From assembly GCA_021783515.1 (NCBI GenBank), contig JAJXTV010000006.1, positions 1 through 64,000 on the forward strand: a stretch of 64,000 nucleotides of DNA. The letters are read 5' to 3'. This DNA comes from Nitrospirota bacterium (GTDB lineage: Bacteria > Nitrospirota > Thermodesulfovibrionia > Thermodesulfovibrionales > UBA6898). Shown here piece after piece: positions 1 through 64,000 of the stretch. The position numbers and the translations under genes were made by a program. Positions within the stretch are counted from its first letter, which is position 1. Each line of letters starts with the position of its first letter. The notes beneath the pieces were generated by a model. That model was not told where the DNA came from. It ran no database searches and saw only the letters and a program-made list of their open reading frames with translations.

Positions 1-123
1 GGAGAAGACGCTCCGGTTGGGCTTGCACGAGTCCGACTTAATCGGCCGAACCGCCGAGGTACGTGATCCGTATGCCAGGTGGTGTGGGAGGGGCGAAGCC
101 GCGAGGCTTCCCCCTATCCCGAT
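1..123 (+). mobile_element. 3' end of a group II intron (domains V and VI), probably class IIC
   Basis: A 34-nt domain V candidate occupies 50-83: ACCGCC (50-55) pairs with GGTGGT (78-83), and an upper helix TACG (60-63)/CGTA (69-72) is followed by the usual two-base bulge TG (73-74). A domain VI hairpin follows at 86-120, with a GCGA loop (101-104) and a bulged adenine at 116 that would be the branch point seven bases before the end. The element then ends in the A-Y dinucleotide typical of group II introns (122-123). Domains I-IV and most of the reverse transcriptase lie outside the window. An open frame from base 2 may be the maturase C-terminus. The class IIC assignment is from memory of similar 3' ends. 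Confidence 0.8.
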
Positions 124-139
124 TATGCCGAAATAAAAT

Positions 140-598
140 ATGATTAAATTTGTTTACATCAGCGCACTTCTGTACGTCTTATTCTATGCTTTGAAACTGA
201 TGCGATATGCCGATCAAGGAGCTAAGAAAATAATAAGAGACATGATATATGGCCTTATTCTACTGATTGCATCTCTCTATTTGAGAACCGATCCACTCGG
301 TCCGCGCTCGTCTACATACATTGCACTGGTTTATCGGCTCAGTCCGATTCTCACAGTTGTCTCGGCAGTAATACTCCTGCGAGTGATCGTCAAATACAGA
401 GACAAATTAATAGGAACAATAAGACATTTGATTAAAAACAAATGGAACCTTTTTGAAATCGCTGTATTGACCGGCTTGCTTATCGCCACTGCGATTGATA
501 CTTCTTTATGGGCCTTCATGGGTACCTTTGTGGTACTAGGCGTACTCATCGTAAGGGAGGCATTCACCATCTTACATCAATCGGAATTGGGGCTGTGA
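140..598 (+). CDS. hypothetical four-helix membrane protein
   Basis: I do not recognise this 152-residue protein. It has about four hydrophobic segments (roughly residues 2-17, 33-47, 62-82 and 103-138) joined by short basic loops, so it is probably an inner-membrane protein. The start is an ATG only 17 bases after the intron 3' end and has no clear Shine-Dalgarno site, so the intron may have separated the gene from its original leader. The region is visibly more AT-rich than the housekeeping genes downstream, which suggests an acquired segment. Its stop codon overlaps a GTG that may start the next ORF. Confidence 0.5.
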   Translation: MIKFVYISALLYVLFYALKLMRYADQGAKKIIRDMIYGLILLIASLYLRTDPLGPRSSTYIALVYRLSPILTVVSAVILLRVIVKYRDKLIGTIRHLIKNKWNLFEIAVLTGLLIATAIDTSLWAFMGTFVVLGVLIVREAFTILHQSELGL

Positions 599-765
599 TA
601 GGCGGCGTCGTTGGGAGTGTGCAATCGTTATTTTCACAGCGGAAGCTAAACTTTATTAAATGGGTCACGACGACAGCATTGTGTTGGATTATCGGCGTTG
701 GAATTCCAATACTGTTTGTTGTCTATTTCTTTCTGTCTTTAGGATCAATCCATGTTGAATTATAA
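595..765 (+). CDS. small hypothetical membrane protein, possibly coupled to the upstream ORF
   Basis: This is a 56-residue reading from a GTG that overlaps the TGA of the preceding ORF (GTGA), an arrangement typical of translational coupling. The frame is open further upstream to 508. The product has a glycine-rich hydrophobic N-terminus, a basic patch (SQRKLNFIK) and one strong transmembrane segment near residues 25-48. I recognise no family. The start is uncertain and it could be the tail of a longer, frameshifted membrane protein shared with the preceding ORF. Base composition is AT-rich like that ORF. Confidence 0.35.
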   Translation: MIGGVVGSVQSLFSQRKLNFIKWVTTTALCWIIGVGIPILFVVYFFLSLGSIHVEL

Positions 766-828
766 AAGCAACGTAACAAGCAGTTGGCAGCCTTCCCCAG
801 GTGATAGACAGTTTGCGCATTGTGATGC

Positions 829-850
829 GGGAAGAATAATCTTCCTTTTT
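829..850 (+). terminator. probable intrinsic terminator after the AT-rich ORFs
   Basis: GGAAGA (830-835), loop ATAA, TCTTCC (840-845), then five T residues. The stem is short (6 bp plus a possible G-T pair at its base), so it is a modest terminator that would close the two small membrane ORFs. Confidence 0.5.
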
Positions 851-864
851 ATCGGAGTTTTGCG

Positions 865-870
865 TATAAT
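865..870 (+). promoter_or_regulatory. -10 box (TATAAT) upstream of the IPTL-CTERM gene
   Basis: Perfect TATAAT about 65 bases before the start codon of the next gene. No convincing -35 box lies 16-18 bases upstream, so this is a candidate only. Confidence 0.35.
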
Positions 871-935
871 TGCATAGTGAAGTAGCGGCGTAGTCATCGC
901 AATTTAATGCGTTTTTCAGGAAAGGGTAACGAAAT

Positions 936-1580
936 ATGAAACACCGGATCGTGAAGTTTTTTCTGATGTCAGTTTTCTTGGCGCAATTCTTGGTCGCTGC
1001 GAGCGCGTGGGCAGACACGACTGCGCTCTCTTTTTCGGGCGGGTCTGGATCTACCTGGGACCTCGCCACCATAGGCTGGGAGTTCACGATAACCTCGCCG
1101 ATCAACGTCACCTCGCTTGGCGTGTGGGATGAGAACGGCGACGGCCTCACGGACAGTCATCAGGTCGGGATATGGCTTTCCACAGGAGGGTCTCCTCTTG
1201 TCACCGCCACAGTGACGACGACCGATCCTTTGTCGAACGGCTTCAGGTATAAGTCAATCTCGCCGTTTACCCTGCAGCCCGGGACCTACGTGATCGGCAG
1301 TTATATGCCCAGCGGCGCCGATCTGGGCTCCTCCGGGGCCACCTTTTCGACCCAGGCACCTGTGGCGTATACCCGCAACCTGTTTCTCTACGACTCCGGG
1401 TTTACCATCCCCACGGACGAATGGGTCGGGTTCGACGGGGGAAATTTCGGTCCCAACTTCCAGTTCAATACCGGCGTGACGGTCCCGACCCTCAATGAAT
1501 GGGGCATGATTATCTTTATGATTTTTGCAGGATTCGCATCGGTGTATCTTCTTCGCAGGCGCAGAGGCAGCGTGCGCTGA
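936..1580 (+). CDS. exported protein with IPTL-CTERM sorting signal
   Basis: 214 residues. A signal peptide (residues 1-26, cut likely after ASAWA) is followed by a beta-rich extracellular domain containing the stretch LGVWDENGDGL, a pattern I associate with surface proteins carrying PEP-CTERM-type tails. The C-terminus has the tripartite IPTL-CTERM architecture: VPTLNEWG, then a hydrophobic helix, then an arginine cluster (LLRRRR). In the family this tail is recognised by an exosortase/archaeosortase-type enzyme that releases the protein to the cell surface; no such enzyme is encoded here. A Shine-Dalgarno-like GGAAAGGG precedes the ATG. It stands alone between two terminators. The specific role is unknown. 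Confidence 0.8.
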   Translation: MKHRIVKFFLMSVFLAQFLVAASAWADTTALSFSGGSGSTWDLATIGWEFTITSPINVTSLGVWDENGDGLTDSHQVGIWLSTGGSPLVTATVTTTDPLSNGFRYKSISPFTLQPGTYVIGSYMPSGADLGSSGATFSTQAPVAYTRNLFLYDSGFTIPTDEWVGFDGGNFGPNFQFNTGVTVPTLNEWGMIIFMIFAGFASVYLLRRRRGSVR

Positions 1581-1598
1581 AGCAGTCACGCCAGATAT

Positions 1599-1633
1599 GA
1601 AAAAGGGCGGGTCTTTTGGCCCGCCCTTTTTTT
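1599..1633. terminator. bidirectional intrinsic terminator
   Basis: AAAGGGCGGG and CCCGCCCTTT form a 10-bp stem with an 8-base loop. It is followed by T7 on the plus strand and preceded by A5 that reads as a T-run on the minus strand. It sits between the convergent IPTL-CTERM gene and folP and can serve both. Confidence 0.9.
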
Positions 1634-1682
1634 GCCGCTGTAAGAAACGAACGCCGGCGCGGCACAGCGGCGCGATATGGTT

Positions 1683-2537
1683 TCAGTCTTGTGAATTTAC
1701 CCGTTCTTTTCGGATCGCATCGGCGACTTTTGCCACCTCGGCCATTTCTTTCACATCGTGAACGCGGACGATGTTAGCCCCGTTCAGGATCGCCGCCGTC
1801 ACCGCCGCGGCAGTGCCGAAGACCCTCTCCTGAGCGGGCGCATCGCCCAATATCTTCCCGATGAACGCCTTCCGCGACGGACCGACCAGGACCGGCCTTC
1901 CGAGTGACGCGAAGCGTTCGAGGTTGTCGAGGATCTCGAGGTTGTGGTCGAATGTCTTTCCGAACCCTATCCCCGGATCTACGACGATCATCTCTTCAGG
2001 CAGGCCGGCCTTCAGCGCGATCGAAATGCTTCCCCTCAGGTAGTCCAGAATCTCCGGGATCAGGTCTATGTAGGCAGGGTCTTTCTGCATGTTCTTCGGG
2101 CTGCCCTTGATATGCATGATGACGAGCGGGACCTTTCTTTCGGCGGCCACTTTGGCAAGGTCCCGATCGAACCTGAGGCCGCTTATGTCGTTGACGATAG
2201 AGGCTCCCGCATCGAGCGCCCTGCGCGCGACTTCAGCCTTGTAGGTGTCAATGGAAATAGGGACGGATACTCTTGCGGAGAGCGACGCGATAACTGGGAC
2301 CACCCTTCGCAGCTCTTCTGCGAGCGGCAGCGGCTCTGAACCGGGCCTCGTGGATTCCCCTCCGACATCGATGATGTCCGCTCCTTCATCCACCATGCGG
2401 AGGCCGCGCTCGACCGCGCGGGACGCGTCGAAGTGAAGGCCTCCGTCTGAAAAGGAGTCGGGGGTGACGTTCAGGATCCCCATGACATATGTCTTGCGGG
2501 AAAAATCGAGAAGAAAGCGGCCCCAGGCGATCTTCAC
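1683..2537 (-). CDS. folP: dihydropteroate synthase
   Basis: 284 residues, normal length. It condenses 6-hydroxymethyl-dihydropterin pyrophosphate with p-aminobenzoate to give dihydropteroate in folate synthesis. The TIM-barrel signatures are all present in order: GILNVTPDSFSDGG near residue 20, DVGGESTRPGS near 58, SIDTYK near 96, VNDISG near 115, DPGIGFGKT near 187, GPSRKAF near 218 and RVHDV near the C-terminus. It lies 11 bases after ftsH on the same strand, a common pairing, and is the last gene before a terminator, so the two are probably co-transcribed. Confidence 0.97.
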   Translation of the reverse strand: MKIAWGRFLLDFSRKTYVMGILNVTPDSFSDGGLHFDASRAVERGLRMVDEGADIIDVGGESTRPGSEPLPLAEELRRVVPVIASLSARVSVPISIDTYKAEVARRALDAGASIVNDISGLRFDRDLAKVAAERKVPLVIMHIKGSPKNMQKDPAYIDLIPEILDYLRGSISIALKAGLPEEMIVVDPGIGFGKTFDHNLEILDNLERFASLGRPVLVGPSRKAFIGKILGDAPAQERVFGTAAAVTAAILNGANIVRVHDVKEMAEVAKVADAIRKERVNSQD

Positions 2538-2548
2538 GGGAAGAAGCC

Positions 2549-4354
<1,806 letters not shown>

Positions 4355-4525
4355 GTGTTACCTCCATGATCAGCTTTTATTTTACCATACAAAAAAAAAT
4401 AAATGGTTAGCGAGCCGACGTCCCCGTCGCGCCGGCAGGCGAAGGCGGACGAAAATATCTGAGATCCCCTGCACGGGATACCGCGGCGCGGCAGTTCAGG
4501 GTCTCCCATCCGGAGCGTGAAACGA

Positions 4526-5263
4526 TCACACGATCCCGGCGGAAGTGCCCTGCGATAAAATGCCCTTTTGCAGGGCGACGAGGTCGTCTATGCCTTTTTT
4601 CGCGAGGGCGAGGAGCCCCGAGAGAGTTTCCGTCGAGAAGGGCTTCCCCTCCGCGGTCCCCTGGACTTCGACGAGTTCTCCCTTGCCGGTCATGACGACG
4701 TTCATGTCGACCTCCGCGGAGGAGTCTTCGCCGTAACAGAGGTCCAGGAGGGTTTCGCCGCCGACGACGCCGACGCTCACCGCGGCAAGATATGCCAGCA
4801 GGGGGCTTTTCTGGATTATCCCCTTGCGAAGGGCGAAGGAGCAGGCGTCGGCGAGGCATAAGAAAGCTCCGGTGATTGCCGCGGTCCTCGTCCCTCCGTC
4901 CGCCTGTATGACGTCGCAGTCGATCCAGAAGGTCCTTTGGCCGATCGCCTGGAGGTCGACGACCGATCTCAGAGACCTTCCTATAAGGCGCTGTATTTCG
5001 TGTGTCCTGCCTCCGATCCTGCCGGTCGTGGATTCCCTCAGCGACCGTGTATGGGTCGCCCTCGGCAGCATCGCGTATTCCGCCGTTACCCATCCCCGGT
5101 TCTGGTCTTTCATGAAGGGGGGCACCCTCTCTTCAATGGAGGCCGTGCAGATGACCCTGGTATTTCCGAGCTCGATGAGTACGGAGCCCTCCGCGCTGCC
5201 GATGAAATCGCGCGTCACCTTCACCTGTCTTAATTCGTCGTTTCTTCGTCCGTCGGACCGCAT
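4526..5263 (-). CDS. rph: ribonuclease PH
   Basis: 245 residues, full length. A phosphorolytic 3'-to-5' exoribonuclease that trims tRNA 3' ends. The N-terminal [12 protein letters not shown], the phosphate-binding stretch around [20 protein letters not shown] and the [14 protein letters not shown] motif are all typical. It begins three bases after the murI stop and ends the amiC-gerM-murI-rph run. The usual partner rdgB (an ITP/XTP pyrophosphatase) is not found downstream; the 171-base gap to ftsH holds no gene I can recognise. Confidence 0.97.
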
Positions 5264-5266
5264 CCG

Positions 5267-6082
5267 TTACACCTCCGATTCCAATATGATTTTCTCGATA
5301 TGCTCTATTGTTCTGCCGAGAAACCGTTCGCCGACGTCAAGGAATTTTTCCGGGGAATCCGTGACATAGAACTCGCGGCGGACGGCACCGGGTGCGGACC
5401 GCAGGAGGGACAGGTCCCCGAGGACCGCCCGCATCTCCCGGGCCGTTTCTATTGCCGAGTCGATCAGCCTCACCGACTCTCCCATCACCTTCGACAAGAC
5501 CCCCTTGAGCAGAGGGTAATGCGTGCAGCCCAGAACGAGGGTGTCTATCCCCCGTGTCTTCATCTCCGCAAGGTACCGCTCGGCGGTCATCTCGACGACA
5601 GGTCCCTCGGTCCAGCCTTCTTCAACGAGCGGCACGAAGAGCGGACAGGGCAGCCCGAACACCTCGACCGGCGGGGAGAGCGCCCTGATCGCCGTCGCAT
5701 AGGCCCCGCTGCGTATGGTCGCCGAGGTGCCGATTACGCCGATTCTTCCGGTCCTCGTGGCCGACACGGCCGCCCTGGCGCCGGGCTCGATCACCCCGAT
5801 CACCGGAATGTCGACCGACTGCCGTATCGCCTCGAGGCTGACGGAGGAGACCGTATTGCAGGCCACTACGAGCATCTTGATCTTCTTTGAAAAAAGGAAG
5901 CGCGTGTTCTCGAAGGAATACCGCGTGACGGTCTCGGCGGACCGGGTGCCGTAGGGGACCCTGGCAGTGTCGCCCAGATATATCGTGCCCTCGATCGGAA
6001 GCGTGTCGACGATCTCCTTCAGAACCGTCAGCCCGCCGATGCCCGAATCGAATATGCCTATCGGTCTAGCGGCTTTCTCCAT
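5267..6082 (-). CDS. murI: glutamate racemase
   Basis: 271 residues from the ATG giving MEKAARPIGIFDSG, chosen because homologues begin just before this motif; an upstream in-frame start at 6121 would add 13 unlikely residues. It converts L- to D-glutamate for peptidoglycan. The two catalytic cysteines are visible in ACNTVSS (C75) and GCTHYPLL (C186), with the acidic partner in FDSG near residue 12. The start overlaps the end of the gerM-like gene by 17 bases, implying translational coupling in a cell-wall operon. Confidence 0.96.
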   Translation of the reverse strand: MEKAARPIGIFDSGIGGLTVLKEIVDTLPIEGTIYLGDTARVPYGTRSAETVTRYSFENTRFLFSKKIKMLVVACNTVSSVSLEAIRQSVDIPVIGVIEPGARAAVSATRTGRIGVIGTSATIRSGAYATAIRALSPPVEVFGLPCPLFVPLVEEGWTEGPVVEMTAERYLAEMKTRGIDTLVLGCTHYPLLKGVLSKVMGESVRLIDSAIETAREMRAVLGDLSLLRSAPGAVRREFYVTDSPEKFLDVGERFLGRTIEHIEKIILESEV

Positions 6083-6668
6083 CCGCAATCTTTTCGTCGC
6101 CCGGGAAGTCGTATGACACAATGTTCTTTAACGGATATTTAAGGTAGAAGTGTCCTCCGAGCGTTTCCACCTCTTTCCCTTCGACGAGCACCTTGATGTC
6201 CTGTACGTCCTGGAGATTCGATATAAGGCTCTCATACAGGCCCTTGAGAAGAAGGTATTCCGACAGGGCGTCGCCTTGGAAATTTCTGCGAAGTTCGGCC
6301 GAGAGATCGACGTAGAGAATCTGGGCGGAATCCCTGTAGAGCCCCAGGAGCCTGACGTTCTGCGGAACGGGGGACTGTATCCCGAGGCCGGGCCCCTTGA
6401 AGAATTCCTCGATCACCGCGTCGGCAATGGCGGCCTGTCTTGTCCTGCCGACCACCTTCCTCTCGACGAGCTGGAGGCGGTTGTCTATGGGGAAATAGAG
6501 CCTCAGGGTGAAGAAATCCTCCATGCCCGGGGCAAGTGTCTGCTGGCCTGGCGGCTCCGGTATCTGCTTGTTGGAATGGAAGAAAGTCTGAAAGACGTAG
6601 TAGCCCACGGACGCGCCGATCAGGAAGAGCACGAGGACCAGCGGGATCCACGCCTTTCTAACGCTCAT
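6066..6668 (-). CDS. membrane-anchored GerMN-domain protein
   Basis: 200 residues. One N-terminal membrane helix (about 8-28) is followed by a linker and a GerMN domain (roughly residues 50-165, including the LYFPIDNRLQLVERKV and VRLLGLYRDSAQILYVDLS segments). GerMN was named from the Bacillus germination lipoprotein GerM but occurs widely in non-sporulating bacteria beside cell-wall hydrolases. No lipobox is present here. It overlaps amiC by 11 bases upstream and murI by 17 bases downstream, so a role in murein turnover with AmiC is a reasonable inference. Confidence 0.85.
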   Translation of the reverse strand: MSVRKAWIPLVLVLFLIGASVGYYVFQTFFHSNKQIPEPPGQQTLAPGMEDFFTLRLYFPIDNRLQLVERKVVGRTRQAAIADAVIEEFFKGPGLGIQSPVPQNVRLLGLYRDSAQILYVDLSAELRRNFQGDALSEYLLLKGLYESLISNLQDVQDIKVLVEGKEVETLGGHFYLKYPLKNIVSYDFPGDEKIADGESR

Positions 6669-7686
6669 ACGCGCCGATTCCTTTCACGATCGACGAAACC
6701 AGCTTGTCACGCAGCTTCTGGTCCGAGGCATAGGCCTTCAGGGAGGGATATTCTATCAGGATTGCGGGGCCGTTGATCGAGGTGAGCACCGGCAAAGGCA
6801 GTTCCCTGAGCGTGACCTCGGCGCCGAAGTCGCTCTTGATACTGAGCCCTATCGCTGCCGCCGCGGCCCTGCTTTTTGCGAGATACCTGTCCTGGCGATA
6901 CGACAGGGCGTACAGTCTGACGGCGGCATCGGAGCTCTGGTCTTCGGGTGTTGCAAGATAGATGACGAAATGCGGTGAAAGACCCGCATGAATGCTGATA
7001 AAGAGGTCGGGGGCCTTTGCGTTGGCGAGGCTTATCCGGTCCGCAAGGGAAGTAGACTGGTCTGCTTTGCGGGTCAGGAAGGCCGCCTTTCCCTTTCTGG
7101 AAAGGGCCGTGCCGAGATCCCGGGCAAGAGCAAGATTGACGTCCTTTTCCCGGGCGGTGTCGTCGACGATGCCGTATTCATAGCCGCCGTGGCCGGGATC
7201 AAGAAGCACGACCCTGGCGCCGGGCAGTCTTGGGGCGGGCTGCGTCGTATTTTGTCCTGCCCGGGGCGCGGCCGGCGGGGCAGGCGCCTGCGGATGGGGC
7301 CCCGGACTCGCGACAGGTCCGGGAAAAGAGGTCACCGCTGGCGACGTGGTGATATCGAAGACGATCCTCGCCGGCGCGGTGAGCATTGAGGTCTTTACCT
7401 CTCTGACGTCTTTCAGCGCAATCGAGAGCGAGCGGTCCGACTTCGCCGTCTGAAAGATGAAGTCGGCCGGCTTTCTGATTTCGAAAGCCGCAGCGAAGTC
7501 GATCCGAATGCCGGCCGGCGCGGCGTGAACGACCGAGTTCCTGATCGTCTCGTCAGGCGCCTCGATGACGACCCGTATCATACTGCCCTGACGGCTGTAG
7601 CGAAGGGAAACCTCGGCCGTTTGTTCGGCCGACAATGCGCGTGCGCTCAGCAAGGCCATAAGAATTATTGCCGCAAAGGTCTTCAT
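6658..7686 (-). CDS. amiC: N-acetylmuramoyl-L-alanine amidase with AMIN domain
   Basis: 342 residues. Signal peptide 1-20 (cut after ALSA); AMIN domain about 25-110; Pro/Ala-rich linker about 118-152; Amidase_3 zinc hydrolase domain from LLDPGHGG onward. Zinc ligands are expected in DPGHGG, the following Glu region (ARDLG context) and SIHAG. The catalytic Glu is probably in ILIEYP, where most homologues have a V-E-x-x-F pattern. It cleaves the amide between MurNAc and the stem peptide in the periplasm. First gene of a minus-strand operon with the gerM-like gene, murI and rph. The ATG lacks a Shine-Dalgarno site. Confidence 0.93.
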   Translation of the reverse strand: MKTFAAIILMALLSARALSAEQTAEVSLRYSRQGSMIRVVIEAPDETIRNSVVHAAPAGIRIDFAAAFEIRKPADFIFQTAKSDRSLSIALKDVREVKTSMLTAPARIVFDITTSPAVTSFPGPVASPGPHPQAPAPPAAPRAGQNTTQPAPRLPGARVVLLDPGHGGYEYGIVDDTAREKDVNLALARDLGTALSRKGKAAFLTRKADQSTSLADRISLANAKAPDLFISIHAGLSPHFVIYLATPEDQSSDAAVRLYALSYRQDRYLAKSRAAAAAIGLSIKSDFGAEVTLRELPLPVLTSINGPAILIEYPSLKAYASDQKLRDKLVSSIVKGIGAYER

Positions 7687-7695
7687 GTACTATAC

Positions 7696-7724
7696 ATTGT
7701 CCATATCTGGGGAGGCTTTTGCAA
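7696..7724 (-). promoter_or_regulatory. candidate sigma-70 promoter of amiC, near-leaderless
   Basis: On the minus strand TTGCAA (7724-7719) is followed by a 17-base spacer and GACAAT (7701-7696). The -10 box ends nine bases before the amiC ATG, so transcription would start within about three bases of the start codon. Confidence 0.5.
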
Positions 7725-7791
7725 TACGGTCGGCGCTGACGCGGCGCCTCGGGCCCGTGCCGTGCGCGGCGCCCGGCGGGGGCGGGAGGAC

Positions 7792-7822
7792 TTGACACAT
7801 CATATCAATGTATGGTTATATG
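7792..7822 (+). promoter_or_regulatory. arsR promoter with overlapping operator-like repeat
   Basis: TTGACA (7792-7797), 17-base spacer, GTTATA (7815-7820), or TTATAT one base later. An inverted repeat CATAT (7801-7805)/ATATG (7818-7822) with a 12-base centre lies inside the promoter. ArsR/SmtB repressors bind AT-rich inverted repeats overlapping their own promoter, so autoregulation is likely. The -10 box ends 6-7 bases before the ATG. Confidence 0.65.
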
Positions 7823-7827
7823 TTTAT

Positions 7828-8220
7828 ATGAATGAATTTGTGAACATCATGCGGCTTCTCTCCGACCAGGCGCGAGTGAGGATACTGATGGTCCTTGCAA
7901 AGAAGGAGTTGTGCGTCTGCCAGCTCATGGGCGTCCTCGGCATCTCCCAACCGCTGGTGTCGCGTAATCTGATGCTTTTGAGCAATGCGGGTTTCCTCAG
8001 CGAAAGGAAGCAGGGGAAGCTTGCTTTCTATTCACTGAAGAAAGGGATGGACCCTATCAGGAGAAGGACGGTCTCGTTATTGAAGGATGCCCTCAAAACT
8101 GATAGCATCTTAGCAGGGGACCTCCGGTCACTCAGCGACTGCGAGGATTTCCAGAAGCGGTTGGGCAGGTGCGACATGAGGACCCTTTCGGAATTCATGA
8201 AAAGAAGAAAGGGTCATTGA
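7828..8220 (+). CDS. ArsR/SmtB-family metalloregulator
   Basis: 130 residues from the ATG at the end of the promoter. Winged-helix HTH with recognition-helix region SQPLVSRNL (40-48) and wing near residues 56-70. The metal-site motif ELCVC gives C29 and C31, the two first ligands of the arsenic(III) site of classical ArsR (ELCVCDLC); the third position is Met34 here, but two further cysteines occur near the C-terminus (C105 and C115). It is probably an As(III)/Sb(III) or thiophilic-metal repressor that dissociates on metal binding. It lies 18 bases before the TolC gene, so it probably controls the efflux operon. No arsenite permease or arsenate reductase gene accompanies it. Confidence 0.88.
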   Translation: MNEFVNIMRLLSDQARVRILMVLAKKELCVCQLMGVLGISQPLVSRNLMLLSNAGFLSERKQGKLAFYSLKKGMDPIRRRTVSLLKDALKTDSILAGDLRSLSDCEDFQKRLGRCDMRTLSEFMKRRKGH

Positions 8221-8238
8221 CAATCAGGGGGTGCGCTC

Positions 8239-9588
8239 GTGTGGAGCAGATTTAAAGAGAGAGGACTGATCGCCGTTGTGCTGGTCGTGGCGCTCGCGGC
8301 CCCTGTTTCGGCGCAGGAGCGGGTGCTTTCGCTGAAGGAGGCGCTTATGCTCGGCCAGCGGGGTAATCCCGAGGTCCGGGCGCTTGCCAACTCCGTTCTC
8401 GCATCGGAAGAGGACGTCGGCATCGCGAGGGGTTTTCTTCTGCCGAAGATCACCTTCGAGGAACGGTTCATGAGGACGAACAATCCTACCTACGCCTTTA
8501 TGGCCAAGTTGAACCAGGCGAGGTTTGAGCAGTCCGACTTCCAGATACCGTCGCTGAACCATCCCCGGGCGATCAGCGATTTTCAGACGGGGGTCTCCTT
8601 CGAGCAGGCGGTATTCGCGCCTAAGGCCTACCTGGCGATTGACATGGCGAAGAACGAATCGTCGGCTAAAGGCGAGGAATTCGAAAGGAAGAAAGAAGAC
8701 GTGGCCTTCCGGGTCCTCAAGACCTATCTCGGCGTGCAGACGGCGAAGGCCTTCGTCGGCGTGGCCGGGAAGGCGGTGGAAGATGCCGGGGAGCATGAGC
8801 GGATCGCGGAGACGCGGTACGGGGCGGGACTGGGGCTCTATTCCGACATGCTGCGCGCTCGTGTGGCGCTGGCCTCCGCCGAAGAAAGACTCGTATCCGC
8901 ACGGAAGGCGCTGGCGGTGGCTAAAAGGGCGCTCGGACTGACGCTCGGTCTCGATGAATCGGTGGACGCTGCGGGGGAGAGGCCGTCTCTTGATCTCAGG
9001 AGCGAGGATTACTATACGGCGGCTGCGCTGTCGAGAAAGGATCTCAAATCGCTGGAAGAAAGGTATCGGAACGCGCAGAACTCTCTGAAGATGGCGAACG
9101 CGGGGTATCTGCCGGTTTTCGGGGTCGGCGGGTCGTACCAGCTCAACAGCCACCGCAATCCCTTCGGCGAGGAGGGTGACAGCTGGCAGGTGGCGGCTTT
9201 TCTCAGATGGGAGCTGTTCGACGGGGCGAAGAGGGAGCACGAGCGGCAGAAGGCGAAGCATTCCATTGCCGAGACTGCCGAATACCTCGACGGCATGAAG
9301 AAACAGATATCTTTTCTTATCTATGATGCGTACCTGGGCGTCGGCGAGGCGAAGAAAGGTCTCGACCTTGCCAGGGCGGCGCTGCAGTCGGCCGAGGAGG
9401 GCAGGCGACTGGTAAAGACCCGGTACGAGAATTCGCTTTCGACCCTGGTCGATCTTCTCGATGTGCAGACGAGTCTCGACGGGGCCAGGGCGAGCGTTGT
9501 GGAGAAGGAGGGGGCGTATCTGACGGCGATCGCAAACCTGGGGTTCCAGAGCGGCACGATCATGCGGGACCTGGGGCTGCGGGAATGA
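8239..9588 (+). CDS. TolC-family outer-membrane efflux protein
   Basis: 449 residues with a GTG start (GGGGG eight bases upstream) and a signal peptide (1-25, ending PVSAQ). Two repeated helical OEP modules follow, each with coiled-coil heptads; the TRYGAGLGLYSDMLRA and TRYENSLSTLVDLLDVQ segments are the paired motifs of the family. It forms the trimeric outer-membrane exit duct of a tripartite pump. It is first of the three pump genes and presumably works with the membrane-fusion and RND proteins downstream. Confidence 0.92.
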   Translation: MWSRFKERGLIAVVLVVALAAPVSAQERVLSLKEALMLGQRGNPEVRALANSVLASEEDVGIARGFLLPKITFEERFMRTNNPTYAFMAKLNQARFEQSDFQIPSLNHPRAISDFQTGVSFEQAVFAPKAYLAIDMAKNESSAKGEEFERKKEDVAFRVLKTYLGVQTAKAFVGVAGKAVEDAGEHERIAETRYGAGLGLYSDMLRARVALASAEERLVSARKALAVAKRALGLTLGLDESVDAAGERPSLDLRSEDYYTAAALSRKDLKSLEERYRNAQNSLKMANAGYLPVFGVGGSYQLNSHRNPFGEEGDSWQVAAFLRWELFDGAKREHERQKAKHSIAETAEYLDGMKKQISFLIYDAYLGVGEAKKGLDLARAALQSAEEGRRLVKTRYENSLSTLVDLLDVQTSLDGARASVVEKEGAYLTAIANLGFQSGTIMRDLGLRE

Positions 9589-9647
9589 ACCCGAACGCGC
9601 GGTATCGGCGGGAAAGCGTCCCTCAAATCCCTTCTGGTGCGCTAGGA

Positions 9648-9669
9648 TTTGACGTAGCCTGGCGTCAAA
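9648..9669 (+). repeat. inverted repeat between the tolC-like and membrane-fusion genes
   Basis: TTTGACG (9648-9654) and CGTCAAA (9663-9669) form perfect 7-base arms around an 8-base centre. The 235-base gap is otherwise featureless; it holds an 80-codon open frame (9585-9827) that I do not think is coding. The repeat could be an internal operator or a processing hairpin. Confidence 0.35.
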
Positions 9670-9823
9670 GATGCAACTTTATCGTTCAGTGTGTTCCGCT
9701 CGGGTCTGCCGACGCGGCTTCCGATGCGTCGGGGAATCGCTGCGAAAGGCTTTTCGGGCCGCTCTCCCGCCTCCGGCGCGGTGAAGAATCGGACCGGGCA
9801 GAAGGTAAACTAGGAGGAATATC

Positions 9824-10948
9824 ATGAGAAGAGGTGTCGTTTTATTCTTTATCATAGCGGTGGGGTTAGTGAGCGGATGCAAGGAAAAGATACAACCCGG
9901 AACGGTGAAGGTGGAGAGGACCCGGGTTTCCGGAATACAGACCGAGACGATCGCCCCTGCGGAGGTCGGTGAATACTACGACACGTCGGGCACGGTCAGG
10001 GCCGGGACGATCAGCCTCGTCGCAAGCCGCGTCATGGGCACGGTAACCTCGGTACATGTGAAGGAGGGGGACAGGGTCGCCGCGGGCGCTCTTCTCCTGA
10101 AGATAGACGACAGTGATCTGGTCCAGAAACTGAAGGGTGCGCAGGACGGCTACCATGAGGCCAGGAAGGCCCTCGAAGCGGCCGACGAAAACAGAAAACT
10201 CGTCGACATCACGTTCCGGCGGTATAAGAAGCTCTATGACGAAAAGGCCCTGTCGGGTCAGGAGTTCGACCAGGCACAGACACAGAAGCGGGTTGCGGAC
10301 ATCGACTATGAGCGGGCCAGGGCGGCGGTGGACCGCGCAGAGGCCGGCGTGAACGAGGTGAAGGTGTATAACGGATTCACGCGCGTCACCTCTCCGGTAT
10401 CAGGTATCGTGACAGAAAAGAAGACGGATGTCGGAAGCATGGCGGTGCCGGGAGTGCCGCTGATGACGGTCGAAGACAATTCGTCATACCGGATCGAAAT
10501 CAATGCCGATGAGGGGCTTACCGGAAAGATCAAACCGGGCATGGACGCAGACGTCAGGCTTGATTCGCTGAACACAACCGTCACGGGAAGGGTGACTGAG
10601 GTGGTGCCCTCGGTCGATCCGATGAGCAGAAGTTTTCTGGTAAAGATCGGCCTTAAGGCCGATGGACTCAGAAACGGATTGTATGGGAGGGTCTCCATCC
10701 CGGTCGGAAAGAAGGAAGCGCTTCTCGTCCCGAAAGGTGCGGTGGTGGACCGCGGACAGCTCTCCGGCGTGTATGTGGTCGGCAAGGACTCGGTGATCAC
10801 CTACCGGCTGGTCAAGACGGGGCGGCCCTACGGCGAAAAGGTCGAAGTGCTGACCGGACTCTCTCCCGAGGAAAAGGTGGTCGTCGAGGGCGTCGATAAG
10901 GCGGTCGACGGAGGTTTGGCCGTCGCGGGCGCAAAGCAGACCGACTGA
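9824..10948 (+). CDS. RND-efflux membrane-fusion lipoprotein (HlyD/AcrA type)
   Basis: 374 residues. A lipoprotein signal peptide ends in the lipobox VSGC (Cys at residue 20). The lipoyl/barrel-sandwich halves flank a helical hairpin (about residues 100-170, repeated coiled-coil segments), followed by a beta-barrel domain and a membrane-proximal domain. It bridges the inner-membrane RND pump and the TolC channel. AGGAGG lies just upstream of the ATG. The RND gene begins 31 bases downstream. Confidence 0.93.
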   Translation: MRRGVVLFFIIAVGLVSGCKEKIQPGTVKVERTRVSGIQTETIAPAEVGEYYDTSGTVRAGTISLVASRVMGTVTSVHVKEGDRVAAGALLLKIDDSDLVQKLKGAQDGYHEARKALEAADENRKLVDITFRRYKKLYDEKALSGQEFDQAQTQKRVADIDYERARAAVDRAEAGVNEVKVYNGFTRVTSPVSGIVTEKKTDVGSMAVPGVPLMTVEDNSSYRIEINADEGLTGKIKPGMDADVRLDSLNTTVTGRVTEVVPSVDPMSRSFLVKIGLKADGLRNGLYGRVSIPVGKKEALLVPKGAVVDRGQLSGVYVVGKDSVITYRLVKTGRPYGEKVEVLTGLSPEEKVVVEGVDKAVDGGLAVAGAKQTD

Positions 10949-10979
10949 CGGCCGGCATGCATAGCCAACGGGTGAGGAA

Positions 10980-13900
10980 ATGAACGGAATCGGAATATCC
11001 GGAAAGATCGCGAAGACATTTATCAAATCGAAGCTGACGCCGCTTATCGTGATCGCGGCGCTCCTGGCCGGCGCGTTTGCGGTGATGGTGACCCCGCGTG
11101 AGGAGGAGCCGCAGATCGTCGTGCCGATGATCGACGTGATGGCGGCGTATCCCGGCGCATCGGCGAAGGAGGTCGAGTCCCGCGTCACCTCACCGATCGA
11201 GAAACTGCTCTGGGAGATCAAGGGCGTCGAGTACGTTTATTCGATCACCAAACCGGGGATGAGCCTTACGATCGTCCGCTTCTATGTCGGCGAGAACATG
11301 GAAGACAGCATCGTAAAGCTTTATAACAAGCTGATGTCACACTACGACATCATCCCCCCCGGCGTGTCGCAGCCACTGGTGAAGCCCAAGTCGATCGACG
11401 ACGTGCCGATCGCCACGTTCACGCTCTGGAGCGATCGGTATGGCGGATACGAGCTGAGGCGCATCGCGGAAGAAGTCTGTAACGAGATCAAGAAGGACAA
11501 GAACGTCTCGGAAACGTCCGTGATCGGGGGGCAGCGGAGGCAGGTAAGGATCGTCCTCGATCCGGCGCGTCTGCAGGCGTATCATACCTCGCCTTTCCAG
11601 ATCATCGGCGCGCTCCAGAAGGCCAATTTCATGCTTCCGTCCGGCGCTTTTTCCGAGGGCAACAGGGAATACCTCGTCGAGACCGGCGGCCTTCTGAAGA
11701 ACGCCGACGAGGTCGGCTCGCTCGTCACCGGGATCTTTAACGGCAGGCCGGTATATCTCAGGGACGTCGCGGCGGTCTCGGACGGGCCGGAGGAGCCCGC
11801 CGATTATGTCTTCATGGGTCTGGGGCCGGCTGCGCCGGAGAAGGGCATAAGCCCGAAATATTCGCATTCCGGGCAGTACGAGGCGGTGACGCTCACCGTC
11901 TCGAAGAAGAAGGGCGCCAACGCCAGCATCGTGGCGGACGAGGCGATCAAAAAGATCGAGGCCCTGCGGGGAAGCTATATCCCCGCCGGAGTCGAAGTGA
12001 CGACGACGCGGAATTACGGAGATACCGCAAAAGAGAAGTCCAATGAACTGCTCGAGCATCTCCTGATCGCGTCTCTTTCGGTCGTTGTCCTCATCGCGCT
12101 TGCGCTCGGATGGAGAGAGTCGGTGGTGGTGGCGGTCGCCGTGCCGGTGACGCTTGCGCTCACCCTCATGATCAACTACCTCTACGGCTACACGCTCAAC
12201 AGGGTGACGCTCTTCGCCCTTATTTTTTCGATCGGTATCCTGGTCGACGACGCGATAGTCGTGGTCGAGAATATCCACCGGCATTTCAAGCTGCACAAGA
12301 TCGATACGCTTACCGCCGTTCTCGCCGTAGACGAGGTGGGCAACCCGACGATCCTGGCGACTTTTACGGTGATCGCGGCGCTGCTGCCGATGGCCTTCGT
12401 CAGCGGTCTGATGGGCCCGTATATGCGGCCGATCCCGGTCGGGGCGTCCGCGGCGATGATCTTTTCTCTGCTGATCGCCTTTATCGTGAGCCCGTGGATG
12501 AGCTATAAGGTGCTGAAGGGCGTCAAAAGCGGCGTTCACGAGCAGGAAGAGGGGAAATTACACGATTTCTATCAGAAGATGCTGGGCCCGCTTCTGGAGA
12601 GCAGACGGAAGCGGGCGGTGGCGCTTGCGTCCGTGCTGGCGCTCCTTGGGCTTGCGCTTCTGCTGATCCCGCTGAAGGGCGTGAAGCTGAAGATGCTGCC
12701 GTTCGACAACAAGAGCGAGCTTCAGGTGATCGTGGACATGCCCGAGGGCTCTGCGCTGGAGCAGACCGCCGCGCTCGGAAGGGAGATAGGGGACTACCTG
12801 AAGACCGTGCCGGAGGTGACGGACTATCAGCTCTACGTGGGCACGGCGTCGCCGTATAATTTCAACGGCCTGGTGAGACATTATTTCCTGCGGTCCGGCA
12901 GCAACGTGCTGGATGTGCAGGTGAATTTCGTCGGGAAGGGCGAGCGGTCTTCGCAGAGCCACGAGATCGCCAAGCGGCTCAGACCGGAGCTCAGGCAGAT
13001 CGGGGACCGGTACGGCGCGAGGATCAAGGTCGCCGAGATCCCGCCGGGGCCGCCGGTGCTGAGCACGCTTGTCGCCGAGGTGTACGGGCCGGATGAGAAG
13101 GGACAGATTGCCGTTGCGAGGCAGATCAAGCAGGTCTTCGAGTCTACCGGCGGGGTTGTCGATACGGACTGGTACGTGGAGGCCGACCAGCGGAAGTTGA
13201 TCTTCGGCGTCGACAAGGAGAAGGCGGCGAGGAGCGGAATATCGACCGAGGCGGCTTCGCAGACCCTGAGGACGGCCCTCGGCGGAATGACGGCGGGGCT
13301 TGCGCATATGGCGCGGGAACGGGAGCCGGTGGAGCTTTATCTGCGCACGCCCCGCAGCGAGCGGTCGTCAGTCGCCGCATTGCAGGAAATCACCGTGCCG
13401 TCTTCGACCGGTGACCTGGTGCCCCTTTCGGAGATCGTCAACGTGAGGGAAGGCATACAGGACAAGACGATCTATCACAAGAACCTCAAGAGGGTCGTGT
13501 ATGTGATCGGGGACGTTGCCGGCGGCGCCGAAAGTCCGGCCTATGCTATCCTGAAGATGAAGGACAGGATCGGGCGCATCAGTCTTCCCGAGGGTTACAA
13601 ACTCAGACAGTACTATACCCATCAGCCCTGGCTCGAAAATACGTATGCGATGAAGTGGGACGGCGAGTGGCATATCACGTACGAGGTGTTCAGGGACCTC
13701 GGGATAGCATTCGCCGCGGTCCTTGTCCTGATCTACATCCTGGTGGTGGCGTGGTTCAGGAATTTTGTGACTCCCCTGATCATCATGGCGCCGATCCCGC
13801 TTACGCTCGTGGGGATACTCCCCGGCCACTGGATCTTCGGGGCATTCTTTACCGCCACCTCGATGATTGGTTTCATTGCGCTTGCAGGCATCATCGTGAG

Positions 13901-14231
13901 AAATTCGATTCTTCTGATCGATTTTGTACAGCTCGAGTGGAGGGAATGCGGGGGACTGAAAGAGGCGCTGATACGGGCGGGCGCGGTCCGTTTCAGGCCT
14001 ATCGCCCTGACGGCCGCAGCTGTCGTTGTCGGCTCGTTCGTGATGCTCTTCGACCCGATCTTCCAGGGGCTTGCGATAGCGATGATGTTCGGCGCCGTCG
14101 CCGCGACTGCGCTGACGCTCATTGCGGTGCCGCTGCTGTACTACGAGTTTTTTAAAGAGCGCGTATGCCCGTTGAGGGCGGAGGAGTTCGAGGAGAAGAG
14201 GGAAGAGGCTGTGAAGGAGGCCGGGGAATGA
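10980..14231 (+). CDS. RND-family efflux permease
   Basis: 1083 residues, normal for the family: twelve membrane helices in two halves, with two large periplasmic loops. The proton-relay aspartates are in TM4, [13 protein letters not shown] (D423 and D424), as in hydrophobe (HAE-type) pumps; the heavy-metal CzcA/CusA variant motif is not present. The substrate is therefore uncertain: the TM4 motif points to organic compounds, the ArsR-type regulator points to a thiophilic metal or metalloid. It completes a tripartite pump with the two preceding genes. Confidence 0.93.
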
Positions 14232-14250
14232 TTTTTTCCGGCGGACGTGG

Positions 14251-14256
14251 TATAAT
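14251..14256 (+). promoter_or_regulatory. -10 box (TATAAT) of the zinc-ribbon gene
   Basis: Consensus TATAAT 20 bases after the RND stop codon and 46 bases before the zinc-ribbon start. The -35 region is weak. It suggests the small gene has its own promoter rather than relying on the pump operon. Confidence 0.5.
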
Positions 14257-14301
14257 TAAGAAACTATGCAACAACATTCGAAGGCAAGGGGAGGACAATA
14301 T

Positions 14302-14475
14302 ATGACGGGGTATAACAGGTGTGTATGTCAGAAGTGCGGCAGCCACTTTGCGACCGTGCTCGACAAGGATGCCGAGCTTCAGAACGAGCCGTGCCCGAAG
14401 TGCGGCGAAAAGCAGCTCAAACTGGCCGGTACACTCAGCTTCTCCGAGGTGAGCGGCCTTTTCCGCGGCGGCTGA
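14302..14475 (+). CDS. small zinc-ribbon protein
   Basis: 57 residues from the ATG preceded by AAGGGGAGG at ideal spacing; an earlier ATG at 14266 lacks such a site and falls on the expected transcription start. Four cysteines arranged as C-x-C-x-x-C (RCVCQKCG) and C-P-x-C-G (CPKCGE) make a zinc ribbon like those of FmdB-type and rubredoxin-like regulatory proteins. Function unknown. It has its own -10 box and a strong terminator, so it is a single-gene unit. Confidence 0.75.
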   Translation: MTGYNRCVCQKCGSHFATVLDKDAELQNEPCPKCGEKQLKLAGTLSFSEVSGLFRGG

Positions 14476-14520
14476 AGCCCCAGCGGCGGCTGCTGAGACC
14501 GGTCCGGTCTCCGAGACGAA

Positions 14521-14556
14521 GAAAGGGCGTCCCTCTCAAGGGACGCCCTTTTTTTA
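14521..14556 (+). terminator. intrinsic terminator of the zinc-ribbon gene
   Basis: AAAGGGCGTCCCT and AGGGACGCCCTTT form a 13-bp stem with a tiny loop, followed by a T-run. One of the strongest terminators in the window. Confidence 0.93.
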
Positions 14557-14624
14557 TGAAGTGAGCGAAGCGGCTGTATGAAGCGCGGGAAGACAGTCCT
14601 GGTATTTCGATTGCGAGACAGGTG

Positions 14625-15098
14625 CTACTGAAATTTCATGGAGTCGAGGAGATGGACCTTTTCCTCAAGCTCGGCATCTGTCAGCAGATCGTTTTTTCTC
14701 AGCAGCGTGAGCATGTCTAGCAGTTCCCTCTTTTTTCTCTCGGGGGAGAGGGGGCGCGGTGACGACGGTCCATCGCCGGACTCGCTCATCCCCTGCTTGA
14801 TCTCCAGTATCTTTTCCGACCAGTATTCCGCATCGGCGGCATTCAGGAGAAACTCCTTCTTGTCGGTCTTCACCAGCAGATAGGAAACAAAGAGCCTTTT
14901 GCTCGGCCTGATATCACGAATTTCCCCGTAAAAGAACGACTGTGTCATGGAGCTTCCGAGACCGTCGAAACGGAATATGGCCCTGCGGTTCGTGAGGAAG
15001 ACGGAATACGCCGGCTTTATGGCGGATGTGGCGCGGCGCGACGAATCGTCGAGGACTGTCTCATCCGGCAACAGCTGAAATGAAAGGCTCCAGAACAT
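14625..15098 (-). CDS. PH-like domain protein with C-terminal SHOCT-like helix pair
   Basis: 157 residues from an ATG preceded by AGGAGGAGG, which settles the start against a longer 215-codon frame. Residues about 5-95 resemble bacterial PH/GRAM-like domains (PDETVL..., FLTNRRAIFRFDG, EIRDIRPSKRLF). The last 30 residues (LLDMLTLLRKNDLLTDAELEEK) resemble SHOCT, a short oligomerisation module. No signal peptide, so it is cytosolic or membrane-peripheral. The role is unknown. It is divergent from the 5'-nucleotidase gene. Confidence 0.65.
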   Translation of the reverse strand: MFWSLSFQLLPDETVLDDSSRRATSAIKPAYSVFLTNRRAIFRFDGLGSSMTQSFFYGEIRDIRPSKRLFVSYLLVKTDKKEFLLNAADAEYWSEKILEIKQGMSESGDGPSSPRPLSPERKKRELLDMLTLLRKNDLLTDAELEEKVHLLDSMKFQ

Positions 15099-15292
15099 GG
15101 TCCTCCTCCTGTGAAACAGATGATTATGCGATAATATAAACCATTCCCCGCAACATTTCCAGCGGGTAGACCGGTAGTGCCTTTCTCCCGGGCCGCAGGC
15201 GGCACGAAGGGAAAGTTTCTCGGGAGAGGAATGAGTAAGAATTTGGACGCTGGGTATGATATAGTGATGCAAACCTGCTGGCGGAGGGCCTT

Positions 15293-16831
15293 ATGAGACG
15301 GTCGATTGTTTCAGGGTTTGTCTTTATTCTCTCTATCCTGCTTCTGACGCCTGCCTGGGCGGGACAGTCGGTAATACGCATTCTGTATCTGAACGATTTC
15401 CACGGATTCGCCGCGCCTCACAGACCGCTGGGGGCCGATGAAACGGTCGGCGGCCTCGCGTACCTCGCCGGAAGGGCGGACGCGCTGCGGGCCGGAAAGC
15501 CGTCTCTCCTGCTGGCCGCGGGGGACATGATTCAGGGAAACAACTGGGCGAATCTGTTTCGCGGAAGGCCGGCGATCGAGGCGATGAACTCGATGAGGTT
15601 CGACGCGATGGTCGTCGGCAATCATGAATTTGATTTCGGCCAACAGGCGCTGCGCGAGAGGATTTCAGAGGCGAAATTTCCCGTGCTGGGGGCGAACGTA
15701 GAGGGGTTCGACGGACTGAAGCCGTATGTTATCAGGAACGTCGAGGGGATACGGGTGGCGATCATCGGGGTGGTGACGCAGGACACGCCGGTTTCGACCG
15801 ACCCGCGCAATGTGACCGGGCTGACATTCAGTCCGCCGGCCGCCGCGGTCAGAAAGTACCTCGGGGAGCTGAAGGACCGTGCCGATATATTCGTCGTGCT
15901 GTCGCATATCGGATATGAGGGGGACAGGAAGCTCGCCGCGGAGGTGAGGGGCATCGACGTGATCGTCGGCGGGCATTCGCATACGAAGCTCGAAGCTCCG
16001 GTGAAGGTCGGCGCCACGCTCATTGTTCAGGCGTGGGAGCATGCGAAGGCGCTGGGGGTCCTGGACCTGTCGGTCGATGGCGGCAGGATAACGGGATATC
16101 ACGGACATCTCGAGGTGATAAGGCCTGTGCCCGGCGGTGAAGACAAGGCTGTTGCGGCCATTGTGTCGAAGTATCAGGGTATGGTCGACAGGACGCTGGA
16201 CGAGCGCGTCGGGACTGCGGAGGTCGACCTCGATGGGGAGAATGTGCGGAGACGGGAGACGAACCTGGGGGACGTCATCGCCGATATCATGAGGAAGACT
16301 TCCGGCGCGGACGCCGCGCTCATCAACGGCGGGAGCATACGGACCAGCATTAATAAGGGCCCTGTTGCGGCGAAGGACATCTATTCGGTCCTGCCCTTCG
16401 ACAACTATATCGTTGCCATACGACTTACGGGCGGCCAGATCAGGCGGGCGCTGGAGTACGGTGTCTCCGCGGTAGAGCGGGGCGAGGGAAGGTTTCCGCA
16501 GGTATCGGGCATATCGTTCACCTATTCGCCTTCCGCCTCTCCCGGTTCGCGGGTGAAGACGATACTGATAGACGGAAAACCTTTTGATCCGGACGGCGTC
16601 TACAGTGTGGCGACAAACGATTTCCTTGCCGCGGGAGGCGACGGGTATACGGCATTCGGCGAGGCGGTGAGATCGTCGAAGGACTTTGCCGCGGTCGGAG
16701 GAATGATGAAAGGGGAAAAACTGGTGTACAGCGACGCGGGCACGTGGCTCAGGGATGTGGTGATGGGGTATATAAAAGAGCAGAAGACTATTGCGCCTGC
16801 TGTCGAAGGAAGGATTAAAGAGGTGCAGTGA
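15293..16831 (+). CDS. periplasmic 5'-nucleotidase / 2',3'-cyclic phosphodiesterase family enzyme
   Basis: 512 residues. Signal peptide 1-23 (ends PAWA). The N-terminal calcineurin-like metallophosphatase domain has the metal-ligand motifs LNDFHG, AGDMIQG, GNHEFDFG and GGHSHT. The C-terminal 5-nucleotidase substrate domain begins near residue 320 (TNLGDVIADIM, NGGSIR). Family members hydrolyse nucleotides, cyclic nucleotides or UDP-sugars in the periplasm to recover nucleosides and phosphate. A GGAGGG site precedes the ATG. Exact substrate cannot be assigned. Confidence 0.92.
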   Translation: MRRSIVSGFVFILSILLLTPAWAGQSVIRILYLNDFHGFAAPHRPLGADETVGGLAYLAGRADALRAGKPSLLLAAGDMIQGNNWANLFRGRPAIEAMNSMRFDAMVVGNHEFDFGQQALRERISEAKFPVLGANVEGFDGLKPYVIRNVEGIRVAIIGVVTQDTPVSTDPRNVTGLTFSPPAAAVRKYLGELKDRADIFVVLSHIGYEGDRKLAAEVRGIDVIVGGHSHTKLEAPVKVGATLIVQAWEHAKALGVLDLSVDGGRITGYHGHLEVIRPVPGGEDKAVAAIVSKYQGMVDRTLDERVGTAEVDLDGENVRRRETNLGDVIADIMRKTSGADAALINGGSIRTSINKGPVAAKDIYSVLPFDNYIVAIRLTGGQIRRALEYGVSAVERGEGRFPQVSGISFTYSPSASPGSRVKTILIDGKPFDPDGVYSVATNDFLAAGGDGYTAFGEAVRSSKDFAAVGGMMKGEKLVYSDAGTWLRDVVMGYIKEQKTIAPAVEGRIKEVQ

Positions 16832-16902
16832 CGCAAGTGCTTATCCCGGCGGGCCGGGGAGAGGCCGTCACTATTCTAGGCGACAACAGTGATGAGGTGA
16901 GG

Positions 16903-17082
16903 ATGAGAGTTTATGTCGATAATAAGGCCGTCGATATTCTGCCGGGGATGACCGTAAGGCATGCGCTCATCAGTGCGGGACTGCTGAAGGAGATCGGTCT
17001 CAAAAAGGTCTATGACGAATGGGGCAACGAGATAGGCCTTGACGGGGCGCTTGCCGAAGGGGCGAAGATTTTCCTGAGGTAA
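16903..17082 (+). CDS. small beta-grasp (ThiS/ferredoxin-like) protein
   Basis: 59 residues from ATG 16903, preceded by GAGGTGAGG; the frame is open back to a GTG at 16828 that would overlap the 5'-nucleotidase stop, but the conserved-looking region begins at MRVYVDNKAVD. The pattern MRVYVDNKAVDILPGMT, a central helix and a closing strand GAKIFLR fits a ubiquitin-like beta-grasp. It lacks both the C-terminal Gly-Gly of sulfur carriers and the cysteines of 2Fe-2S ferredoxins, so it is neither. Function unknown. Confidence 0.6.
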   Translation: MRVYVDNKAVDILPGMTVRHALISAGLLKEIGLKKVYDEWGNEIGLDGALAEGAKIFLR

Positions 17083-17145
17083 GGAAAGGCTGCGGCCGCT
17101 GGCGATGCGCTTAAGCTCAGAGGATGCCGGCGCGGACGACGATTC

Positions 17146-18519
17146 CTACCGCGTCATCCAGGAACGCGACCGGATGGTGAACAGCGCGTAAGGGAATATC
17201 CAAAACAGGGTGAAGGCCGAGAAGTACGAGTAAAGGATGCCGTAGAGGAAGCGCCAGGACCTCTCGGACCTCAGGTAATAGAGCACGTTGAGAAATGACA
17301 TCAGCCCGATGGCAAGGAGCAGCCGGAGGATCGTTGCCGGGTCATGCACGCACATCACGGCAAACAGTCCGAGCACCGCGTAACTGACCGGAAAGCGCAT
17401 GTTTCGCACGACGACGTCGATGAGAGTGATAAGACGCGACAGTAAAGGCCGCCTCCAGAGGATCGTAAAGAGCCGCAATTCCTCCTTGATGTAGCTTCTT
17501 TCCCACCGAAGAAACATCCGCGTCATCTTCCGATAGGTGTCGGGCGCCACCGTGTGCACGACCGCCGTTCTTTGATAGACGGTGTCGTAGCCGCGCGACA
17601 GCATGAAGTTCGTCATGGAGCGGTCTTCTCCGTATGTGCAGGGCTCGCCGAGGAACGTCTGTTTCATCCAGGGTTCCATCACCTCGCGGACCACCGCTAT
17701 CCGGTATGCCGAGAGCGCCCCCGGGCAGCAGTAGACGGCGCCGTATGTGGATTGCGCAGCGCGAAGAAAATCGAACGAAAGTATATACCTGACGTGAAGC
17801 ATCCTCGGAACGATGCCTTCGTCCTTGTTGTAGACCGCGACCTTACCGGCTACCGCCCCGACCCGCGGATTGCGGAACGGACCGACTATTGCAAGCAGGG
17901 CGCTTTGCTCGATGACGCTGTCGGAATCGATTGTGACCGCGATCTCCCCTCCGGCGCGCAGGAAACCTTCCTCGAGCGCCGCCCGCTTGCCGCGGTTTTT
18001 CGGGAAGCGGACCGGCTTCACGAGTCCCGGATAGCGCAGGGCGGCCCTGGTAATATACTTCCATGTGTCGTCCCGGCTTCCGTCATCGACGACGACGATC
18101 TCGAGTTTTTCACGGGGATATTCCGCCGCCGCGACTGAATCGATCGATTTTTCGACCATCGGGCCTTCGTTATAAGCGGGAATGATGACGGTCAGCGACG
18201 GAGCATCGGCGACACGGGCGGCAGCAGACGGCCGGTACCAGAGCCACAGAAGCGTCCGGAAGAACAGGAACGACGAGCCCATCAGTCCCCAGATGATGCT
18301 CGGGCGGACGATCAGTCTGCCCCACTGCGAGGTCCTTGCGTAGTAATAAAAGGGGTGAAACACCTCGCTCCGGAAGACGCCTTCGTAGATCACGAGGGAA
18401 AGAGCGGCGATGATTATGAACGTGATAAAGGGGTCCCATAACAACTGAAACGGCCCGGAAGACGCGTCTTGATAACTGTCAAAGAGGTTTTCTGCTTTTT
18501 CATCGGTCACGAGGGACAT
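17146..18519 (-). CDS. processive family-2 glycosyltransferase (HAS/NodC/PgaC type)
   Basis: 457 residues. Two N-terminal membrane helices (about 26-44 and 76-92), a GT-A catalytic domain, then three to four C-terminal helices. Catalytic motifs in order: VIIPAYNEG, VVVDDGSRDDT, the DxD-like DSDS, GEDRS and the acceptor motif MFLRWERS (Q/R-x-x-R-W class). Such enzymes polymerise beta-linked sugars and push the chain through the inner membrane. The polymer is not identifiable and no export partner lies nearby. AAGGAA lies nine bases before the ATG. Confidence 0.88.
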   Translation of the reverse strand: MSLVTDEKAENLFDSYQDASSGPFQLLWDPFITFIIIAALSLVIYEGVFRSEVFHPFYYYARTSQWGRLIVRPSIIWGLMGSSFLFFRTLLWLWYRPSAAARVADAPSLTVIIPAYNEGPMVEKSIDSVAAAEYPREKLEIVVVDDGSRDDTWKYITRAALRYPGLVKPVRFPKNRGKRAALEEGFLRAGGEIAVTIDSDSVIEQSALLAIVGPFRNPRVGAVAGKVAVYNKDEGIVPRMLHVRYILSFDFLRAAQSTYGAVYCCPGALSAYRIAVVREVMEPWMKQTFLGEPCTYGEDRSMTNFMLSRGYDTVYQRTAVVHTVAPDTYRKMTRMFLRWERSYIKEELRLFTILWRRPLLSRLITLIDVVVRNMRFPVSYAVLGLFAVMCVHDPATILRLLLAIGLMSFLNVLYYLRSERSWRFLYGILYSYFSAFTLFWIFPYALFTIRSRSWMTR

Positions 18520-18552
18520 GTCGGATATTCCTTCTTTCCTTCAGAACGGGAG

Positions 18553-18582
18553 GAAAAATAAAAAAGCCGCCGGTCACGGCGG
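18553..18582 (-). terminator. intrinsic terminator of the CarD-like gene
   Basis: On the minus strand CCGCCG, loop TGAC, CGGCGG, then a T-rich tract of about 13 bases. It lies about 107 bases after the CarD-like stop and 34 bases before the GT2 start codon. Confidence 0.8.
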
Positions 18583-18688
18583 ACGCGTTCGGTGATTATG
18601 GACATAGGGTTAGATTAATATTCGGGAAAAAGTTTGTCAAATGAAAGAATTTTCATCTCCCGCGCCAGACGTCGTCTTCCCGCGGAGG

Positions 18689-19231
18689 TTACTCGTCCTT
18701 CTTGGAGCCCACGAACCAGTCGTTTTTGTCCGCAAACAACGCGTTGAAGGTGGTCAGAGAACCATAACACCGGGTGATATATTGCTGCAGGTCCGCCTTT
18801 TCGGTGTCAGACAGTCCCTTGTGCGCGTTGATATTCTGTTCGAGGAGGCGCAGCTGGTTGCGAATCATGACGATCTTGTGGAAGAACGTGTCGACCGGAA
18901 CGGTCTTCTCCTGCAGGTCGGATTTCCCGGGCTTCATCACGATCTCCCCGCCGTCCCATTTTGGGGCGAGCGGAGGGGCAAAACCGGCCAGCCCCTCTTC
19001 CTGCAGGACCTCTCTCAGGGCGTTCTTTATCTCATCGAGGTCTTCGTGCATTGGTTCCTCCTCCCTCTGCGGAACGTCAGACAGTGTTTCTTCCGCCTCC
19101 GCCGGTGAAAAAAATTTCAGGCCGCGCCTGATGAAGTCGACGACGACCCGGCCCTCCTCGATATTCACGATCCTCCCGGTGCCATGGTCCCTGTGATAGA
19201 CCACCAGCCCGTTATGGAACCTCTCCGTCAT
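18689..19231 (-). CDS. protein with CarD/UvrD-tail-like beta-barrel N-terminus
   Basis: 180 residues. The first 45 (GLVVYHRDHGTGRIVNIEEGRVVVDF, shown to illustrate only, then FFSPAEAEETL) resemble the small Tudor-like barrel found in CarD/TRCF RNA-polymerase-interacting domains and in UvrD-type helicase tails. The rest is predominantly helical, without a recognised fold. CarD proteins bind the RNA polymerase beta subunit and stabilise promoter complexes; whether this protein does so is inference. It is a single-gene unit with its own terminator. Confidence 0.55.
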   Translation of the reverse strand: MTERFHNGLVVYHRDHGTGRIVNIEEGRVVVDFIRRGLKFFSPAEAEETLSDVPQREEEPMHEDLDEIKNALREVLQEEGLAGFAPPLAPKWDGGEIVMKPGKSDLQEKTVPVDTFFHKIVMIRNQLRLLEQNINAHKGLSDTEKADLQQYITRCYGSLTTFNALFADKNDWFVGSKKDE

Positions 19232-19330
19232 GAATCCTCCGATATGCGTTATGTTTTTTTATTATCCACAAAAAGGGGGGCGAAAGGGAAACGACGCTGT
19301 TTGGCAAGCCGCATGTGCGGTGCCTTTTTA

Positions 19331-19339
19331 TGGTATTAT
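19331..19339 (+). promoter_or_regulatory. extended -10 element of rluB, near-leaderless
   Basis: TGG followed by TATTAT matches the extended -10 consensus TGnTATAAT with one change. It ends nine bases before the rluB ATG, which lacks a Shine-Dalgarno site. No -35 box is evident, as is usual for extended -10 promoters. Confidence 0.5.
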
Positions 19340-19348
19340 CTATACTTC

Positions 19349-20080
19349 ATGGAACAGAGACTGCAGAAGATTATCGCGGAAACGGGCATCGCCTCGCGCC
19401 GTAAGGCGGAAGAGCTGATCCTGGAGGGCCGGGTGACGGTCAACGGGAAGCCGGCGGTCATCGGGATGAAGGCCGACCTCTTGAGGGACCATATCAAGGT
19501 CGACGGCAGGCTGCTCGTGAACACCGAAAAAAAGGTCTATTACATATTCAACAAACCGAGGGGCGTCGTCACGTCCATCGGCGACCCGCAGGGACGACCG
19601 ACAGTGAGCGATTTTTTGAGGGGGATCAAACAGAGGGTCTTTCCGGTCGGAAGGCTCGATTTCGATTCGGAAGGCATGCTCTTTCTCACCAATGACGGAG
19701 AGTTTGCGCATGCGGTGCTCCATCCCTCCCAGAAGATATCGAAGACCTATCTCGTGAAGGTGAAGGGCGTGCTGGAGGAGGAGGAGCTCGAGAAGCTGAG
19801 AAACGGGATCAAACTCGACGGCAGGCTGACCGCGCCTGCGAAGGTGAAACGGCTGAGAAGGACCGAGAACAACTCCTGGATCGAGATGACGATTTACGAG
19901 GGCAAGAAGCGACAGATCAGGCGGATGCTCGAGAGGGTCGCCCATCCGGTCATCAGGCTGATGAGGGTGCGGATCGACGGCATCGAGATGGGCGAGCTGA
20001 GTCCCGGCGCATGCCGCCGGATGACGGCGGAAGAGATGAAGAAGATAAGCAGGGAACTGGAATCAGGGGAGGCGGCATGA
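19349..20080 (+). CDS. rluB: 23S rRNA pseudouridine synthase, RsuA/RluB type
   Basis: 243 residues from ATG 19349 (MEQRLQKII), where the S4 RNA-binding domain begins (residues 1-60). The catalytic domain follows, with the active-site aspartate in [11 protein letters not shown] and KTYLVKVKG downstream. It isomerises a uridine in 23S rRNA helix 80/89 territory in RluB, or 16S U516 in RsuA; the exact target is inferred. A frame open from 19184 lacks conservation and a start signal. The stop overlaps aspS (ATGA). Confidence 0.9.
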
Positions 20081-21861
20081 TGCGCGATAAAGGGTGCGGA
20101 GAGATCAACGAAACACAGGTGGGGGCGGTGCTGACCGTCGCCGGATGGGTCTTCAGACGGAGGGACCACGGCGGCCTGATTTTCATCGATCTGAGGGACA
20201 GGTCCGGCCTCTGCCAGGTGGTCTTCAGCCCCGACGTCGCCGCCGATGTCCACGAGCGCGCCCACGACCTCAGAGCCGAATATGTGATCTCGGTTACGGG
20301 AGAGATCAGAAGAAGACCCGAGGGCACCGAGAACCCGAATATCCCCACCGGCCTGGTCGAGATGTATGCCGGGAAGCTGGAGGTGCTGAACGCGTCTGCG
20401 CCGCTGCCGTTTAACATGGAGGAGGCCGCCGAAGCGGGGGAGGCCCTGCGGCTGAAGCACCGCTATCTCGACCTCAGAAGACCGGAGATGCAGCGGAACC
20501 TTATCCTGAGGCATCGCGTTGCGAAGATGGTGAGGGACTATCTCGATGAAAACGGCTTTCTCGAGATCGAGACCCCGATGCTCACCAAATCCACGCCCGA
20601 AGGCGCCAGAGATTATCTCGTGCCGAGCCGCATGAACCCGGGGCAGTTCTATGCCCTTCCGCAGTCCCCCCAGCTCTTCAAACAGATCCTGATGGTGGCG
20701 GGCATGGAGAGATATTTTCAGATAGTCAAATGCTTCCGCGACGAGGACCTGAGGGCGGACCGTCAGCCTGAGTTTACCCAGGTCGACCTGGAGATGTCCT
20801 TCGTTGAAAGGGAGGAGATACTGGGCCTCATGGAGGGGCTGATGAAGCGGCTCTTCGGTGACGTCCTCGGTGTGGAGGTCGAGACCCCTTTCCCGAGGCT
20901 GGGCTACGCCGAGTCGATGGACCGGTTCGGCAACGACAAGCCCGACCTCAGGTTTGGTCTTGAGCTGAAGGACATGGCCGACCTCGCCGCAAAAGGGACG
21001 TTCAAGGTGTTTCTCGACGCCCTTCAGTCCGGCGGGCTGGTGAAGGCGATCAACGGCAAGGGCATGGCGGGCCTGTCGAGGAAGGAGATCGACACGCTGA
21101 CGGCCGAGGCCCAGTCTTTCGGGGCAAAGGGGCTCGCATGGATCAAGGTGAAAGGCGGCTTCGAGTCTCCGATCGCCAAGTTTTTTCCCGAAGATGTCCT
21201 GAAAGAGATGGCTTCCCGGCTCGAAGCCGGGGAGGGCGATCTGATGATGTTCGTCGCCGATAAGAAGAAGGTGGTCTACGATGTCCTCAGCAGGATGCGG
21301 CTTGAGCTCGGCAAGAGGCTCGATCTGATCCGCCCGGGATACCGGTTTGCATGGGTCCTCGATTTTCCGCTTCTGGAGTGGGACGAGGAAGGGGAGAGGT
21401 TCCAGGCGATGCACCACCCCTTCACCTCGCCTATGGACGAAGACGCGGCGGCGATGCTCGGCGGCGACAGCGACAGGAAGGTGCTCGCTTCTCTGAAGGC
21501 GAAGGCATATGATATCGTCCTGAACGGATATGAGATCGGCGGAGGGAGCATTCGTATTCACCGGCAGGATGTCCAGAGGAGGATGTTCGAGCTGCTGGGG
21601 ATCGGCGGGGGAGAGGCGAGGGCGAAATTCGGATTTCTGCTCGACGCCCTGCAATACGGCGCGCCCCCGCACGGCGGCATCGCGCTGGGACTCGACCGTC
21701 TCGCGATGCTGATGACCGGGGCCTCTTCCATCCGCGACGTCATCGCCTTCCCGAAGACGCAGAAGGCCTTCTGCATGATGTCGGGCGCGCCGTCGTCGGT
21801 CGATCCGAAGCAGCTCCGTGAGCTGCATATCAAGACCGACGTGGTCGCCGAAACGCCGTAG
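20077..21861 (+). CDS. aspS: aspartyl-tRNA synthetase, bacterial type
   Basis: 594 residues, full bacterial length with the GAD insertion domain (about residues 270-410). Start chosen at ATG 20077, which overlaps the rluB stop and is preceded by GGGGAGG. The anticodon-binding OB fold is at 1-105. Class II motif 2 is seen in [16 protein letters not shown], with motif 3 in GIALGLDRL. It charges tRNA-Asp; lineages lacking AsnRS often use a non-discriminating enzyme, but this cannot be decided here. Confidence 0.97.
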
Positions 21862-21957
21862 GCGCGGCCCCCCCCTCCTATCCTCACCGTTTCTTTTCTG
21901 CTACAATTTTTTCTATGAGCTGTTGGGTTGCGTTCATGCCGGAGGCGAGAAGCGATA

Positions 21958-23505
21958 ATGGAAGATAGCGCAGCGCTTACTCCCGGTGTCGGCCCCCGCT
22001 ACAGGAGCGTCGACAGCTGCGATGTCGAGATTCCGAGACCGTTTTGCCTTGTGGTCTTCGGTGTTACGGGCGATCTTGCAAAGAGGAAGCTGCTCCCGTC
22101 ACTCTACCGCCTTGCGCGGAGCGGTCTTCTTCCCGAGCATTATTTCGTTATCGGCGTCGGACGGGGCGATCTCGGGAAACCGGCCTTCCGGGGCGCGGTT
22201 CGCGATGCGGTGCAGGGCGCCCTCGAGGACGAATTCGATTTTCGCACGTGGAGCGATTTTTCACACCGGCTTTATTATGTCCGGGCGGACGATACCGGAA
22301 GCGACTCCTTCAGGCCGCTGAAGCGGAGGATCGGCGATCTCGAGAAGCGTCACGGGACGACGGGAAACCGCATCTTTTATCTGGCGGTTCCGCCGGACGC
22401 CTATGAGGCGGTGGCGTCGAGGCTCGGGGCGGCTGGTCTTTCCCGGCCGGAGGGAGGGTATTCCCATATCGTGATCGAAAAACCGATCGGCCGCGATCTC
22501 GAGTCCGCACGGCGGCTCAATATGGTCCTGAGGGCCTCCTTTGAGGAGGACCAGATTTACCGGATGGACCATTATCTTGCCAAGGAAACGGTACAGAACA
22601 TCCTCATGTTCCGTTTCGCGAATTCGATTTTTGAGCCGCTCTGGAACAGGCGCTATATCGACCATGTACAGATTACGGTTTCCGAGACGCGCGGGATCGG
22701 CCACAGGGCGGGATACTACGACGGCGCGGGGGTGATCAGGGACATGTTCCAGAACCATCTCTTCCAGCTTCTCGCTCTCACGGCGATGGAGCCCCCTGTC
22801 GCCTTCGAGTCGGAAAACGTCAGGGACGAAAAGGTGAAAGTCTTTCGCTCGATCAGACCGTTTCCGCCGCCAGCGGCGGACGACGTCGTCGCCCTGGGAC
22901 AGTACGGCAGCGGCACGGTCAATGGCGAGTCCGTCGCAGCCTATCGCGACGAACCGGGCATCCCGGAGAATTCCGCAACGGCGACGTTTGGCGCGATGAA
23001 GGTATATATCGACAACTGGAGGTGGAACGGCGTGCCTTTTTACCTTCGCTCGGGAAAGAGGCTGGCGTCGAGAAAGGCCGAGATTTCGGTCCACTTCAGG
23101 CCCGTTCCCCATCTGATGTTTGCTCATACACTGGAAGGAAGAATAGAGCCGAATACCCTCATAATGAAGGTCCAGCCCGAAGAGGCGATCAGTCTGGTAT
23201 TCCAGGCAAAGACCCAGGGGACGAGGGTCTGTCTCGGTACGGAGACGATGGACTTCTCCTACAGAAAACAGTCTGTCCTGGGCGACTATGAGAGGATACT
23301 GCTCGACTGCATGCAGGGAGACCAGATGCTTTTTGTAAGGGAGGACGGCGTCGAGCAGAGCTGGTCGCTGCTTTCGCCGCTCCTGGAGATGCTGGAAGCG
23401 TCGGCCGCTCCCGACCGGTTTCCCAACTATGAGTCCGGGTCTGCGGGGCCCGCCGCCGCCGACCTGCTCATACAGAGAGACGGGAGGGCCTGGAGACCGC
23501 TGTGA
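21958..23505 (+). CDS. zwf: glucose-6-phosphate 1-dehydrogenase
   Basis: 515 residues from ATG 21958 (GGAGGCGAGAAG upstream); a TTG at 21928 in frame is less likely. It oxidises glucose-6-phosphate to 6-phosphogluconolactone with NAD(P). The nucleotide motif is GVTGDLAKRKL, the substrate loop is EKPIGRD and the catalytic signature is RMDHYLAKE, with GIGHRAGYYDGAGVIRDM following. A TACAAT hexamer at 21903 may be a -10 box. No gnd or pgl gene is adjacent, so the pathway context lies elsewhere. Confidence 0.96.
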   Translation: MEDSAALTPGVGPRYRSVDSCDVEIPRPFCLVVFGVTGDLAKRKLLPSLYRLARSGLLPEHYFVIGVGRGDLGKPAFRGAVRDAVQGALEDEFDFRTWSDFSHRLYYVRADDTGSDSFRPLKRRIGDLEKRHGTTGNRIFYLAVPPDAYEAVASRLGAAGLSRPEGGYSHIVIEKPIGRDLESARRLNMVLRASFEEDQIYRMDHYLAKETVQNILMFRFANSIFEPLWNRRYIDHVQITVSETRGIGHRAGYYDGAGVIRDMFQNHLFQLLALTAMEPPVAFESENVRDEKVKVFRSIRPFPPPAADDVVALGQYGSGTVNGESVAAYRDEPGIPENSATATFGAMKVYIDNWRWNGVPFYLRSGKRLASRKAEISVHFRPVPHLMFAHTLEGRIEPNTLIMKVQPEEAISLVFQAKTQGTRVCLGTETMDFSYRKQSVLGDYERILLDCMQGDQMLFVREDGVEQSWSLLSPLLEMLEASAAPDRFPNYESGSAGPAAADLLIQRDGRAWRPL

Positions 23506-23635
23506 AAAGACTGCCCCGGGCGATCCGGTAAAGTGCGCATTACCGTCCCGTCCCCCGCCTTTGTCGATGTGTCCCTTATCCGGGAGCTGTATTCCGGACG
23601 TTATCTGACGGGGATGCAGCGCGCAGGGATATAAC

Positions 23636-24316
23636 GTGATATCCGTCATCATTCCCACCCTGAACGAACGGCAGGTGATCCGGGCATGCATCGAGAGCGT
23701 TCTGTCCGGGAGGCACAATGGGGAGGTCGTAGTATCCGACGGCGGGAGCGCGGACGGGACCCCCGGCGTCGTGCGGGAATATGCGGGCAGGAATGTCCTT
23801 CTGGTGGAGGGCGGGAAGGGACGGGGGACCCAGATGAACGCCGGCGCCTCGGTCGCCCATGGCGACGTGTTTCTCTTTCTTCATGCTGACACGCGTCTCG
23901 ATAAAGGGTGGGATGACGCGGTGACTGCGGCCATGAAGGACGCGGGCACGGCGGCAGGGGCCTTCTCGCTGCGGATAGACAGCGACCGGAGGCATTTCAG
24001 GCTGATCGAGGCCTGGGTGCGTTTCAGGTGCCGTCTGTTTTCGCTTCCCTACGGCGACCAGGCGATCTTCGTGAGGCGGCGGACATTTCTCGATATCGGA
24101 GGGTACAGGGAGATCCCTCTCATGGAAGACGTCGACCTGATAGCGAGGCTGAAGGCGACCGGACGGATAGTGGTGCGGCAAGAGAAGGTCTTTACTTCGG
24201 CGAGACGGTGGGAACGGGAAGGGTGGCTTTTCACTTCCGCCAGGAATCCGCTGATCATGCTTCTTTACAGGCTCGGGGTGGACCCGAAGAGGCTTGCCCG
24301 GATGTATTGCCGATGA
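23636..24316 (+). CDS. TIGR04283-type family-2 glycosyltransferase
   Basis: 226 residues, GTG start after AGGG at suitable spacing. GT-A motifs: ISVIIPTLNE at the N-terminus, VSDGGSADGT, KGRGTQMNAG, and FLHADTRLD as the metal-binding DxD. This is the pattern of the TIGR04283 group, annotated by convention as an arsenosugar-biosynthesis-type transferase and usually paired with TIGR04282, as here (ATGA overlap with the next gene). The arsenosugar role is a family label; neither arsM nor the radical SAM partner is in the window. Confidence 0.85.
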   Translation: MISVIIPTLNERQVIRACIESVLSGRHNGEVVVSDGGSADGTPGVVREYAGRNVLLVEGGKGRGTQMNAGASVAHGDVFLFLHADTRLDKGWDDAVTAAMKDAGTAAGAFSLRIDSDRRHFRLIEAWVRFRCRLFSLPYGDQAIFVRRRTFLDIGGYREIPLMEDVDLIARLKATGRIVVRQEKVFTSARRWEREGWLFTSARNPLIMLLYRLGVDPKRLARMYCR

Positions 24317-24924
24317 AGAGAAAAGAGATGCTTGGCCTGATCGCCAAATATCCCGAGCCGGGTCTGGTGAAGACGCGGCTGGCGCGCGAGGTCGGCGGGG
24401 CGCGGGCGGCCCGGATCTGCCGGTTGATCGCCGAGATGGTCTTTCGGCGGACGGCCCCGGAGGCCGGCGGATACGACAGGGTGATCTTCTGCGACGCCAT
24501 TTCCGAAAGGGCCCTTTTTGAGACGTGGCTTCCCGGAGAAAAACTGCTTTCTCAGCGCGGTGGGGACATAGGAGCCATCATGAAGAATGCGCTGGAAGAT
24601 CTCTTCGCGGCCGGGGCGGAACGGGCGGTGATCGCGGGGGTCGATGTCCCCTGGCTCGAGAGGCGGATTGTGCGGAGCGCCTTCACCCTGCTCGGGAAGA
24701 AGGATGTAGTGATAGGTCCGGCCCTGGACGGAGGGTATTATCTCATCGGAATGACGACGGTCCATTCTGCGCTCTTTCACGACATCCCCTGGTCGGCGGA
24801 GGGGGTCTTTAAGGAAACTGTGCGGGCCGTCGAACGGCTCGGGCTGCGCTATGGCACGCTGGAGACCCTGTCCGACGTGGACTGTGTTGAGGACATCGGG
24901 CGGTTCCCCGACCTCATCCTCTAG
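24313..24924 (+). CDS. TIGR04282-type (CofC-like) transferase
   Basis: 203 residues from the ATG overlapping the upstream TGA. Nucleotidyltransferase-like fold: KYPEPGLVKTRLA at the N-terminus (a P-G-x-V-K-T-R-L pattern), GVDVPWL in the middle (homologues G-x-D-x-P) and PALDGGYYLIG. It is the standard partner of the preceding glycosyltransferase. The stop codon shares the palindrome CTAG (24921-24924) with the stop of convergent rluD. Confidence 0.87.
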   Translation: MKRKEMLGLIAKYPEPGLVKTRLAREVGGARAARICRLIAEMVFRRTAPEAGGYDRVIFCDAISERALFETWLPGEKLLSQRGGDIGAIMKNALEDLFAAGAERAVIAGVDVPWLERRIVRSAFTLLGKKDVVIGPALDGGYYLIGMTTVHSALFHDIPWSAEGVFKETVRAVERLGLRYGTLETLSDVDCVEDIGRFPDLIL

Positions 24925-25871
24925 CCCTGACTTACGGCTCTCAGCGTTTCGATCGCCGCAGTCATGTCGGAAGGGAGCCCGCTCCGGAATTCGACATGCT
25001 CTCCCGTTGAGGGATGGATGAAGCCGAGCAGCTCCGCATGGAGCATCTGGCGGGGGAATACGATCCTCTTTTGCAGAATCGCGATCTCCGTCTTTCTGCC
25101 GTAGGTGATGTCTCCCAGAACGGGGTGCCCGCTCGAGGCGAAATGGACCCTGATCTGATGCGTCCTGCCGGTGCCGAGTCTCGCCTCGATCAATGTCGCG
25201 GCACCGAATCGTTCGAGGGCGGTCCATGTGGTGACCGCTTCCTTGCCGCGCTTCACCCGGGTGGACATTTTTTTCCTGTCCGATTCCGATCTGCCGATCC
25301 TGAGGGAAATCTCTCCCCGGTCGTCTCTGAGATTGCCGTAGACGAGGGCGACGTATCTCCTGTTGATAGTCCGTTGCCGAAACTGTTCCACGAGATCGTA
25401 ATAGGCAGAATCGTCCAAAGCGACGACCATGACGCCCGACGTGTCCTTATCCAGACGGTGGACGACCCCGGGTCTCAGGGGACCGCCGACCGTGGCGAGT
25501 TTTGTGCCGGCATACGCCACGGCGTTCATGAGCGTGCCGCGGGCATGGCCTGCCGCCGGATAGACGACCATGCCGGCCGGCTTGTCCAGCACGATTACGA
25601 AATCGTCCTGGTAGAGAACGGTAACGGGCAGGTCTTCCGGAACGAGGGTCTCCTCGGATTCCGGGACGGAGATCGTGATGACGTCTCCCGCCTTTGTCCG
25701 GTAGTTCGGCTTTACCGGCGACCCGCTTACCCTGAGAAGGCCCTCTTCGATGAGATGATGCACCTGCGAACGCGTTATCCCCGACAATGACGAGGCGAGA
25801 AGGTCCAGCCTCTGGCCGGCGTATTCCGGCGCAACGGTGAAAACGAATTCGGACCCGCTGTCCGCTGTCAA
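24921..25871 (-). CDS. rluD: 23S rRNA pseudouridine synthase, RluA/RluD family
   Basis: 316 residues. N-terminal S4 domain (about 15-75, GQRLDLLASS and SQVHHLIEEGLLRV), then the catalytic domain with the conserved HRLDKDTSGVMV carrying the active-site aspartate and later ARLGTGRTHQIRVH. It modifies helix 69 or related uridines of 23S rRNA; RluD is the likeliest member by domain content. ATGA overlap with the rhomboid gene upstream, and tail-to-tail stop overlap with the TIGR04282 gene. Confidence 0.92.
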   Translation of the reverse strand: MTADSGSEFVFTVAPEYAGQRLDLLASSLSGITRSQVHHLIEEGLLRVSGSPVKPNYRTKAGDVITISVPESEETLVPEDLPVTVLYQDDFVIVLDKPAGMVVYPAAGHARGTLMNAVAYAGTKLATVGGPLRPGVVHRLDKDTSGVMVVALDDSAYYDLVEQFRQRTINRRYVALVYGNLRDDRGEISLRIGRSESDRKKMSTRVKRGKEAVTTWTALERFGAATLIEARLGTGRTHQIRVHFASSGHPVLGDITYGRKTEIAILQKRIVFPRQMLHAELLGFIHPSTGEHVEFRSGLPSDMTAAIETLRAVSQG

Positions 25872-26518
25872 CCCCGCCCGGCTCCCCTTCGAAGCTCGAA
25901 CAGACGCGCGGCGATAACTCCGAAGAGCATGCCGCCGATATGCGCCATATGGGCAACGCCGTCGGAATTGCGCTGCATGATGCTCCCGATCTCGCTCAGC
26001 AGCTGCAGGACGAACCAGAAGACGACGAGGACCAGCGCGGGTATGAACGTGATCGTGAAAAAGAAGCCTATAAAGACGACCGTCTTTATTCTGTCCCTCG
26101 GGAAGGTGACGAGAAACGCGCCCATCACCGCGGCGATCGCGCCGCTCGCTCCGAGATTCGGTACGTCGGACAAGGGGTTCATCATCACCTGCGCGATCGT
26201 TGCGGCGAGGCCGCCGCCCAGATAAAAGATCGGGTAGCGGATGCGGCCCATGGCGTCCTCTATCTCGGGACCAAACGCCCAGAAGTAGACCATATTGCCG
26301 ATGATATGCAGCCAGCCGCCGTGCATGAACATGGCGCTGAAGATGGTGACGAGTTTATGACCGCCGGATATTTCCGCAGGGATAACGGCCCATCGGAGGA
26401 TAAAGTCCTGGCCTTGCGTGAGCTCGAGGAAGAACATGACGACATTTGCCCCGATGATAAGTGCGGTGACGAGAGGGAACCGGAAGGGGCGCCTGTCGAT
26501 GTCGCTCAGCGGGATCAG
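25868..26518 (-). CDS. rhomboid-family intramembrane serine protease
   Basis: 216 residues if initiated at CTG 26518, the first base of CTGA where TGA is the upstream stop; a run of G residues precedes it. Homologues start at M-I-P-L-x-D, which this start reproduces (L-I-P-L-S-D). ATG codons at 26602 and 26560 are in frame but would add unlike sequence inside the GNAT gene. Six membrane helices. The catalytic Ser is in GASGAI and the His in HIGGMLFG; HGGWLHIIGNM is the conserved H/N loop. It cleaves membrane proteins within the bilayer. Confidence 0.88.
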   Translation of the reverse strand: MIPLSDIDRRPFRFPLVTALIIGANVVMFFLELTQGQDFILRWAVIPAEISGGHKLVTIFSAMFMHGGWLHIIGNMVYFWAFGPEIEDAMGRIRYPIFYLGGGLAATIAQVMMNPLSDVPNLGASGAIAAVMGAFLVTFPRDRIKTVVFIGFFFTITFIPALVLVVFWFVLQLLSEIGSIMQRNSDGVAHMAHIGGMLFGVIAARLFELRRGAGRG

Positions 26519-27063
26519 GGCTTGCCCCCCGGAAAACGGTCTGCGGATGCAGCCGCGCATTTGCGGAGGGGCAGCGTCATCTGCCGGGTGTCCCGGAGGC
26601 ATCGGACCTCGTGAAAGCCGAGTTTTGTCCAGAACGACTGTGCCGCCACATTATCCGTTCTGACCGAAACGACTACCCTCTCCAGAAAAGGGGCGCCTTC
26701 GAGCCCGTCGGCGAGAAGACGGAAGACCTTCGTCCCGAGGCCGATGCGGCGGCAGGAGGCCTTGGATATCACGAGCGACATCTCCGCGGACTTGTCGGGC
26801 TGAAGGTTGTAAAGACCTGCCAGCCCCACCTTTTCGGAGGCGTATTCGATACAGTACGAGAGGAAGAAAAACGAGCGCAGACGGCGGTAAAGGGCGAACC
26901 AGGAAGTCCCCGGCCGTCCTTCCGTTCCGCAGGACCGGAGGATATCCTCCTGCGACATCATCCGGGCGAGGAAAGGTCCGTCCCATATCCGTAACGGTCT
27001 GAGGGCAAGGTCACCCTTCCTGAGTCTCGTCGGTATTTTTGCGATCACCATAAGTCGTTTCAT
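26515..27063 (-). CDS. GNAT-family N-acetyltransferase
   Basis: 182 residues from ATG 27063, preceded by AGGAAGG at 8 bases; the frame is open upstream to 27117. Acetyl-CoA-binding region near RRIGLGTKVFRLLAD (the R/Q-x-x-G-x-G/A loop) and the C-terminal FWTKLGFHEV typical of RimI/RimJ-like GNATs. Substrate unknown. First gene of a minus-strand operon with the rhomboid and rluD genes, linked by 4-base overlaps. Confidence 0.85.
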   Translation of the reverse strand: MKRLMVIAKIPTRLRKGDLALRPLRIWDGPFLARMMSQEDILRSCGTEGRPGTSWFALYRRLRSFFFLSYCIEYASEKVGLAGLYNLQPDKSAEMSLVISKASCRRIGLGTKVFRLLADGLEGAPFLERVVVSVRTDNVAAQSFWTKLGFHEVRCLRDTRQMTLPLRKCAAASADRFPGGKP

Positions 27064-27133
27064 TATGGACGCCTTCCTGCGGGAAGTCAATGTCCGTGTG
27101 TGTTGAAGGATGCCCATTTCTGTGATAGGGTTT

Positions 27134-27139
27134 TATAAT
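27134..27139 (+). promoter_or_regulatory. -10 box (TATAAT) of the first htrA gene
   Basis: Consensus TATAAT about 92 bases upstream of the start codon; the -35 region does not match the housekeeping consensus well. The long leader holds no other obvious feature. Confidence 0.4.
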
Positions 27140-27230
27140 ATAAGGGAGAAGCCGTACAACCGGAGTTCTCGCGCGGCTAATCCGGGAATTTTACGCCGCG
27201 CATTCATCTTAAACATCAGGAGGTTATCGC

Positions 27231-28685
27231 ATGTTTGCAGAAAGCAAAAAAGTCGTCACAACAATCGCACGCGCATCGGCACTGGCCGCCACCTTTATCC
27301 TATTGATGTATGTCGGAGGTCAGCGGTCCGCCTGGGCGCAGACATCGGCGGTTTCGCCGGCGTCCCGTGACTTCCTCGGCAAGATGAGCCAGGCCCTTTC
27401 GGAAGTGGCGGAAGTCGCGAGGCCGTCCGTCGTCAACATATCGACGACGACGACCGTTACGATGCAGGGGAACCCTTTCGGGGACTTCTTTAACGATCCG
27501 ATGTTCAAAAGGTTTTTTGGGGAGCAGCAGGCACACCCGAGAAAATTCAAGCAGGCCGCGCTCGGCTCGGGCGTGATCGTTTCTCAGGACGGCTACATCC
27601 TGACGAACAACCACGTGATCAAGAACGCCGACGAGATAAAGGTGATCCTTTACGACAAGCGTGAATTCAAGGGCAAGGTCATCGGGGCGGACCCGAAGAC
27701 GGACATCGCGGTGGTGAAGATCGATGCGAAAGATCTGCCGGCGATCAAGATGGGCGAGTCCCGCTCCCTGAAGCGGGGCGACGTGGTGATCGCCATCGGC
27801 AATCCGTTTGGGCTGAACCAGACGATCACCATGGGCATCGTGAGCGCGACGGGAAGGTCGAACGTGGGGATCTCGGCGTACGAGGACTTTATCCAGACCG
27901 ACGCGGCGATCAATCCGGGCAATTCAGGCGGTGCGCTCGTCAATACCGACGGCGATCTGGTCGGCGTCAATACCGCGATTTTTTCTACGAGCGGCGGCTA
28001 TATGGGGATAGGCTTCGCCATACCTTCCGATATGGCAAACACGGTTGCCCAGAGCATCATCAAATACGGGAAGGTCGTCCGCGGATGGCTCGGGATCTCG
28101 ATTCAGGACGTCACCCCCGACCTTGCCAAGTCACTTGGCCTTTCGCAGGATCACGGTGCCCTCGTGACGGACGTAATGAAGGAAAGCCCCGCGGAAAAGG
28201 CGGGCCTGAAGCGCGAAGACCTCATCGTGGAGTATGACGGCGAGAAGGTCGACACCACCGCCTCTCTCAGGAATATGGCCGCCAACACCGGTCCCGGCAA
28301 AGAGGTTGCGGTGAAGGTCATCCGGGACGGGAAGGACGTCTCGCTCACGGTGAAGGTCGGGGAGATGCCGGAGGCGAAGGTTGCGAAGGCTGTCGAGCAT
28401 GAGAATGCCCTTATGGGGGTTTCCGTGCAGGATATCACAGCGGGAGAAAGGGATTCACTCGGTCTGCCCCACAATGTGAAGGGTGTAGTCGTGACGGACC
28501 TGAGTGAGACGAGTCCGGCGGGCGGGGTGCTCGCAAAGAACGACGTGATCTTGGAAATCGACAGAAAAGAGGTCAGGGGGGTGAAGGACTACGAGAAGCT
28601 TGCCTCCAAGATCGGGCCAAAGGACAGCGTCCTGCTCCTGATATACAGACAGGGTGGATATATTTACGTAACAATAAAGCCGTAG
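27231..28685 (+). CDS. degP: periplasmic serine protease HtrA/DegP (paralogue 1)
   Basis: 484 residues. Signal peptide 1-35 (ends SAWAQ). Trypsin-like domain with a complete triad: His128 in TNNHVI, Asp158 in KTDIAV, Ser232 in GNSGGA. Two PDZ domains follow (about 290-370 and 395-480). It degrades or refolds damaged periplasmic proteins. An AGGAGG site precedes the ATG and a strong terminator follows, so it is monocistronic. Paralogue 2 at 62500 has the same length but an altered triad. Confidence 0.95.
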   Translation: MFAESKKVVTTIARASALAATFILLMYVGGQRSAWAQTSAVSPASRDFLGKMSQALSEVAEVARPSVVNISTTTTVTMQGNPFGDFFNDPMFKRFFGEQQAHPRKFKQAALGSGVIVSQDGYILTNNHVIKNADEIKVILYDKREFKGKVIGADPKTDIAVVKIDAKDLPAIKMGESRSLKRGDVVIAIGNPFGLNQTITMGIVSATGRSNVGISAYEDFIQTDAAINPGNSGGALVNTDGDLVGVNTAIFSTSGGYMGIGFAIPSDMANTVAQSIIKYGKVVRGWLGISIQDVTPDLAKSLGLSQDHGALVTDVMKESPAEKAGLKREDLIVEYDGEKVDTTASLRNMAANTGPGKEVAVKVIRDGKDVSLTVKVGEMPEAKVAKAVEHENALMGVSVQDITAGERDSLGLPHNVKGVVVTDLSETSPAGGVLAKNDVILEIDRKEVRGVKDYEKLASKIGPKDSVLLLIYRQGGYIYVTIKP

Positions 28686-28710
28686 GGGCAATATTGCAAC
28701 AGGTCGTGCA

Positions 28711-28743
28711 AGGGCGGGGCATAGGCCCCGCCCTTTCTTTTTA
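28711..28743 (+). terminator. intrinsic terminator of the first htrA gene
   Basis: AGGGCGGGGC (28711-28720), loop ATAG, GCCCCGCCCT (28725-28734), then a T-rich tail. Ten-base-pair GC-rich stem. Confidence 0.93.
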
Positions 28744-28814
28744 GCAGTAGCCCTCCGGATAGATGGCGGATAGGCTTCTAATGGTGTTAAGGCAAAAAAA
28801 ACAAAAGAAAAGGT

Positions 28815-29160
<346 letters not shown>

Positions 29161-29182
29161 TTTCATATATATTTTACCATAA

Positions 29183-29626
29183 TCAGCGGCTTTTCATCGC
29201 CCGCTCTATCTCACGGCCGGCTTCGCGTTTTTTGATCGATTCACGCTTTTCGTACATCTTCTTCCCCCTCGCAAGGCCTATCTCGACCTTGGCGTGGGAG
29301 CCCTTGAAGTAGATCTTCAGAGGGATGAGCGAGTATCCCTTCTGGATCGTCTTGCCAAGGAGGCGCGCGATCTCCTTCTTATGGAGAAGCAGTTTGCGGG
29401 TCCTCACCGGGTCGTGGTTCATAATATTCCCGTGGGTATAAGGGCTTATATGGCAGTTAAGGAGGAAGACCTCCGGGCCTTTGACGAGGACATAGCTGTC
29501 CTTGAGGTTTGCCTTTCCGTCCCGGAGAGATTTGACCTCGGTGCCGGTGAGGATTATGCCGGCCTCTACCGTCTCTTCTATCGAATAGTCATGAAAGGCC
29601 TTTCTGTTTTGCGCGACGATCTGCAT
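29183..29626 (-). CDS. smpB: SsrA-binding protein SmpB
   Basis: 147 residues from ATG 29626 ([18 protein letters not shown]); the frame is open to 29770 but the extension is not SmpB-like. The OB-fold core has [15 protein letters not shown] and the basic tail ends with a Lys/Arg-rich helix ([14 protein letters not shown]) that enters the mRNA channel. It delivers tmRNA to stalled ribosomes; ssrA follows 22 bases downstream. No Shine-Dalgarno site; a TTTCAA-N17-TAATAT promoter ends five bases before the ATG. Confidence 0.96.
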
Positions 29627-29631
29627 CAGAA

Positions 29632-29660
29632 ATATTAACACGCGACCGCGACAATTGAAA
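29632..29660 (-). promoter_or_regulatory. candidate leaderless promoter of smpB
   Basis: Minus strand: TTTCAA (29660-29655), 17-base spacer, TAATAT (29637-29632), then five bases to the ATG. The -35 box is weak, the -10 box good. Confidence 0.45.
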
Positions 29661-29762
29661 ATCTTACTTCTCTGCGTGACTGCCCTCCTTCGATATGACG
29701 GATGCGATAGTGCACGGTTTGGGCGGGAAGGAAAGGGTATAATACTCACAGAGTTTTTCGAC

Positions 29763-31397
29763 ATGAGCAAGAAACTTCTCGACAGGGCGGAATATCTCCT
29801 TCAGCAGGAAAAGGGGACGGTCTTCAAGGACCCGGGCGGAAAGATCACTATCGCCCTCGTCTATCCCAACTCCTACCGGCTCGGGATGTCGAATCTCGGG
29901 TTTCAGGGCATCTACGGGCTGTTGAATTCCAGGGAGGACGTCGTATGCGAAAGGGCCTTTCTGCCCGACAGGGAAGAGTGGGAGGAGTACGAAAGGACCG
30001 GCGCCGAGATATTCACGCTGGAATCGAAGAGGCCCCTCGGCAGGTTCGATATCGTGGCATTTTCGGTCTCGTTCGAAAATGATTATCCCAACGTGGTAAA
30101 GCTCCTCCGGCTTGCCAGGATCCCGGTGCGGTCTTCGGAGAGAAGACCCGGCAATCCGGTCGTGATTATGGGCGGCGTATGCGCATTCTATAATCCCGAA
30201 CCCCTGGCCGACTTTGTCGATATCTGCTTTGTCGGCGAGGCCGAAGAGATGCTCCCGGAGTTTCTCGATGTTTTCAGGGCTTCCTCGTCGAAGGAGGAGC
30301 TGTTCGGCAACTCGACGAAACTCGGCGGTGTTTACGTGCCCCGCTTCTATCAGGTGTCTTATTCTGGAGACGAAGGGGGCATAATATCGAGAAACGCTTC
30401 GCCCCCGGCGCCTGCGGTTGTCAGGAAGAGGACGGTCCCGAACCTCTCGCTGGCCCCGATGAAACCTCTCATCATGACGCCCGAGGCCGAGTTCTCCGAC
30501 ATGTATCTGCTGGAGACTATGCGGGGATGCGTCTGGTCGTGCAGGTTCTGCGTGGCGGGGCGCATATATAAGCCCGTTCGGCGGAAGGATCGGGCTGAAC
30601 TCGGAAGCGAGATCCGGGAGGCGCTGGCGAAGACGAGAAGGGTCGGCCTCATAGGTCCTTCCCTGTCGGATTATCCGGGGGTGGAGGAAGTGCTTTCGAT
30701 CGAGGGGGTCGATTATTCGATCACTTCCCTGAGGGCAAGTCCGCGCAGCGGCCGCATCGTTGGCCTGATGAAGGGCCATAAAAGCGTTTCGATCGCGCCC
30801 GAGGCCGGCACCCAGAGGCTCAGAAATGTGATCAACAAAAGGATATCCGAAGAGGACATCCTGGAGACGGCGCGGATTATCCTTGACGGAGGTATCGAGA
30901 CCCTCCGGCTCTACTTCATGATTGGCCTTCCGACCGAGACGATCGAGGACGTCGACGGGATCATAGCCCTCGTGAAGAAGGTCCGCGGAAATACCGCGGC
31001 AGGGTTTATTACCCTCAGTGTGAGCACCTTCGTGCCGAAGCCTTTTACTCCCTTTCAGTGGCACCCGATGGGGGGGCGGAAGGAGGTTAAAGAGAGACTT
31101 GCTCACCTGAAAAAGGGGCTCTCGCGGGTAAAAGGGGTGAGGGTCTTTCACGATGTCCTGAAATATGCCTATCTTCAGGGGATGTTTGCGGTCGGCGACA
31201 GGCGCCTTTCATCCCTGGCGGAGTTTCTTGCGGACGGCGGCGAGTTTTCCCTGAAGAAGACCCCCGGTGGCAGCGACCCTGCCTTTTTTCTTTTCAGGCA
31301 GAAGGACAGGGACGAGATCCTTCCCTGGGATTTTATCGATGCCGGCGTGCCGAAGGAGAGGCTCTGGGATGAGTACCGGGAGGCGGTTTGCGGGTGA
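29763..31397 (+). CDS. B12-binding-type radical SAM protein (TIGR03960-like, N-terminal half)
   Basis: 544 residues from ATG 29763. The N-terminal cobalamin-binding-like domain (about 1-200; [22 protein letters not shown]) is followed by a radical SAM barrel with the 4Fe-4S motif CVWSCRFC near residue 260 and the later [10 protein letters not shown]. The family is often fused or adjacent to a TIGR03936 domain, absent here. The reaction is unknown in general; an RNA or protein modification is usually suggested. A TATAAT lies at 29738 but no strong Shine-Dalgarno site. Confidence 0.85.
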
Positions 31398-31463
31398 CAG
31401 CCGGCCGATTCCGGGACGGCGGATCTCTCTCAATTTATTGAAGTTTCTTGATGGAGATAATAG

Positions 31464-31469
31464 TATAAT
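31464..31469 (+). promoter_or_regulatory. -10 box (TATAAT) of the yggS operon
   Basis: Consensus TATAAT ending 17 bases before the yggS ATG. The implied 5' leader is about ten bases and has no clear Shine-Dalgarno site, so initiation may be close to leaderless. The -35 region is unconvincing. Confidence 0.45.
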
Positions 31470-31486
31470 ACTCTCTGAAAGAACCA

Positions 31487-32224
31487 ATGGAACAGCGTCT
31501 TTCTGAAAATATCAAGACCATTTACCGGAGGATCTCCCACTCTGCCATGAGGGCAGGGAGGGAGCCCAACGAGGTCAGGCTCATAGCGGTTACCAAGAAG
31601 GTGGCGGCTGATGCCGTGGTAAGCGCGCTCGAAATAGGGCAGAGGGACTTCGGAGAGAGCAGGGTGCAGGAATTCCGGGAAAAACTGGAGGAGATAAGAG
31701 GCATGCTCGCCGCGCCTCAGGGGGTGAAGACCCTGAGGGGGTACAGGCCGCGATGGCACCTGATCGGACACCTCCAGAAAAACAAGACGAAGATGGCGGT
31801 AGAGCTCTTCGACCTGATACATTCGGTCGATTCGGAGGAGCTTGCGGAAGCTCTGGACAAGTCGGCCGGCAAGATCAATAAAGTGCAGAGGATTTTGATT
31901 CAAGTAAAACTTTCAGACGAGGAAAGCAAGTATGGGATAGAAAAGGAAAATGTGTATGAGCTCCTCCGTCTGGTGGGAATAATGAAAAACCTGAAGGTGG
32001 AAGGGGTGATGACGATACCGCCCTATTTCGAAGACCCCGGAGAGGTCAGGGGTTACTTCAGGGAATTGAGAGAGATCAGGGACCGCGCGGAGACGAAAGG
32101 GTTTTCTCTTCCCGAACTTTCGATGGGGATGTCGCACGATTTCGAGGTTGCGGTGGAAGAAGGCGCGACGATGGTGAGGGTGGGAACGGCGATTTTCGGA
32201 GAGCGCGGAAAGGAGCAGGCATGA
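31487..32224 (+). CDS. yggS: YggS/PROSC pyridoxal-phosphate homeostasis protein
   Basis: 245 residues, alanine-racemase-like TIM barrel. The PLP lysine is in LIAVTKKV; DFGESRVQEF, WHLIGHLQKNK and the phosphate-binding SMGMSHDFEVAVEEGATMVRVGTAIFG region (quoted in part: SMGMSHDFEVAV) are all conserved. It buffers free PLP in the cytoplasm. It starts the yggS-proC-yggT-divIVA-hisS series, with an ATGA overlap to proC, a classic arrangement in many phyla. Confidence 0.96.
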   Translation: MEQRLSENIKTIYRRISHSAMRAGREPNEVRLIAVTKKVAADAVVSALEIGQRDFGESRVQEFREKLEEIRGMLAAPQGVKTLRGYRPRWHLIGHLQKNKTKMAVELFDLIHSVDSEELAEALDKSAGKINKVQRILIQVKLSDEESKYGIEKENVYELLRLVGIMKNLKVEGVMTIPPYFEDPGEVRGYFRELREIRDRAETKGFSLPELSMGMSHDFEVAVEEGATMVRVGTAIFGERGKEQA

Positions 32225-33009
32225 TCGGGTTCATAGGCGGCGGGAACATGGCGGAGGCGATGATAAAAGGCATGACGGCAAAGGGGATGAAGGACATAAT
32301 GGTCTCCGAGCCGAGGGAGGACCGGAGGCAGGAACTTGGCGCGGCCTACGGGGTATCGGCGACTCCTTCCAACCTGGAGGTGGTCTCGGCAAGCGATATC
32401 CTTATCCTGGCGGTAAAGCCGCAGAGCATGGGTGCGGTGCTCGAGGAGATCGCCCCGGCGATTGACGAAGAAAAGACTGTCGTTTCGATAGCCGCCGGGA
32501 TTACGCTTGATTATCTCGGCTCCAGATTGAAGACCGAGCGGCTGATACGGGTGATGCCGAATACCCCGGCGCTGGTACAGGAAGGCATGTCGGTCATGTC
32601 GCTGTGCGGCTGTTTTTACGGGCCCGGGCTCGACACGGTGAAGACGATCCTCATGTCCGTCGGGAGGGTGCTTGTCCTGCCGGAAAAGATGATGGATGCG
32701 GTAACAGCGGTCTCCGGCAGCGGACCGGCCTTCTTTGCGCTGTTTGCCGAGGCGATGATCGAGGCGGGGGTAAAGCTGGGACTTTCGCAGGCAGATGCGT
32801 CCGTGCTCGTCGTCCAGACGCTGCTCGGGACGGCCAGGCTTCTGGATACGGGCATGCCGCCGGAGAAGTTGAGGGTGATGGTGACCTCCCCGGGGGGGAC
32901 CACCGAGGCCGGACTGAAGGTCTTCGAGGAGATGTCCCTTCGGGAGATTGCGGGCAGGGCGCTTCTGGCGGCGAAACAGAGGGGGGAAGAACTGGGGAGG
33001 AGGGGCTGA
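32221..33009 (+). CDS. proC: pyrroline-5-carboxylate reductase
   Basis: 262 residues. Rossmann motif GFIGGGNMAEAM at the N-terminus, then the catalytic/dimer region VSGSGPAFFALFAEAM and TSPGGTTEAGL at the C-terminus. It reduces pyrroline-5-carboxylate to proline with NAD(P)H. It starts within the yggS stop (ATGA) and its own stop overlaps the yggT start, so the three are translationally linked. Confidence 0.97.
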   Translation: MIGFIGGGNMAEAMIKGMTAKGMKDIMVSEPREDRRQELGAAYGVSATPSNLEVVSASDILILAVKPQSMGAVLEEIAPAIDEEKTVVSIAAGITLDYLGSRLKTERLIRVMPNTPALVQEGMSVMSLCGCFYGPGLDTVKTILMSVGRVLVLPEKMMDAVTAVSGSGPAFFALFAEAMIEAGVKLGLSQADASVLVVQTLLGTARLLDTGMPPEKLRVMVTSPGGTTEAGLKVFEEMSLREIAGRALLAAKQRGEELGRRG

Positions 33010-33314
33010 TGTTTGTCTTCGGCGATTTCGTCATTGCTATGGCAAAGATAATCGACATGCTGCTCGAGATCTACAAATGGGTCGTGATCGTCGCCGCGCT
33101 GATCAGCTGGGTAAGCCCCGATCCGTATAACCCGATCGTCAGGTTTCTCTATAATGTGACCGAGCCAGTCTTCCGGCCTGTCAGAAGGATCATCGGCTAC
33201 CGGTTGGGGCCGATCGATATTTCTCCAATCATCGTCATTCTTGCTATTATATTCGTGCAGTCATTTCTGGTGCGGTCTCTTATAAAAATAGGAATCAGTC
33301 TTGGAGGAGGATGA
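33009..33314 (+). CDS. yggT: YggT-family membrane protein
   Basis: 101 residues from ATG 33009, sharing one base with the proC stop (TGATG). Two hydrophobic segments (about 22-42 and 72-92) surround the conserved loop SPDPYNPIVRFLYNVTEPVFRP (shown in part: PYNPIVRFL, TEPVFRPVR), the hallmark of YggT/YlmG proteins. They are linked to cell-envelope and division functions and to osmotic tolerance; the mechanism is unclear. divIVA follows three bases downstream. Confidence 0.93.
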   Translation: MFVFGDFVIAMAKIIDMLLEIYKWVVIVAALISWVSPDPYNPIVRFLYNVTEPVFRPVRRIIGYRLGPIDISPIIVILAIIFVQSFLVRSLIKIGISLGGG

Positions 33315-33317
33315 GCA

Positions 33318-33797
33318 ATGAGGATCACGCCGCTGGACATACAGCAGAAGCAGTTCCCGATGAAGTTCAGGGGGTTCGACGTCGAGGAGGTATATGCGTT
33401 TCTGGAGGTGGTGCGGGAGGAGATGGAAGAACTCCTCCGGGAGAATGCTTCGCTGAAAGAGAACGTGCAGAGGGCGGAGAGTCATATCAAGGAATACAAA
33501 GATATGGAAGCGACGATGCGCGAGACCCTTATGACCACCCAGCAGATGGTCGAGGACTACAAGACGAACGCCCGGAAGGAGGCGGAACTGCTGATTAAGG
33601 AGGCGGAACTGAGGGCGGACAACACCATCAGGGAGGCGCAGGAAAAGGTGATAAAGATCCATGAAGACATCGTCGACCTGAAGGGGATACGCCGCCATTT
33701 CAAGGAGGAGCTGAAGAGGCTTATCGAAAGTCACGTAAGGATGCTCGAGCACGACACGTTCAGGGAAAGCGAAAACAGGGCAGAGGCCGAAGAGTGA
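33318..33797 (+). CDS. divIVA: DivIVA-domain coiled-coil protein
   Basis: 159 residues. The N-terminal membrane-curvature-sensing motif (ITPLDIQQKQF, FRGFDVEEVYAFL) is followed by a long coiled coil through about residue 150, rich in Glu/Lys/Arg. DivIVA-type proteins scaffold poles and septa; in Gram-negative lineages their job is less clear. GGAGGATGAGCA precedes the ATG. The hisS GTG start overlaps its stop (GTGA). Confidence 0.94.
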   Translation: MRITPLDIQQKQFPMKFRGFDVEEVYAFLEVVREEMEELLRENASLKENVQRAESHIKEYKDMEATMRETLMTTQQMVEDYKTNARKEAELLIKEAELRADNTIREAQEKVIKIHEDIVDLKGIRRHFKEELKRLIESHVRMLEHDTFRESENRAEAEE

Positions 33798-35056
33798 GCT
33801 CTGGCCGATATCAGGCGTTGAAGGGCATGAAGGATATCATGCCGCCGGACATTCATGTCTGGCAGTCTGTCGAGAGAAAGGCCCGTGAAGTATTTTCCGC
33901 CTTCGGGTTCCGGGAGATTCGGCCGCCGATTGTTGAGGCCACGGGTGTCTTTACGCGGAGCATAGGCGAGAATACCGATATCGTGGAAAAGGAGATGTAT
34001 ACCTTCGAGGACAAGGGCGGCCGGAGCATCACCCTGAGGCCCGAAGGGACGGCGCCGGTGGTCAGGTGCTACGTCGAAAACCACCTCTATAATATGCCCC
34101 CGCCCCAGAAATTCTATTATGCGGGGCCGATGTTCAGATACGAAAGGCCCCAGTCAGGAAGGTTCAGGCAGTTCTATCAGATCGGCGCGGAGTGCTTCGG
34201 CTCTCCGCATCCGGCGGCCGACGCCGAGATGCTCTCCATGCTCAGACACTTTCTTTCGGGTGTCGGCCTTCCCAATCTGAAGTTTCAGGTGAACTCGATC
34301 GGGTGCGAAAACTGCAGGCCTGCGTTCAAGGACTCGCTGGTCGCTTTTTTTGCGGAAAAGATAGACGACCTCTGCGCCGACTGCCGGAGGCGATACGGCC
34401 AGAACCCGCTCCGGATTCTCGACTGCAAGGTGGAGGGCTGCAGGGAGGCGAGAAAGGGAGCGCCGAGGGTCACCGATCATCTGTGCGAGGATTGCCGGGT
34501 ACATTTCGAGCACCTCCTTCTCCTCCTCGAAAAACTGGGCATCCCCCATTCGGTTAACCCCGAGATGGTGAGGGGGCTCGATTATTACACCCGCACGACC
34601 TTCGAGGTGACGAGCGAGAACCTCGGCGCCCAGAACGCCGTGGCTGCCGGCGGAAGGTATGACCGCCTGGTAAAAGAATTCGGCGGCCCTGAGACACCTG
34701 CCGTGGGCTTTGCGATAGGAATGGAAAGAGTCGTGGAACTGCTGAAGGCGGCGGTTCAGTACGATCTTCCCAGGCCGCTGGCCTTTCTGGCGATGCTCGG
34801 GAAACAGGCGGGCATCGAGGGTGTCCTTATCGCCGACAGGGTGAGGGAAAAAGGGCTGTGGGTGGAGCTCGGCGATGCCGGGTCTTCCCTTAAGAGCCAG
34901 ATGAGAAGGGCGGACAGGCTCAACGCGCAGTACGTCTTCATCGCCGGCGACGACGAGCTTCGTGCGGGCAGTCTCAAATGGAAGAGGTTGTCCGATTCGG
35001 CCGAGGGGGAGGTGGCGATTCAGGGGGTGGTCGATTTCCTGCAGAGTCTTTCCTGA
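33794..35056 (+). CDS. hisS: histidyl-tRNA synthetase
   Basis: 420 residues, GTG start overlapping the divIVA stop. Class II synthetase: motif 2 region MFRYERPQSGRFRQFYQ, histidine-binding VRGLDYYTRTTFEV, motif 3 in GFAIGMERV, and a C-terminal anticodon domain. A cysteine-rich stretch in the insertion (CENC, CADC, CKVEGC, CEDC, roughly residues 170-240) looks like a metal site and is common in HisRS of anaerobes. No intrinsic terminator with a T-run is visible after the gene. Confidence 0.97.
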   Translation: MSSGRYQALKGMKDIMPPDIHVWQSVERKAREVFSAFGFREIRPPIVEATGVFTRSIGENTDIVEKEMYTFEDKGGRSITLRPEGTAPVVRCYVENHLYNMPPPQKFYYAGPMFRYERPQSGRFRQFYQIGAECFGSPHPAADAEMLSMLRHFLSGVGLPNLKFQVNSIGCENCRPAFKDSLVAFFAEKIDDLCADCRRRYGQNPLRILDCKVEGCREARKGAPRVTDHLCEDCRVHFEHLLLLLEKLGIPHSVNPEMVRGLDYYTRTTFEVTSENLGAQNAVAAGGRYDRLVKEFGGPETPAVGFAIGMERVVELLKAAVQYDLPRPLAFLAMLGKQAGIEGVLIADRVREKGLWVELGDAGSSLKSQMRRADRLNAQYVFIAGDDELRAGSLKWKRLSDSAEGEVAIQGVVDFLQSLS

Positions 35057-35112
35057 AGCCGTGGAAAGGAGCGAGGCGCGGGGCATCGCGGCGCCTCTCT
35101 CCGCCGGCGTTT

Positions 35113-35131
35113 TGTGGTACACTGTACCACA
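35113..35131 (+). promoter_or_regulatory. perfect 19-bp palindromic operator-like site
   Basis: TGTGGTACA (35113-35121) and TGTACCACA (35123-35131) are perfect 9-base arms around one central base. The site lies 12 bases before the YeiH-family start codon, where a bound repressor would block transcription or initiation. No regulator gene of an obvious matching family is adjacent. Confidence 0.65.
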
Positions 35132-35143
35132 TACCGAGAAAAG

Positions 35144-36091
35144 ATGAAGATGAGAGATCACATTCCCGGATTTTGCGTTGTGCTCGTTATCGCAGCGCTC
35201 TCCTATTTTCTCTCGACCTTTCATGCCTCTTTTGACGCCCTTGTCATATCGATCATCGTCGGCATACTCTGCGGCAATATGATGGGAGGCAGGGAGTATT
35301 TTGAAAAAGGGGCGGAGTCGGCGCTGAAGGTCTTTCTGCCTCTCGGCATCGCGCTCTATGGCTCCCAACTGGCGCTGGGGGCATTGCGCTGGGGGGAAAT
35401 GCTCTCCATTTTTCTGGTATTTTCGGTCCTCTTCGGCTCTACGCTCCTCATTGCGAGGATATTTAATATCGACAGGAAGGTGTCGGTGCTGCTTGCGTCG
35501 GGATTGTCGGTCTGCGGGGCCTCCGCGATCGCCGTCGTTTCACCTCTGATCGGGGCCAGGAGGGAGGACACGTCGATCTCCGTAATCTCAGTCATGATGC
35601 TCGGGCTTACCGGTATGATCTTCTACCCTATCCTGGCCGACCTTCTTTCACTTACGAAGGACGAATTCAGCTTCCTTGCGGGCACGACGCTTCCGATGCT
35701 CGGCCAGGTGAAAGTGGCGGCCCTGAATGTCAGTCCCGAGTGTCTCGCCGCTTCGGTAAATATCAAGCTGATCAGAATATCGTTCCTTTTCTTTCTGGTC
35801 ACGACATCGATCTTTTTTTCCGGTGAGCGGGAGAGGAAGGTCAGGATACCGTGGTTCGTGGTCGTCTTTATTCTGCTGGCCGTGGGTGTCAACGTGATCC
35901 CCGCGCTAGAACTGGCAGGGCATTACGTCAGTTGGACGAGTAATTTCTTCCTTTCCGCCGCGCTCGCGGCGATCGGTTTTTCGGTCGATTTCGACTCCGT
36001 GATCGAACAGGGTCTTCTCCCCCTCGGGGTGATCTTCTTTTCGTGGGGCCTCGTCGTCCTGATTATGTATCTGATAAGGAGCCTCCTCTGA
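35144..36091 (+). CDS. YeiH-family putative sulfate exporter (UPF0324)
   Basis: 315 residues from ATG 35144 (GAGAAAAG upstream; another ATG two codons later). About ten membrane helices. Family signatures include IIVGILCGN, LPLGIALYGSQL, LSVCGASAIAVVSPLIGA and GTTLPMLGQVKVAAL. Members are annotated as sulfate or related anion exporters; in enterobacteria yeiH is next to the LysR regulator yeiE, absent here. The palindromic site sits directly upstream, and the histidine kinase start overlaps its stop by one base. Confidence 0.88.
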   Translation: MKMRDHIPGFCVVLVIAALSYFLSTFHASFDALVISIIVGILCGNMMGGREYFEKGAESALKVFLPLGIALYGSQLALGALRWGEMLSIFLVFSVLFGSTLLIARIFNIDRKVSVLLASGLSVCGASAIAVVSPLIGARREDTSISVISVMMLGLTGMIFYPILADLLSLTKDEFSFLAGTTLPMLGQVKVAALNVSPECLAASVNIKLIRISFLFFLVTTSIFFSGERERKVRIPWFVVVFILLAVGVNVIPALELAGHYVSWTSNFFLSAALAAIGFSVDFDSVIEQGLLPLGVIFFSWGLVVLIMYLIRSLL

Positions 36092-39000
36092 TGGTGAGAA
36101 CGAGGATTATTTATAAGCATATCGCCATCTTTCTTGTCTTCGCGATCCTTATTGTGGTGCCGATGACGTTCACCGTGGTGAACCAGGTCAATAAGATGAT
36201 ATCGGAGGAGGAGTCGACCCATCCGCCGGACAACGCGGACTATGCGAAGGCACATCGGGAGTTTTCCGACAAGCTGCTCGAAAAGGTGGTACCCTTCGTG
36301 TTTTACATACTGCTTCTGGCGCTTATGCTTTCGATTTTCTTCTCACGGAGCATGCTGATTTCCCTGAAGGGGCTGCGCCGGGGTTCCCAGCTGCTGAAAG
36401 ACGGCAACCTGGACATACGGCTGCCGGTCGTTTCGGGCGACGAACTCGGCGATGTCACGAAGGCGTTCAACGAGATGGCCGCCGCCCTGCGGGAAAAGAC
36501 GCGGGAGTTGAGCCGGAAAGACACCTACGTCAACGCGATGGTCGATCCGCTCTGGGTCGTGGATAGGGAAAACAGGATCGTAGATATCAACCCGGCGTTT
36601 TGCCGGATGTTCGGGTACGGGAGGGATGAGGTCCTGGGCGCCTCGGTCTACGATTTTTTCGACGAGGGGAACGCTGAGGTCATCCGCAGACAGATCGAGG
36701 AAAAGAGAGACAAGGGCATAGCCTCGATCTATGAGATCAGCATTCTTTCCCGGGACGGCGTCCAGACCCCGGTGCTGATCAGCGGCTCCCCTATTTTCGA
36801 CGGAGACCGCATTGCCGGAAAGATCGGCATCTTCAAGGATTTCAGGGAGCAGAAAGAGCTCAGGAACGAGTTGCGCCGGGCCAAGGAGTATGTCGAAACG
36901 ATCATGGACAGCATCGAGGACCAGATCTATGTCATCGACAAGGACTATAAGATCATCAGGGCGAACAAGATCGCCGTGATGAGCGCGGGCGGTGACGTGA
37001 TCGGCCAGCCCTGCCACGCCGTCGCCCATCATTCGAACAGACCCTGCTGGGCCGAGGGGCAGGAGTGCCCGGCCCAGACCGTCTTCATCACGGGCAAGAA
37101 CTACCGGACTACCCATCAGCATATGGGGCCCGGCGGGGAGAAGAGATTTCACGAAATCGTGGCGAGCCCCATCAAGGACGCATCCGGCAACGTGCTTCAC
37201 GTGATAGAACTGATCAGGGATGTGACCGACCGCATGCGGCACGAGGAGGAGATATTCAACAAGAACCGTGAACTGGTTGCGCTCAACAGCATCTCCGGAA
37301 TACTCAGCAAGTCGCTGAGGGCCGACGAAATATTCAGTAAGGTCCTCGACAGAATGGTCGAGATGCTGAGGATGGACGGCGGGGGCATATTCTTTATCGA
37401 CGAGGCCAAGAAAGAGATGATCTGCCACTACCACCGGGGGATATCGGACGAGTTCGTGAAAATGATGGGCAGGATACGGCTGGGGGAGGATATCCCCGGC
37501 AAAGTCGCGGTCACGGGACAGGTGGTGACGACGTCAGACCTGTCGAAGGACCAGCGGATCGAGCGTTCTTTCGTCAAGCACTCGGGGATGAAGGGGTATT
37601 GCTGTATCCCGGTCAGGGGCAAGGAGCGGGTCATCGGCGTCTTCTGTCTCTTCAGCTTCAGAACGCATTATTTCACTTCGGAGGAAGAGAATATCCTAAA
37701 TTCGGTCGGAGAGATGACCGGCATTGCGCTCGAAAACATCAAGCTCTACGAGAAGATGCGGGGACTTTACGAAGACCAGCGGAAGCGCCGGGAGGAGGAG
37801 CAGGCCCAGATACTTTCGCTCTCGACGAGACTCGGCTCCGCCATCGGGTTGAAGGACGTCATGGGACCGGTCCTGGAGCTGATCAGGAACATATTCGGGG
37901 CCGATTTCGTCTGGCTGCTGGCAAGGGACGGCGAAGGGAACTTCATCCTCAAGGCAGCCTCGCCGGCGGGCGGTGAGGAGGGAAAACTCGTCTACGCCAA
38001 CACGGTGAGTTCGATCGAGGGGTATTCGACCGAAAGAAGGGTGCCGACCCTCATTTCGAATATCGGGGCGGAGGCGAAGTTTTATCTTGCGTCCGCCATT
38101 GCGGACTCCCAATACCAGTCGGCGATGGCCGTCCCGATGCATATGGGAGAAAAGGCGGTCGGCGTCTACTCCCTCTATTATCTGGGAAACAGGGAGTTCA
38201 AGGAGGAGGAGCTCCACTTTCTCAAGATCCTTGCGAACATCCTCGCGGTGTCGATCGAGAAGGCGGATTTCTACCAGAGGGCCATTGCCGAAAAAGAGCT
38301 TTCCGATACTATTCTTCAGAGCGTTGCGGATGGTATAATTACACTAGATGTCAACGGCAGGGTTATTTCGGTCAATAAGGCTTTTGAAAAAATGACAGGG
38401 GTCAGCGCTCCCGTCGCGGTTGGGATGCCGATCTGCGACGTCTTCAGGTTTTCGGAGCAGAACTCGGATTTCAGGCTTGCCCTGGGAGAGTGCTTTGAGG
38501 CTGCTCTCCTGGGTGGCGGGATCAGCCGAGAGACGTATCTTACCGGCGTATTAGGCGGACGGAACGCGGTGCTGATCGGCTCGGCGCCGGTCCGTGACGC
38601 CAGTGGCAGCGTGACCGGCGTCGTGAATTTGCTGAGGGACATCAGCAGGGAGAAGGAGATCGACCGGATGAAGACCGAAATCATACGGTCCGTCTCCCAT
38701 GAATTCAGGACCCCGCTTTCCGCGATCGTCGGGATGACGGAGATGATTATCGAAGGGGACATCGACGACCGGCAGGCCAGGAGGTATCTGACCACCATCA
38801 TGAGTGAGGGCCTTCGCCTCTCGAGCATGGTGTCCGATCTCCTGAGCATCGCGCGGATAGAAAGCGGGAAGGAAATACTGAGACTGGTGAAGATAGATGT
38901 TCCGAAACTCCTGTCGGAAATCTCCCGCTCGTTTTCATCCCTTGCGGAAAAGAAGGGGGCGATCATCAGCTGCGACGCCGGCGGCGTCAGCTATCTGGTG

Positions 39001-39342
39001 GGCGACGAGGAGCAGATCACGCGGCTATTGACGAACCTCATCGACAATTCGCTCATGTTTTCAGACGAAGGGTGCAGGATTGTGGTGACGGCGAAGGATG
39101 CGGAGGGAGGGGTGGAGATCGTCGTCTCGGACAACGGATGGGGCATTTCGGCAGAGGATATGGCTCATCTTACCGAACGGTTTTACCGGGGCAGGCATGG
39201 GCAGAGGATAAAGGGGACCGGGCTTGGGCTGTCATTATGCCGGGAAATCGCCAAGATGCATGGCGGCACTATGGATATCAGGAGCAAGCCGGGTGAGGGC
39301 ACTCAGGTGATTGTGACGCTCCCCCGCCGGGAGGTGATATGA
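36091..39342 (+). CDS. multi-domain sensor histidine kinase (HAMP-PAS-PAS-GAF-GAF-PAS)
   Basis: 1083 residues; start ATG shares one base with the upstream stop. Two membrane helices (about 8-30 and 68-88) enclose a short periplasmic loop of about 40 residues. Then HAMP (88-140), PAS1 (145-255), PAS2 (270-385), GAF1 (405-545), GAF2 (590-735), PAS3 (745-860), HisKA with phospho-accepting His870 in SHEFRTPL, and an HATPase domain with DNGWGIS and GTGLGLS. PAS2 carries three cysteines (C308, C319, C326) and nearby histidines that could bind a metal or cluster. It presumably phosphorylates the overlapping response regulator. Confidence 0.93.
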   Translation: MVRTRIIYKHIAIFLVFAILIVVPMTFTVVNQVNKMISEEESTHPPDNADYAKAHREFSDKLLEKVVPFVFYILLLALMLSIFFSRSMLISLKGLRRGSQLLKDGNLDIRLPVVSGDELGDVTKAFNEMAAALREKTRELSRKDTYVNAMVDPLWVVDRENRIVDINPAFCRMFGYGRDEVLGASVYDFFDEGNAEVIRRQIEEKRDKGIASIYEISILSRDGVQTPVLISGSPIFDGDRIAGKIGIFKDFREQKELRNELRRAKEYVETIMDSIEDQIYVIDKDYKIIRANKIAVMSAGGDVIGQPCHAVAHHSNRPCWAEGQECPAQTVFITGKNYRTTHQHMGPGGEKRFHEIVASPIKDASGNVLHVIELIRDVTDRMRHEEEIFNKNRELVALNSISGILSKSLRADEIFSKVLDRMVEMLRMDGGGIFFIDEAKKEMICHYHRGISDEFVKMMGRIRLGEDIPGKVAVTGQVVTTSDLSKDQRIERSFVKHSGMKGYCCIPVRGKERVIGVFCLFSFRTHYFTSEEENILNSVGEMTGIALENIKLYEKMRGLYEDQRKRREEEQAQILSLSTRLGSAIGLKDVMGPVLELIRNIFGADFVWLLARDGEGNFILKAASPAGGEEGKLVYANTVSSIEGYSTERRVPTLISNIGAEAKFYLASAIADSQYQSAMAVPMHMGEKAVGVYSLYYLGNREFKEEELHFLKILANILAVSIEKADFYQRAIAEKELSDTILQSVADGIITLDVNGRVISVNKAFEKMTGVSAPVAVGMPICDVFRFSEQNSDFRLALGECFEAALLGGGISRETYLTGVLGGRNAVLIGSAPVRDASGSVTGVVNLLRDISREKEIDRMKTEIIRSVSHEFRTPLSAIVGMTEMIIEGDIDDRQARRYLTTIMSEGLRLSSMVSDLLSIARIESGKEILRLVKIDVPKLLSEISRSFSSLAEKKGAIISCDAGGVSYLVGDEEQITRLLTNLIDNSLMFSDEGCRIVVTAKDAEGGVEIVVSDNGWGISAEDMAHLTERFYRGRHGQRIKGTGLGLSLCREIAKMHGGTMDIRSKPGEGTQVIVTLPRREVI

Positions 39343-39713
39343 AAAAAATTGTTGTGATAGATGACGAGCCGTTCATCCTCATGATGATCGAAGACAAGCT
39401 CAGGAAGGCGGGCTTCGACGTCGTGACGCTCAGGTCCAGCGTGGATGCTCTCAGTGTCATCAGGAAGGAAAAACCGGGCCTGATTATTCTGGACTGGATG
39501 ATGCCGGAGCTGAGCGGGATAGAACTCTGCAAGATTCTCAAACATGACTCCGAAATGGCGGGCATACCCGTGTTTATGCTCACCGCCAAGGGGCAGGACT
39601 CCGATGAGCAGCTGGGGTTGCGAAGCGGCGTCGCCCGGTATATCACGAAGCCCTTCAGCCCGAAAGCGCTGCTTCAGATGGTAGAGGAGGTAATGGGAGT
39701 TGACACCCCATGA
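39339..39713 (+). CDS. single-domain response regulator
   Basis: 124 residues: a receiver domain only. Acidic pocket D8 and D9, phospho-acceptor D52 in ILDWMMP, switch T82 and K104 in ITKPF. With no output domain it must act through protein contacts, plausibly on the HD-GYP protein whose gene starts inside its last codons. It overlaps the kinase gene by ATGA. It belongs to the CheY/SpoOF-like class. Confidence 0.95.
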   Translation: MKKIVVIDDEPFILMMIEDKLRKAGFDVVTLRSSVDALSVIRKEKPGLIILDWMMPELSGIELCKILKHDSEMAGIPVFMLTAKGQDSDEQLGLRSGVARYITKPFSPKALLQMVEEVMGVDTP

Positions 39714-40812
39714 CCAGGATCTTGTCTTAACCGTCGAGGAACTGAGCAATGCCTACGAGGAGCTCTCCCTCCTGTATCGCATATCGGAGGTCTTCTCGTT
39801 TCTCAGCATCGATGAGATCGCCATGAGGATCGCCAACGAGGCGATCAACACGATCGGTGTGCGCACGGCGGCGGTACTTTTTCTCGACGAGAAGGGCGAA
39901 AAACTTTACACCAAGGCGAGCAAGGGGGACTGGGACGCCGGGCGCGTGTTCGACAAAAGCTCGGACGTCATCTGGAAGTCGATAGAGTCCAGGAAGACAT
40001 CGGCCTTCTGCAGGCTCGCCGAGACAGAGCATAAGGATCTGCTTCCGAAGCTCACGTCTCTGATGGTCTGCCCGCTCATCGGCAAGGTGAAGGTGATCGG
40101 GGCGATTGTGGTCGCGGACAAGGAGGGCGAGGAGGAGTTCTACTCGAACGATTCGAAGCTCCTGTCGGCGATTGCTGCGCAGGCAGGCCTTGCGATAGAG
40201 AACGCGATGCTGTACGGCGAGCTGGAATCGCTTCTGCTCGGCGCGATACGGTCTCTCGTGAAGGCCCTGGAGGCCTCCTCATGCTGGACGGCCGGGCATA
40301 CCGAGCGCGTTACGGACTATTCCATCGGCATCGGAAGGGTCATGGGACTCGAGAACGAAGTGGTGGAGAAGCTGAAGATCTGCGCGCTCCTTCACGACAT
40401 CGGCAAGATTGCGACGCCGAAGGAGATCCTGAACAAAAACGGCAAGCTCGAGGCGGAGGAATGGGCCGAGATCAAACGCCACCCCGCCCTCGGCGCCGAG
40501 ATACTCGTGGAGTTGAAACAGTTCAAGGATATCATCGAGAGCGTCAAATATCACCACGAGCACTGGGACGGACGGAAGGGCATCTTCGGACTCAAGCGGG
40601 AGGAGATACCGCTTATGGCGCGTATCCTTGCGGTCGCCGACGCCTTCGACGCGATGACGTCCGACAGACCTTACCGCAGGATGAAGAGCAAGGAGGCCGC
40701 GATTCAGGAGATCAGCAGATGCACCGGCACGCAGTTCGATCCCCGCGTCGTCGAGGCCTTTCTGAAGTGGGTGAAGGATTTCACCCCACAGCGTCGAGTG
40801 TCCGTATTCTGA
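39700..40812 (+). CDS. GAF/HD-GYP-type protein with altered GYP motif
   Basis: 370 residues from a TTG that overlaps the response-regulator gene by 14 bases. GAF domain about 20-175; HD-GYP domain about 195-360, with metal/substrate residues HTERV (200-204), HDIGK (232-236), HHEHWDG (285-291) and the downstream VADAFDAMTSDRPYR. HD-GYP enzymes hydrolyse cyclic di-GMP. At the position where the family has GYP after the DG motif, residues 293-295 read K-G-I, so activity or substrate may differ. The HD metal ligands are intact. It overlaps the TatD-fusion gene tail-to-tail by 32 bases. Confidence 0.9.
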   Translation: MTPHDQDLVLTVEELSNAYEELSLLYRISEVFSFLSIDEIAMRIANEAINTIGVRTAAVLFLDEKGEKLYTKASKGDWDAGRVFDKSSDVIWKSIESRKTSAFCRLAETEHKDLLPKLTSLMVCPLIGKVKVIGAIVVADKEGEEEFYSNDSKLLSAIAAQAGLAIENAMLYGELESLLLGAIRSLVKALEASSCWTAGHTERVTDYSIGIGRVMGLENEVVEKLKICALLHDIGKIATPKEILNKNGKLEAEEWAEIKRHPALGAEILVELKQFKDIIESVKYHHEHWDGRKGIFGLKREEIPLMARILAVADAFDAMTSDRPYRRMKSKEAAIQEISRCTGTQFDPRVVEAFLKWVKDFTPQRRVSVF

Positions 40813-42169
40813 AGGCCACCCCGAGTTCCGCCGCGATCCTGCCGCATTTTTCGACGTCGACGCCTTCCATTTTCACCACCGTTACCTGCACGTCCGGGAT
40901 GTATTCCTTCGCGCCGGCGATGAAGCGCAGGACCCCGGCATAGGCGTTCTTATACGCCGGCCTGCAGATTCTGTCGTAGGTCTCTTCGTCCTGGGCGTCC
41001 AGACTGACAGAGATCCGGTCGACAATCCCGCTTAACTCGGGAAGGATGTCCCGGTTGTGGATGAGATTCGCCTGTCCGTTCGTATTAATCCTCACTCTTC
41101 CCCCGCGGTCCTTCACCCTGCGTGCGATATGTTTCACCGCCTCGAGCCGCTGCAGAGGCTCGCCATACCCGCAGAAAACGACTTCACGAAAGCGGGCGGG
41201 ATCGCCTATTTCGCGCATGATTTCTTCTTCCGTCGGCTCATGGGAGAGTTTCAGCCTGTGTCCCTTGACGAAATCGGAACGGAATTTCACGCAGAACGAG
41301 CATGCATTGCTGCAGCGGTTCGTGATGTTCAGATAGAGACTGTCCCGGATCTGATAGGTGATCTCCGCCTGGTCCGGAATGCTGCCGATCCCGAAGAGCC
41401 TTTTCGCGTTCAGCGTCGTGATTCGTGCGGCGTCCTCGAAACTGATTTCCCGCAGCCCTGCGACAAACCTCGCCGTCTCTGCCAGAAAGACGGGCTCGTT
41501 CCGCTTGCCCCTGCGGGGCTCCGGAGTGAGATAGGGCGCATCGGTCTCGATGAGAAGATAATCGTCCGGGACAAATTTCGCAACCTCGCGCAGGAGGGAA
41601 GATTTCCTGAAGGTCACCGGACCTGCCAACGATATGAACAGGCCCCTTTCGATCGCCCTGCCGGCCGTTTTCAGATCGCCGGAGAAGCAATGCAGTACGC
41701 CCTTCGAGATGCCCGACTCCGCAAGGATAGCCATGGTGTCGTCGGTTGCCTCCCTGCTATGAACGATTACGGGAAGCCCCGTCTCTTTTGCGATGAGCAG
41801 CTGTTTTCTGAAGACCTCTCTCTGGACGTCCCGCGGCGAGTGGTCGTAATGGTAATCCAGCCCTGTCTCTCCTATCGCGACGACCTTCGGGTCCTTTGCC
41901 CACGCGGCGAGATCATGACAGGTCTCGTCGGAGAAATCCTTTGCGTCATGGGGATGGACCCCGACCGCGGCGTAGATGAAGTCGTGACGGGCCGCCAGAT
42001 CCAATGCCTTTTTGCTGCCGGCGAGGTCGGAGCCGACCGTGATCAGCGCCTCGAACCCTGCGTCGCGGGCACGGGCGATAACCTCCTCCCGGTCATCGTC
42101 GAACTGCGGCATGTCCAGGTGGCAATGCGTATCAATCAGTGTGGTTTTACCACTATGTTCTTCAGCCAT
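40781..42169 (-). CDS. TatD-family hydrolase fused to a radical SAM domain
   Basis: 462 residues. Residues 1-262 are a TatD metal-dependent nuclease with HxH (H15, H17 in DTHCHLD), GETGLDY, VHSRE and the later ETDAPYL. Residues about 270-462 are a radical SAM domain with CSNACSFC (C286, C290, C293) and GYGEPL, of the TatD-linked radical SAM type (TIGR04038). A natural fusion of two genes usually found next to each other. The ATG was chosen at 42169; a TTG at 42187 is possible. A TATCAT -10 lies six bases upstream and there is no spaced Shine-Dalgarno site. Confidence 0.92.
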   Translation of the reverse strand: MAEEHSGKTTLIDTHCHLDMPQFDDDREEVIARARDAGFEALITVGSDLAGSKKALDLAARHDFIYAAVGVHPHDAKDFSDETCHDLAAWAKDPKVVAIGETGLDYHYDHSPRDVQREVFRKQLLIAKETGLPVIVHSREATDDTMAILAESGISKGVLHCFSGDLKTAGRAIERGLFISLAGPVTFRKSSLLREVAKFVPDDYLLIETDAPYLTPEPRRGKRNEPVFLAETARFVAGLREISFEDAARITTLNAKRLFGIGSIPDQAEITYQIRDSLYLNITNRCSNACSFCVKFRSDFVKGHRLKLSHEPTEEEIMREIGDPARFREVVFCGYGEPLQRLEAVKHIARRVKDRGGRVRINTNGQANLIHNRDILPELSGIVDRISVSLDAQDEETYDRICRPAYKNAYAGVLRFIAGAKEYIPDVQVTVVKMEGVDVEKCGRIAAELGVAFRIRTLDAVG

Positions 42170-42175
42170 CCTTTT

Positions 42176-42205
42176 ATGATACGACAATTGGGAACGGTCT
42201 CACAA
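42176..42205 (-). promoter_or_regulatory. candidate leaderless promoter of the TatD/radical-SAM gene
   Basis: Minus strand: TTGTGA (42205-42200), 18-base spacer, TATCAT (42181-42176), six bases to the ATG. Confidence 0.45.
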
Positions 42206-42292
42206 TTAATTTGCTGCGGGAAGGGAAAGTTCCGTTGTCGGCATGGCGGCAGGAAACGGGACAGAAGGGACGCCGATGCAAGCCCTTGTGAT

Positions 42293-43501
42293 CTACGCCC
42301 CGAACTTCTTCAGTCTGCCGGCGTTGGCCAGAGCGAGGGGCATGAGGTTTACCGTCGGGAATATTCCAAGCTCACCCTTCGTGCATTCCCTCTCGGAAAA
42401 TCCCGAGCAAAGGCCTCCGAGCACATAAGGGGACTTGACAACAACAGGAACGGGGTGCCAACTGTGGCCCATCATCAGTGCGGGTGTGGAGTGGTCGCCG
42501 GTTATCACAAGCACATCGGGGTTAAGCGCGAGTATCCGGGGGAGCAGGGCGTCGAACTCTTCGATCCGGGAGCATTTTCCCTCAAAGTTGCCGTCTTCGC
42601 CATAAGAGTCGACCTTCTTGACATGGACGAAGAAGAAATCATGCGAGGAGTAGTTGGCCTTCAGAAAGGCGATTTCCTCCGGCACGCCTCCGGGCACATG
42701 CGGCGTCTTCATGCCGACGAGCTTGGCGAGGCCGCCGTACATCGGATAATTTGCGATCGCCACCGCGTTCAGTCCGTAGACCTCGTCAAACGAAGGGATA
42801 TGAGGCATCACCGAAAAGCCCCTGAGGAGCAGATAATTCGCCTGCTTTTCTTCTTTCAGCTCCGCGGCAACAGCCGCTACGAATTTCTCGGCCACCCGTG
42901 CGACACGTTCCGCCGCCTGCGCCGCCGCCATGGGCTGAAGCGACGCCTTCCCTTCCTTCTGGGGGTCGGTATCGTTTACCGCGTCGGCATCGGAGGACAG
43001 CGGCTCCGGAAACCTGAAAATGACTGCAAACCGGTGCTCCATGCCCGGCGCGAAGAGTATCTCCGCATCATCGATCTTCCTTATGGCCGATTGCAGCCTT
43101 GCCGTAATCTTACTGCTCTGCTCGGTGGGTATCCTGCCTGCGCGACGATCCTGAATGAGTCCGTCTTTGATCGTGGCGTAATTGCAGCGGAGACAGATGT
43201 CGGTCTTCCTTACGTCCATGCCGAGGCCTAATGCCTCGAGGATCCCCCGGCCGATCTGAAATTCGATCGGGCTGTATCCGAAGAGCGAGAAATGGCCTGG
43301 CCCGCTCCCCGGCGTGATGCCGTACGCGACCGGCACGTGAAGGCCGCAGGCGCCGTCGCGCGCCAGCGCATCGAGGTTCGGTGTTTTGGCCGCCTCGAGT
43401 TCGGTTTTGCCGTTGACCGGCAGGCCGCCGAGGCCGTCGAGGACGACGAGCACGATCTTGGTGGAATTCTTCTGAACGAGACCCTTCAGTAAGTTTTGCA
43501 T
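42293..43501 (-). CDS. apgM: 2,3-bisphosphoglycerate-independent phosphoglycerate mutase, archaeal type
   Basis: 402 residues from ATG 43501 (MQNLLKGLVQ). Alkaline-phosphatase superfamily: metal/phosphoserine region VVLDGLGGLPVNGKTELEAAKTPN (start VVLDGLGG) near residue 18, GSGPGHFSLFGY where the nucleophilic serine is expected, then KKVDSYGEDGN and VITGDHSTP near the C-terminus. It interconverts 3- and 2-phosphoglycerate without a cofactor. The archaeal subtype occurs in several bacterial phyla. No Shine-Dalgarno site; the promoter abuts the ATG. Confidence 0.93.
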   Translation of the reverse strand: MQNLLKGLVQKNSTKIVLVVLDGLGGLPVNGKTELEAAKTPNLDALARDGACGLHVPVAYGITPGSGPGHFSLFGYSPIEFQIGRGILEALGLGMDVRKTDICLRCNYATIKDGLIQDRRAGRIPTEQSSKITARLQSAIRKIDDAEILFAPGMEHRFAVIFRFPEPLSSDADAVNDTDPQKEGKASLQPMAAAQAAERVARVAEKFVAAVAAELKEEKQANYLLLRGFSVMPHIPSFDEVYGLNAVAIANYPMYGGLAKLVGMKTPHVPGGVPEEIAFLKANYSSHDFFFVHVKKVDSYGEDGNFEGKCSRIEEFDALLPRILALNPDVLVITGDHSTPALMMGHSWHPVPVVVKSPYVLGGLCSGFSERECTKGELGIFPTVNLMPLALANAGRLKKFGA

Positions 43502-43506
43502 GCCAA

Positions 43507-43535
43507 ATATTACTGAAAATCGGAGAACTTTGCAA
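43507..43535 (-). promoter_or_regulatory. candidate leaderless promoter of apgM
   Basis: Minus strand: TTGCAA (43535-43530), exact 17-base spacer, TAATAT (43512-43507), then five bases to the ATG. The same TTGCAA -35 box and 17-base spacing occur before amiC. Confidence 0.55.
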
Positions 43536-43656
43536 GTGAAGCCGCCAGTGAGTCTCACGCCGCCGACCTTTGGCGCCCCCTATTAGAGTAAGGGGGGGGA
43601 AGGGGAGTTATGGTAGGGGACGGGACGCAGGGTCCTCTTCGATAGGAGGAATGGGA

Positions 43657-43662
43657 TATAAT
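43657..43662 (+). promoter_or_regulatory. -10 box (TATAAT) of the cooC-like gene
   Basis: TATAAT 31 bases before the ATG in an AT-rich stretch. The Shine-Dalgarno sequence AGGAG is part of a small inverted repeat GGAG-TATT-CTCC ending at the start codon, which could weakly mask it. Confidence 0.5.
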
Positions 43663-43692
43663 TATATAAATAACGAAAAAGGAGTATTCTCC

Positions 43693-44460
43693 ATGGCATA
43701 CATCGTAGCATTGGCTGGGAAGGGCGGCACGGGAAAGACGAGCATAGCGGCGCTCACGGTGAAGTATCTGATCGAAAAGAGGAGGAAGCCGGTCCTTGCG
43801 GTCGACGCCGACAGCAATGCGTGTCTTAACGAGGCGCTCGGGGTGGATGTGCATGCCACGATCGGCCACCTCAGGGAGGAGTCCCTCCAGACGATACGGA
43901 GCGGAAGCGAGCGGCCCGGAGGAATGTCGATGGAGCAGCTTTTCGACTACCAGGTGCAGCAGTCGATTATCGAGGCAAGGGGCTTCGACCTTATCGTGAT
44001 GGGAAGGCCCGAAGGTCCCGGTTGTTATTGTGCCGCGAACAATATCATCAGAAAATATACCGACAAGCTGTCGGAGACCTATTCCTACGTCGTAATCGAC
44101 AACGAGGCCGGTATGGAACACCTGAGCAGGCGAACGACTCACAAGGTCAATCTCTTGCTGATTGTGAGCGATCCGACGGTAAGGGGAGTGCGGACCGCAA
44201 AGAGGATCGACGGACTTGTGAAGGAACTCGATCTGGATGTCGCCAAGCACGCGCTCATTATCAACCGCGTCTCTGGTGACGAGGGTCGGGAGTTAAGGAA
44301 ACTGGCGGAGGAAGAGGGCCTTGCCATTGCGGGGCTTGTCCCGCAAGACAGGAATATCTTCGAGTTCGATCTGCAGGGGAAAGGGATCACCGGCCTTCCC
44401 GCCGACTCGCCCGCCGTTACGGCACTGTACGAAATCCTGGACAGGATCGGGATAGAGTAG
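43693..44460 (+). CDS. cooC: CooC/AcsF-like nickel-insertion ATPase
   Basis: 255 residues from ATG 43693 (AAAGGAG upstream); the frame is open from 43570 without conservation. SIMIBI/MinD-type ATPase with deviant P-loop GKGGTGKT (9-16), VDADSN after it, and the metal-binding C-x-C (C111 and C113) in GPGCYCAAN that CooC uses to bind Ni/Zn at its dimer interface. CooC supplies nickel to the C-cluster of carbon-monoxide dehydrogenase. No CO dehydrogenase or acetyl-CoA synthase gene lies in the window, so its client is elsewhere or different. Confidence 0.9.
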   Translation: MAYIVALAGKGGTGKTSIAALTVKYLIEKRRKPVLAVDADSNACLNEALGVDVHATIGHLREESLQTIRSGSERPGGMSMEQLFDYQVQQSIIEARGFDLIVMGRPEGPGCYCAANNIIRKYTDKLSETYSYVVIDNEAGMEHLSRRTTHKVNLLLIVSDPTVRGVRTAKRIDGLVKELDLDVAKHALIINRVSGDEGRELRKLAEEEGLAIAGLVPQDRNIFEFDLQGKGITGLPADSPAVTALYEILDRIGIE

Positions 44461-44517
44461 GGGGAACAGGGAAACAACCGATGCGCGACTGCCTGCGCTT
44501 TGGGGAGAGAGTAAAGT

Positions 44518-44601
44518 GATAGGCCGGCTGGGGATCGGGGATAACCGGCCTATCTATGGAGGGTGGTAGATAAATTATTTTGGAGGGATCATCTATCTAC
44601 C
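44518..44601 (+). other. two consecutive stem-loops downstream of the cooC-like gene
   Basis: GATAGGCCGG (44518-44527) pairs perfectly with CCGGCCTATC (44545-44554) across a 17-base loop. GGTAGATA (44565-44572) pairs perfectly with TATCTACC (44594-44601) across 21 bases. GGAGGG occurs between the hairpins and again in the second loop. Neither stem is followed by a T-run on either strand, so these are not ordinary intrinsic terminators. The remainder of 44461-44742 shows no gene. Confidence 0.6.
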
Positions 44602-44742
44602 TGATTAACCTTACCAGATAATCGGGGGCTCTGTCAACAAGAACGTGTAGTTTCCGGGGAAAAGTTCTGCCGAAATAAATCCCTTTGAAACCGCACGCGG
44701 GAAAAAGCAAAAAAGGCAATAAAGTCAAAAGCATATAAGTCA

Positions 44743-46380
44743 TTATAATCCCAATGTGTCTGCATCCCGGCAGAGCCTTTCGGCCCCTATTCTCATCGGC
44801 AGATAGAACGCTGCAGCGTGAACCGCCGCGAGTGCGAGCAACAAAAGGACGACCTGAGAGGCGTGCGAACCTCCCGGTCTGACTGCATGAAGATAAAAGA
44901 TCCACGACTCGGCGGCGATCGTGGCTGCTACTACTCCGAACGCGATCACCATGAAGACCATCGCCCCGATGCTTACCGAAACGGAGGCGATATTATCGTG
45001 CCTGAACTTCGGATACGCCGCGCCGAGTCCGGTGGCGAGGCCGCATACCGTGGCCGACAGTAGAAGCCCCGTCAAGGCCGACAGGACCATCAACGCCCCC
45101 TGCACATGCATCGCATAGTTCGTCATGGCGACGAGAGAGATGATCAGAGCCGCAACAGGGGGGAAGCCGGAAAGGAATTTCAGCCAGAGCATCCTTCTCA
45201 CGTCGACCGGAGAAGACTTGACGATCCAGAAGGCCCTCCCCTCGAGACTCACCGCCGTATAGAGAAACCGCGCCGCCACCGCCGAGAGCACCAGCCCCGC
45301 CATGAGGAGGTTGATGCCGACCATAATCTGCACGGCGAACGGCGAGAGCCCCAGCAGCGCATCGAGCGGGATCGATTTGAAATTGTAAAGGTATACCGCG
45401 ACGAGCGCAAGGATCACGAATATCTGGGACCACTGCCCCGTGTCCCTGAAAAACGTAATACCATCTTTGTAAAGGAAGGACGAATCAACCGACGGAAATA
45501 TGCCGGCCGTCAATCCTTTCCCCGGAGTCTTTTCCCCAGGCAAGATCTTTTCGATATTCCTGCGGTACACCATCCTTCCGAAGGTCGAGGAGAGCAGGAG
45601 GGAAAAACAGGCGTTGCTGAAGAGGACAATTCCGTACAGGAGATCCGGGCGGCCGCCTTTCAACAGCGGGAAAAGGGTCCTGGTGATCCAGTAGTCCGGA
45701 AGGAAGGGGGAGTCGGGCGAAAATCTCGTAAACGACTGCAACACCGCGTCAGGGGCGCTCAGGTCGGGGGGGAGCGCCGATTTAATTATGAAATAGAAGG
45801 CGAGAAAAAGCAGTGTAATAGCCCCCAGCATTACGTCTCTCGATCTCCTGGCGGGGAACATGGCGGTGAGGAGATGCGCGATGAGTACGCCGGCGCCGGT
45901 GGTGAGAGCAAGGAAGAGAAGGATTGCAGCCAGGGAGGCGGCGTAGTAAATCGCCGGGGCGCCGTAGCTCGCGCCGTATGCGACAAAAACCGGAGCGAGA
46001 AAAGTGATCACCATCCACGACGTGTCAAGCCCCGTTTCGACGGTCTTGATACGCACGATTGCTCCCGTCGGGACCGGCTTAGAGAAGAGGAACGGAAGGT
46101 CCCTGGAGAGATAGAATGCCGATATCGCCGTAATCACGTTGCTCAATACGAGGAAGCCTGTCAGGCTGAAGAAGGTCATCGAAAAGAGCCTTTCGGAGAA
46201 GAGCTCCCCCATGAATTCTATGCCCCGGATGAAGGAGAGCAGACGGTAGGTCGCCAGATAGAGCCCCAGCCAGAATAAGGCGCCGATTATGGCGAAAGGA
46301 AGCCTTCTCAGTATCACCGGCGCCGTGAGTGAATTCCGGAGGCCCAGCAGCATCGGCTGTGCCAGCAGAGGGGCCCTCAT
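44743..46380 (-). CDS. ABC transporter permease (ABC-2/exporter-like)
   Basis: 545 residues with about twelve predicted membrane helices in two groups of six, separated by a soluble stretch near residues 215-290 that contains RRNIEKILPGEK. No periplasmic domain and no known substrate motif. It lies seven bases after the ATPase gene of the same strand and is its obvious partner. Substrate unknown; the layout suits an exporter of the large ABC-2-like class often seen in anaerobes. Confidence 0.8.
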   Translation of the reverse strand: MRAPLLAQPMLLGLRNSLTAPVILRRLPFAIIGALFWLGLYLATYRLLSFIRGIEFMGELFSERLFSMTFFSLTGFLVLSNVITAISAFYLSRDLPFLFSKPVPTGAIVRIKTVETGLDTSWMVITFLAPVFVAYGASYGAPAIYYAASLAAILLFLALTTGAGVLIAHLLTAMFPARRSRDVMLGAITLLFLAFYFIIKSALPPDLSAPDAVLQSFTRFSPDSPFLPDYWITRTLFPLLKGGRPDLLYGIVLFSNACFSLLLSSTFGRMVYRRNIEKILPGEKTPGKGLTAGIFPSVDSSFLYKDGITFFRDTGQWSQIFVILALVAVYLYNFKSIPLDALLGLSPFAVQIMVGINLLMAGLVLSAVAARFLYTAVSLEGRAFWIVKSSPVDVRRMLWLKFLSGFPPVAALIISLVAMTNYAMHVQGALMVLSALTGLLLSATVCGLATGLGAAYPKFRHDNIASVSVSIGAMVFMVIAFGVVAATIAAESWIFYLHAVRPGGSHASQVVLLLLALAAVHAAAFYLPMRIGAERLCRDADTLGL

Positions 46381-46386
46381 CGCCGG

Positions 46387-47094
46387 CTATCCGCTTATCC
46401 TGAGGAACAGCGCCTCGAGGCCGCCCTCGGTTTGGCGTATCTCGTCCCTCTGTCGTACCGCGGCGAGAGTCCCCTTATTGATAAAGCCGATTCGGTGGCA
46501 CAATTCCTCCGCGATGTGAAGGCTGTGGGTGGCGAGAAAGACGCTTACGCCCCTGCCGCCGAGGTCGGTGATAATATCCTTCAGCGTCTTCACCCCGAAA
46601 GGATCGAGGCCGGTAAACGGCTCGTCTATAAGAAGCACCTGAGGTTCGTGGATAAGCGCCGAGGCGAAGAGGAGGCGCTGCCGCATCCCCTGGGAGAAGC
46701 TTTCGATCAGGCTGTCGCCTACGTCACCGATCCCCAGAAGGAGAAGCAGTTCTTCCACGCGCCGCACGGCGGTGTTCTTCGTAATGCCGTAGATTGCGGC
46801 CGTGAAGACAAGAAACTCGCGCGCGGTAAGTTTTTCATAAAGGAAGGCCCTGTCGGGAATATAGCCGAGGATGGACTTCGCAGCCAGCGGCTCTTTGGCC
46901 ATGTCGTGGCCTCCCAGCATGACCCGGCCCTTGTCCGGGGTGAGAAGGCCGGTCATCATCCGCAGCGTCGTGGTCTTACCTGCCCCGTTGGGTCCCACGA
47001 GTCCGAAGATCTCTCCGTCTTCAATCGAGACCGACAGCCCCTGGACGGCGCGAAAACCGCCAAAAGATTTGCTGACGTCTTCGAGCGTTATCAT
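46387..47094 (-). CDS. ABC transporter ATP-binding protein
   Basis: 235 residues. Walker A GPNGAGKTT, signature SFSQGMRQR (a Q-rich variant of LSGGQ), Walker B VLLIDEPFTGLD and the switch His in ATHSLH. This is the DrrA/NatA-like class that pairs with ABC-2 permeases. The permease follows directly. The ATG has no Shine-Dalgarno site; GATAAT lies six bases upstream. Confidence 0.95.
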   Translation of the reverse strand: MITLEDVSKSFGGFRAVQGLSVSIEDGEIFGLVGPNGAGKTTTLRMMTGLLTPDKGRVMLGGHDMAKEPLAAKSILGYIPDRAFLYEKLTAREFLVFTAAIYGITKNTAVRRVEELLLLLGIGDVGDSLIESFSQGMRQRLLFASALIHEPQVLLIDEPFTGLDPFGVKTLKDIITDLGGRGVSVFLATHSLHIAEELCHRIGFINKGTLAAVRQRDEIRQTEGGLEALFLRISG

Positions 47095-47100
47095 TACGGT

Positions 47101-47106
47101 ATTATC
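47101..47106 (-). promoter_or_regulatory. candidate -10 box of the ABC exporter operon, leaderless
   Basis: Minus strand GATAAT, one change from consensus, ends six bases before the ATG. The -35 box is not convincing. It suggests the exporter is transcribed separately from the preceding NMO-type gene. Confidence 0.4.
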
Positions 47107-47186
47107 TTACATCTTTGAAAGCGGGGCTGCAAAAAAGCCGAAGGAATACGGGGCGAGGGGGGAATGCCGTGTTCTGCACCACGGCT

Positions 47187-48305
47187 CTAAGAAGCCGCGG
47201 CCAGCACCTTTCCGGAGAGCTCCGCCATCAGCTTCTTGACCGGGATGATCTCGTCCACTCTGCTGGCGTTTGTGCCGACGGTATAGAGCGGCTCTTCCTT
47301 GCCGGGATTGTATCCCGCCGAGCTCAACAGGCCGTTGCAGATACAGAAGCAGTTTTCGTTGCTCTCTTTTGCAGGGCAGCGCGTAAACTTGCCTTCCCCG
47401 TCCTTGAGCAGTACGTACCCTTTGTCGCATTTCGGGGGGCGAAGCCTCTTTACCGACGAGACGTACATCGGAGACTGTTTGATGATCCGGAAGGGAAGGC
47501 CGCAGGGCGAGCCGGGCCTATGGGCAACGATGATGTCCTCGTCCTTCGCCGCCACGACCGCGTCCTTGTATGTCTCTGTGGCGCTGCTCTCTTCGGTCGC
47601 CAGGAACCGGGTCCCCATCTGGACGCCGTTGGCCCCCATCTTAAGAAACCGCATGATATCCGCGTGCGTATAAATGCCTCCCGCTACGATAACCGGAATG
47701 TCCCCGTACTTCATCGCCATGTCCTTGACGGGGGGAAAGAGATTTTCGAGTTTGTTCGACTCGAGATCGATCTGGTCGATCTTGAATCCGAGATGTCCTC
47801 CTGCGAGAGGTCCTTCGAGCACGACCGCGTCGGGGCGGTACCCCAGCCGTTCCCATTTTTTGCAGATGAGTTCGAGCGCCCGTGCGGACGACACGATAGG
47901 GATAAGGGCGGTATCCCCGGCCGGTCTTATTGCCGGCAGGCCCATCGGAAGCCCGGCGCCCGAGATGATGCAGTCGGCCCCGGCGTCTATGGAGCCTTTC
48001 ACCGAGTCCTCGTAGTCCCTGACGAGGGCGACCATAATATTGATACCGGCGAAGCCGCCGGATTTCTTCGCGAGCGAAACCTCCTCGTATGCCGCCTCGT
48101 ACGTATTTATCTTCTTGTTGTTCCGCTTCGATACGAGCCTGTCGAGACAGGCCGACGAGACGACGCCGATGCCGCCCTCGCGCGCGACCGCGCCTGCCAG
48201 GGGCGAAAGAGACACCCCGACGCCCATACCCCCCTGGATAATCGGCAGAGGTATGCGTCTCCCCTTAATTACCAACTCAGGCATCGACGAAACAGGTTCT
48301 GACAA
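47187..48305 (-). CDS. nitronate monooxygenase-family flavoprotein with cysteine-rich C-terminus
   Basis: 372 residues from TTG 48305, for which GAGGAG lies five bases upstream; GTG 48311 and ATG 48284 are alternatives. FMN-binding TIM barrel: PIIQGGMGVGVS, GINIMVA, VLEGPLAGGHLG (His as expected for the catalytic base region), IPVIVAGGIYTHADI and GVQMGTRF. The last 80 residues add a Cys cluster (RPPKCDKG, RCPAK, then CFCIC) not found in classical nitronate monooxygenases, possibly an iron-sulfur or zinc site. It may act on a different substrate; enoyl-ACP reductase FabK is a relative. Confidence 0.85.
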   Translation of the reverse strand: MSEPVSSMPELVIKGRRIPLPIIQGGMGVGVSLSPLAGAVAREGGIGVVSSACLDRLVSKRNNKKINTYEAAYEEVSLAKKSGGFAGINIMVALVRDYEDSVKGSIDAGADCIISGAGLPMGLPAIRPAGDTALIPIVSSARALELICKKWERLGYRPDAVVLEGPLAGGHLGFKIDQIDLESNKLENLFPPVKDMAMKYGDIPVIVAGGIYTHADIMRFLKMGANGVQMGTRFLATEESSATETYKDAVVAAKDEDIIVAHRPGSPCGLPFRIIKQSPMYVSSVKRLRPPKCDKGYVLLKDGEGKFTRCPAKESNENCFCICNGLLSSAGYNPGKEEPLYTVGTNASRVDEIIPVKKLMAELSGKVLAAAS

Positions 48306-48366
48306 GATCACTCCTCAAAATAAGTTGAAGGCATATACGCTTAGCAATGAATCCACGAGACAGGTT

Positions 48367-48427
48367 GTTCAGCGTCGTTTTCTGAACGCTTATGCATCGG
48401 CATACTCTATGATTACTTATTAGTAAT
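48367..48427. other. two small hairpins in the NMO-tusA divergent intergenic region
   Basis: GTTCAG (48367-48372)/CTGAAC (48382-48387) and ATTACT (48412-48417)/AGTAAT (48422-48427, 4-base loop). They may be operators or transcript structures. The remaining 283-base gap holds the tusA promoter and no gene. Confidence 0.35.
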
Positions 48428-48514
48428 GATTTTAGCAAGCGAAATGTGCGGTTGCGACGGGATAGGCATCGAAAAAGAAAGAGAAAGCAGACGTGGCAGC
48501 GGAGGAAGGGAGGC

Positions 48515-48543
48515 GTGAAAAAAAGGAGGATTTCCGTTATAAT
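48515..48543 (+). promoter_or_regulatory. sigma-70-type promoter of the tusA operon
   Basis: GTGAAA (48515-48520), 17-base spacer, consensus TATAAT (48538-48543). The start codon is 46 bases downstream, with GGGAGG as ribosome-binding site. Confidence 0.7.
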
Positions 48544-48588
48544 CTAATAAAAAAAATAAATAGGCGCCGACGGTAAGGGAGGTAGACA

Positions 48589-48834
48589 ATGGCAGGAGAT
48601 GCACCAGACAGGCAGATAAACATAAAAGGACTTGTCTGCCCGTATACGTTTGTGAAGGCGAAGCTTGCGATGGAAGCGATGGAGATCGGACAGGTGCTCG
48701 AGATACTCCTCGATTACGAAGAGGCGTCCAGGAGCATCCCGAAATCGATGGAGGACCACGGGCAGAAGGTTCTGAAGGTCGAGAAGGTGAACGACACCGA
48801 CTGGGTTCTGCTGGTCCGGAAGGACAAGGACTGA
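48589..48834 (+). CDS. tusA: TusA-family sulfur-transfer protein
   Basis: 81 residues. The characteristic C-P-x-T/P motif is CPYTFVKAKLAM, with the Cys17 persulfide site, and the fold is the two-layer SirA/TusA type. TusA proteins pass persulfide sulfur between enzymes in tRNA thiolation, molybdenum-cofactor synthesis or dissimilatory sulfur metabolism. The gene overlaps the ThiF-type gene by one base (TGATGG), which ties its role to that enzyme. Confidence 0.93.
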   Translation: MAGDAPDRQINIKGLVCPYTFVKAKLAMEAMEIGQVLEILLDYEEASRSIPKSMEDHGQKVLKVEKVNDTDWVLLVRKDKD

Positions 48835-49634
48835 TGGACTTCACCGACGACCAGTTGATGCGTTACAGCAGGCATATCCTGCTTCCCGAAGTGGGCGGAA
48901 AGGGACAGGCGAGGATCGCGCAGGCGAAGGTCTTCATCGTCGGCGCGGGAGGGCTCGGCTGTCCGGTGGGTTATTACCTCGCGGCGGCGGGCGTCGGCAC
49001 CATCGCCCTTATCGATAACGATACCGTCGAGATGAGCAATCTCCAGAGGCAGATTGCCCACAGCATGCAGACGATCGGCATGCCGAAGGTCGAGTCTGCG
49101 AAGAAGACGTTCGAGGCGTTGAACCCCGACGTCAATGTCGTTGCGATCCAAAAGAGGATCTCGAAGGACAACATCCTCGACCTGATCAGGGATTACGATA
49201 TCGTCGTCGATGGCAGCGACAATTTCCCTACGCGGTATCTCGTCAACGACGCCTGTTTTATGGCTCGCAAGCCGCTGGTGAGTGGGGCGATCCTGAGGTT
49301 TGAGGGGCAGGTGACGACGATCGTTCCGGGGGAGGGACCGTGCTATCGCTGCCTTTTCGAGGAGCCCCCGCCGCCCGGACTCGTGCCTTCCTGCCAGGAG
49401 GCCGGCGTGCTCGGCGTGCTTCCCGGAGTCATCGGCGGACTGCAGGCGACGGAGGTCCTGAAACTGGTCCTCGGGAAGGGAGAGGTACTGAAGGGCGAGC
49501 TTCTGATCTATAACGCGCTCAAAACCTCTTTCAGAAAGGTGAAGGTCCCGAAAAACCCGTTCTGCGCGCTCTGCGGAGAAAGCCCGACCATTACCGAACT
49601 GACCGATTACGAGCAGGGCTATTGTTCGATGTAA
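48834..49634 (+). CDS. ThiF/MoeB-family adenylyltransferase
   Basis: 266 residues. E1-like fold with nucleotide motif GAGGLGCPV, LIDNDTVEMSNLQRQ, the DGSDNFPTR loop, and two CxxC pairs for structural zinc (CYRC near residue 169 and CALC near 246). It would adenylate the C-terminal Gly of a ubiquitin-like sulfur carrier such as ThiS or MoaD. The full-length MoeB C-terminal rhodanese domain is absent. Flanked by TusA (sulfur donor type) and a JAMM peptidase, as in carrier-activation operons. Confidence 0.93.
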   Translation: MDFTDDQLMRYSRHILLPEVGGKGQARIAQAKVFIVGAGGLGCPVGYYLAAAGVGTIALIDNDTVEMSNLQRQIAHSMQTIGMPKVESAKKTFEALNPDVNVVAIQKRISKDNILDLIRDYDIVVDGSDNFPTRYLVNDACFMARKPLVSGAILRFEGQVTTIVPGEGPCYRCLFEEPPPPGLVPSCQEAGVLGVLPGVIGGLQATEVLKLVLGKGEVLKGELLIYNALKTSFRKVKVPKNPFCALCGESPTITELTDYEQGYCSM

Positions 49635-49642
49635 TAAGCGCA

Positions 49643-50050
49643 ATGCTTAAGATAAGATTACCCCGAAGCCTCTTCGACAGGATGATCAGCCACTGCAGGT
49701 CGGAATATCCCCATGAGGCCTGCGGCCTGCTTTCCGGCGGGGAGGGGGTTGCCGGAAGGATCTATGAGATGCCGAACGCCGAGAGTTCTCCGGTAAGCTA
49801 TCTGGTCGACCCCGGGGCCCAGTTCAGGGCGATGAAGGAGATGAGAGAGAACGGCGAGCGGATGGTTGCCATTTATCACTCTCATCCGCAGTCAAGGCCG
49901 TATCCGTCGCAGAAGGACATCAGTCTTGCGTTTTACTCCGACGCCGTCTATATCATCGTCGGCCTCGGGGGAGATGCCCCCGCCGACGTGAGGGGATATA
50001 CCATTCTGGACGGCCGGGTGGGGGAGGCGGGGATCGAGATCCTTCCTTGA
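49643..50050 (+). CDS. JAMM/Mov34 (M67) metallopeptidase
   Basis: 135 residues from ATG 49643; a TTG at 49622 overlapping the ThiF stop is an alternative. JAMM zinc site: HEACGLLSGG with the catalytic Glu region, then YHSHPQSRPYPSQKD, the H-x-H-P-x(6)-S-x-x-D signature. In Mec+-type proteins this domain trims C-terminal residues from sulfur carriers to expose Gly-Gly. It completes the tusA-thiF operon. No carrier protein gene is in the operon. Confidence 0.9.
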   Translation: MLKIRLPRSLFDRMISHCRSEYPHEACGLLSGGEGVAGRIYEMPNAESSPVSYLVDPGAQFRAMKEMRENGERMVAIYHSHPQSRPYPSQKDISLAFYSDAVYIIVGLGGDAPADVRGYTILDGRVGEAGIEILP

Positions 50051-50216
50051 CGGTCGGCGCCGGCATGTTATAGAATGAAGGAGGATGGGAGCCGGCTGAA
50101 CCATTCACGGGAATGCCGTGGGGCCATTACAGTATGAAAAACAATGAGGGCTTTATTTCGATTCGTGATTTCGGGATAAGGCTTTTTTTATTCAGAGAAT
50201 ACGAGCGGAGGAAGAT

Positions 50217-51062
50217 ATGAACGGATTGAAGACAGTTATGCTGATGATGCTGCTGACCCTTCTCCTGGTTTTCGGAGGGGCGGCCCTCGCGGGCAGGCAG
50301 GGGATGACGATAGCCCTCGTCATCGCGTTCGGCATGAATTTTATCAGCTATTATTTCAGCGACAAAATAGTGCTTAAGATGTATCGCGCGCAGCAAGTGA
50401 CGGAGTCCGAGGCCCCGGTCCTGTACCGGATCGTGAGGAGGCTTGCCCAGAGGGCGGGGATCCCGATGCCGAAGGTATATATCATTCCCGACATGTCGCC
50501 GAATGCCTTTGCGACCGGGAGAAACCCCCAGCATGCGGCAGTAGCCGCTACGGAGGGGATCATGCAGCTGCTGAGCGAAGAGGAACTGTCGGGAGTAATG
50601 GCCCATGAACTCACGCACGTGATGCACCGGGACATCCTTATCGGGACGGTCGCGGCAACCATCGCCGGCGCGATCAGCTATCTGGCCCAGATGGCGCAGT
50701 GGGCGATGATCTTCGGAGGCGGAAGGCGTAATGACGACGACGGAAGTCCCGTCGCGTCGTTCGTGATGATGATCGTGGCGCCGATTGCGGCGATGCTGAT
50801 ACAGATGGCGATTTCCCGCTCCAGGGAATATTCCGCGGATGAAGGCGGCGCAAAACTCAACGGAAACCCGATGGCGCTTGCGAATGCGCTCAGAAAACTG
50901 GCGAAGGGCGCGCAGATGATCCCGATGCACGCAACCCCCGCGACCTCCCATATGATGATCGTAAACCCTTTAAGGGGGGGAGGCATCGTGAACCTTTTCA
51001 GCACCCATCCGCCGATCGAAGAGAGGATCGCCCGTCTTGAGTCGATGAGGCCGGGGCAATAA
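50217..51062 (+). CDS. htpX: membrane zinc protease HtpX
   Basis: 281 residues. Two N-terminal helices (about 7-24 and 30-47), the zinc motif HELTH (130-134), two further hydrophobic segments and a later Glu ligand in SREYSADE. It degrades misfolded membrane proteins together with FtsH. GGAGGAAG precedes the ATG. No CIRCE element or clear sigma-32 promoter is seen. A weak hairpin with a T-run (about 50145-50195) may close the preceding operon. Confidence 0.95.
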
Positions 51063-51092
51063 GCGCGGGAAGACGGAAGCACTGATCACGGA

Positions 51093-51125
51093 AGCGCGGA
51101 TCGACCCGATCCGCGCTTTTTTTTT
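51093..51125 (+). terminator. intrinsic terminator of htpX
   Basis: AGCGCGGATCG, loop ACC, CGATCCGCGCT, then nine T residues: an 11-bp stem and a strong terminator. Confidence 0.95.
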
Positions 51126-51249
51126 GCAGCGGGCTGTTGCTCCTCAGTTGCAAGACGGTCGTTTTCGAGCAAAACGCCGCGCGAGGGAGGCGAAACCATC
51201 AGACGCGGGTCAAGGCGCGCCGCGGCTCTCCAATCGCTTCCGAAACAAA

Positions 51250-51278
51250 GTGACAGGCGGGGATCTATCGATTACTAT
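51250..51278 (+). promoter_or_regulatory. leaderless-type promoter of the P-type ATPase gene
   Basis: GTGACA (51250-51255, one change from TTGACA), exact 17-base spacer, TACTAT (51273-51278), then six bases to the ATG. No Shine-Dalgarno site is present between them. Confidence 0.6.
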
Positions 51279-51284
51279 GTACGT

Positions 51285-53960
51285 ATGGAAATGAAGGAGC
51301 CGTTCCCTCAGCGGGATGACTGGCACGTGAGGACTGCGGAAGAGGTCTGTGCCATCCTCCGGTCAGGTCCGGGAGGGCTGGATAGCGGCGAAGCGGGAAC
51401 GAGGCTTGAGGCATATGGACCCAATCTCCTGAGAGAGAAGAAGAGAAGGTCTCCTTTTTCTTTCTTCGTCGACCAGTTCAAAGACTTCATGATCATCGTC
51501 CTCCTTGCGGCCGCGGTTGTATCGGGGTTGATCGGAGAGGTGACGGACTCTATCGCCATCGTGGTGATAGTCCTGATGAACGCCGTTATCGGTTTCGTTC
51601 AGGAATACAGGGCCGAGAAGGCTATGGCCGCGCTGAAGAAGATGGCTGCCCACGAGGCTACGGCGCTGAGGGACGGAATGCCCGCCAGAGTGCCGGCAGA
51701 GCGGCTTGTGCCGGGAGACGCCGTTATTGTCGAACAGGGAGACATGGTGCCGGCCGACATGCGGCTGATCGAATCCGCCCGGCTGAAGACCGAAGAGGCG
51801 GCCCTCACGGGGGAGTCCGTGCCGGTCGAAAAACAGCAGTCGGCCCTGAGGGGCGATGCGCTGCCGCTCGGGGACAGGAAAAATATGGCGTACAAGGGTA
51901 CGTTTGTGACGTACGGCAGGGGCAAGGGCATTGTGGTTGCGACCGGGATGGACACCCAGATAGGGAAGATCGCCTCGATGCTCCAGAAAGAGGAAGAGAT
52001 GAAGACGCCTCTTCAGAGGAGACTCGCCCTCTTCGGGAAAAAACTCGCCCTCGCGGTCCTTGTGATCTGCGGTATCGTCTTTGTAATGGGGGTCATGCGA
52101 GGAGAACCTCCGCTTCGCATGCTTCTGACTGCGATTTCTCTTGCGGTTGCCGCTATTCCGGAGGCGCTCCCTGCGGTGGTGACGATATCCCTTGCCATCG
52201 GCGCAAGGAAAATGGCGCGGCAGAAGGCGTTGATCCGCAAGCTGCCGGCCGTCGAGACGCTCGGCTCGGTCACCTATATCTGCTCGGACAAGACCGGCAC
52301 GCTTACGCTCAACCGGATGACTGTCGAAGAGGTGTTTGTCGATGGGGCAATCAGAAAGAAAGCCGGTCCGGGACCTTTCGGCGGGCACAAAATGCCCGAT
52401 GCTGAGGGGCAGGCCGTACGCTACTTGCTCATGGCGATGTCTCTCAGCAATGATGCAAGAAAAGATTCGGCAGGGAAGGTGCTGGGAGATCCCACTGAGG
52501 CGGCATTGTATTCGTTTGCCCGGGGTGAAGGCTTTATCAGGGAAGACCTTGAGAATACTTACCCGCGCGTAGCCGAACTGCCCTTCGATTCCGAAAGAAA
52601 GTGCATGACTACGGTTCACCGCTGGAAAGAAGGCGGCCAGGGCGTCTCCTATATTTCCTTTACGAAGGGCGCCGCGGATACTCTTCTTCGGAGGTCGCAA
52701 AGCGCGATGACATCGGCCGGGACCATGCCCCTGAATCACAACGAGGTCGAGGCGGCGAACGAAAGAATGGCGGCCGACGGGCTGAGGGTGCTCTGCATTG
52801 CGATGAGGGCGTGGAAGAAGTTGCCGGAGGAACTCACAGCCGAATCCTGCGAGACAGGGCTGACCTTCCTCGGTCTGGCCGGCATGATGGACCCCCCGCG
52901 GGATGAGGCGAGGGAAGCGGTCGCGCTCTGCAAGGCGGCCGGGATTCGGCCGGTGATGATTACAGGGGACCATCCGGTGACCGCGGGGGTAATTTCGAAA
53001 CGCCTCGGCATCATAGACGGCGATAAGGCGATTATGAGCGGGGCCGGGTTGTCCTCCCTTTCGCTCGCCGAATTCGGGGAGAAGGTCGAGGGAGTCGGGG
53101 TGTATGCCCGCGTGGCGCCGGAGCAGAAACTGAAGATCGTGAGGGCGCTCCAGGACAGGGGGCAGTTCGTCGCGATGACAGGCGACGGGGTGAACGACGC
53201 CCCGGCCCTCAAGAGGGCCGACATCGGCGTTGCGATGGGGCTTGCCGGAACGGATGTGGCGAAGGAGGCGGCGGATATGATCCTTCTCGATGATAATTTC
53301 GCCACGGTGGTCAAGGCGGTGAGGGAGGGCAGGAAGATTTATGACAATATCAGGAAGTTCATCAAATACCTCCTCACCACGAATTCGGGAGAGATATGGA
53401 CGCTCTTTCTCGCGCCCTTTGCCGGGCTGCCGATCCCTCTTCTGCCTATCCATATCCTCTGGATAAATCTGATGACGGACGGCCTTCCGGCCCTTGCGCT
53501 GTCCGCCGAGCCGGAGGAGGGAGATGTGATGAGGCGGCCCCCCAGGCATCCGCAGGAGAGCATCTTTGCGCACGGCCTCGGCCTTCATGCGATGTGCGTC
53601 GGACTCCTGATGGCGGGCGTAGTCCTGTCCGTACAGGCATGGTCGCTCAAAACGGGACACGCCCACTGGCAGACGATGGTATTTACGGTGCTCTGCCTTA
53701 GCCAGCTCGGCCATGTTCTTGCGATACGGTCGGAAAAAGAGTCTTTTTTCAGGCAGGGGCCGCTGTCGAACATGCCCCTCTTCGGAGCGATCGTGCTCAC
53801 CTTCGCGCTCCAGATGATGACTGTCTATGTCCCTTTCCTGAACCCCGTATTCAGGACCCAGCCGATGACGCTGGCCGAGCTGCTGTTTACGCTCGCGCTT
53901 TCGTCGGTCGTTTTTTTCGCAGTGGAGGCCGAAAAACTCGTGAGGAGAATGCGAACCTAG
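51285..53960 (+). CDS. calcium-type P-type ATPase (P2A/P2B-like)
   Basis: 891 residues. N-terminal cation-ATPase domain, actuator with TGES (near 177), phosphorylation site D335 in SDKTGTLT, nucleotide domain with KGAADTLL, and TGDGVNDAPALK. TM4 has PEALPAVV, the P-E-x-L-P type of SERCA/PMCA-like pumps, and about ten membrane helices are present. It would export Ca2+ (or Mn2+) at the expense of ATP. It is preceded by a leaderless-type promoter and followed by an unrelated relic on the other strand. Confidence 0.93.
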   Translation: MEMKEPFPQRDDWHVRTAEEVCAILRSGPGGLDSGEAGTRLEAYGPNLLREKKRRSPFSFFVDQFKDFMIIVLLAAAVVSGLIGEVTDSIAIVVIVLMNAVIGFVQEYRAEKAMAALKKMAAHEATALRDGMPARVPAERLVPGDAVIVEQGDMVPADMRLIESARLKTEEAALTGESVPVEKQQSALRGDALPLGDRKNMAYKGTFVTYGRGKGIVVATGMDTQIGKIASMLQKEEEMKTPLQRRLALFGKKLALAVLVICGIVFVMGVMRGEPPLRMLLTAISLAVAAIPEALPAVVTISLAIGARKMARQKALIRKLPAVETLGSVTYICSDKTGTLTLNRMTVEEVFVDGAIRKKAGPGPFGGHKMPDAEGQAVRYLLMAMSLSNDARKDSAGKVLGDPTEAALYSFARGEGFIREDLENTYPRVAELPFDSERKCMTTVHRWKEGGQGVSYISFTKGAADTLLRRSQSAMTSAGTMPLNHNEVEAANERMAADGLRVLCIAMRAWKKLPEELTAESCETGLTFLGLAGMMDPPRDEAREAVALCKAAGIRPVMITGDHPVTAGVISKRLGIIDGDKAIMSGAGLSSLSLAEFGEKVEGVGVYARVAPEQKLKIVRALQDRGQFVAMTGDGVNDAPALKRADIGVAMGLAGTDVAKEAADMILLDDNFATVVKAVREGRKIYDNIRKFIKYLLTTNSGEIWTLFLAPFAGLPIPLLPIHILWINLMTDGLPALALSAEPEEGDVMRRPPRHPQESIFAHGLGLHAMCVGLLMAGVVLSVQAWSLKTGHAHWQTMVFTVLCLSQLGHVLAIRSEKESFFRQGPLSNMPLFGAIVLTFALQMMTVYVPFLNPVFRTQPMTLAELLFTLALSSVVFFAVEAEKLVRRMRT

Positions 53961-53970
53961 AGCGCAAGCT

Positions 53971-54058
53971 CCAGTCTATCGCCCCCGCGGCCTCCGCCCC
54001 GGAAAGAAACAGGATCGTCGATACTCCTTCGGAACATGTCGTCGTATCTTCCCGCGAT
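53971..54058 (-). pseudogene. relic of the N-terminus of a PrpE/Acs-type acyl-CoA synthetase
   Basis: On the minus strand, after GGGAGGTA, the codons from 54058 read I-A-G-R-Y-D-D-M-F-R-R-S-I-D-D-P-V-S-F. After one extra base the frame continues from 53997 as A-E-A-A-G-A-I-D-W. This matches the start of propionyl-/acetyl-CoA synthetases (R-S-I-x-x-P-x-x-F-W-A-E-x-A-x-x-I-D-W, from memory). The start codon would be ATC, probably mutated from ATG; the W codon after F is changed and an extra G breaks the frame; everything after the tryptophan is missing where the P-ATPase gene ends. A non-functional decayed fragment. The rest of 53961-54340 contains no gene I can support. Confidence 0.6.
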
Positions 54059-54340
54059 TACCTCCCATGAAGAGTACTTCCCTGCCGAAATCAGCCCGAG
54101 GGTTGAGACGCAGACCTGCGGATTATCATCCCCGCCACATCCCGCCCGCTTTACCGGGGCTATGCGAACTTTTTGAGTATACTATATTTCGGGGCCGCCG
54201 TTGTGCGCAGAATACCGGCGGTCCGATCCGCACAGGGAAGTGGGCCGGAGGCTTTGCGCGCGGTTCCCCCCTGTTTCCGGGGTGGCGATTTGTGAAGCGG
54301 TAGTGATAATATTAGTAATAAAAATCAAGAGAGGGGTTCT

Positions 54341-54802
54341 ATGGTAAGAGCCAGGGATATCATGAAGACGGAGGTGGTTACCGTATCGCCTGAAACAACC
54401 GTCGAGGAACTCGGAAGACTGTTCATCGACAGGGGAATCAGCGGCGCGCCGGTGCTGGGGCCGTCCGGAGAGCTGTACGGCATCGTGACGGAAAACGACC
54501 TGATCAAACGGAACCGGCGTTTTCACATCCCGACGATCATCAGGCTTTTCGACGCCTTTATTCCGCTCGAGGGGGCTTCGGCGATGGAAAAGGAGATCAA
54601 GGTAATGTCGGCGTCGAAGGTGGCCGACATCTGCAGCCGAGAGGTGATCACGGTGTCCGCTGAAACCCCTCTTACGGAGATCGCTACGATCATGTCGGAC
54701 AAGGGGGTACACCTCCTTCCGGTCGTCGAAGGAGGAAAGCTCCTCGGCATAGTGGGCAAGATGGATGTGATCAAAGGTAGTATGGGTGAAACTCACGAGT
54801 GA
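54341..54802 (+). CDS. tandem CBS-domain protein
   Basis: 153 residues with two CBS repeats (about 5-60 and 85-145; ARDIMKTEVVTVSPETTVEEL and IVGKMDVIKG are the characteristic pieces). Such stand-alone CBS pairs sense adenosine nucleotides. GAGAGGGG precedes the ATG, and several AT-rich -10-like hexamers (TAATAT) lie upstream. It overlaps tsaE by 17 bases, so it is transcribed with the tsaE-nadK genes, but a functional link is not known. Confidence 0.9.
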   Translation: MVRARDIMKTEVVTVSPETTVEELGRLFIDRGISGAPVLGPSGELYGIVTENDLIKRNRRFHIPTIIRLFDAFIPLEGASAMEKEIKVMSASKVADICSREVITVSAETPLTEIATIMSDKGVHLLPVVEGGKLLGIVGKMDVIKGSMGETHE

Positions 54803-55223
54803 CGGCGCGGCGAGGACCGAAGAGATCGGATACGAACTGGGGAAGCGTTTGAAGGCGGGAGACACGGTGGCGCTTTTCGGCGATCTCGGAAGCGGCAAGA
54901 CGACTCTGACCAGAGGTATCGCCAGGGCCTTCGGCATAGCCCGACGCGACGTGACGAGCGCCAGCTTCACGATCATAGCGGAGTATCCTGGCGATCCGCC
55001 TTTTTTCCATATCGACCTCTACCGCATAGAGAATGAGGAAGACCTGGAGGGCGCGGGGGTATGGGACTGTCTGGGGCGGAATTCGGTGGCCGTAGTGGAA
55101 TGGGCCGAGAAATTGGGCTGCGGGATTAAGAACTGCATCAGGGTCGAAATGACCGATGCGGGAGACGACAGGAGAGAGATCTCGATCGAGGGGCTGGATG
55201 AAGAAGATCGGAATAATCTGTAA
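54786..55223 (+). CDS. tsaE: tRNA threonylcarbamoyladenosine biosynthesis ATPase TsaE
   Basis: 145 residues, GTG start inside the CBS gene. P-loop GDLGSGKTTLTRGIA, then SASFTIIAEY (switch-like S-P-T-F region in homologues) and VEWAEKLG. It joins TsaB and TsaD to make t6A37 in tRNAs reading ANN codons. It overlaps nadK by 26 bases. Confidence 0.93.
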   Translation: MKLTSDGAARTEEIGYELGKRLKAGDTVALFGDLGSGKTTLTRGIARAFGIARRDVTSASFTIIAEYPGDPPFFHIDLYRIENEEDLEGAGVWDCLGRNSVAVVEWAEKLGCGIKNCIRVEMTDAGDDRREISIEGLDEEDRNNL

Positions 55224-56049
55224 GCCCGGCAGGCCGGAGCCGAGGGAGATCCTGAAGGACCTTCTGCCGTGGCTTGGCCGCAGGGGGCATGATACGCTCG
55301 TCGATCCTGAGAGCGCTGCCGCGCTGGGAATCAAGGGATACGCGAGGGCCGAGATTGCCGCTGCCGCCGACGCCATGCTGGTCCTTGGCGGCGACGGGAC
55401 GATGCTCGGGGTGAGCAGGCTCGTTGCCGAGAGGGGAGTGCCGATTCTCGGGGTCAACCTTGGGAGCATGGGATTTATCACCGAGGTGAACCGGGAGGAG
55501 ATCTACGAGGCGGTGGACACGATGCTTTCCGGCACCTGTTCGGTGGAAGAGAGGCTTATGCTTTCCGCCGGAATCATCCGTGACGGAGAACGGATCGCCG
55601 AGTACACCGTCCTCAACGACGTAGTCGTCAATAAGGGGGCGCTCGCCAGGATCGTCGATCTCGACGCCTTTATCAACGGTATATACGTGACGACCTTCAA
55701 GGCCGACGGGCTTATTATATCAACCCCGACCGGCTCGACGGCGTATTCCTTGTCTGCGGGCGGACCCATCCTGTATCCCTCGCTCGACAGCATCCTCGTG
55801 ACTCCGATCTGTTCCCATACGCTGACGAACAGGCCGATCGTTCTGCCGGATAACTTTACAATCCAGGTGATCCTCAGGACGCTCAGCGAAGACGTCTACC
55901 TGACGCTCGACGGGCAGGTGGGGTTTTCCCTCAGAAAAGACGACGTGATAGAGGTGAACAAGTCTCCCCACAAGACGAAACTGTTTATCCCGTGCGAGCG
56001 CGATTATTTCAATATTCTCCGCTCCAAACTGAAATGGGGAGAGCGGTGA
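55198..56049 (+). CDS. nadK: NAD kinase
   Basis: 283 residues from ATG 55198 with GAGGGG upstream. The ATP/NAD-binding GGDGTML near residue 65, NLGSMGF, the [15 protein letters not shown] loop and the C-terminal LTLDGQ are all typical. It phosphorylates NAD to NADP. It overlaps tsaE, and the UDG gene begins 30 bases downstream. Confidence 0.96.
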
Positions 56050-56079
56050 GCTCGGGGTCTGCGGGGCGGAGGCACAGGG

Positions 56080-56787
56080 ATGGAAGAGCGGGAGGCTGAG
56101 ATATATGCGGAGCTGAGGGACGCGGGGGAGGTCTGCCGTGCCCTCGGCATCGAAGCGCTGCCGTTTCGTCTGCCGGAACGGACAGAGAGTTCCCCGGGGG
56201 GGAGCGGCGGACGGGACGAGGCGCTTGTCCGGCTCAGGAGCGAGATAGGCGACTGCAGAAGGTGCAAGCTCTCCGCCGGCAGAAGAAATATCGTCTTCGG
56301 AGAAGGCAGGGCCGATGCGCGGCTCATGTTCATCGGAGAGGGTCCCGGGAAGGACGAGGACATACAGGGGAGACCCTTTGTGGGCGAGGCCGGGGCGCTC
56401 CTGACAAAGCTGATCGAAAAAATGCATTTCGGGGACAAGAACCTGATGCGGACCGATGTCTACATCGCCAATATCGTCAAATGCAGGCCTCCCATGAACA
56501 GGGACCCGGAAGAGGACGAGATCGCGAGCTGCCGGGGTTTTATCGAAAGACAGATAGAGATCATACGGCCCGAAATGATCGTGACCCTGGGCAGGATCGC
56601 CCTGCAGACGCTTCTGCGGAGGCCCGATATCAGGATTACCGCGGCCCGGGGGAATTTCTTCGAATATGAGGGGATTCCGGTGATGCCGACCTTTCATCCT
56701 GCATACCTGTTGAGAAATCCCAAAGACAAATGGCTCACGTGGTCTGACGCCCAGAAGGTGATGGGGCGGCTGGCCGGGCATGAATAG
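56080..56787 (+). CDS. uracil-DNA glycosylase, type 4 (iron-sulfur)
   Basis: 235 residues. A 60-residue N-terminal extension, then the type-4 UDG core: 4Fe-4S ligands CRRC near residue 59 and KCRPP with a later Cys, motif 1 [17 protein letters not shown], and motif 2 HPAYLLRN near the C-terminus. It excises uracil from DNA (deaminated C). Thermophile-type enzymes and many anaerobes use this class. Confidence 0.94.
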
Positions 56788-56790
56788 GGG

Positions 56791-57750
56791 ATGAAATCGG
56801 CCATGACCCGGCTTGTTTTTTCGGCGCTGCTGCTTGTCTGTCTGCTCCCTCCAGTCTCGGTCTCCGCCGGCCCGGCGGAAGGGGAGAGGGTGCTTGCAGT
56901 CGTCAACGGAGAGAAGATCACGCTTTCGGATTATCGCCGGTTTCTCCTCAAGGTGGACCCTTCCCTGACATCGGCGCGTGTCGACGAGGGGCTGCTGAAA
57001 AAGGCGGTGGAAGAAAAGCTTATTCTTCAGGAAGCCTCCCGCAAAGGGGTGCGAGTCAGCGACCAGGAAGTGGAAACGAGCATCCGGGAGTTCCTGAAGG
57101 AACATCGCATCAGCGAAGCTGAATTCGAGAAGAAGATACGCAGTCAGGGGATGTCTCTTTCCGACTACAGGCGATGGCTGAAGGAGGATACACTCGTCCT
57201 CGCCAAGACTGCCGGCAGGGAACTGAACGGAAAAACGGTGGTCGGCGAGCAGGAGGAGAGGGACTATTATGAACGCAACAGGGACCTCTACCGCCAGTGG
57301 CAGGGGGCGGTACAGCTCAAGGCGATCCTTCTCACATTCCACAGCAGGCCTTCGGCCGCGGAGGCGACCTACATGGAACTCAAGGCGATGAAGATAGCCG
57401 ATGAGCTGAGCCGGGGCGAGTCGTTCGAGAAACTCGCCTCGCTCTACTCGGAAGATCCTGCAAAGAAGGCCGACGGGGGGTTCGGGGAATTTCGCGAAGG
57501 CGAACTCATTCCGACGGTCGAGAAGGCGATACTTAGCCTGAGGGAGGGCGGGGTCAGCAATCCTCTCTGGCTGAACGAAGGGCTTTATATCTTCAGACTG
57601 ACAAGTAGGGAGGGGGAGCGGTTTACCCCCTTTGAGAGCGTCAGAGCCGCCATCGGGGGAATACTTCTTAAACAGAAACGGGACGAGCAATATTCGGCCT
57701 GGGTCAGGTCATTATGGGAAAAATCCGATATAACATTCACTGTGCAATAG
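56791..57750 (+). CDS. SurA/PrsA-like periplasmic peptidyl-prolyl isomerase
   Basis: 319 residues. Signal peptide 1-26 (ends SVSAG), SurA-type N-terminal chaperone helices (about 30-150, VVNGEKITLSDYRRFL, EEKLILQEASRKGV), and a parvulin-like domain (about 185-285, LASLYSEDPAKKADGG and FGEFREGELIP). It folds outer-membrane proteins in the periplasm. It starts three bases after the UDG stop and overlaps the next PPIase-like gene by 37 bases. Confidence 0.88.
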   Translation: MKSAMTRLVFSALLLVCLLPPVSVSAGPAEGERVLAVVNGEKITLSDYRRFLLKVDPSLTSARVDEGLLKKAVEEKLILQEASRKGVRVSDQEVETSIREFLKEHRISEAEFEKKIRSQGMSLSDYRRWLKEDTLVLAKTAGRELNGKTVVGEQEERDYYERNRDLYRQWQGAVQLKAILLTFHSRPSAAEATYMELKAMKIADELSRGESFEKLASLYSEDPAKKADGGFGEFREGELIPTVEKAILSLREGGVSNPLWLNEGLYIFRLTSREGERFTPFESVRAAIGGILLKQKRDEQYSAWVRSLWEKSDITFTVQ

Positions 57751-59717
57751 CGTCTCTTCTCTTCCTGCTCCTCCTGGGGCCTGCCGTTGCCGCCCCGCGC
57801 GCGGCCGGCGCGGCAGAGGAAGGCGAGATGGACCTCTTCGATAAGGCATACGAAAGTTATCTCGATTACCATCCCGATATCGCGGCCTCCGCGTTCGGGT
57901 CGTTTGCCGGCCGGTTCCGGCGGAGTTCGGCGCGGGACGCAGCCCTCTATTGGCAGGCCAAAGCGCTCTTGCTGACGGGCCGCGATGCTGAGGCAAAAGA
58001 GATATTCGGGCGGGTCCGCTCGGAGTATCCGACCAGCCCTTTCGCGGATTTTGCGAGGAGGGAGCTTGAAACCCCTCCCGTTGCGGGACAGTGGAGGAGG
58101 GAGCACGAGGGCGGGGAGAAGAAAGAGGAGTATCCGGCAAGGGCCGGCGGAGCGGGGTGCGAAAACGCGCTCAGGAAATCCGAGGCAAGCATGAAGGAGA
58201 TGGAAGAAGGTCTCGCCGGGGTTTCCGGAAAGGAACGTTCGCTTCGGGACGACCTGGCCAAGGCCGCTGCGGAGCTGTCCGCGACGAAGAAGGAACGGGA
58301 CGAGGCGGTTGCGGCGCTGAGAGAGGCGGAGCTGAAGCTTCCCGAGGTGAATGACGTTGCAATCCGGCTCCGGGAACGTGAAAAGTTCCAGAAAGAGCAG
58401 GACGAATACATAAAGAAGCTGAAGGAGGAGAAGGCCGGTCTCGCGGAGGAGGTACGGCAGCGGGACACGAAACTTTCCGATACCGAGAGGACGATCGCCT
58501 TGCTGAAGAGCCGGACGGGTGGGGGGCCGGAGGAGAAGAAGGCCGCAGACGGTGCGGAAAGCCTGAAACTCAGAAAGGCGATTGAGGAGAAAGACAGGAG
58601 GATAGAGGAGCTGACCGTTGCGGCGCGTGAAAGGGATAACGCGCTGGCCGGGAAGGACGAACTGCTGAAGCAGTCTGCCGGCCGGCAGTCGGCGTGCGAG
58701 GAAAAGACGAAGGAGCTTGAAGCGGCGACGACAGAGGTGAAGCGGCTCAGGGACGCGTATGAGAAATCGAAGGCGGAGCTCCCGAGGCGGGATGAGGGAA
58801 GACGGGCAGAGGAGGCAGTCTCCCGGCGTGGCCCCGGTAAGCAGGCCTCCGGCGCGGCGCCGAAGGATCCTTCGGAAACAGGCCCGGAGAACGGGTTGAA
58901 GGACGGAGAGGCCCCGCTGAAGAAGCGTCTTGCTCAGTTGGACGCCCCGGCCGTGGCGATAGCAGGGAAGACCTATTCCATGAGGGAGATCGACGAGGAA
59001 AGCCGGACCGCGGCGAGGGTGCTGTCGAAGACCGGATTCAGCGCATCATGGAGAAGGGGAGACGCGTTTGATGACTTTGTTGCCGGCAGAGCGCTGGCCG
59101 CAAGGGCGACGAAAGATGACAGAACGCAGGCGTCGGCGCAGATGCAGGAGTACGCGAAGAAGTACCCTCTCACGGATGAGGAGAAGAGATCCCTTGCGCT
59201 TCTCCTGACGGCGGAGAACGTAATCAGGAGGAGGGAGGCCGAAAAGCTTCCCGACGAAGAGGTCCTGAAGAAATATTACGAAGACCACAAGGAAGACTAT
59301 CTCGTGCAGAAAGAGGAGCGTTTCGTGAAGTATCTTGTGATGAAATACCGCAAGACGGACAGGCTGGGCAGCGTTGCGCTCGTTTCGGAGCTTCAACGCG
59401 AAGCGGGCAAGGGAAAGAAGCTTGAGGAGATCGCGCGACCGCACGCCGGATCGGTCGCACTGAGGCGGGCAAAAATGGAGGACCTTCCCGCGTGGATAGC
59501 GGAGAAGATCCGCGTGCTGAAAGACGGGGAGATCAGCAGCATATTCACGGAAGATCAGTTCATCATGCTCAGGATGAGGGTAAGGTCCCCGGTGTACCGG
59601 ACGTATGAAGACGCAAAGGATGAGATCGCGAAAAGACTTTCCCCCCGGGCCGCGGCCCCGGCGGACCTCGATTCGTGGCTCGCCGGTCTCCGGAAAGAGG
59701 CGGTAGAGGTGAAATGA
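57714..59717 (+). CDS. exported TPR/coiled-coil/PPIase-like protein of unusual architecture
   Basis: 667 residues. Signal peptide 1-27 (ends PAVAAP). Residues about 35-110 resemble the TPR module of YbgF/CpoB or BamD (YLDYHPDIAASAFGSFA, AREIFGR-like). About 125-360 is a long charged coiled coil with many Lys/Glu. About 505-650 resembles SurA/PpiC: NVIRRREAEKLPDEEVLKKYYEDHK and then LPAWIAEKIRVLKDGEISSIF, as in parvulin C-termini. I know of no standard protein with this order. It overlaps the preceding PPIase gene by 37 bases and the next one by ATGA, so the three are linked. Confidence 0.65.
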   Translation: MGKIRYNIHCAIASLLFLLLLGPAVAAPRAAGAAEEGEMDLFDKAYESYLDYHPDIAASAFGSFAGRFRRSSARDAALYWQAKALLLTGRDAEAKEIFGRVRSEYPTSPFADFARRELETPPVAGQWRREHEGGEKKEEYPARAGGAGCENALRKSEASMKEMEEGLAGVSGKERSLRDDLAKAAAELSATKKERDEAVAALREAELKLPEVNDVAIRLREREKFQKEQDEYIKKLKEEKAGLAEEVRQRDTKLSDTERTIALLKSRTGGGPEEKKAADGAESLKLRKAIEEKDRRIEELTVAARERDNALAGKDELLKQSAGRQSACEEKTKELEAATTEVKRLRDAYEKSKAELPRRDEGRRAEEAVSRRGPGKQASGAAPKDPSETGPENGLKDGEAPLKKRLAQLDAPAVAIAGKTYSMREIDEESRTAARVLSKTGFSASWRRGDAFDDFVAGRALAARATKDDRTQASAQMQEYAKKYPLTDEEKRSLALLLTAENVIRRREAEKLPDEEVLKKYYEDHKEDYLVQKEERFVKYLVMKYRKTDRLGSVALVSELQREAGKGKKLEEIARPHAGSVALRRAKMEDLPAWIAEKIRVLKDGEISSIFTEDQFIMLRMRVRSPVYRTYEDAKDEIAKRLSPRAAAPADLDSWLAGLRKEAVEVK

Positions 59718-60004
59718 CCGGCTTTGTCTGCGGCAGTTGCAAGTACGGCTATGACGTCAGGCCCGGCGGCCAAAAACCTTCGCCGGGAACGGTCTGGTGC
59801 GGCCAGCGCGGCATGCAGATGGCGAAGAACCGCCAGATGCCCTGCCACGTACGTTTGGGGCGCGCTCAGGCGCGTCATTGTATCGACTGCAAAAAGGCGA
59901 AGATGCTGAAACCATCCGGGGAGACGCCGCAGCTCGGGAACGTCTGGTGCGAAAAGAAACATATCGAAATCAATAAACAGCGAAACATGGAATGCTTCGA
60001 GTAG
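59714..60004 (+). CDS. small protein with a duplicated Cys motif
   Basis: 96 residues from an ATG overlapping the upstream TGA. It is two similar halves: C-x-x-C ... P-x-x-G-x-V-W-C ... N-R-x-M-x-C in the first and C-x-x-C ... P-x-L-G-x-V-W-C ... Q-R-N-M-E-C in the second. Eight cysteines in all. No signal peptide. It could bind two metal ions or clusters. I recognise no family. Confidence 0.6.
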   Translation: MTGFVCGSCKYGYDVRPGGQKPSPGTVWCGQRGMQMAKNRQMPCHVRLGRAQARHCIDCKKAKMLKPSGETPQLGNVWCEKKHIEINKQRNMECFE

Positions 60005-60060
60005 CGGCGCCGTTTTCTTTCCGGCGTGCCGCGAAGGGGTAAATCCTGCGATTTTTCCGC

Positions 60061-62310
60061 TCACGCGGGAGTTGATCGCACTTCCCGACCCGGCAAAGCG
60101 GCCTGCAATCGTTCCTTCAGCCGTGTATACCGCATTTTGGGCCTGTCGTTTCTGATCGCGATCCCGAGCGCTTTCTTCGTGCCGATGAGGACGACCAGTT
60201 TCTTCCCGCGGGTGATCGCGGTGTAAAGAAGGTTTCTCTGGAGCATCATGTAATGCTGGGTGAGGAGCGGCATCACCACCGCCGGGTATTCGCTTCCCTG
60301 CGACTTGTGGACCGAGACCGCATAAGCGGGGACGAGCTCGTCGATATCCGCAAAATCATACCGCATGGGCCTGCCGTCATAATCGACCGTCAGTTCCTGG
60401 TTTTCCCTGTCGATCGATACTATCCTGCCGATATCGCCGTTATACACTTCCTTGTCGTAATTGTTCCGGATCTGCATCACCTTGTCGCCGGTGAGGAATG
60501 ACCTCCCCGCCCGGAGCAGTTCTTCCCCCGAGGGGTTCAGGCGCTTCTGCAGTTCGATATTCAGATTCGTCGCGCCGGCGGTCCCCCGGTGCATGGGAGC
60601 GAGCACCTGAATGTCCCGTATGGGGTCCAGGCCGAATTTTTCGGGTATTTTTCTTCCGCACACGTCCACGATCATTGCGCAGACCTCTTCCGGGTCGGCG
60701 AGTTCGATGAAATAGAAATCACGCGGCATCTCCCCTGCCGGAGAGAGGAGCGGAAAGTCGCCGCGGTTGATCCGGTGGGCGTTCACCACGATCAGGCTCT
60801 CACCCGACTGCCGGAAGATCTCGTCCAGTTTGACCGTCGGGATGCGGAGCGAACCGATGAGGTCCGAGAGGACGTTGCCCGCCCCTACGGACGGAAGCTG
60901 GTCGGCATCGCCGACAAGTATGAGAGTGGCGCCTGTCGGGACCGCCTTCATGAGGTGATGCATCAGCACCGTGTCGATCATCGATATTTCGTCGATGACG
61001 ATCAGGTCCGCTGCGAGCGGGAAGTCGGAGTTTCTCCTGAATCCTCCCTGTTTCGGAGAGAATTCCAGGAGCCGGTGGATTGTCCTGGCCTCGTGAGCGG
61101 TCGCCTCCGAAAGCCGCTTGGCAGCCCGGCCGGTCGGCGCCGCCAGGAGCACTGACCTGCCGGACTTCCCGTAGACCCCTATAATGGCCCTGATAATGGT
61201 TGTCTTTCCCGTCCCGGGGCCGCCGGTAATGACCAGCACCTTTCTGTCAATTGCCTCCGTGACCGCCTTTATCTGGGCCGGGGCGAGGACGATGCCCATC
61301 TCTTTCTGCGCCTCATCTATCAGTCGGGCGGGGTCGATTGTCAGCCGCTGACGCCCGGCGACCAGCACCTCGGCAAGGTGATTGGCGGCCTCCCTTTCCG
61401 CTTGCAGGAATTCGGCAAGGTAAACCGGCCTATCGGCTTCGCTGCCGCCCCCGGGGGCGTTTTCGACCACGATCATCTTTTCTGCGGCGATCTTTTCTAT
61501 CGCCCGCCCGACGAGGTCCGGGTCCACGTTCAGGATACTCCGGCAGGCATCCTTCAGCAGCCCTGCAGGATAATATACGTGGCCTTCCGTCGCGAGCTGC
61601 CCGAGGACATAGAGCACTCCGGCTTCGGCGCGCATCAAAGAGTCCCTTGCGATACCCAGCTTTTCAGCGATCTTGTCGGCGGTAAGAAAGCCTATCCCGA
61701 AGATCTCGGAGGAGAGGCGGTAAGGATTGTCCCTCACGATGCGGATCGCGTCCTTCCCGTACTGGCGGTAGATCTTGACGGCGTGGGAAACACTTACGTC
61801 ATGGCCCTGAAGGAAGAGCATGAGATTGCGGACCTCCTTCTGCTCGGCCCATGCCTTCGTGATCATCTCGATCCGCTTGCCGCCGATCCCTTCCACTTCC
61901 GCAAGCCGGCCGGCCCCCGACTCGATGACGGCAAGCGTCTCCTTTCCGAACTTTTCGACGAGCCTCTTTGCCATCACGGGCCCGATGCCCTTGATGAGGC
62001 CCGAGCCGAGGTATCGCTCGATTCCCTTGACCGTAGCCGGGACGACCGTTTCATAGGAGGAAATCTTGAACTGCCTGCCGTACTTCTGATGGTGTTCCCA
62101 TCTGCCCTGTATCCGGAGCATTTCTCCGGGCGAAACCGCGTAGAGACTGCCGACAATCGTTACGAGGTCCCGCTGGCCCTGCACCTTCAGCCTGGCGATG
62201 GTATAGTGGTTCTCGTCGTTGCGGTAGGTGACCCGCTCGAGCTGCCCCTCGATTTCCGCGCCCGTCTGCTCCCCGAAGTCAATGGAATCACCGTCATGCA
62301 TGTCATACAT
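60061..62310 (-). CDS. recD2: RecD2-type ATP-dependent DNA helicase
   Basis: 749 residues. N-terminal OB-like and helix-hairpin-helix domains (GSGLIKGIGPVMAKRL, VEGIGGKRI) then an SF1 helicase core: Walker A GGPGTGKTT near residue 362, DEXX-box VIDEISMID, GDADQLPSVGAG, and the C-terminal UvrD-like motifs YAVSVHKSQGSEY and YTAITRGKK. RecD2 unwinds 5'-to-3' in repair and replication-fork protection without RecBC. The start ATG at 62310 is followed by a second ATG three codons on. Confidence 0.95.
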   Translation of the reverse strand: MYDMHDGDSIDFGEQTGAEIEGQLERVTYRNDENHYTIARLKVQGQRDLVTIVGSLYAVSPGEMLRIQGRWEHHQKYGRQFKISSYETVVPATVKGIERYLGSGLIKGIGPVMAKRLVEKFGKETLAVIESGAGRLAEVEGIGGKRIEMITKAWAEQKEVRNLMLFLQGHDVSVSHAVKIYRQYGKDAIRIVRDNPYRLSSEIFGIGFLTADKIAEKLGIARDSLMRAEAGVLYVLGQLATEGHVYYPAGLLKDACRSILNVDPDLVGRAIEKIAAEKMIVVENAPGGGSEADRPVYLAEFLQAEREAANHLAEVLVAGRQRLTIDPARLIDEAQKEMGIVLAPAQIKAVTEAIDRKVLVITGGPGTGKTTIIRAIIGVYGKSGRSVLLAAPTGRAAKRLSEATAHEARTIHRLLEFSPKQGGFRRNSDFPLAADLIVIDEISMIDTVLMHHLMKAVPTGATLILVGDADQLPSVGAGNVLSDLIGSLRIPTVKLDEIFRQSGESLIVVNAHRINRGDFPLLSPAGEMPRDFYFIELADPEEVCAMIVDVCGRKIPEKFGLDPIRDIQVLAPMHRGTAGATNLNIELQKRLNPSGEELLRAGRSFLTGDKVMQIRNNYDKEVYNGDIGRIVSIDRENQELTVDYDGRPMRYDFADIDELVPAYAVSVHKSQGSEYPAVVMPLLTQHYMMLQRNLLYTAITRGKKLVVLIGTKKALGIAIRNDRPKMRYTRLKERLQAALPGREVRSTPA

Positions 62311-62423
62311 AAGATAGCATCAATGGGGGGAGGAGACACAATGAGCGGGGCGGAGGCGTGAGTTCGTTACAACAGCGGTGAGCATGATAAGACGCGGCAT
62401 GCGCAGGAAGATGCGGGATTCCT

Positions 62424-62454
62424 TTGAACGGAAGCTGTCTTTTGGTGTTATAAT
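62424..62454 (+). promoter_or_regulatory. promoter of the second htrA gene
   Basis: TTGAAC (62424-62429), 19-base spacer, consensus TATAAT (62449-62454). The start codon is 46 bases downstream with GGGAGGGAT as ribosome-binding site. Confidence 0.6.
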
Positions 62455-62499
62455 TCCCTTATTTCCACGATTATCTGGCCCTGACGGGCGGGAGGGATA

Positions 62500-63954
62500 A
62501 TGTTTCTGAAGATCAGAATGATTCGCGGCTCCTTTGCGGGCGCTGCGGTGTTGGCGCTTTTGGCGATCTGCAGTGTCGGACTGCCTGCCTCGACGTACGG
62601 GGCGGAATCTAAAATATCACAACGGTCGATCGATTCACTTACCGCAATAGGAACGGCGATGTCGGAGATCTCGGCCACAGTAAAACCTGCGATCGTCAAC
62701 ATATCTACTACCCGAACGGTGAAGGTGCCGGGAGGGGCGGACCCTTTTGCCGACGACCCTTTTTTCAGGCGTTTTTTCGGCGATCAATTGCGGGCTCAGC
62801 CACGGGAGCGCAAGTTAGCTTCGCTCGGTTCAGGCGTTATTGTATCCGCAAACGGGTATATCATTACGAATTACCACGTCGTCAAGGATGCCGATGAAAT
62901 AAAGGTGCTTCTTTCCGATCAGAGGGAGTTCGTCGGCAAGGTGATCGGGTCGGACCCCAAGACGGAGATATCGATCGTCAAGATCGATGCCTCAGGTCTT
63001 CCCACCCTGCCGTGGGGAGATTCTGACGCACTCGAGGTCGGAGACCTCGTGCTCGCCGTCGGCAACCCTTACGGGTTGAACCAGACGGTAACGATGGGAA
63101 TCGTAAGCGCGGTCGGCCGGGCCAACGTCGGGATCGCCGATTACGAGGACTTTATCCAGACGGATGCCGCTATCAACCCCGGGAATTCCGGGGGCGGGCT
63201 TGTGAACGTGCGCGGCGAGCTTGTCGGCATCAATACGGCGATCTTCAGCACGAGCGGCGGTTATCAGGGTATCGGGTTCGCGATCCCGAGCAATATGGTC
63301 AGGACGATCATGGGCAGCCTTCTGAAAAGCGGAAAAGTTATACGTGGATGGCTCGGCGTCTCGGTCCAGCGGATTACGTCCGATCTCGCAAAACAGTTCG
63401 ATCTGAAGGACGAAAGCGGCGTGCTCGTCAGCGATGTAAGCGAAAACGGCCCGGCCGGGAAAGCGGGGCTGATGCGCGGCGATGTGATCCTCGAATATGA
63501 CGGGAAGAAGACCGATGACCCGAGTCAGTTTCGTAATATGATTGCAAACACCCTGCCCGGAGAGTCGCATCACCTCACCGTAATGAGGAACAACAGGGTT
63601 TTGACGCTGAATGTCGCGATAGGAGAACTTCCCCAGGAGACGCAGGAGGTCGGCGGAGAAGAAGATAAGAACGTCCTCAAGGGGGTAGAGGTGCAGGAGA
63701 TTACCCCGGAACTGGCCGCGAGGCTCGACCTGCCGGAGCAGGTGACGGGCGTGATGGTGAGCGACATCAATGAAGACAGCCCGGCTTACGGGGTGCTGGC
63801 TTCCGGCGACGTGATACAAGAGATCAACCGCAGCAGAATTACCGGAGTGAAGGACTATGAACGGGCTATGGCCGAGACGGGAAAGAATGACAGCCTCCTC
63901 CTGCTGGTCTATCGCGGGGGATCGTCTCTCTTTATCACGCTTTCACGGAAGTAG
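62500..63954 (+). CDS. HtrA/DegP-family protein with altered catalytic triad (paralogue 2)
   Basis: 484 residues, exactly the length of paralogue 1. Signal peptide 1-34 (ends STYGA). The protease domain keeps His126 (TNYHVV) and Ser230 (GNSGGG), but the position of the catalytic Asp is Glu156 in KTEISIV where paralogue 1 has KTDIAV. Two PDZ domains follow (about 280-360 and 395-480). It may be a weak protease or act mainly as a chaperone. The gene ends 46 bases before the window edge. Confidence 0.93.
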   Translation: MFLKIRMIRGSFAGAAVLALLAICSVGLPASTYGAESKISQRSIDSLTAIGTAMSEISATVKPAIVNISTTRTVKVPGGADPFADDPFFRRFFGDQLRAQPRERKLASLGSGVIVSANGYIITNYHVVKDADEIKVLLSDQREFVGKVIGSDPKTEISIVKIDASGLPTLPWGDSDALEVGDLVLAVGNPYGLNQTVTMGIVSAVGRANVGIADYEDFIQTDAAINPGNSGGGLVNVRGELVGINTAIFSTSGGYQGIGFAIPSNMVRTIMGSLLKSGKVIRGWLGVSVQRITSDLAKQFDLKDESGVLVSDVSENGPAGKAGLMRGDVILEYDGKKTDDPSQFRNMIANTLPGESHHLTVMRNNRVLTLNVAIGELPQETQEVGGEEDKNVLKGVEVQEITPELAARLDLPEQVTGVMVSDINEDSPAYGVLASGDVIQEINRSRITGVKDYERAMAETGKNDSLLLLVYRGGSSLFITLSRK

Positions 63955-64000
63955 GGCGTCCGCGGTCGGCCGGCGAGCCCGGCAGGAGTGCCTAGTCCGA

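Follow-up and report, generated by a model that had tools for sequence, protein, structure and literature searches.

We found that a small protein of 96 aa encoded in the 64,000-nucleotide stretch of Nitrospirota DNA analyzed here (the window) belongs to an undescribed family conserved mainly in one Nitrospirota group, but that its predicted fold appears to be a known one, resembling that of HiPIP-like [4Fe-4S] domains. At a rough probability of 0.55, we read it as a tandem HiPIP-like protein with two clusters, a reading that draws on the conservation of its cysteines and on structure models. The open reading frame is a real gene. The dN/dS ratio of the family was approximately 0.04 to 0.1 for the pairs with computable dS, and the family is under purifying selection; a chance reading frame or a chance repeat was ruled out by shuffle tests, dN/dS, and the homologues. 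The gene and its parts are listed in Table 1.

Table 1. Coordinates in the window of the tandem four-Cys protein gene and its elements
Feature	Position	Strand	Basis
Tandem four-Cys protein gene, stop codon included	59714..60004	+	Open frame; homologues with invariant Cys; dN/dS
Repeat 1, residues 4-46 (Cys 6, 9, 29, 44)	59723..59851	+	Repeat profile; AlphaFold model of the repeat
Linker, residues 47-53, variable among family members	59852..59872	+	Alignment
Repeat 2, residues 54-96 (Cys 56, 59, 79, 94)	59873..60001	+	Repeat profile
AGAGGTG, likely ribosome-binding site just 5′ of the ATG	59705..59711	+	Read from sequence
ATGA, shared by the start codon and the stop codon of the PPIase-like gene	59714..59717	+	Sequence

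The original prediction, made from the DNA sequence, described two halves with four cysteines each at the same spacing, and both halves indeed read C-x2-C-x18-W-C-x14-C; Cys44 is separated from Cys56 by 11 residues. Compared without gaps, the two halves shared 14 identities at 41 positions, a score that lay at z = 9.2 against full shuffles and at z = 6.8 against shuffles keeping the Cys positions, and that none of 20,000 shuffles reached, full and Cys-kept alike. A profile of the N-halves matched the C-halves of the family with E values down to 4e-15 (below 1e-12 for the best dozen), whereas its best E value against Cys-fixed shuffles was 7e-4. Since both the z-scores and the profile matches exceed what Cys-kept shuffles yield, the duplication is real. 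Together with the invariance of the cysteines, these results uphold the proposal of a clean internal duplication with two putative four-Cys metal centers. A repeat profile, which included the protein's own sequence, matched positions 59726-59851 (E = 4.7e-21) and 59873-60001 (E = 3.2e-24). Single-repeat homologues, which it had been suggested to look for, did not appear: in 396 genomes of the phylum, the single-repeat profile gave two matches in each of 27 carriers and otherwise three matches that were short or interrupted (G360, G102, and G155), with no independent single-repeat homologue among them. In one partial locus (L104; G426:C369:2400-3600), the C-half is intact and the N-half is unreadable in frame upstream, suggestive of decay of this copy or of an error in the assembly.

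The clear members found in these 27 of the 396 Nitrospirota genomes all belong to the order of the window, which we take, from contig titles and the taxonomy, to be Thermodesulfovibrionales. Within that order, the family was present in 36 of 176 genomes (families f1, f2, f4, f9, f11, and f12), a count that leaves out G360 and G399, with their short, interrupted matches, and includes the partial G426. A tblastn search confirmed relatives on nine genome contigs: the titles of eight denote Nitrospirota-type MAGs or genomes, and that of the ninth Geobacter sp. UBA9964. UBA9964 was the sole carrier among 395 genomes sampled across its phylum, and a clear member was found in 2 of 48 genomes of its family. 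In these two carriers (L006, around 6001-6276, and L105), the gene lies in differing surroundings, and when the two Geobacter-type genomes were compared, the gene alone aligned (75% over 269 bp). The gene may have been transferred to them from Nitrospirota, or it may reflect misbinning.

All eight cysteines and both tryptophans are invariant in the 29 aligned members, contrary to the outcome that the original prediction had named as its refutation, and the spacing is kept except for one-residue changes in the linker. Further residues invariant in these members are G25, T26, R32, R40, G69, G75, and R90. The Asn/Met-rich ending ascribed to each half stood only in its Met part: family-wide, each half ends in approximately K-x-R-x-M-x-C-F, with the Arg invariant and the Met mostly kept, but the Asn is not conserved. 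The original prediction knew of no family with this pattern and named a characterized profile matching the whole protein as its other refutation; Pfam, NCBIfam, PHROGs, PADLOC, and PDB sequences gave no convincing match. The profiles biotin_BsaP (E = 0.021), DUF7360 (E = 0.0028), and DUF1067 (E = 0.0033) were matched by one or a few members and phrog_14792 (E = 0.0028) by two; as none of these matches was family-wide, we take them as chance. An origin as a phage or plasmid gene was likewise rejected, as searches of phages, plasmids, and viral contigs gave no relative at the sensitivity applied; matches to Halfdan phages (E = 0.1 to 0.2) straddle the boundary between the portal and head-morphogenesis genes.

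In close relatives, the gene lies downstream of the CBS, TsaE, NAD kinase, and UDG genes, with either two PPIC-type PPIase genes or none between UDG and it. The ATGA overlap with the PPIase-like gene upstream, to which the original prediction pointed, is present in the window and has an equivalent in the nearest relative (L011), but it is not conserved past near relatives. It could suggest that the 96-aa and PPIase-like proteins act as partners. However, L003 and L045 carry the gene directly after UDG without intervening PPIase genes, and G320, a genome of the same genus that is ~100% complete, has the same gene run and both PPIase genes, yet lacks the 96-aa gene between the second PPIase and P-type ATPase genes, its site in L011. 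Furthermore, the upstream PPIase proteins have a signal-like start, which the 96-aa protein does not. As the gene and the PPIases each occur without the other in relatives, the overlap is not functional evidence, and a partnership with the PPIases, largely refuted, is highly improbable.

Comparison of the G320 locus (L114; G320:C27:12000-27000) at 5542-5643 with L011 at 6001-6416 shows the flanking PPIase and P-type ATPase genes kept. The bases at the PPIase stop in G320 are still ATGAC, as at the gene start in the window; the gene may therefore have been lost or gained just past the overlap. The 667-aa product of the upstream gene in the window (57714-59717) starts with a signal-like sequence, matches TPR_6, is charged and coiled-coil-like over a long middle part, and at its C end weakly matches Rotamase_2; this protein diverges fast (47% identity even within the genus) beside much better kept neighbors.

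In most other carriers, the gene sits in unrelated places, next to genes that by eye look like those for Kdp potassium transport, a cation diffusion facilitator, RarA, BipA, RibD, and an aminotransferase, among others. In L048, L050, and L051, all of one genus (g2), a cation diffusion facilitator-like gene lies ~65 bases upstream on the same strand, again by eye. No neighbor gene was recurrent among the carriers. Because its neighbors change from carrier to carrier, the gene seems to enter, shift within, and leave genomes independently of them.

The small subunit of 4-hydroxyphenylacetate decarboxylase (HPAD) and the HiPIP-like fold had been singled out as a lead ahead of the fold searches. 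AlphaFold2 modeled the whole protein (29-row alignment) with a pLDDT of 66 and a pTM of 0.39, and one repeat (60 rows, both halves) with a pLDDT of 75.5 and a pTM of 0.47, i.e., with modest confidence in each case; both models place a helical turn close to the CxxC and carry the W-C on the first strand of a hairpin. When the PDB was searched by Foldseek with the whole model, the first match was 2y8n_B, the HPAD small subunit, at an insignificant E value of 0.69, and the highest probability listed belonged to a HiPIP. The search with one repeat was likewise insignificant (E = 2.1). In VIA-align comparisons with the whole model, 3 of 183 chains (2y8n_B and two HiPIPs) reached a Z of at least 2; with one repeat, 6 of 165 (2y8n_B and five HiPIPs) did so. 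Chain 2y8n_B aligned over 35 residues with both the whole model (Z = 3.4, rmsd 1.7 Å) and one repeat (Z = 3.5, rmsd 2.1), and the five HiPIPs aligned with one repeat over 38 to 40 residues (Z = 2.0 to 2.6, rmsd 1.9 to 2.2 Å). The aligned HiPIP range, residues 40-79, includes all four ligands (Cys 43, 46, 63, and 77), and its ends line up with the two outermost Cys of the repeat. Z values of 2 to 3.5 are low, as expected with a 44-residue domain, and are therefore support for the fold, not proof. Judged from these models, a HiPIP-like fold of the 96-aa protein is quite probable. At the sequence level, no link to HPAD-gamma, MasC, or HiPIP was detectable by hhalign: comparisons with single sequences of each found little beyond CxxCK, with scores within the range of Cys-fixed decoys, so common descent with them is not shown.

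Our model is that this small, basic protein would consist of two tandem HiPIP-like domains, in each of which its own four cysteines (the CxxC, the Cys of WC, and the last Cys) would hold one [4Fe-4S] cluster, giving two clusters per protein as in the HPAD small subunit. The first Cys, at residue 6, leaves no space for a signal sequence, and the protein should therefore be cytoplasmic. It would most likely be a stand-alone electron-transfer protein, its positive surface docking to acidic redox partners encoded elsewhere, and the unstable gene neighborhood is as expected of a general electron carrier. Granted the clusters, a carrier is somewhat better favored than a subunit or a sensor; electron transfer in addition to the whole two-cluster arrangement is a more tentative proposal, and one that we regard as rather doubtful. 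All family members have a pI of 9.1 to 10.5, and their net charge of +7 to +15 is conserved; such a strong positive charge also suits nucleic-acid binding, which counts against the two-cluster reading.

The same charge, along with the small size and the Cys4 sites, would fit a two-site zinc protein, in which the four cysteines of each half bind one Zn(II) and the protein acts structurally or as a regulator by binding to RNA, DNA, or an acidic protein. L37Ae-type ribosomal zinc ribbons, which are likewise small, basic, and four-Cys proteins, were in fact among the weak Foldseek matches for one repeat. However, zinc ribbons have two CxxC knuckles per site, whereas the 96-aa family has one per repeat, invariantly, and the L37Ae-type chains superpose at ~7 to 8 Å rmsd when the alignment covers most of the domain. 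None of the zinc-ribbon chains reached a Z of 2 among the 165 chains compared with one repeat, a level attained by HiPIP-like chains alone. We consider zinc an unlikely alternative and [4Fe-4S] the likely ligand of the two. Zinc binding would make the protein one more orphan small zinc protein.

If the clusters are present, they might instead sense oxygen, NO, or redox state and alter the binding of nucleic acid or protein, making the 96-aa protein a cytoplasmic Fe-S sensor or regulator. The conserved charge and a stand-alone gene that can be lost are consistent with this, as are heme-copper oxidase-type genes in most carriers (26 of 36, versus 75 of 140 non-carriers), although the oxidase trend is weak and ignores kinship, and no DNA-binding motif was recognized in the protein. 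Such a sensor is improbable in our estimation. We give similarly little weight to an accessory subunit that stabilizes or gates some enzyme not of the glycyl radical type, in the way of the HiPIP-like subunits in HPAD, BSS, and MASS. The nearest fold neighbor is a subunit of this kind, and the HiPIP-like subunits of HPAD, BSS, and MASS aid folding or conformational control (PMC12358834, PMC12590467); on the other hand, no neighbor gene recurs across the carriers. A role as a subunit of a glycyl radical enzyme itself was not supported, because no PFL-like glycyl radical enzyme (PF02901) was found in the genome of the window and such enzymes do not co-occur with the family in its order (2 of 36 carriers versus 7 of 140 non-carriers).

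Thus far, HiPIP-like folds have been those of single-domain periplasmic carriers and of glycyl-radical-enzyme helper subunits, and the role of the cluster in the latter is still debated (PMC12358834, PMC12590467). It is possible, and we propose it with reserve, that the 96-aa family is a new stand-alone cytoplasmic class of tandem HiPIP fold with two [4Fe-4S] clusters, without detectable sequence relation to periplasmic HiPIPs or glycyl-radical-enzyme subunits, which would serve as a dedicated redox carrier or sensor of Nitrospirota and was probably passed to a few Geobacter relatives. If so, the HiPIP-like fold would have an independent cytoplasmic job in genomes without a glycyl radical enzyme, and the family would offer a small free-standing protein on which that job is testable.

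Among known systems, a rubredoxin-like pattern (C-x2-C-xn-C-x2-C) is absent from the 96-aa protein, since 14 residues separate the third Cys of each half from the fourth. Classical HiPIPs (1CKU, 1EYT) have their ligands in the same order, as C-x2-C-x16-C-x13-C, with similar spacings of 2/16/13 versus 2/19/14 in the 96-aa protein. They are exported to the periplasm by means of a leader and carry one cluster, whereas the 96-aa protein is leaderless and has two domains; their profile (PF01355) gave no match at E ≤10 for the window protein or at E ≤1 for the 29 members. HPAD, BSS, and MASS have HiPIP-like subunits, each with one [4Fe-4S] cluster or two, and the beta and gamma subunits of BSS and MASS have a CX2CXnCXnC motif, a HiPIP-like fold, and one [4Fe-4S] cluster (PMC12358834, PMC12590467). 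Against the two-cluster reading, MASS-delta shows that one Fe may occupy a predicted Fe-S Cys4 site instead (PMC12358834). Unlike the 96-aa protein, the accessory subunits of BSS and MASS are single-domain and bound to a glycyl radical enzyme, and MasC has no detectable sequence relation to the family.

The closest counterpart is HPAD-gamma (PDB 2Y8N chain B, 2YAJ), which works with a glycyl radical enzyme, whereas the genome of the window has none. No sequence similarity to the family was detectable beyond CxxCK, and the family gave no convincing match in Pfam, NCBIfam, or PDB sequences. Its first domain has, from the sequence, a His where the repeat of the 96-aa protein has its first Cys, this His being a ligand, and its second domain reads C-x2-C-x13-C-x17-C, a pattern similar to C-x2-C-x18-W-C-x14-C but of differing spacing. 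HPAD-gamma is nevertheless the top fold neighbor of both the whole model and the single-repeat model, and, like the 96-aa protein, it is a protein of ~10 kDa with two tandem Cys-rich domains, in which two [4Fe-4S] clusters correspond to the two predicted Cys4 sites of the 96-aa protein.
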